Translations under genes and position numbers: made by a program
In this document: piece by piece, positions 1 through 30,728 of the stretch
Layout of the letters: every line of letters begins with the position of its first letter
Numbering within the stretch: the stretch's first letter is position 1
Notes under the pieces: model-generated
Told to the model about the DNA's origin: nothing
The model's database searches: none
What the model saw: the letters and a program-made list of their open reading frames with translations, nothing else
IMG/VR virus record: IMGVR_UViG_3300006916_000213
Span: 1 to 30,728 of that record
Source of the DNA: a virus
Strand: one strand, 5' to 3'
Length of the DNA: 30,728 nucleotides

Positions 1-1232
1 GTACTTGCAGATGCAGATGCATTTGTTTCCGCAGTTGCAGCATTAGTTACAGCGGTCTCAGCTGCAGTTTGAGTCGTTTGAGCTGCAGTAGCAGATGTAG
101 CCGAATTAGTTGCTGATGTAGCTGCTTCTGATGCTTTAGTAGTTGCAGTGCTTGCTGAAGTCAAAGCAGAGGCGGCACTAGAAGAAGCTTCGCTTGCTTT
201 AGTAGTAGCAGTAGAAGCACTGCTAGCCGCATTTGTAGCACTAGTTGAAGCTTCACTTGCTTTAGTAGTAGCAGTGCTTGCGCTAGTAGCCGCATTAGTT
301 GCGCTTGTAGCTGCTTCACTAGCTTTTGTTGTTGCAGTAGAAGCAGAAGTATTAGAATTAGTCTCTGCGGTTTCAGCATTAGTTTCCGCTAACTCAGCGG
401 CTGTTTGTGCAGTCTGAGCATTGGTTTCACTTGTTGCTGCATTCGTTGCACTTGTAGATGCAGCAGTAGCACTTGCAGCTGCTTGAGTAGCACTAGTAGC
501 TGCATTTGATGCGCTTGTAGATGCATTAGATTCTGAAGTTGCTGCATTAGTGGCTGAAGTAGCTGCATTAGATTCTGAAGTTGCTGCATTAGTTTCACTA
601 GTAGCCGCGTTAGAAGCAGATGTTGAAGCTTCTGAGGCTTTTGTAGTTGCCGTTGTTGCTGAAGTAGAAGCAGAAGTAGCACTAGTAGATGCAGCAGTAG
701 CACTATTAGAAGCTTGAGTTGCACTATTTGATGCATTTGTTTCTGCAGTTTCAGCATTAGTCTCAGCTAATTCAGCTGCTGTCTTTGCTGTTTCAGCTGC
801 AGTTTGTGCGGTTTGAGCATTAGTTTCAGCAGTTTCAGCGTTAGTCTCTGCAGTTTCTGCTGCAGTTTGTGCTGCTTGCGCGGCATCTCTAGCTGTTTCT
901 GCATCAGTTAATGAAGTTCCAATTGATGCTAAATCTGATGCGGCACTAGTTGCGCTAGCTGCTGCATTAGTAGCACTTGTGCTAGCGTTAGTAGCACTTG
1001 TAGATGCACTTGTAGCACTGCCAGCCGCATTAACTTCACTTACCTTTGCGGCATCAGCTGAAGCCTTGGCTGCTAAAGCATTTTCAGTTATTGAAGAATT
1101 AATTCCTGAAAGAATAGTCTCATCCCCTGTTGAAAATAAACCACCTGCTTGTGGATCATCAGTTGATCCTGCTAAATCTGTTTCAGGATTTGCTGCAACA
1201 ATAGTGTCTTCAGTAGGTGTTGCTGGACTCAT
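1..1232 (-). CDS. Alanine-rich tail fibre, N-terminal part (runs off left edge)
   Basis: The frame opens at an ATG at 1232 and stays open to base 1, giving at least 410 residues with no stop. The first ~60 residues look like an ordinary folded segment (start MSPATPTEDT). From about residue 65 on, the sequence is a low-complexity array of Ala, Thr, Ser, Asn and Glu in short repeats of the type ATNAATSAT, the usual look of trimeric tail-fibre shafts. Its ATG overlaps the TGA of the adaptor gene (ATGA), so translation is probably coupled. Phage fibres of this kind bind the host surface through a C-terminal domain, which is outside the window. ORFs on the plus strand and in other minus frames here are shadows of the repeat. 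Fibre role is inferred from composition and position; it could also be another elongated virion protein. Confidence 0.75.
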   Translation of the reverse strand, partial: MSPATPTEDTIVAANPETDLAGSTDDPQAGGLFSTGDETILSGINSSITENALAAKASADAAKVSEVNAAGSATSASTSATNASTSATNAAASATSAASDLASIGTSLTDAETARDAAQAAQTAAETAETNAETAETNAQTAQTAAETAKTAAELAETNAETAETNASNSATQASNSATAASTSATSASTSATTATTKASEASTSASNAATSETNAATSESNAATSATNAATSESNASTSASNAATSATQAAASATAASTSATNAATSETNAQTAQTAAELAETNAETAETNSNTSASTATTKASEAATSATNAATSASTATTKASEASTSATNAASSASTATTKASEASSSAASALTSASTATTKASEAATSATNSATSATAAQTTQTAAETAVTNAATAETNASASAS

Positions 1233-2137
1233 ATCAAACCACTCCCTGTGTAATTAATTTGAACATTACCTCCAGATGAGTTACGTCTTTTATCTTCGTT
1301 ATTTAATTCATCAATTTCTTGTTGATATAAAGCAAGATATTTAGCTGCTTGATCATCATCTTGTAGGTAAGCATAACATTCAGCTAATGCTCCCATCAAA
1401 AGTATTCTTTCGTTTTGATCTCGTAGCCAGTTAGCCGCTTCTTTTCCCCAATAATATTTTGTAGTTGTACCAGCACTTTGTGTATCTGCAGTTTGTGCTT
1501 CCGATAAAGTTGCATAAGCTGTATTACTTCCTGTTACAAAAAACAAAGCAACTGCAGTTTGTCTAGTAGATCCTAAAATAGTTTCTACATCACCCTGAGC
1601 TTTTTCTGTTAATAAACCTATTGCATAATTTGTTGGAGTAACATTATAAACTGCATCTAAATCAGCTAGTCTTCCATAATATATTATTTCTATTTTTACA
1701 GGTGAGCCAAGTCCTGTTTCTGAAAAAGCAGGAGATAAGCTTACTACATTATTATTAGATCTAGTCCAGTAAGCTAAAGAATCGTATCTCGTTGAAAATG
1801 GATCGTTAAAAGAACGAACATCTTGCTTTTCATTAAATACACGAGTTGTTATTCCGTTAGCGTCTTTCTCTCTTATTTGTATAAACTCGATAAGATCACT
1901 AGGTACTGTTATTTCTGTTTTGCTATCAGCATAACCATTTCCAGTAGTAGTAGCCGCTATTAATGAAGCAGAAGTATAGCTAACAGTTTTTTCTAAAGCA
2001 CTTATTCTAAGTTTTCTATAAGCTTTATCTGCAGCATAGTTTAAGCTATCTTGAATAATACTATCTGGTAATGCGGATGTATCTCTATTTGACCAATCTC
2101 TTACTAACGCAACAAACTGTGTATATGTTTTTGCCAT
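1229..2137 (-). CDS. Head-tail adaptor protein, SU10-adaptor type
   Basis: This 302-aa protein begins MAKTYTQFVALVRDWSNRD and continues with a helical segment (LPDSIIQDSLNYAADKAYR) typical of a family of podovirus adaptor proteins next to SU10-type capsid genes. The middle is beta-rich (residues about 60-190). The C-terminal part is helical (LRDQNERILLMGALAECYAYL), and the protein ends in a polar tail. It is expected to sit under the portal and connect head to tail. The start is an ATG with AGGAG 7-8 nt upstream. It lies between the capsid cluster and the fibre, as expected for this role. The family call is from memory of sequence pattern, not from a search. Confidence 0.65.
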   Translation of the reverse strand: MAKTYTQFVALVRDWSNRDTSALPDSIIQDSLNYAADKAYRKLRISALEKTVSYTSASLIAATTTGNGYADSKTEITVPSDLIEFIQIREKDANGITTRVFNEKQDVRSFNDPFSTRYDSLAYWTRSNNNVVSLSPAFSETGLGSPVKIEIIYYGRLADLDAVYNVTPTNYAIGLLTEKAQGDVETILGSTRQTAVALFFVTGSNTAYATLSEAQTADTQSAGTTTKYYWGKEAANWLRDQNERILLMGALAECYAYLQDDDQAAKYLALYQQEIDELNNEDKRRNSSGGNVQINYTGSGLI

Positions 2138-2150
2138 ATTAAACTCCTGA

Positions 2151-2495
2151 CTAAGTATTCACTAATAAATCAGGATACTCTGTCATTAAAATCTTTTTTA
2201 ATTGTTTTAAATTATTAGGGTCTCTCATAAAAGATGGGTCATGAAGATCTAACTTATGATCCTCAAGTATTTTTATGGCAACAATATCAGGTATAGTTGC
2301 TAACTTTCTATAATTTGATTTTTTATTTAATCCGTAATAATCTTGCTTTTCTCTATCTAATTTTGCTTGATCTTTATAAGAAGTTATATTTTGTATTGCT
2401 TGCCAATCGCCTGTTTGTAAATCAAAGCCTGCATTAATCCCTTCAACACTACCTACAGTAGCACTGTGAAATTTGAATTCATTTTCTTTTGCCAT
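2151..2495 (-). CDS. Hypothetical virion-cluster protein (114 aa)
   Basis: I do not recognise this gene. It encodes a polar 114-aa protein that starts MAKENEFKFHSATVGSVEG. It has no membrane segment or signal peptide, and the C-terminal half is predicted helical. It lies between two capsid-proximal genes on the same strand, with 17 nt upstream and 13 nt downstream to its neighbours, so it is very likely co-transcribed with the capsid and adaptor genes. A GAGGA sequence precedes the ATG. Confidence 0.65.
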   Translation of the reverse strand: MAKENEFKFHSATVGSVEGINAGFDLQTGDWQAIQNITSYKDQAKLDREKQDYYGLNKKSNYRKLATIPDIVAIKILEDHKLDLHDPSFMRDPNNLKQLKKILMTEYPDLLVNT

Positions 2496-2512
2496 AGTGT
2501 CCTCTATATTAA

Positions 2513-2734
2513 TTAAGGTGCTTCGGTATATGCAACAAATCTACCTGATTTACCAATATAACCAAGTCTTGCACCTGTGCTTCCAACTACTGTTGGTGCA
2601 GCATTTGTAGCAACTGAAGCACTGTTAGGTGAAAAGTGTGTTATTTTATAACCACCACCTGTTGCTTCTGTAGTGCGCCATACACATGTTTCTGCAGGGT
2701 AAGTATTCCCGTTAGCAAGTTGAATAACTAGCAT
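2513..2734 (-). CDS. Small hypothetical protein, possible capsid decoration
   Basis: A 73-aa beta-rich protein with many Gly, Thr, Ala and Val residues, starting MLVIQLANGNTYPAETCVW. A GGAG motif precedes the ATG with good spacing. Its position just after the capsid gene and its small, beta-rich make-up would fit a head decoration or completion protein, but this is inference only. I see no diagnostic motif. Confidence 0.6.
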   Translation of the reverse strand: MLVIQLANGNTYPAETCVWRTTEATGGGYKITHFSPNSASVATNAAPTVVGSTGARLGYIGKSGRFVAYTEAP

Positions 2735-2754
2735 TTTACTGTACTCCTATTTGT

Positions 2755-2949
2755 TTAAGTTGTTCTTGTTCTAGGATTATTTTGAGCTGGTAAACAACCT
2801 TCTACTCTGCCACCTAATGAATAATATTTGGCTACATTACCACCCATTGCTTTATACTCAACATCATCACCAGTTTTTTTAGCGTAAGCTTTAGCTTTTT
2901 TCATTCCTTCTTTATTGTATTCAAATTCTTTATTACCAACTTTAGGCAT
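2755..2949 (-). CDS. Small Lys/Gly-rich phage protein (64 aa)
   Basis: A 64-aa basic protein starting MPKVGNKEFEYNKEGMKKAK. It shares the look of short proteins (MPKVGKKEF...YTKAGMKAAKAYAKK) that I know from many marine phages, often beside structural genes; their function is not known. A second half holds a Gly-rich stretch (MGGNVAKYYSLGGR). The ATG is preceded by GGAGAAAATA. It is the first gene after the capsid terminator. Confidence 0.65.
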   Translation of the reverse strand: MPKVGNKEFEYNKEGMKKAKAYAKKTGDDVEYKAMGGNVAKYYSLGGRVEGCLPAQNNPRTRTT

Positions 2950-2959
2950 TATTTTCTCC

Positions 2960-2991
2960 TATAAAAAAGGGGAAACCCTTAGATTTCCCCT
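2960..2991 (-). terminator. Rho-independent terminator after major capsid gene
   Basis: Read on the minus strand, AGGGGAAA (2991-2984) pairs perfectly with TTTCCCCT (2975-2968) and is followed by a run of T at 2968-2963. The hairpin starts within 10 nt after the capsid stop codon. It would end or reduce transcription after the most highly needed structural gene, letting capsid mRNA exceed that of the adaptor and fibre genes. Confidence 0.85.
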
Positions 2992-3000
2992 AAATTAAAC

Positions 3001-4161
3001 TTACTCTAGTCCGTAGATAGCTCCACAACCAAGTGGGTTACGTACTTCAAAAGTTTGCTCTTCAACCATCATTCCTTTGGTTGAGTCACCTTGTTGACCT
3101 ACATCTACTTCCTGCATAGGACGTAGTGTTGCCATTGCAAACCACATTGGATCATAAATCAATGCAGAGAAGTCAGCCATGTTAGTTACACCTGCTCCTG
3201 AGTGAGCAACGTTGTTATCACCTGTAAGTGCAACGTTATTAGTTAATCCCATAATATAGTTAGGGACAACCATAATATCACCAAAGTCTGACATGTATAC
3301 ATCTACTGATTGACGTAGCTTACCTGCATCATCAATATTACGTTGTACACCAGTATCTCCTACCATAAGATCTGAAAAATCCCTACGTAGTTTTGGTGAT
3401 AGCATAATTTGTGTAGCTTTACCACCTTGCTCATAAATCTTTTGCATAACACTATCAATGTTAGTTAATGCAAGAGGATCACGATCAGGTGCTGTTGTTG
3501 AACCATTTATGCTTGAACGTGGAATTGCTGTTCCATCATTGTCAGTTCCTGCGCCAGTTGTAGCAGCTGAAGGAGCTTCAATTTCACCTATATAATCAAC
3601 AGTTGATGCTGAGTTAATAAATGCCTGATAGCCAGCCATTGTACGTGCTGTGTTACCTTGTACACCAACTGCTGCTGCAGTATTATATGCGTGTACTAGA
3701 TCAAATTCAACATCTCTACGTAGCTCTGTACCACGCTTCTTTAGCTGATAAGCATATTCATCAGCAACACCTGCTTGATCTACTGCACGACGTGTGCCTG
3801 ATACTGCAATTGTTTTACCGTTGATTTGTGTGTAGTTACCAAGGCGAGTCCTATTTGGACCGCTTTCAGCAAACTTATTACCGACTGCAGGAGTAGCTGT
3901 TCCGCCACCTGCTGCTGGAGCCAAGAAGTCTTGACCTTCAGCAATCTTAGAATCTCCTGGAGCTTCTAATGTATCTGTTTGCCATTCATGATAAATAGCT
4001 GTTGCCTTCGATTTTCCAATTGAAGACATAAAAGGGGTTTCATCACGAGTAATCATCGTGATAAAGTTAGCAAGATCCTCACGTTGTGAGACGTCTTTGC
4101 CAGTTCCGCGTGCTGGACCTTGTGGTCCACCTGTTCCGCGTACACCGAGATTGGTAGTCAT
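3001..4161 (-). CDS. Major capsid protein, SU10 type (DUF5309)
   Basis: This 386-aa protein has the pattern of the SU10/DUF5309 major capsid family. An N-terminal segment (QREDLANFITMITRDETPFMSSIGK) is followed by the TIYHEWQTDTL-like strand, a central LRRDVEFDL helix, and the C-terminal stretch with SALIYDPMWFAMATLRPMQ. Members adopt the HK97 fold and build the icosahedral head. The ATG has AGGAGG about 9 nt upstream, the strongest late-gene ribosome site here, which fits a highly made protein. The scaffold gene lies immediately upstream and a terminator immediately downstream. An opposite-strand ORF at 3621-3824 is a shadow. Confidence 0.9.
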   Translation of the reverse strand: MTTNLGVRGTGGPQGPARGTGKDVSQREDLANFITMITRDETPFMSSIGKSKATAIYHEWQTDTLEAPGDSKIAEGQDFLAPAAGGGTATPAVGNKFAESGPNRTRLGNYTQINGKTIAVSGTRRAVDQAGVADEYAYQLKKRGTELRRDVEFDLVHAYNTAAAVGVQGNTARTMAGYQAFINSASTVDYIGEIEAPSAATTGAGTDNDGTAIPRSSINGSTTAPDRDPLALTNIDSVMQKIYEQGGKATQIMLSPKLRRDFSDLMVGDTGVQRNIDDAGKLRQSVDVYMSDFGDIMVVPNYIMGLTNNVALTGDNNVAHSGAGVTNMADFSALIYDPMWFAMATLRPMQEVDVGQQGDSTKGMMVEEQTFEVRNPLGCGAIYGLE

Positions 4162-4179
4162 TTTAAATAACCTCCTAAG

Positions 4180-5280
4180 TTATCTGTTTAAAGATCGCTC
4201 CGCAAGAGTTTTTAAAAAGTCCATTTGTTCAGATTGGCTAGCATTTCCACTAAGAGCTTTATCTCTTATTGAATTTTGCTTTTCAACCCTTTTCTGAGAG
4301 GCAGGTTTAGCCTTTCTTACAGGCACTGTTTTAACCTTAGTCTCTTTTCTTTTAGCTGCACCTTTAGTGACACCTTGTTTTAATCTTCTATAATCATCAA
4401 CAAATTTTACAATTATAGGATCTGCAATTGTATCAAGTACTTCGGGTGCTATACCTTCATCTATAGCAAATTCACGAATCTGCATAGCTGTTTCTTCATT
4501 AAAGTCAGGAATTAAAGTAGGAATAGTTTCATTAAAGTATTCCAGTTGTGTTTGCCAAGCTTTGTTATTTTCTTCTTCGCGTTGAGTAGATATAGTTTTA
4601 ACTATTCCTTCTCTTTTATTACGAGAGTCCCAATACTTTTTTTGTACTTGTTCACGCTTATCTTTTAATTCATTAACTTCATAAGTATCGCCATCTTCTC
4701 TCGCTTTTTCAATTTGAGATTCAATGTCATGATATTGTTTAGCTAATTGGCTTTCTTCTTGATATAATACAGCAGCAGAAGCTTCAGATAAATTATTTAT
4801 CTCTGCTAGTTTACTATTGTATTCTTCTTCAAGTTCTTTTCTTGCATCGCCTAGTTCACGACCCTTTTTAGAAAGATGTTGTTCAGTAGAGTAACCTTTA
4901 ATAAGATCACCAAAAGAAACTTCAACATTTTCACCATCAACTTTAATGATTGTTTTAGCTTCTAAATCTAAGTCTTCTATTGAGATTATTTCGGATTCAT
5001 CGGTAGCGGATTCTTCATCGGCATCTTCTTCTTCAACAACTTCAACTTCTTCTTCTATTTCTTCTTCAACTTCTTCGTTATCGGCTTCCTCAAGATCGTT
5101 TGGGTCTTGTTGATCTGATTCATCCGTGTCAACTGGAGGTACTTGCTCATCGGGTAGAGATTCAAGAAACTCAGTGTTTCTCATAATGTCAGCCAGCAAA
5201 GCATCTTCTGTTTGACTAACCTTTGCTACAGAGTCATCCATCTGGGTAGAGTCTGTGTTTGCATTGGTATCTGTATCCAT
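4180..5280 (-). CDS. Capsid assembly scaffolding protein
   Basis: A 366-aa, strongly acidic protein. Residues 1-100 are dominated by Asp and Glu (long runs of E/D around residues 60-95). A charged helical, coiled-coil-like middle follows (GRELGDARKELEEEYNSKL), and the C-terminal end is Lys/Arg-rich. Acidic N-terminus, coiled coil and basic capsid-binding tail directly upstream of the capsid gene are the hallmarks of podovirus scaffolds. It would guide procapsid assembly and then leave or be degraded. The stop is 19 nt before the capsid ATG. The start ATG has AGGAGG 7 nt upstream. Confidence 0.85.
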   Translation of the reverse strand: MDTDTNANTDSTQMDDSVAKVSQTEDALLADIMRNTEFLESLPDEQVPPVDTDESDQQDPNDLEEADNEEVEEEIEEEVEVVEEEDADEESATDESEIISIEDLDLEAKTIIKVDGENVEVSFGDLIKGYSTEQHLSKKGRELGDARKELEEEYNSKLAEINNLSEASAAVLYQEESQLAKQYHDIESQIEKAREDGDTYEVNELKDKREQVQKKYWDSRNKREGIVKTISTQREEENNKAWQTQLEYFNETIPTLIPDFNEETAMQIREFAIDEGIAPEVLDTIADPIIVKFVDDYRRLKQGVTKGAAKRKETKVKTVPVRKAKPASQKRVEKQNSIRDKALSGNASQSEQMDFLKTLAERSLNR

Positions 5281-5462
5281 TATACAACCTCCTTCTTAGT
5301 AGTAGGTTTTTTGGAATATATTTCAACTAGCTTATATAAATAGTAAAGATTTTGAGCATTCATTTTAGACTTGCCTGGACTTCTAGAAGCATCATATTCT
5401 AAAGTCGATATCATATCTTTAATATTACTAAGCATTTTTTCTTTGTCAATTATTCGTTTCAT
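5280..5462 (-). CDS. Small hypothetical protein (60 aa)
   Basis: The frame is open further upstream, but AGGAGGA at 5474-5468 places the ribosome at the tandem ATGs at 5465 and 5462; the second has the better spacing. The product starts MKRIIDKEKMLSNIKDM and is basic and helical. The gene overlaps the end of the upstream 112-aa gene by 17 nt, and its last base is the first base of the scaffold ATG (shared base 5280). I do not recognise the family. The tight coupling to scaffold suggests a role in head assembly, but nothing in the sequence proves it. Confidence 0.6.
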   Translation of the reverse strand: MKRIIDKEKMLSNIKDMISTLEYDASRSPGKSKMNAQNLYYLYKLVEIYSKKPTTKKEVV

Positions 5463-5784
5463 CATTGTCCTCCTGTAGATGTGGTACATTTTTACCATAC
5501 ATCTCAAAATTAATCATTTTATCTTTTACACTACCTAAAGCCATTGCTGAAGAATATAAAAATTCTCTGGTCTTAGTTTCATATGGTTCTGTTTTTAACC
5601 ATTCAATAAAATAATCAATTAATATTTGTCCATATGCTTCATCAAAAAACATTTCTCTTTCTTTACTAGCAAAGCTGCCTTTAACATGCGCTTGCCTTGC
5701 TAGTTCTTCTGGATGTATTTTATGATGACCATGAGACTTTTTATTAGCCAGCCTCTTCTCAGCTGTCTCTCTATATTTATCCAT
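5446..5784 (-). CDS. Hypothetical protein downstream of portal (112 aa)
   Basis: A 112-aa polar protein starting MDKYRETAEKRLANKKSHG. It carries a His-rich basic N-terminus and a helical core that includes YGQILIDYFIEWLKTEPYE. It sits 7 nt after the portal gene and overlaps the next gene. No membrane segment or known motif is visible. Its position between portal and scaffold suggests a morphogenesis factor (inference). Confidence 0.6.
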   Translation of the reverse strand: MDKYRETAEKRLANKKSHGHHKIHPEELARQAHVKGSFASKEREMFFDEAYGQILIDYFIEWLKTEPYETKTREFLYSSAMALGSVKDKMINFEMYGKNVPHLQEDNDETNN

Positions 5785-5791
5785 AGTTTCC

Positions 5792-7900
5792 TCAGATGTC
5801 TTGTAATATCTGTTTTGCTAACATTATTACTTTATCATAATCTGGATGTGGAGGTAACTCCGCACCCTCCTTAGTTGCTTTTACAGTAAGATCAGCCCAC
5901 TCTTGGAAATGTCTATCGATAGAAACTGCAAGTTGTCTTGCATTATCATCTATAGTATTTTTAGCTTGTGCATTAGTATATTGTACATTTGCTTCCGCAA
6001 GGGCTGTATCAGCTTGTGCTCGCTTCATTTCGTTTTCTGTTTTTTGCATAGCTTTTTGAGTTTGTTCTTGTATAGCTTTAGCCGCTTTCTCTTTAAACTC
6101 ATCAGTAGTGTAATCTTCTAGGAAATCATTACTATCAAGGCTCATTGCTTCAATTAACTTAGTTGCAAGAACTGCTGGTGCTTCTGGTTTTACTATCATT
6201 CCTGAACCACTTTGATTTAGTGCAGGTAATATTTGTGAACCTAACTTATCTAGTTTATTGATAAGTGTTGCATTAGAATTTTCACCGATATCAATATGAA
6301 TATCTACTTCCATTTTAGAAGGTAGTAATCCAAAGTCAATATCACCAAATACACCATTCATATTATATGATTGTTTACCTTTCATATTTTTATATAGTGT
6401 TTCATAAATTCCTGCTATAAGCCGTTTGAATCCAGTTTCCCCAAATCTACGAGCGATATGCTGGATCCTTTTTTGGGCTGCTGTTTGTACAGCCGCTAGT
6501 TTCTGCTCAGAATTTCCTGATACATATAAAGTATCATTCAAACCCTGTGCAGCTTTTGACATTCCTGTTGCTTGCTCTTTAATAGTTTGAAGATGCTGTA
6601 GCAATGGAACTGTTCCTGTGGAAATTGTTTCAGGCATAAGTGCTTGCACTGCACCAGTAGGATTTCCATTTGTAGGTATAATTTGTTTTGGTTTCATGTT
6701 TTGTAGTGCAGAAAAATCTACTACGTTAGGATCAGCTAACTTAGGGCTATAGTTAGTAAGATAAGTATTTTCTACAAATCCACGAAGAATAGCTGTACTT
6801 GCTAATGTACTACTACGTGTAAAGTCTGCTACTGATAAACCAAAGAATTCATGTGGAATATCAAATGGCACTATAGAACAAAGTGGAACTGCATCTGCAT
6901 CTGCTTCATAAAGTACTTTATCACCTGTAGTTATAAAGTGTTTAAGCTCTGCTACACCATCACCGTCTCTATCTACTCTAATCCATGATTCAGTTATAGT
7001 TACTAGTTTATTAGCTTCAAGAGGATATAAACCTTGTGAGTCATATCCCTGCCAATAAGTTTGACCTACTGCATTTTTTCTTGCAGATATTTCTTCACTA
7101 TAGGGGGTATTGCCTAACCAATTAGAGTCTACGCCTATTTCATTCCATTCATTTTCTGTTAATTCTTTTGCCCATTCAGGGTAATATTTTCTTAAGTCTG
7201 ATCTTGTCATTTCAGATTGAAGACCAACATAAGAAGCGTCTTCAATATCTTTTGCTTCATTAGAAATTCTAAAAGATTCTGGAGGTATAACTTCTAGCTT
7301 TACTCTACTATTATCTACTTTCTTTCGAAGTCTTACATTACTATATTGAATTGTTGAAGCAGATTCATCGAGGTTAAGATCACCTATAATCTCATATTTA
7401 TCATCTGCTAATAGTTCATCTAGTTTAGTCTCATCAATTACTTCATATTCTTCTATTACATATTTAGTATCTTCTACGAAATCCCATCTTATTACACTGT
7501 TTTTCCATAATAATGATGACTTGATCCAAGTTGAAAGTATTTCCCAACCTTTGTTTTGTTTAAATAAACAATAGTTTACAAAGTTTGCAGCGTCTTTAGA
7601 TTGTTTATAAGCATTAGGACTAGCATCCCAAGGTATAAACCTTGCTATTCTTCCATTACTTAAGAATAATTCTGATAATACTGCAGTATACGCTTCAATA
7701 GTTTCAGTAGTACTAGTGTCAACAATAGTACTTACACCTTGAGGAGATAAATGTGATTCAGGAATACAAGCATACTCATAAGTAGCCTTAAGTCTTTCTT
7801 TAGTTAAGTCTGAACTGTTTAGCCAATCACCTACTGAACTCTGTAGTCCAGCATCAATAAGATTTATTAACTGATCATCTGTTACTTTATCATATGCCAT
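5792..7900 (-). CDS. Portal protein
   Basis: A 702-aa protein, the right size for the large portals of podoviruses. It begins with a helical N-terminal domain (LINLIDAGLQSSVGDW) and has the crown-side pattern WIKSSLLWKNSVIRWDF around residue 125. A beta-rich wing segment (VKLEVIPPESFRIS) follows, then a long stem region with QALMPETISTGTVPLLQHL. The C-terminus is a long helical barrel rich in Ala, Gln and Lys. Twelve copies would form the DNA entry vertex and dock terminase. The ATG shares bases with the stop of the preceding small gene (TAATG) and has only a weak ribosome site, so coupled translation is likely. Confidence 0.85.
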   Translation of the reverse strand: MAYDKVTDDQLINLIDAGLQSSVGDWLNSSDLTKERLKATYEYACIPESHLSPQGVSTIVDTSTTETIEAYTAVLSELFLSNGRIARFIPWDASPNAYKQSKDAANFVNYCLFKQNKGWEILSTWIKSSLLWKNSVIRWDFVEDTKYVIEEYEVIDETKLDELLADDKYEIIGDLNLDESASTIQYSNVRLRKKVDNSRVKLEVIPPESFRISNEAKDIEDASYVGLQSEMTRSDLRKYYPEWAKELTENEWNEIGVDSNWLGNTPYSEEISARKNAVGQTYWQGYDSQGLYPLEANKLVTITESWIRVDRDGDGVAELKHFITTGDKVLYEADADAVPLCSIVPFDIPHEFFGLSVADFTRSSTLASTAILRGFVENTYLTNYSPKLADPNVVDFSALQNMKPKQIIPTNGNPTGAVQALMPETISTGTVPLLQHLQTIKEQATGMSKAAQGLNDTLYVSGNSEQKLAAVQTAAQKRIQHIARRFGETGFKRLIAGIYETLYKNMKGKQSYNMNGVFGDIDFGLLPSKMEVDIHIDIGENSNATLINKLDKLGSQILPALNQSGSGMIVKPEAPAVLATKLIEAMSLDSNDFLEDYTTDEFKEKAAKAIQEQTQKAMQKTENEMKRAQADTALAEANVQYTNAQAKNTIDDNARQLAVSIDRHFQEWADLTVKATKEGAELPPHPDYDKVIMLAKQILQDI

Positions 7901-8058
7901 TATAATTTACCGCCTGTACCACTATAAATAGACTTAGATCCTTCCATAACTTTTTGATTATAACCTTTAGATCCTGGTTGAGATAAAGGAGTCTTTCTTT
8001 CTTTAGTTTTATTTATTGGTGCTACCGCTTTTACTTGTTGATAACTTCCTGTTTTCAT
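7900..8058 (-). CDS. Small basic protein upstream of portal (52 aa)
   Basis: A complete 52-codon frame starts MKTGSYQQVKAVAPINKTKE and ends YSGTGGKL. An AGGAG element lies 7 nt before the ATG, and the TAA overlaps the portal ATG as TAATG. It is basic, polar and probably unstructured. Its start lies inside the end of the DUF1289-like gene in another frame (about 50 nt overlap). The function is unknown; the ribosome site and stop/start coupling are the main evidence that it is real. Confidence 0.6.
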   Translation of the reverse strand: MKTGSYQQVKAVAPINKTKERKTPLSQPGSKGYNQKVMEGSKSIYSGTGGKL

Positions 8059-8173
8059 TTACCGCTCCTGGGTTTATGTACGCATCTCTTATTTCTTGTA
8101 GTGTTCTATTACAACCAATACAGTATTCTTGTTTAATATCTAGTTTACAAATCTTAATACAAGGACTATTCAT
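8009..8173 (-). CDS. DUF1289-like zinc-binding protein (54 aa)
   Basis: The open frame extends upstream, but the ATG at 8173 begins MNSPCIKICKLDIKQEYCIG, which matches the start of the DUF1289 family. The four cysteines at residues 5, 9, 18 and 21 (CxxxC...CxxC) and the following NRTLQEI are the family signature and suggest a bound metal. DUF1289 proteins are small proteins common in Proteobacteria, mostly of unknown role. The Trp usually found after the LxEI segment is absent here. The ATG overlaps the stop of the upstream gene. A host origin is plausible. Confidence 0.65.
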   Translation of the reverse strand: MNSPCIKICKLDIKQEYCIGCNRTLQEIRDAYINPGAVNENRKLSTSKSGSTNK

Positions 8174-8834
8174 TTTTAAATACTTCAGGATAAAGCGAAC
8201 TATAATATTCTTTTGGTGATATTCCTTTGTTTTTAAAAAGATCAAAAATTTCTTTATCTTCTTTTGTTGCATAATTACCAGACATTACAAAATTTGTATT
8301 TATATTTTTCATTTTATTAAGTCGATCATAAATACTTTGTTGTCTATTTACTTTTTTTATAAGATCTTTTTTGTAGCTGTCTCTAGTTTTTTGAAATACA
8401 TCAGAAGCAATAGGAGATAATCTACCTCCAACCTTTTCTAATGCAGCATCTTTAGCTCTTTTTTCTTCTATATATCTTAAATCTGCTAGCGGTCCGTTTA
8501 AAGGAATTGCATTTAATCCATGTTCTGTTTCTTCTGCTAGTGTAAGATAATTAAATAAAGTAGGAGTCATTGGTGCATTTATAACTTGATCTTTAGGATT
8601 AGCGTAAAATTTTCCTTTCATATAATTTTCTGGTATTCCTGCTCTTTTAAGCATCTTATTACCAGTTTTTAAAGAAGGTTGATTTTTTCCTTCTCCATAA
8701 TAATTAGAAGTAACTTCATAGCCACCTTCTTCTGCTTCTTTTTTTAATTCCCTCATTTTTTTAAATAGCACATCACTTAATAATTTATCTTCATAATTAT
8801 AAGGATCATTAGGATTTGATAATGGACCTACCAT
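8166..8834 (-). CDS. Hypothetical late protein with N-terminal GPLS motif (222 aa)
   Basis: A 222-aa mixed-charge, mostly helical protein starting MVGPLSNPNDPYNYEDKLL. The segment LAEETEHGLN near residue 100 resembles part of a metal-binding helix, but it lacks a full HExxH, so I do not assign a peptidase function. The N-terminal GPLS and an internal NGPLADL recall the starts of two smaller neighbours (9423-9689, 9686-9892). The ATG overlaps the end of the upstream gene (AAATGGTAG), with no clear ribosome site, so coupling is expected. Possibly a virion internal protein (inference). Confidence 0.6.
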   Translation of the reverse strand: MVGPLSNPNDPYNYEDKLLSDVLFKKMRELKKEAEEGGYEVTSNYYGEGKNQPSLKTGNKMLKRAGIPENYMKGKFYANPKDQVINAPMTPTLFNYLTLAEETEHGLNAIPLNGPLADLRYIEEKRAKDAALEKVGGRLSPIASDVFQKTRDSYKKDLIKKVNRQQSIYDRLNKMKNINTNFVMSGNYATKEDKEIFDLFKNKGISPKEYYSSLYPEVFKNE

Positions 8835-9109
8835 TTTACTTTATTAGCCCAATAAGCTGCACTCATTGGTCCTCTTGCTATGTCTTCCTTATGCCTTGCT
8901 TTCCAAGCTAATCTTCTTTTTCTATAAGATTCTGATTCACCTGCCTTTTTGGGGCTACCTTTAGCACCTTGACTTCCGAATCTAATAAGCTTTGGTCGTC
9001 CTGTTTTAGGGTTTTTAACTGCAACAGCGTGAGACTTAGTGGAATGATTAGGTGTTCTTTTAGGTTTGTTTAAACCGCTAAAGGTTTCACCTCCAACTTC
9101 TATACTCAT
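8828..9109 (-). CDS. DUF6321-like small basic protein
   Basis: A 93-aa protein. Its C-terminal two thirds carry the pattern GAKGSPKKAGESESYRKRR followed by WKARHKEDIARGPMSAAYWA and a final KVKW, which matches my memory of the DUF6321 family found in marine phages. It is strongly basic and could bind DNA or RNA or be packaged with the genome. The ATG overlaps the stop of the membrane protein gene upstream (ATGA). The family has no assigned function. Confidence 0.7.
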   Translation of the reverse strand: MSIEVGGETFSGLNKPKRTPNHSTKSHAVAVKNPKTGRPKLIRFGSQGAKGSPKKAGESESYRKRRLAWKARHKEDIARGPMSAAYWANKVKW

Positions 9110-9423
9110 TTTTTACTCATCCATGCCGACACACCCATATAGGCTCCGACTATTCCACCTCCAGTAATATATAATAAGTTACTAAGGTCTGTTAAAAGTT
9201 TTATTCTAGAATCTGGTATAAATGGCATAAACATAAGTATAGTGTACACCGCCATAAAACAAAGAACTGCAGTAGCCATTCTACGTTGCGCTCTAAGCTT
9301 ACGTTGTTCTGCCTCTGTTTTCTTCATTTCTTTAGCGTGTTCTAACTCATCGTCAGTTATAATACCATCGCCATCAAGATCGTACTCTGCGTAATGTGTA
9401 TCTTCTTCAAACTGTTTATTCAT
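9106..9423 (-). CDS. Membrane protein with EF-hand, possible holin
   Basis: A 105-aa protein. Residues 15-26 form a textbook EF-hand loop (DLDGDGIITDDE) with Asp at positions 1, 3 and 5 and Glu at 12, so calcium binding is likely. A charged helix follows, and then two hydrophobic segments at about residues 49-68 and 83-102 that would span the membrane. Short two-helix membrane proteins in late operons are often holins. No endolysin gene is seen beside it, so holin is only a candidate role. The gene is coupled to both neighbours by TAATG and ATGA overlaps. Confidence 0.7.
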   Translation of the reverse strand: MNKQFEEDTHYAEYDLDGDGIITDDELEHAKEMKKTEAEQRKLRAQRRMATAVLCFMAVYTILMFMPFIPDSRIKLLTDLSNLLYITGGGIVGAYMGVSAWMSKK

Positions 9424-9689
9424 TATGTTATCGCCTGCATAGCACGTTTACCTGCCTTAGTATTAGCTACGAATTGTTTCTTACCTTTCTTTTTCTTTTT
9501 ATTATTAGCTGCTTTTTCTGCAGCAGTCATTTTTGCTAATGCTGCTTTAGGCATATATCGTTTTCCAGATTCACCAGATTTACTTCCATCACTAGTTTGC
9601 CAATCTTGCTTTCCCCATTTTTTAAGAGATGCAGCTTGTTTACTTAATGTTCCTGTAGAATAATATCTAGGTGAGAGTGGTCCCTTCAT
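9423..9689 (-). CDS. DUF5872-like small basic protein
   Basis: An 88-aa, Lys-rich protein. The segment KKWGKQDWQTSDGSKSGES with the following GKRYMPKAAL fits the DUF5872 pattern seen in phages and some environmental genes. It starts MKGPLSPRYYS and shares the GPLS N-terminus with the gene at 8166-8834. The C-terminal half has a run of lysines (NNKKKKKGKKQF). The ATG overlaps the TGA of the preceding gene. Function unknown; nucleic-acid binding is plausible from charge. Confidence 0.65.
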   Translation of the reverse strand: MKGPLSPRYYSTGTLSKQAASLKKWGKQDWQTSDGSKSGESGKRYMPKAALAKMTAAEKAANNKKKKKGKKQFVANTKAGKRAMQAIT

Positions 9690-9892
9690 GTTGTATACCC
9701 TCCACCTGCTTTTTTGTATTCAACAGCGAGTAATTGTGCTTTCCGTGCAGACCATTGTCCAGCCTTTCCACCCTTAGTTCCTGCAAGAATTCTTTGATAA
9801 ATACGTTTTCTTAATCCAGGCTTAGTGTAATTCCCTGCGCTGTTTACTGTGCTCTTGGTTTTTTTCTTTGCGAGAGGTCCAGCTTTGTTCAT
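9686..9892 (-). CDS. Small basic protein of the YTKPxLRK type (68 aa)
   Basis: The product starts MNKAGPLAKKKTKSTVNSAG and contains NYTKPGLRKRIYQRI plus GGKAGQWSARKAQLLAVEYK. This pattern recurs in small proteins of many marine phages that I recall as conserved but uncharacterised. It is very basic. The start is supported by GGAG 8 nt upstream. It is coupled to the DUF5872-like gene downstream. Confidence 0.65.
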   Translation of the reverse strand: MNKAGPLAKKKTKSTVNSAGNYTKPGLRKRIYQRILAGTKGGKAGQWSARKAQLLAVEYKKAGGGYTT

Positions 9893-9948
9893 CGATATGC
9901 TCCACTATTGGCGACTTGTATTTTTTTCTTGGCTTATAACTAAATCCT

Positions 9949-10167
9949 TTAAACTTGATATGTATCAAAGTATTGCTCTATAACTTCTAATTGATCATGA
10001 TATTTAGCAACTTCATTTAATTCTTGTTCTATTGCTTCAATAATATCAGGGTGTTCCCCTACTCCAACAGGATTTTCTAAATATACTTCTATATTAGCTA
10101 AGTGTTTTTTTATATGGCCTTCAGCATGTGCTTCTAAAGCAGTTATTAGTTTATGTTTTATACTCAT
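9949..10167 (-). CDS. Conserved phage hypothetical with AHAEGHI motif (72 aa)
   Basis: A 72-aa acidic helical protein. The segment EAHAEGHIKKHLANIEVYL followed by NPVGVGEHPDIIEAIEQEL is a conserved pattern of small marine and cyanophage proteins of unknown function. The ATG has CGGAGGA 4 nt upstream, and that site directly abuts a predicted RNA pseudoknot (10217-10184), so its translation may be controlled separately from terminase. Confidence 0.65.
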   Translation of the reverse strand: MSIKHKLITALEAHAEGHIKKHLANIEVYLENPVGVGEHPDIIEAIEQELNEVAKYHDQLEVIEQYFDTYQV

Positions 10168-10183
10168 GTAATCCTCCGATAAA

Positions 10184-10217
10184 TGGGCTTTACCTACCCC
10201 TAGCAGCCCAGACTAGG
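10184..10217 (-). promoter_or_regulatory. H-type RNA pseudoknot in 5' leader
   Basis: Read 5'-3' on the minus strand, CCTAG (10217-10213) can pair with CTAGG (10203-10199), and TGGGCT (10210-10205) with AGCCCA (10189-10184). The two stems interleave with linkers of 2, 1 and 9 nt, which suits an H-type pseudoknot. It ends 5 nt before the ribosome binding site of the gene starting at 10167 and begins 19 nt after the terminase small subunit stop. Confidence 0.55.
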
Positions 10218-10236
10218 CGAGGACAATGGTAGTTTT

Positions 10237-10614
10237 TTACTGTAAGGTGAGCTTATCAAGCTCTTCCTGTAGCTCTTCGTCTGTCAAATCAGCTGCATCG
10301 ATATTTGTTTGTGTTACATCTTGACGAGATAACTTTGGTGCTTGATACTCTGCAAGTATACTAGCAACCTTAACAATCTGTTCAGTGTCACCTTCTTCCA
10401 TTGCCTGTACTAATACATAATTTAATGCTGCCATAGCATCTGGTGCTTCATCACCTAGTTCTTTCATAGCAATAATAGTTTGTTTAGCTAACTCTTTTTT
10501 CTCTTTATTTTTTCTTCTAGTTTCAAGACCTCTTAATCTGTATTGTTCTGACATCTCTTTACTAGTAATCGGTTTTAAATTTTCAATCCCAGGATGTTCT
10601 TTATTTATAGCCAT
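10237..10614 (-). CDS. Putative terminase small subunit
   Basis: A 125-aa helical protein. The N-terminal half is basic (YRLRGLETRRKNKEKKELAK), and the C-terminal half carries the AEYQAPKLSRQDV and LTDEELQEELDKL elements typical of phage small terminases near their C-terminus. Small terminase binds the packaging site and regulates the large subunit. It overlaps the end of the large-subunit gene by 10 nt and has AGGAGA 7 nt before its ATG. The order is unusual, as the small subunit follows the large one. The call rests on pattern and position. Confidence 0.6.
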   Translation of the reverse strand: MAINKEHPGIENLKPITSKEMSEQYRLRGLETRRKNKEKKELAKQTIIAMKELGDEAPDAMAALNYVLVQAMEEGDTEQIVKVASILAEYQAPKLSRQDVTQTNIDAADLTDEELQEELDKLTLQ

Positions 10615-12230
10615 GGGGTAATCTCCTGTTGTATACTACTAGCTTTTTCTCGCCAAGATACTGTATCATCGGTTAATTTATGTTGATGAGTTCTGTAAGC
10701 TTCAAATGCTATTGCTAGTGCTATAACTGTATCATCATAGTTCCCTGCAAGGGCGTTCGTACTTCCATTTTCAGCTGCAACGTAAGTTCTTAATTCGCCT
10801 AATATAGTGTCTGAACTTATTTGTATGTCAAAATCCTCAATACCTCTTTTAAGATTCCCTATAACCATAGGTTTAGTCGAAACCGTAGTCCTGAATCCTG
10901 GCTTTCCACCTTCATCATTAAGAAGACTTGCTGCTTTAGTCTGATAATATAGATTAATATAGTTCATTTGTTTAAGTCTGTTAAGCGTAGCTATTCCTAA
11001 TGAGTTACTTTCAACAGCGAGTAGCGCATTGTTGTAATATCTGCCGAGATAAAAAAGAATATCTCCAAAATAACTAGGATCTATCCGATTATCTCTAAAT
11101 AAAGCACAAACCTCTCTATCTTTGTTAAATATTACAGCTGTAGAGTAATCTTGCCCTACACCTAGGGCTACATCTGCCCCAATAATAAATCTATCTTCAA
11201 AACTAGGGGGCTTCCATATTTCTAAATGCCCCTCTTTACGATCTTCAAAGTAATTACTCTTTTCATCGAATAATCTTACATAATCTGGTGCTCGTACTTG
11301 GTATCGATTAATGGCTTCTCCGTCAAACACAGTATTTCCAGACACTAGGAAAGCTTCTTCTGGAGTTGTAGGATATTCTTGCTTAAATTTTCGTTCCCCT
11401 GACTCCGCTATCTTTAATCTTCTCCAATATATTTGTTCATTATCCAAATCGTACTTATCTTGTAGTTCTTTTTCTTCTTCATCACACTCAAATCCTACAG
11501 GAATATCTCTCCTGTACTCTTTTGTGATAAACCAAGGTAGAAAAATAGGGATGTACTCGTTTTCTCCTTTAATTGCTCCTTGGTATAGACGATAAAACTC
11601 ACCACTAGCCCCATTAGCTGTACTTTCTAGTATTACTTCAGTACCTTTTTCTTGAGAAATACCCTGAAATAGTCCTGCTAGTATCTGTTCGTCAAATTGC
11701 CAGAACCCTACTTCCGATAAGTGGGCAATTGTTGGAGTAGTGCCTCTGCCTGCTTCTTTCGCGCCAGCTGTATACAGGCGATAACCCGATTTATTATGTT
11801 CAAATAGAATCTCCTTAGCATTTGACTTCTGTAATTCTGGAGGATACTCCATATTATCGATAATATTCTTACTCATATTAAATAATGCGTCACTTGTTGC
11901 ACTATCGTGAGCCATAACAACTGATTTAGTATAAGGAGTATAAAAAGTTTTCCAAAAAACTCTAGCTGCGCAGTAAGTACTGATACCTTGTTGTCGCGCT
12001 TTGAGAATAATAGCTCTCACTTTACCTGTAGCCTGACGTTGTTCTTCAATAAGTTCATTAACTCGCTCTTGAGCGTCATTAAATTCGAAAGGAACGAAGC
12101 CTATACTGGCATTCTTAGTAATAATTCTTATTTGTTCTTTGGAAAACGCTTTAAAATCATCGAGATATCTCTTAACTCGTTCTCTCTTAGCCTTTTCTTT
12201 TAGAAGTTCTAGCTTCTGTTTGTTATTCAT
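10605..12230 (-). CDS. Terminase large subunit
   Basis: A 541-aa protein that packages DNA into the procapsid. The ATPase half has the Walker A-like segment KARQQGIST at residues 77-85 and the Walker B-like HLSEVGFW with Glu 173. A coupling segment LESTANGASG follows near residue 205. The RNase H-like nuclease half shows GADVALGVGQDYS (Asp 353), LAVESNSLG (Glu 407) and a late Asp pair in YDDTVIAL (499-500). A TTG five codons upstream is in frame, but GAGGA 8 nt before the ATG at 12230 supports the ATG. It is the first gene of the late operon; a putative phage promoter lies 23 nt upstream. Opposite-strand ORFs within it are shadows. Confidence 0.93.
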   Translation of the reverse strand: MNNKQKLELLKEKAKRERVKRYLDDFKAFSKEQIRIITKNASIGFVPFEFNDAQERVNELIEEQRQATGKVRAIILKARQQGISTYCAARVFWKTFYTPYTKSVVMAHDSATSDALFNMSKNIIDNMEYPPELQKSNAKEILFEHNKSGYRLYTAGAKEAGRGTTPTIAHLSEVGFWQFDEQILAGLFQGISQEKGTEVILESTANGASGEFYRLYQGAIKGENEYIPIFLPWFITKEYRRDIPVGFECDEEEKELQDKYDLDNEQIYWRRLKIAESGERKFKQEYPTTPEEAFLVSGNTVFDGEAINRYQVRAPDYVRLFDEKSNYFEDRKEGHLEIWKPPSFEDRFIIGADVALGVGQDYSTAVIFNKDREVCALFRDNRIDPSYFGDILFYLGRYYNNALLAVESNSLGIATLNRLKQMNYINLYYQTKAASLLNDEGGKPGFRTTVSTKPMVIGNLKRGIEDFDIQISSDTILGELRTYVAAENGSTNALAGNYDDTVIALAIAFEAYRTHQHKLTDDTVSWREKASSIQQEITPWL

Positions 12231-12250
12231 CTTAGGAGTCCTCAATATAT

Positions 12251-12267
12251 TCCTATAAGGGTGTGTT
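12251..12267 (-). promoter_or_regulatory. Candidate phage RNA polymerase promoter, late operon
   Basis: On the minus strand the sequence reads AACACACCCTTATAGGA. The part ACACCCTTATAGG is identical in 13 positions to the plus-strand site at 15731. T7-like polymerases favour TATA followed by GG at the start point. By analogy +1 would be 12253, giving a 22-nt leader to the terminase ATG. This would drive the whole minus-strand late operon. Confidence 0.55.
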
Positions 12268-12326
12268 ATTTTTCTAGGGGTTAGGTTTCTTTTGTGTGTA
12301 AAAAAGATGTGTAGCGTTGTGTGGTA

Positions 12327-12415
12327 CCCTTCTTTGTTTCGGGGTCCCCCCTTCGTTCTTCTGGGCGTGTTGCCCTGTTGCGTGTCGGGCGCTTTCCCGT
12401 CTTTTTGCTGTGTGG
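12327..12415 (+). other. 89-nt tract without A in early leader
   Basis: From 12327 to 12415 the plus strand contains no A at all, in a genome where about a third of bases should be A. The tract is GC-rich for this phage and contains short GC stems, such as GGGC (12363-12366) with GCCC (12372-12375) and CGGG (12386-12389) with CCCG (12396-12399). It ends at the ribosome site of the first early gene. It may be an early promoter or leader region; no sigma-70 type promoter is clear. Confidence 0.6.
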
Positions 12416-12424
12416 AGGTTTGTC

Positions 12425-13111
12425 ATGGCTTGTTCTGTTTCCCTGCCTACTGTTGTTCGTTCTGTTTCTGTTGTTAACGGCTATCTTGTTGCTGTCTGTG
12501 CCGATGGCTTCTCTCGACGTTGTAAACACTTCTCTTCTGCTCTGAAGTCTCTGCTTGAAGAGTTCGTTTGGGCTGATAACGTTGTTGTGTTTGAAGCTTC
12601 GGGTTCTTGGTCGGTTGACAGCTGGTTCTCTAATGTTCGTGTTCACACGCCTTCTGTTGTAAACATTTCTGATGACGTTGTTATCTTCGATCATGTTAAT
12701 CTCTCTGCGGAAGAAAATGCTGTGTTTATTGAGGCTGTTCGTTATGGTATCCGTCGTCTGCGTCTTACTTCTGAAAATGGGGACGATGTTGGTGTTGATA
12801 TTCGGTTCATGCCAAATGCTGAAGATAGAGAAGATTCTATAACGAAGGGTTGGTGTCGTGTAACAAGCATCGCCAACAAGGATTACAGGATTATGGTTTC
12901 CTATAATAGTAACATGCGCAAGGCAGTAGACACTTTGTTCCATGAGTTACGTCATGTTGCACAGTGGAATGCAGGTGTGTTGAAATCTGATACTGGTGTG
13001 GAGATCTGGAAAGACGAAGAATTTATTAATCCTGACTATTACACATCGCCATGGGAAGTAGATGCAAGAAAAGCAGCTAAAATTGCAACAGATGATTTCT
13101 TCGGAAATTAA
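12425..13111 (+). CDS. HExxH metallopeptidase-like early protein
   Basis: The longer open frame starts at 12317, but GGAGG 6 nt before the ATG at 12425 marks the likely start, giving 228 aa. The C-terminal part has the zinc motif HELRHVAQW (His 173, Glu 174, His 177) in a predicted helix, and SPWEVDARKAA with Glu 211 as a possible third ligand. This arrangement is that of gluzincin-type peptidases. The substrate is unknown. It is the first gene of the plus-strand block, so it may act early on host or packaged proteins. The first ~300 nt use T- and G-rich codons and very few A, unlike the rest of the gene. A 220-codon minus-strand ORF across it is a shadow. Confidence 0.7.
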   Translation: MACSVSLPTVVRSVSVVNGYLVAVCADGFSRRCKHFSSALKSLLEEFVWADNVVVFEASGSWSVDSWFSNVRVHTPSVVNISDDVVIFDHVNLSAEENAVFIEAVRYGIRRLRLTSENGDDVGVDIRFMPNAEDREDSITKGWCRVTSIANKDYRIMVSYNSNMRKAVDTLFHELRHVAQWNAGVLKSDTGVEIWKDEEFINPDYYTSPWEVDARKAAKIATDDFFGN

Positions 13112-13116
13112 GTTGT

Positions 13117-13218
13117 AGGATTATTCTTGTGGATAGCTCCGTGTTCTCCTCCCTACACGTTGAGCTATCCTCAAGGGCAATCCTGCCCTAACAAACTATA
13201 TCGAAAGGAAGATATATG
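13117..13218 (+). promoter_or_regulatory. Pseudoknotted RNA leader, copy 1
   Basis: GGATT (13118-13122) pairs with AATCC in the loop of stem P2 (13179-13183). P1 is GGATAGCTC (13131-13139) with GAGCTATCC (13162-13170), extended inside by CGTGT/ACACG. P2 is AGGGC (13174-13178) with GCCCT (13185-13189). Spacings are 8 nt between the 5' strand and P1, and 3 nt between P1 and P2. A last hairpin TATATC (13197-13202)/GATATA (13211-13216) holds GAAAGGA in its loop and the A of the start codon in its stem. Confidence 0.8.
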
Positions 13219-13515
13219 GACACAGAGACTCTTAACCAAGAGGAAAACATGGTCACTAAGGATGAGTACACGCATATTCAAAATCAAGCTGTAAATCTCC
13301 TTAAAGAAAACTTATTACTAAAGGCTAAATTAAAATACATTGATCTTGTTTCTGATTCTAATCAAGAAATTATTAATTCATTTAATCGAAAGATGATGTT
13401 AGCTGTAGCTAAAAACGAAGAGTTTGATGATCCTCGTACTAAGTATGAAGATGAGATACAGCAAGCTTTTGATGAAATGATAGATATAGAATGTATTGTT
13501 AATAATAAAATATAG
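13216..13515 (+). CDS. Early hypothetical protein (99 aa)
   Basis: A 99-aa acidic, helical protein starting MDTETLNQEENMVTKDEYTH. The middle is a likely coiled coil (NQAVNLLKENLLLKAKLKY). I do not recognise the family. The gene is flanked by leader copy 1, which contains its ribosome site GAAAGGA and start codon, and by a strong intrinsic terminator that begins in the stop region. It therefore looks like a separately controlled single-gene unit. Confidence 0.7.
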   Translation: MDTETLNQEENMVTKDEYTHIQNQAVNLLKENLLLKAKLKYIDLVSDSNQEIINSFNRKMMLAVAKNEEFDDPRTKYEDEIQQAFDEMIDIECIVNNKI

Positions 13516-13540
13516 AGAAAGCCCTTCGGGGCTTTTTCTT
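13516..13540 (+). terminator. Rho-independent terminator with UUCG loop
   Basis: AAAGCCC (13518-13524) pairs with GGGCTTT (13529-13535) across a TTCG tetraloop, followed by TTCTT. It starts directly after the stop of the 99-aa gene. Its last T is also the first base of the 5' strand of leader copy 2, so terminator read-through and leader folding are physically linked. Confidence 0.88.
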
Positions 13541-13621
13541 AATTGCTTAAGTGGGTAGCTCCTAAGCTATCCTCTTGGGTAATTATGCCCTAATAGGCCA
13601 CGAAAGGAGTACAGTATGTGG
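13540..13621 (+). promoter_or_regulatory. Pseudoknotted RNA leader, copy 2
   Basis: TAATT (13540-13544) pairs with AATTA (13581-13585) in the P2 loop. P1 is GGGTAGCT (13553-13560) with AGCTATCC (13565-13572), with a CCTA loop. P2 is GGGT (13577-13580) with GCCC (13587-13590). The 8-nt and 3-nt spacings of copy 1 are kept if P2 opens with a T-T mismatch. The last hairpin CCAC (13598-13601)/GTGG (13618-13621) encloses GAAAGGA and includes the G of the ATG at 13616. Confidence 0.75.
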
Positions 13622-13831
13622 TACGGTAATATAACAAAAGACCTAGAAGATTTAGGCAATAGTAGACTTAGGTTAGATAAAATAGACCTTGTCAATGAAC
13701 GTATAGAAGAGTACCGAGAAAAATCTATACAAAGAGAATTAGCGGAAAAGTTAGACGCTATTCAATATGACAAAAGTGGATTAGATAGGATATCTATAAT
13801 AGGTCGAGGTCGTACTGATTTAAGACATTAG
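13616..13831 (+). CDS. Early hypothetical protein (71 aa)
   Basis: A 71-aa, highly charged helical protein starting MWYGNITKDLEDLGNSRLRL. It has alternating acidic and basic residues and no membrane segment. Leader copy 2 contains its ribosome site (GAAAGGA, 13602-13608). It is followed immediately by AGGAGG for the next small gene. No family recognised. Confidence 0.65.
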   Translation: MWYGNITKDLEDLGNSRLRLDKIDLVNERIEEYREKSIQRELAEKLDAIQYDKSGLDRISIIGRGRTDLRH

Positions 13832-13844
13832 GAGGAGAATGGTT

Positions 13845-13958
13845 ATGGATTCGATTAAATGTGATCGTTGTAAAGATAAAGCTGTAGTTACTAACTATTC
13901 CAGTTGGTGGTTATGTGCTTTATGTTGGTTAAAGGAGCATAAATACAAATGTCGGTAG
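13845..13958 (+). CDS. Zinc-ribbon-like microprotein (37 aa)
   Basis: A short frame, MDSIKCDRCKDKAVVTNYSS and onward, with two CxxC pairs (CDRC and CALC) that could bind one zinc ion. GGAGG at 13831-13835 lies 9 nt before the ATG at 13845; an in-frame ATG at 13839 is too close to that site. The stop overlaps the start of the next peptide gene. Such small zinc-binding proteins are common early phage products that bind host factors. Function unknown. Confidence 0.55.
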   Translation: MDSIKCDRCKDKAVVTNYSSWWLCALCWLKEHKYKCR

Positions 13959-14029
13959 ATTTAATAGTACACATAGTATCTTACAGTTTTATGATAACTG
14001 CAATACTGTTAGCATTGCTAGCGGATTAG
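13949..14029 (+). CDS. Single-helix membrane peptide (26 aa)
   Basis: A 26-codon frame, MSVDLIVHIVSYSFMITAIL then ALLAD, of which residues 5-24 are hydrophobic and would span the membrane once. AAAGGAG lies 11 nt upstream. It overlaps the zinc-ribbon gene by 10 nt. Its stop codon TAG begins at the last base of the 5' pairing strand of leader copy 3 (14023-14027), so terminating ribosomes would cover that strand. Confidence 0.45.
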   Translation: MSVDLIVHIVSYSFMITAILLALLAD

Positions 14030-14107
14030 CCTTCTAGGGAGATCCTAACGGGTCTCTCTTAAAGGACAATCCTGTCCTATAACGCTATGAAAGGAAAATA
14101 ACATGGC
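14023..14107 (+). promoter_or_regulatory. Pseudoknotted RNA leader, copy 3
   Basis: GGATT (14023-14027) pairs with AATCC (14068-14072). P1 is AGGGAGATCC (14036-14045) with GGGTCTCTCT (14050-14059), with a TAAC loop. P2 is AGGAC (14063-14067) with GTCCT (14074-14078). Spacings are again 8 and 3 nt. The last hairpin GCTATG (14084-14089)/CATGGC (14102-14107) holds most of the GAAAGGA in its loop and the SSB start codon in its 3' arm. Confidence 0.8.
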
Positions 14108-14570
14108 AAACGAAAATCAAACAACCATCCTACGTGACTTAACTTTCTTCTGGGCAAAGTTGGATAAACCAGTAGAAACACCATTTGGCACTACTATCTA
14201 CGATCTTCAGGTTAGATTCCCGAAGAAACGAGTTAAGGAAATGTCAGCTTATGGTAAAGTAAAGCCACAAGACGATGGTTCGTTTTCTATTAACATAACC
14301 AGAAAGCCTACTAATGCTAAGGGACAAGAAACTCCTGTACGTGTTGTAGACGAAGTTAAAAGACCATTAGAAGGAAAGATAGGTAATGGTTCTAAAGGTA
14401 ATATTATTGTATATCAATATGATTGGAATGTAGCTGGTAAATCTGGTACTAAGACAATATTGGTTGCGGTACAGGTTACGGAGTTCATAGAATATAAAGA
14501 AGAAAGTTCTATTGATTTTGATATCATAGGTACAGGTCAAGCTGCAGAAGAAGCCAAAGCTGACTTCTAA
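14103..14570 (+). CDS. Single-stranded DNA-binding protein-like, paralogue 1
   Basis: A 155-aa protein. It is built like phage SSBs of the T7 gp2.5 type, with a beta-rich body and an acidic tail ending in Ala-Asp-Phe. It is clearly related to the protein at 18377-18874. Shared blocks include RDxxxxWAKxxxPxxxPFGT, IGNGSxGNI and a VQVTEF-like segment. The acidic, aromatic-ended tail in gp2.5-like SSBs contacts polymerase and primase-helicase. It lies far from the replication genes and is under leader copy 3, whose final stem contains its start codon. By analogy with T4 gp32, self-control of translation is possible (inference). The SSB call is from fold-like pattern, not a search. Confidence 0.65.
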   Translation: MANENQTTILRDLTFFWAKLDKPVETPFGTTIYDLQVRFPKKRVKEMSAYGKVKPQDDGSFSINITRKPTNAKGQETPVRVVDEVKRPLEGKIGNGSKGNIIVYQYDWNVAGKSGTKTILVAVQVTEFIEYKEESSIDFDIIGTGQAAEEAKADF

Positions 14571-14652
14571 GTAGCCTCATGGGGAGATTCGAAAGAGTCT
14601 CTCCTAGAGGACACTTAAGTCCTACCATGAAAAAAGAAAGGAAATATCATGG
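14568..14652 (+). promoter_or_regulatory. Pseudoknotted RNA leader, copy 4
   Basis: TAAGT (14568-14572) pairs with ACTTA (14613-14617). P1 is GGGGAGATTC (14581-14590) with GAGTCTCTCC (14595-14604), capped by a GAAA tetraloop. P2 is AGGAC (14608-14612) with GTCCT (14619-14623). Spacings are 8 and 3 nt. The last hairpin CCATG (14625-14629)/CATGG (14648-14652) loops out GAAAGGA and pairs the ATG. The 5' strand begins at the stop codon of the SSB gene. Confidence 0.82.
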
Positions 14653-14816
14653 ACATAACAGATATACTCAATATGAGTACAACATCTTTAACCGAGCTAC
14701 ATGAAGCTATCTCGGCTGAACTTCAAGATCGCACACTCAGAATTCCTGAGACATGGGATGAAGAAGAATATCAACAACTAGAACTTATCGAAAGCAGAAG
14801 GAGAACTGGAGCATGA
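14649..14816 (+). CDS. Small acidic early protein (55 aa)
   Basis: A 55-codon frame starting MDITDILNMSTTSLTELHEA, acidic and helical, with a basic end (ESRRRTGA). The start codon is held in the terminal stem of leader copy 4, and the TGA overlaps the next ATG (ATGA). No family recognised. The leader and coupling are the evidence for a real gene. Confidence 0.65.
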   Translation: MDITDILNMSTTSLTELHEAISAELQDRTLRIPETWDEEEYQQLELIESRRRTGA

Positions 14817-15034
14817 ATATCGATAAAGAAATAAATGATCTTGTAGAAATACTTGATGATGCACTTAATAATGCATCTGAAGAATTTTCTATGAACTTTA
14901 CTGAAAGACAATACAACGATTGGATGTCAGATGGTAGAACACTAGAGGACTTTGATATAGTAGAAAATGATATTATTAATGAAGCTCTTAGAAGAATAGT
15001 AGATCGTATATTAAATAGTAAGATATACAAATAA
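14813..15034 (+). CDS. Small acidic hypothetical protein (73 aa)
   Basis: A 73-aa acidic helical protein starting MNIDKEINDLVEILDDALNN. AGGAG lies 9 nt before the ATG. It is coupled upstream (ATGA) and downstream (TAATG). An 81-codon antisense ORF over it is a shadow. Function unknown. Confidence 0.65.
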   Translation: MNIDKEINDLVEILDDALNNASEEFSMNFTERQYNDWMSDGRTLEDFDIVENDIINEALRRIVDRILNSKIYK

Positions 15035-15108
15035 TGGCTATTATTATAGGCTTAATAGTATTTTTAATACTAGTATTTAGATTCTTTTTAATATACAAAA
15101 AGTTGTAA
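15034..15108 (+). CDS. Single-helix membrane peptide (24 aa)
   Basis: A 24-codon frame, MAIIIGLIVFLILVFRFFLI then YKKL, almost wholly hydrophobic with a basic end, as in a one-pass membrane peptide with cytoplasmic C-terminus. Its ATG overlaps the TAA of the preceding gene. It has no ribosome site of its own, so it would depend on re-initiation. The inverted repeat AGTATTTTTAATACT lies within it. Confidence 0.4.
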   Translation: MAIIIGLIVFLILVFRFFLIYKKL

Positions 15109-15118
15109 TTAAATAAAA

Positions 15119-15267
15119 CCACTTTGAGACTATTAATAGGACCACTTTGGTACTATTTATAGTAATACTCACAGTAAACACTGAGACCTCTTACCGTAGT
15201 AAGTTATTAAAAGTATTTAATAGTAACACTTTGGTACTATTAATAGGACCACTTTGGTATTATTAGG
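15119..15267 (+). repeat. Four direct repeats with palindromic core in a gene-free gap
   Basis: The gap 15109-15364 has no gene. It holds four copies of a 22-23 bp unit (CACTTTGGTACTATTAATAG plus GGA) at 15120, 15143, 15227 and 15250. They form two pairs, each with a 23-bp period. Two copies carry the perfect palindrome CTATTAATAG; the other two are degenerate. The arrangement suits iterons of an origin or operators of a regulator. The rest of the gap is AT-rich and holds only the ribosome site of the next gene. Confidence 0.7.
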
Positions 15268-15364
15268 TAAAGGTGAGTAGTTTACGTGGGAATGTTACTG
15301 AGAATGTACTTTTGAGTGTATTAAAATATGAACTTAAAAAATATAGAATAGAAAGGACTACATA

Positions 15365-15709
15365 ATGGAAATCAAATACCTACAAATAGAAGAGAAGTCT
15401 ATATACTATAACATAGAATTCATAGACGATAACTTAAATAGCCTCAACTGGGATATCTGGGATGAGAGTGATGAACATTTCGTAATAAGACACTATTACG
15501 AGAAGACTGATATTATTAGTGGTGATGTTAGAATGAAAATAGATGAAATATCTGTTGATTTCAACCTTGTAGTTAATGAACGTGGTGAAGAAGGAGTGTC
15601 TTTAATTAAAACTGATAAATATTTAGAAGTCACAATATACATTGATTTCTATAGAGAGATTGTAGACGCTGATCCGTATTATCTTGAAAAACACATAGAG
15701 ATCGTATAG
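15365..15709 (+). CDS. Hypothetical protein (114 aa)
   Basis: A 114-aa acidic protein starting MEIKYLQIEEKSIYYNIEFI, rich in Asp, Glu, Ile and Tyr with alternating strand-like segments. AGAAAGGA stands 7 nt before the ATG. It is the first gene after the repeat-bearing gap. No known motif. Confidence 0.65.
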   Translation: MEIKYLQIEEKSIYYNIEFIDDNLNSLNWDIWDESDEHFVIRHYYEKTDIISGDVRMKIDEISVDFNLVVNERGEEGVSLIKTDKYLEVTIYIDFYREIVDADPYYLEKHIEIV

Positions 15710-15726
15710 TACTGACGAAACTTCCT

Positions 15727-15747
15727 AAAAACACCCTTATAGGGGGG
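15727..15747 (+). promoter_or_regulatory. Candidate phage RNA polymerase promoter, middle genes 1
   Basis: The core ACACCCTTATAGG is shared with the late-operon site on the other strand, and CCCTTATAGGGGGG is shared with the site at 18008. The expected start is G at 15742, 44 nt before the next ATG. It lies in the intergenic space between two plus-strand genes. Confidence 0.55.
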
Positions 15748-15785
15748 TTGATATATACCTATAAGAAAACAGAAAGGACAATACT

Positions 15786-16013
15786 ATGAAGAGAACACCA
15801 GCTATCTACGGGTACTACGAAAGTAATATCCTTAAAGCGTACCGTGAGGATAACTACGATTACGCTGAAGAGCTAATTAAAGATGCACCTAAAGACGTAT
15901 ATAAGGCTCTTATAAAGAACGATATTATAGAAGGATCAGTAGAACAAACTAGAGATTGGGAAGAAGAATATATAAGAGAACAACTAAGATATGAGGAAGG
16001 TGAGGTAGAATGA
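15786..16013 (+). CDS. Hypothetical protein (75 aa)
   Basis: A 75-aa acidic, Tyr-rich helical protein starting MKRTPAIYGYYESNILKAYR. AGAAAGGA lies 8 nt before the ATG. It is the first gene behind the candidate promoter at 15727, and its stop overlaps the next start (ATGA). Family not recognised. Confidence 0.65.
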   Translation: MKRTPAIYGYYESNILKAYREDNYDYAEELIKDAPKDVYKALIKNDIIEGSVEQTRDWEEEYIREQLRYEEGEVE

Positions 16014-16246
16014 GTAAACGTTTTATATACAATAATCACTTTAAGTTCTTTATGAACTATGGAACGGATAGTCGAAACGTATATGTTTATCATACTGATA
16101 GTGCAATATGGTTATACAACAAAACAAGAGACGTTGTAGTCTTATTCTCAGATAGACTAACAAATGATACAATTGTGTATGATAAATATTCCAAAAATTA
16201 CGCTAAGCATAAAGAAAGGATAATAAGGTTATGTCAAGCCGCATAG
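16010..16246 (+). CDS. Hypothetical protein (78 aa)
   Basis: A 78-aa basic, aromatic-rich protein starting MSKRFIYNNHFKFFMNYGTD. It is coupled to the upstream gene by ATGA and overlaps the next gene by 16 nt. It has no membrane helix or motif that I recognise. Confidence 0.6.
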   Translation: MSKRFIYNNHFKFFMNYGTDSRNVYVYHTDSAIWLYNKTRDVVVLFSDRLTNDTIVYDKYSKNYAKHKERIIRLCQAA

Positions 16247-16542
16247 ACGAACTACGAGCTAAGTTTAAAAATAGTAAATCCTTTGATTATATGTCATGGG
16301 ATATCTGGTTTAAACAAGAAGTTCCTAGTATGCAGATTAGAGACTTTTTAAGAATAGAGAGTGCGCTAATGCACTCTTTTGACTTATTCTCTCAGTTAGA
16401 CTCAATAGAAGACGATGTTGTATTTGAAAACCTAATAGGGTCTACACACACTAAAGCTGATTCTCTTATATCAGAGATATCAGACATAGATAAACAACTA
16501 GAAAAACAAATCGGAAAGGATTTGATTGATGAATACTTATAG
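16231..16542 (+). CDS. Hypothetical protein (103 aa)
   Basis: A 103-aa acidic helical protein starting MSSRIDELRAKFKNSKSFDY. GAAAGGA lies about 10 nt before the ATG, inside the end of the previous gene. Its 3' end overlaps the next small gene. The C-terminus looks like a coiled coil (LISEISDIDKQLEKQIGKDL). Function unknown. Confidence 0.6.
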   Translation: MSSRIDELRAKFKNSKSFDYMSWDIWFKQEVPSMQIRDFLRIESALMHSFDLFSQLDSIEDDVVFENLIGSTHTKADSLISEISDIDKQLEKQIGKDLIDEYL

Positions 16543-16690
16543 GCTACTCATAAGTGAACAAATAGGTTATTATGTAGACGTAGAAGCAGAAAGTGAAGAA
16601 GAGGCTATTGAGGATTACTACAATAATAGTGGTCATCCTTATGGTGAAAAAGTAATAGAAAATTATGTAGTAGAAGTGGAAAAATATTAA
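16529..16690 (+). CDS. Small DpnD/PcfM-like protein (53 aa)
   Basis: A 53-codon frame starting MNTYRLLISEQIGYYVDVEA, followed by ESEEEAIEDYY. The beta-strand, V-x-A, then EEAIE helix layout resembles DpnD/PcfM-like small proteins. GGAAAGGA lies 8 nt before the ATG. The gene at 17140-17313 has a similar layout and may be a diverged relative. Function unknown. Confidence 0.55.
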   Translation: MNTYRLLISEQIGYYVDVEAESEEEAIEDYYNNSGHPYGEKVIENYVVEVEKY

Positions 16691-16691
16691 G

Positions 16692-16868
16692 ATGGACGTA
16701 TCAATGACAGTCGAAGAGTACAAAGAAGTATTACGCTTAATGACTGATAAGGTAATAAACTTTGAGAAAAAAGAGTATTACGAACAACCACCAAGTCAAT
16801 TATTTATTCACAAGAAAAGAATAAGTACTGGTAAAACTATACAGTACGGAAAGGCAAAAGATGCTTAA
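16692..16868 (+). CDS. Small hypothetical protein (58 aa)
   Basis: A 58-codon frame starting MDVSMTVEEYKEVLRLMTDK, ending in a basic segment (LFIHKKRISTGKTI). The ribosome site before 16692 is weak, and the in-frame ATG at 16704 is an alternative start. It overlaps the following gene by 8 nt, whose GGAAAGG site lies inside it. Confidence 0.5.
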   Translation: MDVSMTVEEYKEVLRLMTDKVINFEKKEYYEQPPSQLFIHKKRISTGKTIQYGKAKDA

Positions 16869-17139
16869 AAGAATACACATTAATCAACACATTATTCGCT
16901 CAAACAATAAGAATGGAGAGCGTAAACCTGTTATCACAGTAAAAGCTGGCAAAGAAAATGTTTATTGTGATAGAGTAATAGTAGATGGCATAACAGAAAT
17001 AGTCTATAGTCCAGACAAACCACTATCTTGTGGTGCTAAAGTATGGATAGAGACTACTGATATAGTAGAGTGTTACGAGAAAGTTAAAGGTAAAACACGA
17101 ATATATGAAGCAGATTTTAACTGTAAAAGGGTTTTATAA
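16861..17139 (+). CDS. Conserved marine-phage hypothetical (MKRIHINQH type)
   Basis: A 92-aa beta-rich protein. The start MLKRIHINQHIIRSN and the block VVYSPDKPLSCGA-like (here IVYSPDKPLSCGAKVWIET) match a small protein family that I recall from many marine and cyanophage genomes, still without a function. GGAAAGG lies 7 nt before the ATG. It contains four Cys; metal binding is not obvious. Confidence 0.65.
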   Translation: MLKRIHINQHIIRSNNKNGERKPVITVKAGKENVYCDRVIVDGITEIVYSPDKPLSCGAKVWIETTDIVECYEKVKGKTRIYEADFNCKRVL

Positions 17140-17313
17140 ATGACTGAGTTTGAATTAACAATTAAAGAAGTAAGAGCATATAAAGTAAAATTAAAAGCGA
17201 AGGATAGATACGAAGCTGAAGATAACTTTTGGAATAATTATAGTGATTATGTTGTAAATCTTTATGGTGAACAAGAAATAAGCGATGAAATAATAAAGAT
17301 AAAGGAGATGTAA
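17140..17313 (+). CDS. Small hypothetical protein (57 aa)
   Basis: A 57-codon frame starting MTEFELTIKEVRAYKVKLKA directly after the previous stop. It ends in TAA sharing its last A with the next ATG (TAATG). The strand-strand-helix pattern (KLKAKDRYEAEDNF) recalls the gene at 16529-16690. Function unknown. Confidence 0.55.
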   Translation: MTEFELTIKEVRAYKVKLKAKDRYEAEDNFWNNYSDYVVNLYGEQEISDEIIKIKEM

Positions 17314-17504
17314 TGAAAAAACTAGCATTAGAAAATTATTTAACAAGGTTTATAAGGTATATAGTAGATTGGCGAACTACTAGGCGAGTAATACGTCAAC
17401 TACATGAGCTACCTGATAGTACCTTAGAAGATATTGGTGTACAACGACACGAAATATCTCGACTAGCTTATACAGAAATACAAAGAAAGAACTATGAAAA
17501 GTAA
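17313..17504 (+). CDS. DUF1127-like small protein (63 aa)
   Basis: A 63-aa, Arg-rich protein. Residues 20-52 fit the DUF1127 pattern: TTRRVIRQLHELPDSTLEDI followed by G-x-x-R-x-E-I. DUF1127 proteins are short, basic, and widespread in Alpha- and Gammaproteobacteria, where some have been linked to RNA turnover and phosphate or carbon metabolism. AAAGGAG sits 5 nt before the ATG, which overlaps the stop of the previous gene. A phage copy suggests capture from an alphaproteobacterial host and possible interference with host RNA control (inference). Confidence 0.75.
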   Translation: MKKLALENYLTRFIRYIVDWRTTRRVIRQLHELPDSTLEDIGVQRHEISRLAYTEIQRKNYEK

Positions 17505-17664
17505 AGCATGGAGAATATGGGCTAAAACTATAGGGAGTAAAATATCAAATGAAAACTATGAAAGTGATATTGCCGCTATGTTACGTACCTTTTGGGTACT
17601 CACTCACTTGGTTGCTTGCTTTTTTATTATTATACACAATGGGAGTAAACTAGGATGGTTTTAA
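17494..17664 (+). CDS. Small one-pass membrane protein (56 aa)
   Basis: A 56-codon frame starting MKSKAWRIWAKTIGSKISNE. A hydrophobic segment, FWVLTHLVACFFIII, near residues 33-47 would span the membrane, and a short polar tail (HNGSKLGWF) follows. AAAGAAAGAA precedes the ATG. It overlaps both neighbours. No family name known to me. Confidence 0.6.
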   Translation: MKSKAWRIWAKTIGSKISNENYESDIAAMLRTFWVLTHLVACFFIIIHNGSKLGWF

Positions 17665-17891
17665 ACGAGGAAAAAACAAAAACAATAACTATTGATAACG
17701 TTGAATATGAGTTAGATAGCTTAGACTCTAACGAATTATACTTTATTAAACAAATAAATGATATTAGAGATGAATCTTCTACCCTTAAAATTAAGTTAGA
17801 TAGATTAATAATGTCTGAAAATGGTTTTATATCAGCGTTAAAAGGATCATTGAATGCAAAAGATAATGATAGTAAGGAACAAAGCGAATAA
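17655..17891 (+). CDS. DUF6447-like small protein (78 aa)
   Basis: A 78-aa acidic protein. The start region TKTITIDNVEYELDSLDSNE has the TITIDG-x-EYxLDSL signature that I associate with DUF6447. A helical segment (DESSTLKIKLDRL) follows. The family is phage-borne and uncharacterised. It overlaps the preceding membrane protein gene and the following gene. Confidence 0.6.
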   Translation: MVLNEEKTKTITIDNVEYELDSLDSNELYFIKQINDIRDESSTLKIKLDRLIMSENGFISALKGSLNAKDNDSKEQSE

Positions 17892-18039
17892 AGATTTCAT
17901 TATTAATCAAATAACAGAACAACGAATAAGACTAAGATATGTCTTTGATGTTCAAAAAGTTTCTTATGATGAAAATTATTTAATACTTGAGGGTACACCT
18001 ATAAAACCCCCTTATAGGGGGGAAGGGGTATCTGAATGA
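17854..18039 (+). CDS. Small hypothetical protein (61 aa)
   Basis: A 61-aa protein starting MQKIMIVRNKANKDFIINQI, basic at the start. AAAGGA lies 8 nt before the ATG, within the previous gene. Its last codons (PIKPPYRGE) are spelled by the candidate promoter sequence at 18002-18022, so the C-terminus may be shaped by that site. Its TGA overlaps the next ATG. Confidence 0.5.
   Translation: MQKIMIVRNKANKDFIINQITEQRIRLRYVFDVQKVSYDENYLILEGTPIKPPYRGEGVSE
18002..18022 (+). promoter_or_regulatory. Candidate phage RNA polymerase promoter, replication genes
   Basis: Reads AAAACCCCCTTATAGGGGGG, 19 of 20 positions identical to the site at 15728-15747. The expected start is 18017. The site lies inside the end of a coding frame, 19 nt before the DUF3310 ATG, at the head of the replication gene block. 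CCCCC and GGGGG could also pair around TTATA. Confidence 0.55.
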
Positions 18040-18377
18040 AATACGAACACTACAAAGCATTTTTAGATGCAGAAAGGAAGGCAGAAATGTCTAAAGAAAA
18101 CAACGCAATAAGCCCTAAGCATTATAAAGAAATACTACCAGGGTACGAATATATGGACATGATGGTTTATATGCTTAAAGATATGAACGGTTATGAAGCT
18201 CATCTTATGGGGCAGATGTACAAGTATCTTATGCGTTATGGGAAGAAAGACGATAAGCTACAAGAATTAGGTAAAGTAAAATGGTATCTTGAGTTTCTAA
18301 TGAAACGATTAGAACGTGAAGAAACTATAAGTAATGCCGAAAGAGAAATCAATAAACACTTTAAAGAAAGAGGATAA
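18036..18377 (+). CDS. DUF3310 protein, T7 gp1.7-like
   Basis: A 113-aa protein. The block ISPKHYKEILPGYEYMDMMV with the following KYLMRYGKKDDKLQELGKVK is typical of DUF3310, the family of T7 gene 1.7, whose product has nucleotide kinase activity. It would help convert host nucleotides to dNTPs. Two starts are possible: the ATG at 18036, and an in-frame ATG at 18087 with GAAAGGA 8 nt upstream, which is the stronger ribosome site. Its stop overlaps the SSB-like gene (TAATG). Confidence 0.75.
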   Translation: MKYEHYKAFLDAERKAEMSKENNAISPKHYKEILPGYEYMDMMVYMLKDMNGYEAHLMGQMYKYLMRYGKKDDKLQELGKVKWYLEFLMKRLEREETISNAEREINKHFKERG

Positions 18378-18874
18378 TGAGTATGCTAGATGATAAAAGA
18401 ACAGTAATTATTAGAGACGCAGAATTACACTGGGCAAAAGTAGTAACACCTGTAAGTCCATTCGGAACTTCACAATGGGAAGTACAAATACGTACTAGAG
18501 ATGAAAAGAAAGCTAAAGAATGGAAAGATAAATTCTATTTAACTACTAAGACAGAAAAGGATGATGATGGAGTTTATTATAAATCAAATATTAAACGTAA
18601 AGCAATCAACAAAGACGGAAATCCTAATACACCACCTGAAGTACTCGATGGTAACAAACAGTCTATTGATGGAACTACCATTGGTAATGGTTCTATCGGA
18701 AATATAATGTTATTTCAATATCCTTACGATGTTAGCGGTAGAAAAGGAGTAGGGTCTATACTCTCTAAAATACAAGTAACTGAATTATTAAAGTATCAAC
18801 CTACGCAAGCAGTTGATTTTGAAATCGAAGATAACGAAGATGTACCAGAAGAAATAGACAAGGTAGATTTTTAA
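18377..18874 (+). CDS. Single-stranded DNA-binding protein-like, paralogue 2
   Basis: A 165-aa homologue of the protein at 14103-14570. Common blocks include RDAELHWAKVVTPVSPFGT, IGNGSIGNIMLFQYPYDV and KIQVTEL. The C-terminus is acidic (DNEDVPEEIDKVDF) and ends in Asp-Phe, like gp2.5-type SSBs that use such a tail to recruit polymerase and helicase. It is in the replication block directly after the DUF3310 gene, and it lacks the pseudoknotted leader of its paralogue. This one is the better candidate for the replicative SSB (inference). Confidence 0.7.
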   Translation: MSMLDDKRTVIIRDAELHWAKVVTPVSPFGTSQWEVQIRTRDEKKAKEWKDKFYLTTKTEKDDDGVYYKSNIKRKAINKDGNPNTPPEVLDGNKQSIDGTTIGNGSIGNIMLFQYPYDVSGRKGVGSILSKIQVTELLKYQPTQAVDFEIEDNEDVPEEIDKVDF

Positions 18875-19215
18875 TGGGTGATATAATTGATTTTAAATCT
18901 CACAAAATTATAAAAGTTGAATTAGAAGATAATAATTATGAAGGACAAATGCTATTAACTATTTCAATAGTTTCATTATGGTCTTCTTTCGGTGGAGAAT
19001 TAATTAGACAATTGATTCCTGAAGAAGATCATGAACTATATCTTACTTTATTCTTACAATTTTCTGACTTATGTTATTGGTTTATGCAAGAAGGAGAAAT
19101 TATAGTAAGTGAAGATAATGAAATAGCTTTAAGTAAAGAATCAAAGGAGAAATTAATTGATGTCATCAAATCAATTAAGAGAGAGTTTGCAGGAAACAAT
19201 AACACAACTCACTAA
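18874..19215 (+). CDS. Hypothetical protein (113 aa)
   Basis: A 113-aa acidic protein starting MGDIIDFKSHKIIKVELEDN. It has a hydrophobic, aromatic middle (LTLFLQFSDLCYWFMQEGE) that is probably a buried helix rather than a membrane span. The ATG overlaps the SSB-like stop (TAATG). Function unknown. Confidence 0.6.
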   Translation: MGDIIDFKSHKIIKVELEDNNYEGQMLLTISIVSLWSSFGGELIRQLIPEEDHELYLTLFLQFSDLCYWFMQEGEIIVSEDNEIALSKESKEKLIDVIKSIKREFAGNNNTTH

Positions 19216-19480
19216 TGCAGTTGATTATTGGTGTGAACAAAATATAATAGAGGCTCAGTATGGTGATGCAAAAATAGTAAAGTATACTACAAATAGATTG
19301 TATCATATATTTTTAGCTGAAAAATTAAAAGAGATAAAAGATTTTATAATAGCAGAAGAAAGGAAACAAGATGCTGAAAAACTTCGTTTATCTAGCAGGT
19401 CCGATGGAGGACACAACAAAAGAAATGATGCTTGGATGGAGGATTCGGGCGTCGAATTCTTTGGGAGCTTTAGGGATTAA
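19160..19480 (+). CDS. Hypothetical protein overlapping neighbours on both sides (106 aa)
   Basis: The likely ATG is 19160 (an in-frame TTG precedes it), with AAAGGAG about 10 nt upstream. Residues 1-70 are helical and plausible protein (SSNQLRESLQETITQLTNAV). The last ~36 residues are read in a different frame over the start of the deoxyribosyltransferase gene and look low-complexity, so the true protein may tolerate any tail. The overlap is 110 nt. Confidence 0.5.
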   Translation: MSSNQLRESLQETITQLTNAVDYWCEQNIIEAQYGDAKIVKYTTNRLYHIFLAEKLKEIKDFIIAEERKQDAEKLRLSSRSDGGHNKRNDAWMEDSGVEFFGSFRD

Positions 19481-19808
19481 CTCTCTTGATCCTACAAGAC
19501 GAGTATCTTTTCATGAGGAATTATTTTTAAGTGAAAAGCAAACAGAATCACAAAATACTTGTAGAAGAATATTTAAAATGGATATGCAAGACATAGCAAA
19601 TAGTACTGTTGTTCTTGCAGATGTCCGTAGAAGTAGCGGTAGAGGCACTGGTACTTCTATGGAGTTAATGTTTGCCCATACCAAAAATAAAATAATTATT
19701 TTATGGGCAGACAAAGATGATTATATACATCCTTTCTATGAGAGTATTTATACAGAAAAATATTTCTCTTTAGAAAAATGTATTGATTCAATTACTTATT
19801 ATTATTGA
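19371..19808 (+). CDS. Nucleoside 2-deoxyribosyltransferase-like protein
   Basis: A 145-aa protein with the family landmarks: an N-terminal FVYLAGPM strand-loop (residues 5-12), a central MDMQDIANSTVVLADV strand with Asp 75, and RGTGTSMELMFAH, in which Glu 99 would be the nucleophile. Members move a deoxyribose between bases or hydrolyse deoxynucleoside monophosphates, so it would serve base salvage or dNTP pool control. GAAAGGA lies 8 nt before the ATG. With the DUF3310 protein and dCMP deaminase it forms a nucleotide-supply set. Confidence 0.75.
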   Translation: MLKNFVYLAGPMEDTTKEMMLGWRIRASNSLGALGINSLDPTRRVSFHEELFLSEKQTESQNTCRRIFKMDMQDIANSTVVLADVRRSSGRGTGTSMELMFAHTKNKIIILWADKDDYIHPFYESIYTEKYFSLEKCIDSITYYY

Positions 19809-19841
19809 GAAGATTCAAGCGAACTTTAGAAAGGAAAAACA

Positions 19842-20117
19842 ATGCCTTACATTACTCAAGAAGACCGTAAAAACTTTATATGGATTGAAAGCGCAATTGA
19901 AGATACACCACCAAATAAAGCAGGTGAACTTCAATACCTTATTGCTATTATGATACATCACTTTGTACGCGAAAAAGGTCTTAATTATCAAACATGTAAT
20001 GATGTTATGGGCGCATTAACAGGTGCTAATATGGAGTTTTATAGACGCTTTGTATCTGAATATGAAGACAGTAAAATTAGAGAGAATGGAGATGTGTACT
20101 ATGAAGTATATGAATAA
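19842..20117 (+). CDS. DUF6899-like protein (91 aa)
   Basis: A 91-aa protein. MPYITQEDRKNF, GELQYLIAIMIHHFV, NYQTCNDVMGALTGA and EFYRRFVSEYEDSKIRENGD form the pattern I associate with DUF6899, found in many phages, function unknown. AGAAAGGA is 7 nt upstream of the ATG. No catalytic motif is apparent. Confidence 0.65.
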   Translation: MPYITQEDRKNFIWIESAIEDTPPNKAGELQYLIAIMIHHFVREKGLNYQTCNDVMGALTGANMEFYRRFVSEYEDSKIRENGDVYYEVYE

Positions 20118-20120
20118 ATT

Positions 20121-20315
20121 ATGTTTAAAGCTTTAGTATTAATGTGTGTAATTGAAACAGGCATATGTCAAGAGTTTGAAGATATCTGGGGTCCATATCA
20201 CACTGAAAAAGAATGTAAAGAAAGATCACACCAAATGGCTAATGATATAGGTAGTATTTTTAAAGATCTAAACGTAGAATTTAAATGGAAATGTGATTAT
20301 GAACAATCAATTTGA
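20121..20315 (+). CDS. Small Cys-containing protein with hydrophobic start (64 aa)
   Basis: A 64-aa protein starting MFKALVLMCVIETGICQEFE. The short hydrophobic start and four further-spaced Cys (C9, C16, C33, C58) suggest a small exported or disulphide-bonded protein, similar to short marine-phage proteins with a GPY-x-TEKEC segment. The ribosome site is weak. It overlaps the next small gene by 17 nt. Confidence 0.55.
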   Translation: MFKALVLMCVIETGICQEFEDIWGPYHTEKECKERSHQMANDIGSIFKDLNVEFKWKCDYEQSI

Positions 20316-20454
20316 TTTCTTAAAACAAGAAATAAGTAAACAAAAGTGTTCTGTTTGTAACGTAGAATACACAACTGCACCTTTAGATTATAAAAACAAT
20401 TATGAATTTATATGTCCATTGTGTGAAGATAGAAAGGAAAATGAATGCGATTAG
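20299..20454 (+). CDS. Zinc-ribbon-like microprotein before DNA polymerase (51 aa)
   Basis: A 51-codon frame starting MNNQFDFLKQEISKQKCSVC. Two CxxC pairs (CSVC and CPLC), 20 residues apart, form a zinc-ribbon pattern. The AGAAAGGA of DNA polymerase lies inside its 3' end, and its stop falls after the polymerase ATG (10-nt overlap). Function unknown; it may bind nucleic acid. Confidence 0.55.
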   Translation: MNNQFDFLKQEISKQKCSVCNVEYTTAPLDYKNNYEFICPLCEDRKENECD

Positions 20455-22259
20455 TATTCGACATAGAAACTGATGGTATTGAAGCCACACAAATATGGTG
20501 TATTGTAGCTAAAGACGTAGATACTAATACATTATATAAGTTTTCTGATTATGATAAGAATTGTTTATCTTTAGATAACGGTTATAGCTTATTAGAAAAC
20601 GCTGATGCTTTAATTGGCCATAATATTATTGGTTATGACTTATCTGTTATTAAAAGATTAACAGGAAATGACTTATTTAACAAGAAGTTATATGACACTT
20701 GGATTATGAGTCAAGTACTTAACTATAAACGTAAACATAAACATGGATTAGGTTCGTGGGGTGAAGCCCTTGGCTATTCTAAGTTTGAATTTAATGAATG
20801 GGATAAGTACACTAAAGAAATGCTAACATATTGTGTTAGAGATGTAGATTTAAACCATAAAGTATTTGATGTGCTTATGGAAGAATTTAAACTACAAGTA
20901 AAAACTAAACCTTTGATTGCAGAAGGCTTACGTGTTGAACATGATGCTGCAATCTTTGAAGAACTAGTTAGAAGCAAAGGCTGGTTGTTTGATATTGATA
21001 AAGCTAAATCTCTTCACTCAGAAATGTCTAAAGAGTTAGAAGATATTGAATCTCGTGTTCATCCTAAACTACCTGAGATGACTATATGGGTAGATAAACA
21101 ACCTAAAACAGCTAAGTATACTAAGAAAGGAGACTTTACAGCTGTTACTCGAAGGCTTTTAACAGAGTATTTAGGTTATGAGCCTTCTATAGAAGATTGG
21201 AAACCTGAAAAAGAATTTCAACGCAGTTATCAAACACAAGTAACGCTTGGTAACATGGAAGAAGTTAAAGAATATCTTTATACTATTGGCTGGAAACCTG
21301 ATGACTGGAACTATAAGAAAGTAGGTTATGAGTTTCATAAAACTAGTCCAAAGCTTACCTCTACTTCATTAGCTTTATTAGGAGATATCGGATATGACAT
21401 CGATAAGTATTATACAACGCGATCTAGAAAATCTATTCTCGAAGGATGGCTTAAAGAGGTTAAGGGAAATAGGCTACATGGAAGAATGTGGGTTATCGGT
21501 ACGCCAACCTTCAGAGCTAGACATGAAGTCATTACCAATTTGCCAAGCGTTGAAGCGGCTTGGGGAAGAGAAATGCGTTCCCTCTTTATTGCAGAAAAAG
21601 GCTACCGAATTGTTGGAGCTGATTCAGCAGGAAATCAAATGCGAGCCTTGTGTCATTATATCGGTGATGACAAATTTACTAAGGAAGTAACAAATGGAGA
21701 TATACACTCTTATAATGCAAACATCTTGGGTAGTAGTAGAGGTGATGCTAAACGTTGGCTTTATGCTTATCTGTTTGGTGGCGGTGGTAAAAAGCTGGGA
21801 ACTATACTTACAGGTAAACCTGATGCGAAAGCAGGGGATTCTTCCAAACGAAAATATCAATCAGCAATTCCAGGTCTCGGACAGATTAAGGCAAAGCTGG
21901 ATAAGATATACAACCAGACTCGTTCTGGGTATGGGGATGCGTTTATTCCTGCTTTGGATGGTCGTAGGGTTTATGTTAGCTCTGCTCATCAATCTTTAAA
22001 CTATTTACTCCAATCAGCTGAAGCAATTACTTGTAAAGCAGCTATCAGTTATGCTACAAATCTCATAACTCTTGAAAAGTTAGATGCTTATCCAGTTATC
22101 TTTTATCATGATGAAATGGCATGGGTAGCACATGAAGCTCATGCAGAAAGAGTAAGACAAATTTGTATAGAAGCTTTTAGAGAAGCACCTAAACGTTTTG
22201 GAGTTACTTGTATGAATGGTGATGGTGTTATTGGTAATTGTTACGCAGATGTACACTAG
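20445..22259 (+). CDS. DNA polymerase A family with 3'-5' exonuclease
   Basis: A 604-aa replicative polymerase, about 100 residues shorter than T7 gp5. The DEDDy exonuclease shows FDIETDG (Asp 6, Glu 8), GHNIIGYD (Asp 65) and TYCVRDVD (Tyr 129, Asp 133). Polymerase motif A is GADSAGNQMRAL (Asp 393), motif B RGDAKRWLYAYLFGGG (Arg 432, Lys 436, Tyr 440), and motif C FYHDEMAW (His 555, Asp 556, Glu 557). Tyr 440 is at the position of E. coli Pol I Phe 762, as in T7. Two changes stand out: Gln 398 where Pol I and T7 have a Glu, and Phe 444 where they have the O-helix Tyr. AGAAAGGA is 7 nt upstream. Confidence 0.92.
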   Translation: MRLVFDIETDGIEATQIWCIVAKDVDTNTLYKFSDYDKNCLSLDNGYSLLENADALIGHNIIGYDLSVIKRLTGNDLFNKKLYDTWIMSQVLNYKRKHKHGLGSWGEALGYSKFEFNEWDKYTKEMLTYCVRDVDLNHKVFDVLMEEFKLQVKTKPLIAEGLRVEHDAAIFEELVRSKGWLFDIDKAKSLHSEMSKELEDIESRVHPKLPEMTIWVDKQPKTAKYTKKGDFTAVTRRLLTEYLGYEPSIEDWKPEKEFQRSYQTQVTLGNMEEVKEYLYTIGWKPDDWNYKKVGYEFHKTSPKLTSTSLALLGDIGYDIDKYYTTRSRKSILEGWLKEVKGNRLHGRMWVIGTPTFRARHEVITNLPSVEAAWGREMRSLFIAEKGYRIVGADSAGNQMRALCHYIGDDKFTKEVTNGDIHSYNANILGSSRGDAKRWLYAYLFGGGGKKLGTILTGKPDAKAGDSSKRKYQSAIPGLGQIKAKLDKIYNQTRSGYGDAFIPALDGRRVYVSSAHQSLNYLLQSAEAITCKAAISYATNLITLEKLDAYPVIFYHDEMAWVAHEAHAERVRQICIEAFREAPKRFGVTCMNGDGVIGNCYADVH

Positions 22260-22271
22260 AAAGGAAGTACA

Positions 22272-22502
22272 ATGGGAAAAATGAAAAGATTAGCTATGGA
22301 ATTAGAAGATCAATTTTATGAGATAGCCTCAGAATATATGTACATAGCAGAAAATTGGAATGAATACAGAGACTATATGAGATATAGGAAAAATGAATTA
22401 CTATCTCATTTAGATAATGCTACTTATTATAATGAAATAGAAAATGAACTTAAAGGTAATTGGAATGATTACATGACAGATTATCTAGAAAGGAATGAGT
22501 AA
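22272..22502 (+). CDS. Hypothetical protein between polymerase and exonuclease (76 aa)
   Basis: A 76-aa helical protein rich in Tyr, Glu and Asn, starting MGKMKRLAMELEDQFYEIAS. AGAAAGGA lies 7-8 nt upstream, and its stop shares a base with the exonuclease ATG. Its place inside the replication block suggests an accessory role, but nothing shows which. Confidence 0.6.
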   Translation: MGKMKRLAMELEDQFYEIASEYMYIAENWNEYRDYMRYRKNELLSHLDNATYYNEIENELKGNWNDYMTDYLERNE

Positions 22503-23188
22503 TGATAGCAGTAATTGATGTTGATAGTTGTATCTATCAAGCCGCATGGCAACAAGACACTATTGAAGATGCCTTAGAAAATTATAAAGCTATACTTCAA
22601 AAGAACTGGGTTGATCCTGTGTGGTCTGATGAACAATTTATTTATTGCGGAGGTAAAGATAACTTTCGTTATAAGTTATGTCCACAATATAAAGCTAATC
22701 GGAAAGATCCACCGAAAGATGCCAGCTTGTTTCGTCCTTTAACACAGGCGATAATAGACAAAGGATTAGCTATACCTTCGGATGGAATGGAAGCTGACGA
22801 TATGGTAAGAATAAAATCTATTGAGTTAAGCGAAGAAGGTATTGATCACACTGTAGTTCATATTGATAAAGATTTAGATTGTATTGAAGGTAAACATTAT
22901 AACCCCAAACATTCAAAATTCTATGAGATAGATGAAGACAGTGCTGACTTGCATTACTGGTTACAAATGCTTAAAGGAGATCCTACGGATAATCTTCCAG
23001 GGCTTCCTAAAATAGGTCCAAAGAAAGCAGAAAAGATGCTTGCAGGTGTACCTAAATCTAGACGTAAGGCTAGAGTTTTATCTGCATATAGAGCTAAATA
23101 TGGCAGAGATAAATGGAAAGATAAGCTAATGGAAACTGCTAATGGTATTCATATCTTAAGGAGACATAATGACTTCTTTAAGATTTAA
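22502..23188 (+). CDS. FEN-type 5'-3' exonuclease
   Basis: A 228-aa protein with the metal-binding set of flap/5' nucleases: VIDVDS (Asp 6, Asp 8), KANRK after the conserved YK (61-69), MEADD (Glu 97, Asp 99, Asp 100), HIDKDLD (Asp 122, Asp 124) and KGDPTDNLPGLPKIGPKKA (Asp 160, Asp 163 and the helix-hairpin-helix). T7 gp6 and T4 RNase H are relatives; they remove RNA primers and degrade host DNA. It is shorter than T7 gp6 (about 300 aa) because the C-terminal part is small. It overlaps the neighbouring genes at both ends. Confidence 0.88.
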   Translation: MIAVIDVDSCIYQAAWQQDTIEDALENYKAILQKNWVDPVWSDEQFIYCGGKDNFRYKLCPQYKANRKDPPKDASLFRPLTQAIIDKGLAIPSDGMEADDMVRIKSIELSEEGIDHTVVHIDKDLDCIEGKHYNPKHSKFYEIDEDSADLHYWLQMLKGDPTDNLPGLPKIGPKKAEKMLAGVPKSRRKARVLSAYRAKYGRDKWKDKLMETANGIHILRRHNDFFKI

Positions 23189-23789
23189 TAATCATGAGCG
23201 TTGGCATAACGTTCAGGTAGAACGTGTTACACAATTCGATACTAATAATTGGTGTGGTATTATTACAAAAGAACATGGTGAAATACGTTGTAAACGCAGA
23301 AATAAATATAGATTTAAATTAAAGAAAGGATTTAAAGGTCCATTAACTATTTATTTTCTTAATGGCATTACACCAACAATTGCTGATGATGTAAAGGGTC
23401 ATATCAAAGTAGAAAGCCATTGGACTATAATAAACCCTGAAGCATTTGATGAATCGCATTATGGTTTCTTATATATAATTACAGATACTAAAAACCTTAA
23501 ACGATACATTGGGGTTAAAACACTACACACGAGCTGGAAAGGATATACTAGTTCTTCTCTTGAGCTTAACGATGAAATCAAAGCTGCAGGTAAAGAAAAT
23601 TTTATATTCAGTATATTATTTTCTTGCGAAATGAAAGGTGACTTAAGCTACATGGAAGCCTTTATGATACTAAAAACTCATGCGCTATGCTCTAATAGTT
23701 GGTATAACAAATGGGTTCATGAAATTAAATTTAAACCTTCAATGAAAAATATGGAGAGACAAATTGAGATCGCAGAAGAATATGCGTAA
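23169..23789 (+). CDS. GIY-YIG endonuclease
   Basis: A 206-aa protein. Residues 99-150 hold a GIY-YIG nuclease domain: GFLYIITDT for the first motif, KRYIGVK (Tyr 113, Ile 114, Gly 115) for the second, followed by KAAGKENFIFSIL and a probable catalytic Glu at 163 (YMEAF). The basic N-terminal 95 residues (RCKRRNKYRFKLKK) may bind DNA. GIY-YIG enzymes in phages are homing endonucleases or, in some genomes, serve host DNA breakdown or junction cleavage. No intron is visible around it. It starts within the exonuclease 3' end with AAGGAG upstream. Confidence 0.78.
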   Translation: MTSLRFNNHERWHNVQVERVTQFDTNNWCGIITKEHGEIRCKRRNKYRFKLKKGFKGPLTIYFLNGITPTIADDVKGHIKVESHWTIINPEAFDESHYGFLYIITDTKNLKRYIGVKTLHTSWKGYTSSSLELNDEIKAAGKENFIFSILFSCEMKGDLSYMEAFMILKTHALCSNSWYNKWVHEIKFKPSMKNMERQIEIAEEYA

Positions 23790-23991
23790 TCCTTACTATA
23801 ATGATATTCGTAAGCATACGATAATCCCCTCAAAGAAAAATGAAGTTACCGAAAAGGATTGGGATGAAGATTTAATAGATATATTTAATAATAAAAATCA
23901 AAAGGCAGAAAAAATAAATAAATCAAACAGAGCTAGGCATCGCAGAAAGGAAGCTCGTTATGCTAAAGAAAAAAGAATTTACGGAGAGTAA
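23782..23991 (+). CDS. Small basic protein before primase (69 aa)
   Basis: An in-frame TTG at 23764 is possible, but the ATG at 23782 is more likely and overlaps the stop of the nuclease gene. The product starts MRNPYYNDIRKHTIIPSKKN and ends in an Arg/Lys-rich helix (RARHRRKEARYAKEKR). It overlaps the primase-helicase start by 32 nt. It may bind nucleic acid; family not recognised. Confidence 0.55.
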   Translation: MRNPYYNDIRKHTIIPSKKNEVTEKDWDEDLIDIFNNKNQKAEKINKSNRARHRRKEARYAKEKRIYGE

Positions 23992-25612
23992 AGAAATAGG
24001 TAAAACTAAATGCCCTACTTGTCCGTCATCAGATGGCTTTACAATATATGATGATAACCATGGGTATTGTTTTGTTTGTAATTATTATGAAAAAGAAATA
24101 GGAAAGGAAGAGGAAATGCCTCTAGATAATACTGAATTTAATATCGAAATGTTTAAGAGTAATACAGGTGATGCTCGTGGTTGTCGAGACAGGAGAATTA
24201 CTAAAACAATAGCAGAACACTATGGTGTTCGAGTTAGCTATGATAGTGAACGTAATATTACTGCATATCATTATCCATATTATAAAGATGAAGAACTAGT
24301 TGCATATAAAACTAGAGCTTTACCCAAACGATTTAGTACAGTAGGAGACTTTAAAAATGTCAGGACTTTTGGTAGCAAAAGCTTTGGAGCTGGCGGTAAG
24401 CGTCTCGTCATCACGGAAGGAGAATTTGATGCAATGGCAGTTGCACAAGCGTCTCTTGATCATTATAATAAAATCTATCCTGTTGTTAGCATTGCTAGTG
24501 CTAGTAATTTAAAGAGTTTACTTAATGATCGTACTTGGATTCGGTCATTCGAAGAGGTAGTACTATTCTTTGATAATGATAATGCTGGAAAGAAAGCAAT
24601 TAAAGAAGCTGCTAATATTATTGGCATAGACAAAGTAAAGATTGCAGTGAGTGCTGCTAAAGATCCTTGCGAATTGTATATAGCTACAGGTAAGGACGGA
24701 GTGATGCGTGCTATATGGGATGCACAACCTTATAGTCCTGCAGGCATTATTGTAGGTCATGAGCCTGTATGGGAACAATATTTAGCTAGACGATCTACAG
24801 AATCTATCGCTTATCCTGATTGTTTAAAAGGGATAAATGAGAAAACTAATGGTATGCGTTTTGGTGAGATAACTTTATTTACTAGCGGTACTGGTAGCGG
24901 TAAATCTACAGTAATTAAAGAAATTGTTTTAGATATCCTTAATAAATCTGAAGATAAAATAGGTATGATTTCACTTGAAGAATCTGTCGGTGATACAGCA
25001 GAAAAGTTTATTCAAATGAAATTACAACGTAATCTACAAGAGTACGAAGTGTCTCTTGAAGAACAGGAGGAAGCTTCTCGTGCTATATTTGGTACTGAAC
25101 AACTTATATTGTTGGATCATCAGGGTTCTGTTGGGGATGAGTCTCTCATTGATAAGATCGAGTATATGGCTCTTATGGGGTGTAAGTACCTTATCCTTGA
25201 CCATATTACAATCGCGGTATCTGAAGGAGCCGAAGGTTACACTGGTAACGAAGCTATCGATAAAGTCATGTCAGATCTCCTTAAGCTTACTAAGAAGCAT
25301 AATATTTGGCTTGGAATTATCTCTCACCTACGTAAAGTTCAAGGTGGGGGATCGACTTTTGAACAAGGCAAACTACCTAGCATGGATGATATCAAAGGTT
25401 CTGGTTCAATCAAACAAATATCATTCGATATCATTGGATTCGCTAGAGACATGGCGAATGAAAACGAAGAGATTAGAAACACAATTAATTTCATCGTGCT
25501 TAAGAGTAGGTTTACAGGTAGAACTGGTCCCGCTGGAAACGCAAAGTATAATCATGACACGACTAGACTAACTTATTTTGATAATAAAACTATTGATTTT
25601 GAGGTGGTATAA
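23960..25612 (+). CDS. Primase-helicase, T7 gp4-like
   Basis: A 550-aa fusion. The N-terminal zinc-binding domain has CPTC (Cys 18, 21) and CFVC (Cys 37, 40). The TOPRIM primase core has ITEGEFDAMA (Glu 153) and LFFDNDNAGKKA (Asp 205, Asp 207). The RecA-like helicase has Walker A SGTGSGKST at 309-317, SLEES near 339, and Walker B LILDH (Asp 414). It would prime lagging strands and unwind the fork with the polymerase and SSB. AGAAAGGA lies 9 nt before the ATG. It is close to the 566 aa of T7 gp4. A 171-codon ORF in another frame (25056-25571) is a shadow. Confidence 0.92.
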   Translation: MLKKKEFTESKEIGKTKCPTCPSSDGFTIYDDNHGYCFVCNYYEKEIGKEEEMPLDNTEFNIEMFKSNTGDARGCRDRRITKTIAEHYGVRVSYDSERNITAYHYPYYKDEELVAYKTRALPKRFSTVGDFKNVRTFGSKSFGAGGKRLVITEGEFDAMAVAQASLDHYNKIYPVVSIASASNLKSLLNDRTWIRSFEEVVLFFDNDNAGKKAIKEAANIIGIDKVKIAVSAAKDPCELYIATGKDGVMRAIWDAQPYSPAGIIVGHEPVWEQYLARRSTESIAYPDCLKGINEKTNGMRFGEITLFTSGTGSGKSTVIKEIVLDILNKSEDKIGMISLEESVGDTAEKFIQMKLQRNLQEYEVSLEEQEEASRAIFGTEQLILLDHQGSVGDESLIDKIEYMALMGCKYLILDHITIAVSEGAEGYTGNEAIDKVMSDLLKLTKKHNIWLGIISHLRKVQGGGSTFEQGKLPSMDDIKGSGSIKQISFDIIGFARDMANENEEIRNTINFIVLKSRFTGRTGPAGNAKYNHDTTRLTYFDNKTIDFEVV

Positions 25613-25794
25613 TGGGAAGCTATTCAATAAGTTATGAGCAATGGGCAGAAGTAAACTATTCGTTAAATGATGCCGTAGCTAAAAATAAAGATCTACTTAA
25701 ACAAATAGAGGAGTTAACTAAAGAACGTAATAAATATAGAAGTCAAGCTATAATGCGTCAAAATAAAATAGAGAGTTTATTAAATGACATTTAA
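25612..25794 (+). CDS. Small coiled-coil protein (60 aa)
   Basis: A 60-aa protein starting MGSYSISYEQWAEVNYSLND, with residues 20-58 predicted to form a charged coiled coil (KDLLKQIEELTKERNKYRSQ). GAGGTGG lies before the ATG. It overlaps the deaminase start by 11 nt. Function unknown. Confidence 0.6.
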   Translation: MGSYSISYEQWAEVNYSLNDAVAKNKDLLKQIEELTKERNKYRSQAIMRQNKIESLLNDI

Positions 25795-26215
25795 AGAAGA
25801 ACGTTATGATGAATTATATATGGATATTGCTTCTCGTGTATCAGAGATGTCTTATGATAGTGATCTTAAAGTAGGAGCAGTTATTGTCAAAGAAGGTAAT
25901 ATTATTTCAATGGGTTGGAATGGTACACCTAGCGGTTTTGATAATGAATGTAAAGCCTCTAATGGAGCTACACTACCTTATGTAATCCATGCTGAATCTA
26001 ATGCTATTTGTAAGCTAGCAAAAACAAATGGTAATGGAGAGGGGGCTACACTATATACAACTACTTCTCCTTGTATGGAGTGTACTAAACTTATATTACA
26101 ATCAGGTATATCTGAAGTAATTATTAAACAAGCATCTGAAAAATATATGGATGCATATCAAATATTAAAAGAAAGGAACTTGATTAGGTTATGCAAGTCA
26201 ATTTTAAACAATTAA
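25784..26215 (+). CDS. Deoxycytidylate (dCMP) deaminase
   Basis: A 143-aa zinc enzyme with the family motifs VGAVIVKEGNIISMGWNGTP (residues 30-49), IHAESNAI (His 69, zinc ligand, and Glu 71, proton shuttle) and TSPCMECTKLI (Cys 97, Cys 100, zinc ligands). It converts dCMP to dUMP, the substrate for thymidylate synthesis, which suits an AT-rich genome. No thymidylate synthase gene is in the window. It is coupled to its neighbours by short overlaps. Confidence 0.9.
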   Translation: MTFKEERYDELYMDIASRVSEMSYDSDLKVGAVIVKEGNIISMGWNGTPSGFDNECKASNGATLPYVIHAESNAICKLAKTNGNGEGATLYTTTSPCMECTKLILQSGISEVIIKQASEKYMDAYQILKERNLIRLCKSILNN

Positions 26216-26451
26216 AACATGATCCTAATTATGTTGCATGGGTTGAATGCACAAGAGAAGAATTAGATCAAATAAAAGAAATATTCCCTGTCGAAAATTA
26301 TGAGATTCTAGTCGGGATTAAAACAAATTACAATCCAATAACTTGCGATATTCAAACATTACACAACCCACCAGCCCCAACTTGGGGTGTAGATATTAGA
26401 AAGAGAAATGATGCAGGACATAAAACAATATCTCTTAACGAGAATCCGTAG
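26191..26451 (+). CDS. Hypothetical protein before RNA polymerase (86 aa)
   Basis: An 86-aa protein starting MQVNFKQLKHDPNYVAWVEC, with a Pro- and His-containing C-terminal half (TLHNPPAPTWGVDIRKR). GAAAGGA lies 13-14 nt before the ATG, within the deaminase gene. It overlaps the RNA polymerase start by 44 nt. No motif recognised. Confidence 0.55.
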   Translation: MQVNFKQLKHDPNYVAWVECTREELDQIKEIFPVENYEILVGIKTNYNPITCDIQTLHNPPAPTWGVDIRKRNDAGHKTISLNENP

Positions 26452-28537
26452 TGAGGATCTAGGTGTAAAACCTAGACGTAATATTCAAATAATGCGAATG
26501 ATTGACACTGATGGTGTAGATATGCTTGATTTCTTAGTAGATGATATGATAAGCTATGCCAGAAAATATATACAACGTTGCTTTAAACGTAGTAAAACAG
26601 AGGGTGAAACGCCTATTACTCAAACTTCAATGGCTATAGGTAAATATATAGTTGAAGGTTGGGACAGTAACAATGTTAACTTTAGAGACCATGTTAGAGT
26701 AGGTGATTTAATTATTGAAGGCTTTGTTATGTGTAATTACTTAACAATATCTGTGGGTCATATTAAGAGTCGTAAGCCAGTTACTATACACGCTACTGAT
26801 AAATGGGGTGAGATGGAAGTAATTGCTGGTAAAACTAATTGTATTAGTGAAACAGCTATTCCTATTATTACTTCTTTGTTTCAAGATAATGGAAAGCCTG
26901 TTATTAAAACATGGGACAAATCTAAAGAGCATTTGTTTATTAAATATAAAGATAAACCATTTGTAAAGGCAATAAATAAACTTCAAGCAACTCGATTTAA
27001 GGTTAATAATGAAGTACATCAAGCAATTCTAGATAACTATTCTATGTTTATTAAGACTGAAAAGTTTTCTGGAGATGATAAGAAAGAGAATGATAAGCTA
27101 TATCAACGTCAAGCTTCAAAAAACAGAGAAGTAAAAGAGATAATGGCTACTGCAGCTAAGTGGCTGTCTAAAGATTTTTACTTTTATATTGACGCTGATT
27201 ATAGAGGAAGATTATATTACTCAGAACCTTTCTTTAACTTCCAAGGATCAGACATGGCAAGAGGACAATTACTCTTTTCAGAAGGTAAACTGTTTAATGA
27301 ATCTGCTAATTTCTGGTTAGCCGTTCATACTGCTTGTTGTTACAATCGTTCTTATCATATAGAAGAAATACCTAATTGGGTTACAACTGATTACAAAAGT
27401 ATCTTAGAAGAAGAAGGCTTAGATACTATCTCAGTAGATAAAATGACATTAGAAGACAGAGCAATGTGGACTCAACAACACCTAGAAGAAATTCTTGAAT
27501 TAGGTGAAATGAAAATAATAAGTAAAGAAGCAGAAAAAGAAATTTCTTTTCTAGCTTGTTGTATTGAGTGGTATAACTACTATAAGGCTCAACAAGATGA
27601 TCTTGACTTTTATACTCATCTTCCTTTACCTATTGATGGGGCTAATAACGGTTGGCAACACCTTGGTGCAATGTCTAAAGACGAGAAGACAGGACTATTA
27701 GTAGGTCTTATACCTAGAAAAGTGCAAAATGATTTTTATGTACAGATAGCTAAACGACTTACTGAACGTATGCCTGATTGGTTCGAAGAAAGAGAAATAC
27801 CAATGAAGCATATTAGAAAAGGAATTGCTAAGCGAGCTGCTATGACTCGTGCTTACAGCTGTGGTCAAAAGAAAATGGCTGAATCAATGTATAGCGATTG
27901 TTATCAATATGGTTATACTAATTTATATAATATTTCCGAACAAGACTGTATAGATCTTAGCGGTCAAATAATAAAAGCAATTGAAGAAGTCTGCCCAGGA
28001 CCATTAACTACTATGAAATATCTTCAACAATTAGCTGACCAAGAGATACTTAATTGGAGAGGATTGTACGGTACAGATAGAGGCCACGCTATAGAATGGG
28101 AAACACCATCTGGATTTCCTGTTATATATGAGTGTTATCGTACTAGACCTGTTAAGGTAGATTGCTACGGATTTAATACTCCGCAAGGAGAAATAAGATT
28201 TAAACACGTACTTAGAGAAAAGACTGATATCCCTGATAGAAGAGGATTCATGTGTGGTATCAGCCCTAACTTTGTTCATAGCATGGATGCTAGTCATATG
28301 GCATTAGTAATTGCAGAGTGGGATAGCGACTTTGGTGCAGTGCATGATTCGTTTAGTAGTTACGCTACAGAAACAGAACGTCTCATGGTAGATACTAGAG
28401 AAAAGTTTATCACGCTATATGACAAAGAAAACTTTTATGATACTATTCCCTTCGGAAAAGGTATTAATATACTCCCTCCTACAATTGGCGTATTGCAAAT
28501 ATCTGAAGTTATTAATTCTGATTACTTGTTTTGTTAA
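26408..28537 (+). CDS. T7-like single-subunit RNA polymerase
   Basis: A 709-aa polymerase. The landmarks are ADYRGRLYY (Asp 264, Arg 268; the DxxGR motif), PLPIDGANNGWQH (motif A, Asp 410), KGIAKRAAMTRAYS (motif B, Lys 475, Tyr 483), GISPNFVHSMDASH before motif C, and AVHDSF (motif C, Asp 647). The C-terminus ends in an aromatic-hydrophobic foot (SDYLFC), like FAFA of T7. The N-terminal domain before DxxGR is about 157 residues shorter than in T7, so promoter melting and the early-to-elongation switch may differ. It would transcribe the middle and late genes; the CCCTTATAGG sites are its likely promoters (inference). Confidence 0.93.
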   Translation: MMQDIKQYLLTRIRSEDLGVKPRRNIQIMRMIDTDGVDMLDFLVDDMISYARKYIQRCFKRSKTEGETPITQTSMAIGKYIVEGWDSNNVNFRDHVRVGDLIIEGFVMCNYLTISVGHIKSRKPVTIHATDKWGEMEVIAGKTNCISETAIPIITSLFQDNGKPVIKTWDKSKEHLFIKYKDKPFVKAINKLQATRFKVNNEVHQAILDNYSMFIKTEKFSGDDKKENDKLYQRQASKNREVKEIMATAAKWLSKDFYFYIDADYRGRLYYSEPFFNFQGSDMARGQLLFSEGKLFNESANFWLAVHTACCYNRSYHIEEIPNWVTTDYKSILEEEGLDTISVDKMTLEDRAMWTQQHLEEILELGEMKIISKEAEKEISFLACCIEWYNYYKAQQDDLDFYTHLPLPIDGANNGWQHLGAMSKDEKTGLLVGLIPRKVQNDFYVQIAKRLTERMPDWFEEREIPMKHIRKGIAKRAAMTRAYSCGQKKMAESMYSDCYQYGYTNLYNISEQDCIDLSGQIIKAIEEVCPGPLTTMKYLQQLADQEILNWRGLYGTDRGHAIEWETPSGFPVIYECYRTRPVKVDCYGFNTPQGEIRFKHVLREKTDIPDRRGFMCGISPNFVHSMDASHMALVIAEWDSDFGAVHDSFSSYATETERLMVDTREKFITLYDKENFYDTIPFGKGINILPPTIGVLQISEVINSDYLFC

Positions 28538-28544
28538 ATAAAAA

Positions 28545-28594
28545 AAACCCCACAAGGTTTCCATATAGGATTCCCTGTGGGGTTATTTTTTTTT
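28545..28594. terminator. Bidirectional Rho-independent terminator
   Basis: AACCCCACA (28546-28554) pairs perfectly with TGTGGGGTT (28576-28584). A run of T follows on the plus strand (28586-28594) and a run of A precedes the stem (28540-28547), so it can stop transcripts from both sides. It separates the convergent RNA polymerase gene and the minus-strand block. Confidence 0.9.
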
Positions 28595-28841
28595 ACAACA
28601 AAGCAGTAATATCTTTTTTTGCTTGTGCTTTTAATCGTCCAGCCTTTGACTTAGCTTCTCTCAAAGGAATACCATCATTAACATAATATTGAATATTTTT
28701 TTGATACATTTTATCTAATAACGCATCATTAATTGCAGGTGTATATGCTAATTGAGGATTTAATTCAAATTCCTTTACAAATTCCATGTCATCAACATCA
28801 ACGCCTTGTAATGCTAATCTATTATAGCTCTTCTTTTCCAT
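28593..28841 (-). CDS. Hypothetical last gene of minus-strand block (82 aa)
   Basis: An 82-aa protein starting MEKKSYNRLALQGVDVDDME, with a basic helical C-terminus (REAKSKAGRLKAQAKKD). GGAGGA lies 8 nt before the ATG. It follows the large polymerase-like gene by 12 nt and ends in the shared terminator, so it is the last gene of that transcript. Family not recognised. Confidence 0.65.
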   Translation of the reverse strand: MEKKSYNRLALQGVDVDDMEFVKEFELNPQLAYTPAINDALLDKMYQKNIQYYVNDGIPLREAKSKAGRLKAQAKKDITALL

Positions 28842-28853
28842 ATAATTGTCCTC

Positions 28854-30728
28854 CTAATTATACTCATAAATTAATTCAGCTAATTCTTTTAATGCGTTCT
28901 TCTTTCCAATTTCTGAAAGTCTTTTCCATTCATTAAAATTAGGTTTAAGTCGTTCGTAATTCTCAATTGCTTTAAAAATAGTTAATAGATTATTACCTGT
29001 TACATTACCTCCATCTTCAGTCCAATTATTTAATTTAACAGTAGCTATCAGCTCATCTAGTTTTCCTTTTCTTAAACCTCTTTGGCCTGTTAATGGTGCA
29101 ACTATCTTGCCTGATTTTTCTTTTTGTTGTTCTATCTTTTGAATTAAATAAGTATGGATTGCGCGGTAAGGACTATCCTCAGATATTAAATAAGTTCCAT
29201 TCGGATTAGTTGTATTCTGAAAAATGCTTTTAGCTTCATTATAACCGTTTAAAATATTATTTGCTAAATTATAATTTTTATTTACTTCTACAAAATTTTT
29301 ATTAATCCTTGCATGATATTCATCTACACTAGATGCGTCTGTAATAATCGCATCATGAACGGGTAACATAAAAAGAGATTCCTTTCTGTTATTATTAATA
29401 TCATTAATTGTTTTTGCCATAATAGCAGCATCAATTTGTTGAATAGAAATAACAGGCAATTGATTTGAAACTTCTTGTCCATATCTAGAAGGCTTCGCAG
29501 TTTCCCACCAACCCGTCTCTTTATTTAATATCTTTTTACTTTTAGATCTTTTACTCCCTGTGGGTTTACTTATTTTTATATCTTTAAATATAGTGCCTTC
29601 GGGGGTAGGGATAGGTACTGTAACTCCCGTTTTTGTAAATTCAGTTGAGCCTAAAAAAATAGTAGTACCAAGCGGTCCTTTATAATAAGGTGTTTTACCC
29701 ATCATAGACCATAATAGTCCCATGCTTTGAAGTGTTTTTTGATGTTTTGTGTTTAAAGTGTCCGTTAACGTTGTTTTAATTAATGAATTAAAATCTTCAA
29801 TCAATCGATTTTCATTTTCGTAATCAAGCACATCGCTTGTACGTATAGCATCACGAATAATGTAACCGTATTTTCCTCTTAAAAATTCAATTACAGTTTC
29901 ATGATTATAAGAGGGGTCTTTACCATAAGAGACTTCCAGTAAAGGCGTTCTAGATATCAATCTAGTAATTGCTTTTCTATCTTCGTTTTTGTCAATACCG
30001 TCAATTACAGATAACCATAGATCTACTTTTTCTGGACTTTGTGTAAAAGTTTTTTTAATAGAAGATGACATTTCCATTATATATTTTCTACGGATATCAC
30101 CTTCAGGAATTACTACGCCTTCTTCAGGATTATAAATAGTACCTACTGCAGCTAATAAATCTACATCACCAAGTTGCATTGCTTGTATTGCAATTCCGTT
30201 TTGTTTACCGTCATGTTGAGTTTGAGCTTGGGGTTCAAATAATGCAATAGAATCTGGATTTGTTTTTGCTTTCTTTTTAGCATCTATAAAGTTTGCAAAA
30301 TCAATTAATGATTGTAATTTGTAACCCCATTCTGCAGGGTCTTGAAACTCTGATATAAAATCAGGGCCAACTAATTCATTTAAAGCCTCAATATTAATAT
30401 AGTCGCTATCTTTTATTGTTCTGAGTTTATCGCCTGTAGCATACCATTTTTGATAGGTTTTATTTAAAGGATCATTAATTACTTTTTCAGAGGCTCTCAT
30501 AACTGCATTCCAAGTCATGTCTTCTGTTCTAACAAACGCACCTGTTCTGTCTTTTAGATTAACTTCTTCTGGAGTTAAAAGATTTTTACCAATAATATAT
30601 TTCCAATTAGATAATATTTTTGAATTTTTATCTGTACTATTATTTAAATTAAGAGGAGTCCGTTTAGCATTACTTAAAAAATTTCTTACAAGCTTACTGT
30701 CTTGGTAATTAAGCATTGTGTTTCTAAC
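28854..30728 (-). CDS. Diverged single-subunit RNA polymerase, C-terminal part (virion-type candidate)
   Basis: The first ATG in view is at 30716, but the frame stays open to the edge and no ribosome site precedes that ATG, so this is probably the end of a longer gene. Numbering from 30716, TQHDGKQNGIAIQAM (Asp 169) fits motif A of T7/N4-type polymerases. TRLISRTPLLEVSYG (Arg 252, Arg 256, Tyr 264) fits motif B with Arg in place of the usual Lys. ISIQQIDAAIMAKTI before MLPVHDAIITD (His 454, Asp 455) fits motif C. RTPLNLN near residue 19 may stand for the DxxGR segment. It is unlike the 709-aa enzyme and resembles N4 virion RNA polymerase in style. It would be injected with the DNA to read early genes (inference). 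Confidence 0.65.
   Translation of the reverse strand, partial: VRNTMLNYQDSKLVRNFLSNAKRTPLNLNNSTDKNSKILSNWKYIIGKNLLTPEEVNLKDRTGAFVRTEDMTWNAVMRASEKVINDPLNKTYQKWYATGDKLRTIKDSDYINIEALNELVGPDFISEFQDPAEWGYKLQSLIDFANFIDAKKKAKTNPDSIALFEPQAQTQHDGKQNGIAIQAMQLGDVDLLAAVGTIYNPEEGVVIPEGDIRRKYIMEMSSSIKKTFTQSPEKVDLWLSVIDGIDKNEDRKAITRLISRTPLLEVSYGKDPSYNHETVIEFLRGKYGYIIRDAIRTSDVLDYENENRLIEDFNSLIKTTLTDTLNTKHQKTLQSMGLLWSMMGKTPYYKGPLGTTIFLGSTEFTKTGVTVPIPTPEGTIFKDIKISKPTGSKRSKSKKILNKETGWWETAKPSRYGQEVSNQLPVISIQQIDAAIMAKTINDINNNRKESLFMLPVHDAIITDASSVDEYHARINKNFVEVNKNYNLANNILNGYNEAKSIFQNTTNPNGTYLISEDSPYRAIHTYLIQKIEQQKEKSGKIVAPLTGQRGLRKGKLDELIATVKLNNWTEDGGNVTGNNLLTIFKAIENYERLKPNFNEWKRLSEIGKKNALKELAELIYEYN

Follow-up and report, generated by a model that had tools for sequence, protein, structure and literature searches.

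Promoter-proximal, strand-specific exclusion of adenine from the early transcription unit of marine podoviruses related to Roseobacter phage CRP-7

Introduction

The promoter of an N4-type virion RNA polymerase is a small template-strand hairpin, with a stem of 5-7 bp and a 3-nt loop, present at each early promoter. N4 (Schitoviridae) combines a virion single-subunit RNA polymerase with rightward early genes at one map end, a logic that the phages described here appear to share. They differ from N4 in having a linear promoter box instead of a hairpin and in carrying an A-free tract, which is absent from N4 and from the N4-like roseophage DSS3P2 (the longest A-free runs are 28 nt in the left 9 kb of N4 and 32 nt in the DSS3P2 early region). 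With engineered A-less cassettes, in vitro transcription can proceed in the absence of ATP until the first A is reached; the phage zone, in contrast, is natural, evolved, protein-coding and common to a lineage.

Vertebrate signal-sequence coding regions (ALREX mRNA export elements) are adenine-poor and have been described as acting via RNA (PMC3077370, PMC3635865). They resemble the present locus in the depletion of adenine at the 5′ end of coding regions, but they concern eukaryotic nuclear export and signal peptides, whereas here a bacterial virus has leader, spacers and whole non-secretory genes that are almost totally A-free. The genes are phage genes with predicted OB-fold products, which sets them apart from the ALREX/SSCR class. 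These unrelated elements are the only natural adenine-poor 5′ coding regions that we found described in the open-licence literature, where no description of a tract such as the present one was found, and the feature is not mentioned in the passages on CRP-7 of the paper that covers this phage (PMC6918029). The pattern is strong and apparently undescribed.

Results

A CRP-7-type phage with two RNA polymerase genes

The window, that is, the whole stretch of 30,728 nt analysed, represents, by its homologies, part of the genome of a marine podovirus with Roseobacter phage CRP-7 among its relatives. It has the homologous terminase (62% identical to that of CRP-7), the SU10-type portal and capsid, and the gene order of CRP-7-type marine podoviruses. 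A search of genome contigs for host assignment gave no match. A stretch of about 150 nt (10000-10163) shows 72-77% identity to many cyanophages and pelagiphages and overlaps a small ORF that points leftward, a gene widespread among marine phages. Among related phages, contig L028 contains a Type II hammerhead ribozyme match (809-872, minus strand; 49.6 bits), and CRP-7 itself (L002) a group I intron match near its split ribonucleotide reductase genes (14986-15196, minus strand).

Two single-subunit RNA polymerases are encoded (Table 1). The second, located among the late (virion) genes, contains motifs A, B and C, with the sequences DGKQNGI, SRTPLLEVSYG and PVHDAIITD; it matches PHROG 2206 (virion RNA polymerase) at E=3e-7, as do three of four family members, and PF00940 at E=0.001. 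We infer that it is probably a virion RNA polymerase, which would be present in virions. CRP-7 gp33, a distant homologue annotated as hypothetical, matches the family profile in a four-protein search (E=2e-8).

Table 1. Positions of the elements and genes of the window that are discussed in the text
Feature	Position	Strand	Remarks
Late-promoter-like sequence, reverse strand AACACACCCTTATAGGAA	12250..12267	-	for leftward terminase/structural operon
Putative early promoter box, consensus TTTGTYTRTGTNTAAAAAAGATGT	12287..12310	+	one match in window, 0.01 expected
Bipartite element GGTACCC-N11-GGGGTCCCCCC	12323..12351	+	at tract start
A-free tract, early mRNA leader	12327..12415	+	89 nt
Small hairpin and T run CGGGCGCTTTCCCGTCTTTTT	12386..12406	+	terminator- or attenuator-like, read from sequence
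Shine-Dalgarno GGAGG of first gene	12414..12418	+	holds first A after tract
First early gene	12425..13111	+	OB-fold N-terminal domain and metallopeptidase-like C-terminus (HELRHVAQW); A rises along gene
Single-subunit (T7/N4-type) RNA polymerase	26408..28537	+	PF00940 E=6e-52, PHROG 414 E=2e-101
Second single-subunit RNA polymerase, C-terminal part, putative virion RNA polymerase	28854..30728	- (late strand)	runs off window

An A-free leader below a single conserved box

A preliminary description of this locus had reported the 89-nt tract and considered its expectation by chance negligible. Both statements are borne out by a scan of runs and by simulation: the longest A-free run of the window coincides exactly with the tract, the runner-up measuring 26 nt; in 300 Markov-1 simulations that kept the dinucleotide content, the longest run averaged 25.7 nt and reached 40 nt at most; and 2.8e-11 runs of at least 89 nt are expected by chance. 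It was also right to place the tract where early rightward transcription begins; a conserved early-promoter-like box lies directly upstream. The late genes, beginning with the terminase (10605-12245), are read leftward and the early genes rightward, with the tract at the point of divergence. What had been overlooked is that the tract is the small end of a far larger feature, much longer in relatives, and that A depletion continues beyond the end of the tract into the first gene, as successive 100-nt intervals counted from the terminase start contain 17, 2, 11, 14, 21, 26 and 30 A. The anatomy described here is nearly certain: an adenine-exclusion zone lies at the early transcript start, and the tract forms its 5′ end.

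The short GC stems noted earlier are present (12363-12375 and 12386-12399), but the folding of the leader does not exceed that of shuffled sequence (z 0.31), and neither this value nor the covarying hairpin found in leaders (see below) supports the proposal that A is left out to avoid structure. Avoidance of nuclease cleavage, proposed alongside it, may play a part. The string GTCGGGCGCTTTCCCGTCTT of the hairpin with the T run recurs in several relatives. Where one strand is free of A, stop codons are lacking in all six frames, so that ORF length is uninformative in this region; the first gene most likely starts at the ATG at 12425, behind the GGAGG. Long minus-strand ORFs lie opposite the A-free zone (window 12281-12943; L002 35271-35966, annotated as CRP7_gp72) and are probably artefacts of a T-free strand, which has no stop codons. 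The conserved plus-strand A-free gene was left unannotated in CRP-7.

The box TTTGTYTRTGTNTAAAAAAGATGT is found once per genome or locus. Its positions -9 to -1 are invariant across 55 distinct relatives, and 41 loci each have a single copy of the exact shorter motif. The bipartite element is kept also in the distant subgroups L100, L101, L103 and L104. The promoter motif alone recovered four more loci with A depletion (L121, L130, L134 and L148); two others, L123 and L149, are chance matches where A is not depleted. The AACACACCCTTATAGGAA-type sequence adjoins the terminase start, is conserved in most of the relatives listed and seems to resemble promoters of phage single-subunit RNA polymerases. 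An early promoter for a virion polymerase had been expected at this place, a view with which the conserved linear box and the encoded virion-type polymerase agree. The suggestion of an N4-type DNA hairpin does not hold, since no stem with a 3-nt loop is conserved and the tract lies mostly downstream of the box; the inverted repeats around GGTACCC have stems and loops that differ from relative to relative, and L074, L083 and L085 have none.

Depletion of A in related phages

Searches with the terminase yielded about 100 related loci. Most of them have an A-free or A-poor zone at the same place, with A-free runs of up to 387 nt. In many relatives, including cultured CRP-7, 200-900 nt contain 0-3% A, a zone that spans leader, spacer and complete genes; it extends over 500-900 nt in L065, L061, L072, L005, L091, L057, L060, L087 and others. 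CRP-7 has A-free runs of 224, 168 and 104 nt, the longest at the early/late junction. No comparable runs without C, G or T were seen. The preliminary description had looked to relatives without the bias as counter-evidence; the bias proved stronger in relatives, some of which (L083, L095 and L105) are without A depletion.

When 55 distinct phages were aligned on the box, mean A content fell from 33% just upstream of it to 3-5% at +25 to +125, and then rose to 14% at +200 to +350, 21% at +500 and 33% by +1150. Depletion is therefore greatest in the first ~100 nt and fades over ~1 kb.

Base, context and strand specificity

Within the strongly depleted zone (13,380 nt), 217 A's are left (1.6%), mostly in stop codons, start codons and ribosome-binding sites: about half are in TAA, TAG or TGA, 33 in ATG and 23 in GGAG. 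In A-poor zones the Shine-Dalgarno sequence is often rewritten as GGGGTG and the start codon as GTG. A is depleted in every neighbour context, so that the effect is base-specific and nearly context-free, and most depleted between pyrimidines (53 seen, 102 expected), which excludes UV dimers in the template. Avoidance of stop codons or AUG is likewise excluded, since CAC and other non-stop contexts are equally depleted. At fourfold-degenerate sites, A amounts to 0.5%, compared with 27% in downstream genes, its share shifting to G, T and C; as C, G and T all increase, simple A-to-G deamination is out. Host-like codon usage is unlikely with 57% T at fourfold sites, and restriction-site avoidance and DNA bending can be discarded by reasoning, as neither would distinguish the strands.

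Many leaders and spacers contain a covarying hairpin: changes on both sides were counted in 41 cells, compared with 13 in shuffles and between 3 and 8 in slid controls. The G.U pairs conserved in this hairpin are possible only on the A-free strand, and it has two or three U.U mismatches, at one of which the sole A-tolerant copy (L030) has U-A. The covariation, the G.U pairs and the presence of U.U where U-A would pair indicate that the A-free strand is the functional RNA. The hairpin has the consensus GGCTGTCCTCGTGG...CCTCGTGGGTTGCC (for example L002 35496-35557 and L047 6473-6535, the latter on the minus strand), has no Rfam match and is possibly a new structured RNA family. Rfam also gave no match to the window and the tracts. 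Further intergenic hairpins, with TTCCTCCC or CTCCTCCC loops that resemble the anti-Shine-Dalgarno sequence, lie between early genes in the window (13128-13185) and in many spacers of relatives.

A-free genes and the effect of position

In an HMM-based search the first-gene proteins form a family with a predicted OB-fold, to which the matches are generic and weak; as a single query against viral contigs, the protein had given no match. Relatives often have the OB-fold alone, without the metallopeptidase-like domain. The A-free ORFs are genuine genes, as four related ones differ at 204 third, 62 first and 27 second codon positions. In three of the four proteins, the composition is restricted to exactly ten amino acids (the alphabet A C F G L P R S V W, in proteins of ~104 residues).

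A content is higher in homologous first-gene domains that lie farther from the promoter (rho 0.67, n=45, sequences not independent). At 65% amino-acid identity, A makes up 1.3% of the L060 copy near the promoter but 13.6% of the L030 copy, which lies at +567; between the two, 10% of A sites are kept, compared with 72-76% of sites with C, G or T. More generally, homologues with 65-69% shared residues keep 10-17% of A sites, compared with 72-76% of C/G/T sites. In L099, a single ORF lacks A over some 430 nt before turning A-rich, and the first gene of the window is graded. Since homologues farther downstream use A normally and L099 switches in mid-gene, the exclusion acts on the nucleic acid and not on the protein; on these comparisons, position, not gene, sets A content. 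The exclusion of A is thus promoter-proximal and strand-specific, and it prevails over the preferences of the encoded proteins for particular amino acids.

Turnover of the first cassette

Five pairs of phages (L072/L095, L061/L062, L047/L055, L073/L099 and L081/L083) have terminases that are 98-99.6% identical, yet completely different first cassettes, A-free or A-rich. In L072/L095, with the most similar terminases (99.6%), the cassette is A-free in one and A-rich in the other. Such swaps between near-identical phages indicate that the zone is a recombination slot, where cassettes poor in A are favoured without being required. In unswapped pairs, 400 nt of tract are unchanged while the terminases differ by 0.3-1.2%, so the zone is not visibly hypermutable; in L090/L094 the tract is 97.7% identical and the terminase 97.5%. 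L076 and L082 have an A-rich first gene in common.

Discussion

Below the single conserved box, RNA-sense A has been removed in leader, spacer, hairpin stems and codons. There is a selective cost for each A (or template T), in any context, that applies only to promoter-proximal early RNA and declines with distance. As its likeliest source, at a probability of roughly 0.3, we consider selection for ATP-sparing first-round transcription by an injected polymerase, probably the putative virion RNA polymerase; we rank it ahead of an attack on adenosine in the RNA, followed by effects of template T, RNA-protein interaction and mutational scarring. An injected single-subunit (virion) polymerase would start at this promoter when it enters with the genome, and an A-free initial transcript, copied from a T-free template, would let the first 0.1-1 kb be run without ATP. 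At entry, ATP would be scarce and the C/G/U triphosphates would not, owing perhaps to membrane perturbation or to a host defence that destroys adenine nucleotides, and A would be tolerated after the early genes have acted.

Such selection is favoured by the nearly context-free depletion, which is expected if each position costs one ATP (or template T), by the virion-type polymerase, by the dependence of A content on position and by the RNA being the functional strand. It is disfavoured by the 2-3 A's within the first 20 nt, if the transcript starts at GATGT, and by the lack of any depletion of G, although GTP pools normally rise and fall with those of ATP. The relatives without depletion and the absence of a tract from N4, the model phage for virion RNA polymerases, also count against it, and near-identical phages with either type of cassette (L072/L095) indicate that the feature is not strictly needed.

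An A-specific activity that attacks early RNA (an A-preferring ribonuclease, ADP-ribosylation or another adenosine modification) is an unlikely but serious alternative, in which the A-free leader and first gene would survive to be translated or otherwise used, and the product of this gene may disable the defence. It would account for the specificity for the RNA strand, the loss of A from leader and codons alike, a depletion that often spans leader and gene 1, the lower frequency of residual A's after pyrimidines than after G, and a swappable first cassette that resembles anti-defence gene slots. However, most known nucleases and modifiers do not act in all neighbour contexts, and the fade inside single genes (window, L049 and L099) would still leave gene 1 cleavable. 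No system of this kind was found.

Decidedly less probable is a first polymerase stalled by template-strand T, whether as modified T, uracil or damage. Coding sequence without A is copied from a template without T, so that strand and base specificity would be the same, and only the transcribed region is affected; but the downstream early genes are T-rich in the template, a dimer-type lesion predicts that A is tolerated between pyrimidines, where it is most depleted, and no thymine-hypermodification, uracil-DNA or related family is among the CRP-7 Pfam families listed (25 of 30). A little less probable again is RNA packaging, protein coating or regulation by a host or phage RNA-binding protein that needs U/C/G-only RNA, possibly the first-gene product with its predicted OB-fold. 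That prediction and the conserved hairpin in leaders would fit, but to our knowledge no RNA binder requires the absence of one base over hundreds of nt.

We consider it improbable that the pattern is a mutational scar of A-directed mutagenesis near the promoter, by a retroelement-like process or a deaminase. The gradient from the promoter and the replacement of A in similar shares (C 31%, G 40% and T 19% in one pair) would fit, and the latter recalls diversity-generating retroelements, which cause adenine-specific change towards all other bases (PMC3240598). These have a template/variable repeat pair, whereas here the whole promoter-proximal zone is affected, and they are rejected because no reverse transcriptase gene was found (PF00078; 10 genomes, CRP-7 included, some of them fragments). 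Deamination alone would give G only, A-rich first genes persist between relatives (L090/L094 and L076/L082), and the A-free genes have undergone ~200 third-position changes with coding constraint intact. That the tract serves the virion RNA polymerase as a hairpin promoter of the N4 kind is very improbable, for although position, virion-type polymerase and short GC stems would suit it, the stems vary and are missing in some relatives, N4 has no A-free tract and the depletion reaches up to 900 nt through genes.

In these phages, one base has been excluded naturally, by evolution, from functional protein-coding RNA, and the exclusion is kept by something in the first moments of infection. We see about an even chance that immediate-early mRNAs, including complete genes of some ten amino acids, evolved to be adenine-free because an injected polymerase launches infection without ATP or because A-containing RNA is attacked. 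The ten-amino-acid proteins are of interest for reduced-alphabet folding, and cultured CRP-7 on strain FZCC0042 makes the question testable. Whether the cause is ATP lost as the phage enters, a defence aimed at adenine or some property of a virion RNA polymerase, finding it would open a new constraint on viral genomes.

Follow-up and report, generated by a model that had tools for sequence, protein, structure and literature searches.

An uncultured phage (IMG/VR record IMGVR_UViG_3300006916_000213; 30,728 nt, the whole of which was analysed and is referred to here as the window) carries four structured RNA leaders on the plus strand between positions 13118 and 14624, raising the question of what one type of RNA element does in front of several different genes. 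A sequence-only reading described each leader as a 5-nt strand, an 8-nt spacer, hairpin P1, a 3-nt junction (J) and hairpin P2, the loop of which pairs with the 5-nt strand to form P3. The four leaders are real and lie where that reading placed them (Table 1), their P1, P2 and P3 pairs are as described (P2 of copy 2 having four pairs), and the 8-nt and 3-nt spacings hold in all four copies. What the reading missed is that the 8-nt spacer itself pairs, and that P3 may be the foot of a rod.

Table 1. Leaders and neighbouring features in the window
Feature	Position	Strand	Parts and remarks
Copy 1	13118-13190	+	P3 13118-13122/13179-13183; spacer including P1b 5' strand 13123-13130; P1 13131-13139/13162-13170; J 13171-13173; P2 13174-13178/13185-13189
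P4 of copy 1	13197-13216	+	Hairpin TATATC/GATATA, Shine-Dalgarno in loop, reaches start codon
ORF after copy 1	13216-13515	+	99 aa; no PHROGs or Pfam family at E 0.001
Terminator-like (intrinsic) hairpin and T-run	13516-13540	+	Abuts P3 5' strand of copy 2; by eye
Copy 2	13540-13592	+	P3 13540-13544/13581-13585; spacer 13545-13552; P1 13553-13560/13565-13572; J 13573-13575; P2 13577-13580/13587-13590
ORF after copy 2	13616-13831	+	71 aa; N-terminus MWYG
Copy 3	14023-14079	+	Leader of ssb; P3 14023-14027/14068-14072; spacer 14028-14035; P1 14036-14059; J 14060-14062; P2 14063-14067/14074-14078
ssb	14103-14570	+	gp2.5-like ssDNA-binding protein; phrog_112, E 2.3e-9; C-terminus ends DF
Copy 4	14568-14624	+	Begins on ssb stop codon; P3 14568-14572/14613-14617; spacer 14573-14580; P1 14581-14604; J 14605-14607; P2 14608-14612/14619-14623
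ORF after copy 4	14649-14816	+	55 aa; no PHROGs or Pfam family at E 0.001

The leaders and their relatives

Further copies in related phages were sought with a covariance model and were found; the family (referred to as rods, after the fold described below) comprises 41 copies in 21 contigs. A model of P1 and P2 only gave 40 matches at E < 9e-7 in 21 sources, where 15 of the 40 had built the model and the sources had been chosen since earlier, wider searches had matched them. A bare P3/P1/P2 descriptor was rejected as a detector because it was unselective (41 unique matches in 1.06 Mb of loci versus 31-34 in three shuffles), and of its matches only those with sequence in common with the window copies were used. 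The training alignment omitted L097, which MAFFT had misplaced. The 41 rods reduce to 38 distinct rows, with L118:2093 falling below the model cut-off and two duplicates removed; L081:234 is identical to L014:1891 over the element, as is L146 to L028:4061. Duplicate records stand outside the counts (L082, as L080; L147, L146; L155, L154; L048, L003; L116, L077; L119, L060; L121, L082; L123, L017; L132, L005; L138, L035), as do L001, L006, L008, L112 and L126, which are the window itself or records identical over ssb and the polymerase, and the incomplete copy L025/L141.

The suggestion that the leader is not a known riboswitch, ribozyme or phage RNA agrees with the Rfam search, which gave no match at gathering level in the whole window, none to pistol or to other ribozyme or riboswitch models there, and, in 13050-14700, only six matches, all weak and the best at E 0.7. 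Blastn of the leader region against INPHARED phages gave no match, and an alignment search for ssb in bacterial genome contigs found no relative.

All four window copies lie between ORFs, and each ends 23-25 nt 5' of a start codon with a Shine-Dalgarno-like sequence present. A start codon follows at 13-48 nt in all 38 rods examined of the 41, the survey excluding L077 and L118:54 (at contig ends) and the duplicate L081:234, which has a start codon as well. P4-like hairpins also follow copies 2-4, and a Shine-Dalgarno hairpin reaching the start codon is enriched across the family (21/38 rods versus 63/299 control sites). Many rods are directly before or after ssb, and ORFs following the leaders in L003, L017, L057, L081, L122 and L154 share an MWxG start. 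The stop codon of an upstream ORF falls in the first 9 nt of 18 of the 41 rods, one of them doubtful (a raw count without a chance control); not every rod has a translated gene directly upstream, and four of the 41 directly follow a T-tract. The phage RNA polymerase gene is far downstream of the leaders (26408-28537).

A nested rod and a pseudoknot

Compensatory change occurs in P1, P2 and P3, and the proposal that the leaders represent a selected RNA fold is upheld by this genuine covariation. In 23 distinct copies outside the training set, P3 was kept even though the model lacked it, with 102 of 113 cells paired; shuffles had a mean of 84.1 and a maximum of 97, and none of 2000 reached 102. 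The 8-nt spacer pairs with J plus the P2 5' strand to form a further helix, P1b, such that P3, P1b and P1 make up a single nested rod that is mutually exclusive with P2. That the pseudoknot is the fold, as initially proposed, is not supported in that form: P1, P2 and P3 all covary, but P3 fits the nested rod as well and P1b covaries too. The spacing of 8 = 3 + 5 is explained by the rod, since a symmetrical rod requires it. The rod has about 23 layers. P3 (4-5 bp) is separated from P1b (4-5 bp) by a 2x2 internal loop, and another small internal loop lies between P1b and P1 (about 9-11 bp), which carries the apical loop.

Columns 8-11 of P1b are paired with columns 77-80 in 34, 28, 34 and 28 of 34 distinct copies, and the pair types include CCTT/AAGG, CCTC/GAGG, CCAA/TTGG, TTAAG/CTTGG and ACAGG/CCTGT. 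Rod layers 6-13 are paired in 154 of 272 cases versus a maximum of 149 in 5000 shuffles, and the covariation score of P1b is 0.378 versus at most 0.183 for slid versions; two of five shuffle measures were at chance level (further pair types, as high in 355 of 500 shuffles, and both-side changes, in 54 of 500). In a tree-aware test of 38 copies, which used our own script with 60 simulations on one tree, eight column pairs reached E<=0.05, all of them rod layers (five in P1, two in P1b and one in P3). P1b ranked above P2 in this test, and the best P2 column pair (E 0.45) came just below the non-structural pair 10-95 (E 0.43). Of the two P1b pairs that reached significance, 12-76 is a standard pair in just 10 of 34 copies and reflects correlated change inside the internal loop, not base pairing. 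An alternative assessed by eye, in which the spacer forms base triples in the P2 groove, was rejected, P1b being the better fit to the antiparallel changes.

Among nested folds the rod has the lowest energy in 29 of 35 rows, and it lies below nested P1 and P2 in 32 of 35 (an insertion in P1 distorts the energies of L085 for the forced A and B folds). When P3 stacking is included without a pseudoknot penalty, the mean energies of the pseudoknot state (-26.2 kcal/mol) and the rod (-26.0 kcal/mol) are equal. Copy 2 is paired throughout rod layers 1-12 and does not form the first of the model's P2 pairs. Two of the four P1b pairs are broken in a subfamily (L004:5762, L028, L057:2914, L099:6029, L122:4761 and L149:2913), where the rod and P1 with P2 are similar in energy in the members computed; one pair is broken in L154:2909, L014:1485 and L118:54. 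The divergent elements of CRP-7 and L097 lack P1b, yet at minimum energy they too fold into a rod, one in which the internal loop is larger. P3 columns 3, 5, 83 and 85 show little or no variation. The unpaired rod columns 6, 7, 12, 13, 75 and 76 are alike in at most 29 of 34 copies and none is invariant; C8 is alike in 31 of 34 and is paired in P1b. Spacer and J sequences vary, covarying as partners.

Hammerheads at the same gene boundaries

In sister phages type II hammerhead sequences occupy the slots on either side of ssb, often overlying the stop codon of the upstream gene. Rfam Hammerhead_II scores above gathering in CRP-7 and L136, and ten further Hammerhead_II matches are below gathering (E 0.0012-0.022). 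The hammerhead of CRP-7, a cultured roseophage with a Rhodobacteraceae host, is absent from the feature table shown with its record. A hammerhead model of our own, R3, gave 22 copies in 13 contigs, located on both sides of ssb and 5' of other ORFs, and 12 of the 22 had built the model. An upstream ORF stop falls in the first 9 nt of 11 of the 22 (likewise a raw count without a chance control). Neither a rod nor a hammerhead was found at the ssb loci of L151, L152, L156, L157 and L158. The window itself gave no match to R3 at E<=0.05 and none to RF02276 at gathering level, nor did 13050-14700 match RF02276 at E<=5.

One phage, L017, carries both elements, its hammerhead (4238) immediately following ssb and its rods lying at 3246 and 3666. 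On the ssb tree L017 (rod) is sister to L016 (hammerhead) with 99/99 support, and the hammerhead label needs three changes, each forced by well-supported branches. The hammerhead of the ssb slot has been gained or lost at least three times.

Possible roles of the leaders

The explanation favoured here, to which we give an even chance, is that each of the four leaders marks an intercistronic site of RNA cleavage, at which a polycistronic transcript is split into separate messages. Judging by geometry and analogy, the cutter would most likely be host RNase III, as in T7. The rod would be the substrate, with cleavage of its 3' strand within or close to J, leaving the upstream message to end in hairpin P1. 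The cut would release the P2 5' strand from P1b and P3, so that P2 could fold at the 5' end thus created and protect the downstream message. A rod before the cut and P2 after it would explain why both P1b and P2 are conserved despite being mutually exclusive, and a cut between P1 and P2 would give products in the order hairpin-cut-hairpin, matching the type II hammerheads of the same slots. Among the roles listed in the sequence-only reading, a processed 5' end is thereby favoured, by analogy, from position and the exchange with hammerheads, while no support was found for a ligand sensor.

T7 provides a close parallel in geometry, from which cutting of the window rod by RNase III is predicted. 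The T7 processing sites (R0.3, R0.5, R1.1 and others) resemble the rods as irregular hairpins between ORFs near start codons, with a 9-13 bp upper stem, an internal loop and a lower stem; five of six T7 early gaps folded here give such hairpins, and R1.1 is described in similar terms (PMC6121014). An irregular hairpin of about two turns with an internal loop, as in a T7-type RNase III site, is found in the rod, more weakly in the broken-P1b subfamily. R1.1, between genes 1.0 and 1.1, is described as being cut by an alphaproteobacterial RNase III (PMC6121014). The window rod differs in having two small, mostly symmetrical internal loops rather than one asymmetrical loop, near-invariant P3 columns, and a P2 hairpin competing with the lower stem; no P2-like hairpin was seen by eye at the T7 sites. 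Tandem hammerheads have been proposed as processors of phage transcripts (PMC3088659). Observations counting against this explanation include the near-invariant P3 columns, which a plain RNase III rod leaves unexplained, the four rods that follow a T-tract, where a cut site is less obviously needed, the broken P1b of the subfamily, the missing P1b of the CRP-7 and L097 elements, the equal mean energy of the pseudoknot state and the five ssb loci with neither element.

That mutually exclusive helices both covary could also mean that rod (P3, P1b and P1) and pseudoknot (P1, P2 and P3) are two functional states of a bistable translational switch. A ribosome terminating at the upstream stop could choose the state by covering P3 and the spacer, thereby altering Shine-Dalgarno access or coupling to the upstream gene, and the stop-codon overlap, the nearby start codons and the enriched Shine-Dalgarno hairpins are in keeping with this. 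A switch is nonetheless rather unlikely, since some copies have no translated gene directly upstream and the same slots, with the same overlap of the stop codon, are occupied by hammerheads, whose action is cleavage and not switching. By eye, complementarity between the P2 3' strand and the Shine-Dalgarno sequence is inconsistent, and an anti-Shine-Dalgarno role for this strand was rejected, failing in L017:3246 (GTGCA) and being weak in the first two window copies. Repeated swapping with hammerheads at a single slot invites an argument from guilt by association, the reasoning by which pistol came to light close to genes associated with ribozymes (PMC4604425). The leader might on this argument be a new class of small self-cleaving ribozyme (P1-J-P2 with a loop pseudoknot) that replaces the hammerhead and cuts between P1 and P2, an idea we consider distinctly improbable; equally doubtful is the broader form, a ribozyme or ribozyme-like RNA with its own chemistry, inactive as rod and active as pseudoknot, that exchanges repeatedly with hammerheads in podovirus-like phages. 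The leader shares hairpin-linker-hairpin order and a loop pseudoknot with pseudoknot hammerheads (PMC11300833), and its P3 columns 3, 5, 83 and 85 are nearly invariant. The near-invariant unpaired core general to self-cleaving RNAs is nevertheless missing from the six columns tallied, and spacer and J vary as pairing partners, whereas pistol is described as having 10 highly conserved nucleotides (PMC4604425). Pistol resembles the leader in its hairpin with a loop pseudoknot and its phage association, but its pseudoknot uses the loop of the first stem (P1), a reversed order, and neither such a set of conserved unpaired nucleotides nor an Rfam match in the window was found for the leader. The leader likewise lacks GAAA and CUGAUGA, and neither Rfam nor R3 found the hammerhead core (C3U4G5A6N7G8A9, G12A13A14, A15.1-U16.1, H17) in the window; its pseudoknot partner is 5', that of the type II hammerhead (RF02276) 3', despite the common slots, similar stop-codon overlap, hairpin-cut-hairpin order and loop pseudoknot.

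Single-stranded DNA-binding proteins are classic autoregulators, and the T4 gene 32 leader mediates autogenous control. The position of many copies next to ssb could accordingly reflect a translational operator bound by a protein, such as SSB controlling its own gene and neighbouring ones, with the invariant P3 columns serving as a recognition feature. This is improbable to a greater degree still, as three of the four window copies precede ORFs without an SSB match and the ssb leader of sister phages is a hammerhead instead; the gene 32 pseudoknot is similarly a structured leader 5' of a phage SSB gene, but the window element also precedes other ORFs, has a rod alternative and is exchanged with hammerheads. 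Least probable is an RNA antiterminator acting on host RNA polymerase in the manner of HK022 put. A terminator close to a pair of hairpins with fixed spacing, and a phage RNA polymerase gene far downstream, would suit it, but four of the 41 copies sit directly behind T-tracts, start codons are close in the 38 examined, and the exchange with hammerheads is left unexplained.

Under transcript cleavage or otherwise, the locus documents an RNA family for which the window has no Rfam match and in which two mutually exclusive helices are conserved. It also offers a natural experiment: at a single gene boundary, a ribozyme and an RNA element of another kind take each other's place. The role of phage hammerheads thereby becomes directly testable, and if both elements yield the same message ends, that role would be transcript processing.

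The leaders and their relatives

The window is an IMG/VR virus record of 30,728 bases with a T7-like gene set, in which DNA polymerase and primase-helicase genes accompany the genes listed below. All four leaders described by the sequence-only reading are present, every pair that it named is found in the window sequence, and the distance from leader to start codon is 23-25 nt in each copy. Based on the T7-like gene content, the genes that follow are likely early genes. The covariance models find a leader at the first of the two genes for a gp2.5-like ssDNA-binding protein (ssb) only, and none at the second.

Features of the window
Feature	Positions	Remark
Periodic repeats of 21 nt	19-1054	Perhaps a heptad-repeat fibre protein, minus strand
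Leader copy 1	13118-13190
Leader copy 2	13540-13592
Leader copy 3	14023-14079
gp2.5-like gene, first	14103-14570
Leader copy 4	14568-14624
AT-rich repeat	15108-15264	Two imperfect 50-nt copies with CCACTTTGGTACTATT units; possible origin or promoter region
gp2.5-like gene, second	18377-18874
Phage RNA polymerase gene	26408-28537

A loose descriptor of the element is unselective (41 unique matches in 1.06 Mb vs 31-34 in three shuffles). R1, a covariance model of hairpins P1 and P2 only, was built from 15 training copies picked via this descriptor and the window, and gives 40 matches at E <9e-7 across 21 sources, which were preselected since wider searches had matched them. Among 38 distinct copies, 23 lie outside the training set, and in these P2 is paired in 113 of 115 cells. 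P3, which joins the 5' strand to the P2 loop and is not part of R1, is paired there in 102/113 cells, whereas shuffles average 84.1 and reach at most 97 (0/2000 as high), with 89/91 for pairs 2-5; the outermost pair is broken in 9/33. Taken alone, P3 exceeds shuffles in four of five measures, the exception being pairs changed on both sides (344/500 as high). The further copies that a covariance model had been proposed to seek in related phages do exist, the total being 41 in 21 contigs with the window included and duplicate contigs dropped. The leaders belong to a conserved phage RNA family, and the window gives no Rfam match. Among the papers listed from the open PMC literature, outside which most subscription papers lie, none showed the element or a hammerhead in a roseophage leader.

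The elements precede ssb, a family of 130-134 aa, an MWxG family and other genes, and by a mechanical rule a start codon with a Shine-Dalgarno-like sequence lies 13-48 nt downstream in 38/38 examined of the 41. In 18/41, an ORF of at least 20 codons has its stop codon inside the first 9 nt, including one doubtful case (L057:127, locus and position) that comes after a terminator, and a T-tract directly precedes 4/41, both being tallies without a chance control. Downstream of the predicted cut (see below), a hairpin of at least 5 Watson-Crick pairs that has the Shine-Dalgarno sequence in its loop and extends to the start codon is enriched, with 21/38 leaders vs 63/299 other sites (Fisher p 2.8e-5); a laxer definition separates less (32/38 rods, 16/22 hammerheads, 261/417 controls). 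Eight leaders (L003:4363, L077:30, L017:3666, L080:908, L122:3128, L118:54, L085:1453 and L014:1891), five of them before ssb, carry a second small hairpin right after P2. Its loop is mostly P2-like (AATCAT, AATCTT, AATGGT and similar), that of L003 differing, and no upstream partner for the loop is seen in these eight. A lone P2-like hairpin of the GGACAATCC-GTCC type, with neither P1 nor P3, directly follows a terminator-like T-run and precedes a start codon at L016:2622 and L122:2397.

Mutually exclusive helices

The 8-nt spacer can base-pair with the 3-nt junction and the adjoining 5' strand of P2. In this helix, P1b, columns 8-11 x 77-80 are paired in 34, 28, 34 and 28 of the 34 distinct copies, the pair types being CCTT/AAGG, CCTC/GAGG, CCAA/TTGG, TTAAG/CTTGG and ACAGG/CCTGT. 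P3, P1b and P1 together make one nested rod with 13 nt per side below P1, a symmetry (8 = 3 + 5) that explains why the spacings of 8 and 3 are fixed. Three of five measures for P1b lie above all 500 shuffles; further pair types (355/500 as high) and pairs changed on both sides (54/500) do not. Window copy 2 has 12/12 consecutive rod layers paired but a break in the first pair of P2. Some other copies speak against the rod: of the four pairs of P1b, two are broken in six copies (L004:5762, L028, L057:2914, L099:6029, L122:4761, L149:2913) and one in L154:2909, L014:1485 and L118:54. The divergent elements of L097 and Roseobacter phage CRP-7, which were picked up by descriptor and hairpin scans and not by the models R1 and R2, keep P1, P2 and P3 and not P1b; at minimum energy they fold into a rod whose internal loop is larger.

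RNAfold places the rod below nested P1+P2 in 32/35 rows and makes it the minimum-energy fold in 29/35, while a penalty-free pseudoknot with P3 stacking added is level with the rod in mean energy (-26.2 and -26.0 kcal/mol, respectively). In the larger alignment of 38 copies, every column pair was tested for covariation by a tree-aware script of our own, in which 60 simulations redistribute the changes over a FastTree phylogeny. Eight pairs reach E<=0.05, namely five in P1, two in P1b (10-78, 12-76) and one in P3 (2-86), followed by P3 4-84 (E 0.13) and P1b 11-77 (E 0.17); P2 falls short, its best pair (E 0.45) ranking just behind the non-structural pair 10-95 (E 0.43). Only 10/34 copies have a standard pair at 12-76, which therefore reflects correlated change in an internal loop. 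P2 is real despite its weaker rank, being paired in 167/170 cells with several different compensated stems. P1b and P2 are mutually exclusive because they compete for one 5' strand, and with both pairings supported the element has two alternative helices that are each conserved. The interpretation given in the sequence-only reading is partly supported. The evidence favors its selected, covarying RNA fold and does not support the pseudoknot as the sole fold; besides the rod, the element may also form a pseudoknot.

Hammerheads in the same slots

In sister phages, the ssb loci L130-L138 (ssb 47-64% identical) have a different leader, without the rod. Rfam Hammerhead_II matches above gathering at 570-633 of L113 (CRP-7, before gp02) and at L136:2445-2522, and below gathering (E 0.0012-0.022) in ten more rows. 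The CRP-7 record (MK613349) has only CDS in its feature table over L113:568-633. R3, a hammerhead model of our own built from 12 of the Rfam-matched rows, finds 24 rows that reduce to 22 copies in 13 contigs without duplicates, 10 of them new. Of the 10 predicted hammerheads before ssb, 9 were read at the core (all but L016:3699), and 8 have CCGAUGA instead of CUGAUGA. This C for U at core position 4 is found in the ssb leaders of L130, L131, L005/L132, L133, L134, L135, L136 and L137; L035/L138 has CUGAUGA, and the other hammerheads displayed from these phages have the canonical core.

Hammerheads lie before ssb, right after ssb (like window copy 4) and before other ORFs, and 11/22 overlap the upstream stop codon, again without a chance control. 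L017 combines two rods with one hammerhead directly after ssb, and CRP-7 and L097 each pair one hammerhead with their divergent rod-like element. A simple longer hairpin (e.g. GAGGGGTAGC/GCTACCTCTC, by eye) occupies the copy-4 slot at L028:4608, L057:3466 and L060:5110, as well as at L099:4018 and L084:5210 (both reverse strand numbering). The models find neither rod nor hammerhead at five ssb loci (L151, L152, L156, L157, L158).

An ssb tree of 30 rows has 16 with a rod, 10 with a hammerhead and 4 with neither element. The hammerhead label must change three times on this tree, and branches with good support force each change. Two of the changes separate sisters, L017 (rod) from L016 (hammerhead) with support 99/99 and L014 (rod) from L035 (hammerhead) with 84/88, and the third sets an eight-row hammerhead group apart from the one that contains the window. 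Nothing speaks more strongly for the rod element as a site of cutting than this repeated replacement by a known self-cleaving RNA at a single slot, and we favor such a function with some reserve.

Probable intercistronic cleavage and its alternatives

The same exchange, together with P3 columns 3, 5, 83 and 85, which are invariant or nearly so and which the proposed rod does not explain, would also suit a new class of ribozyme. Such a class is possible, but none of the unpaired columns tallied is invariant, and the bases that would form its core covary as pairs. A bistable translational switch is likewise possible given that both the rod and the P2-containing state are conserved. Autoregulation by the SSB and antitermination of the put type are weaker fits.

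For cleavage of the rod, the alternative helices and the slot exchange are the observed part of the proposed mechanism. The rod would be cut by a nuclease of the host; RNase III is the most likely one, with about even chances. RNase III cuts T7 RNA in the internal loop, on its 3' side, and by this rule the rod is predicted to be cut at the internal loop between P1 and P1b, within or close to the P1-P2 junction. Of six T7 early gaps folded, which we take to be RNase III sites (the sites are unannotated in the T7 record), 5 form irregular hairpins with upper stems of 9-13 bp, and the gap before gene 0.7 forms none. After the cut, the upstream message would have P1 as its 3' cap, and the downstream message would have P2 at its 5' end, where this hairpin would form once released from P1b and P3. 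These products would match those of a type II hammerhead, which leaves stem III on the upstream side of its cut and stem I on the downstream side, both stems being closed by loops according to passages of PMC3088659. Those passages also carry an earlier proposal that tandem hammerheads flanking prophage genes act in phage transcript processing. In these phages, the rod element is probably an intercistronic cleavage site that is interchangeable with hammerhead ribozymes.
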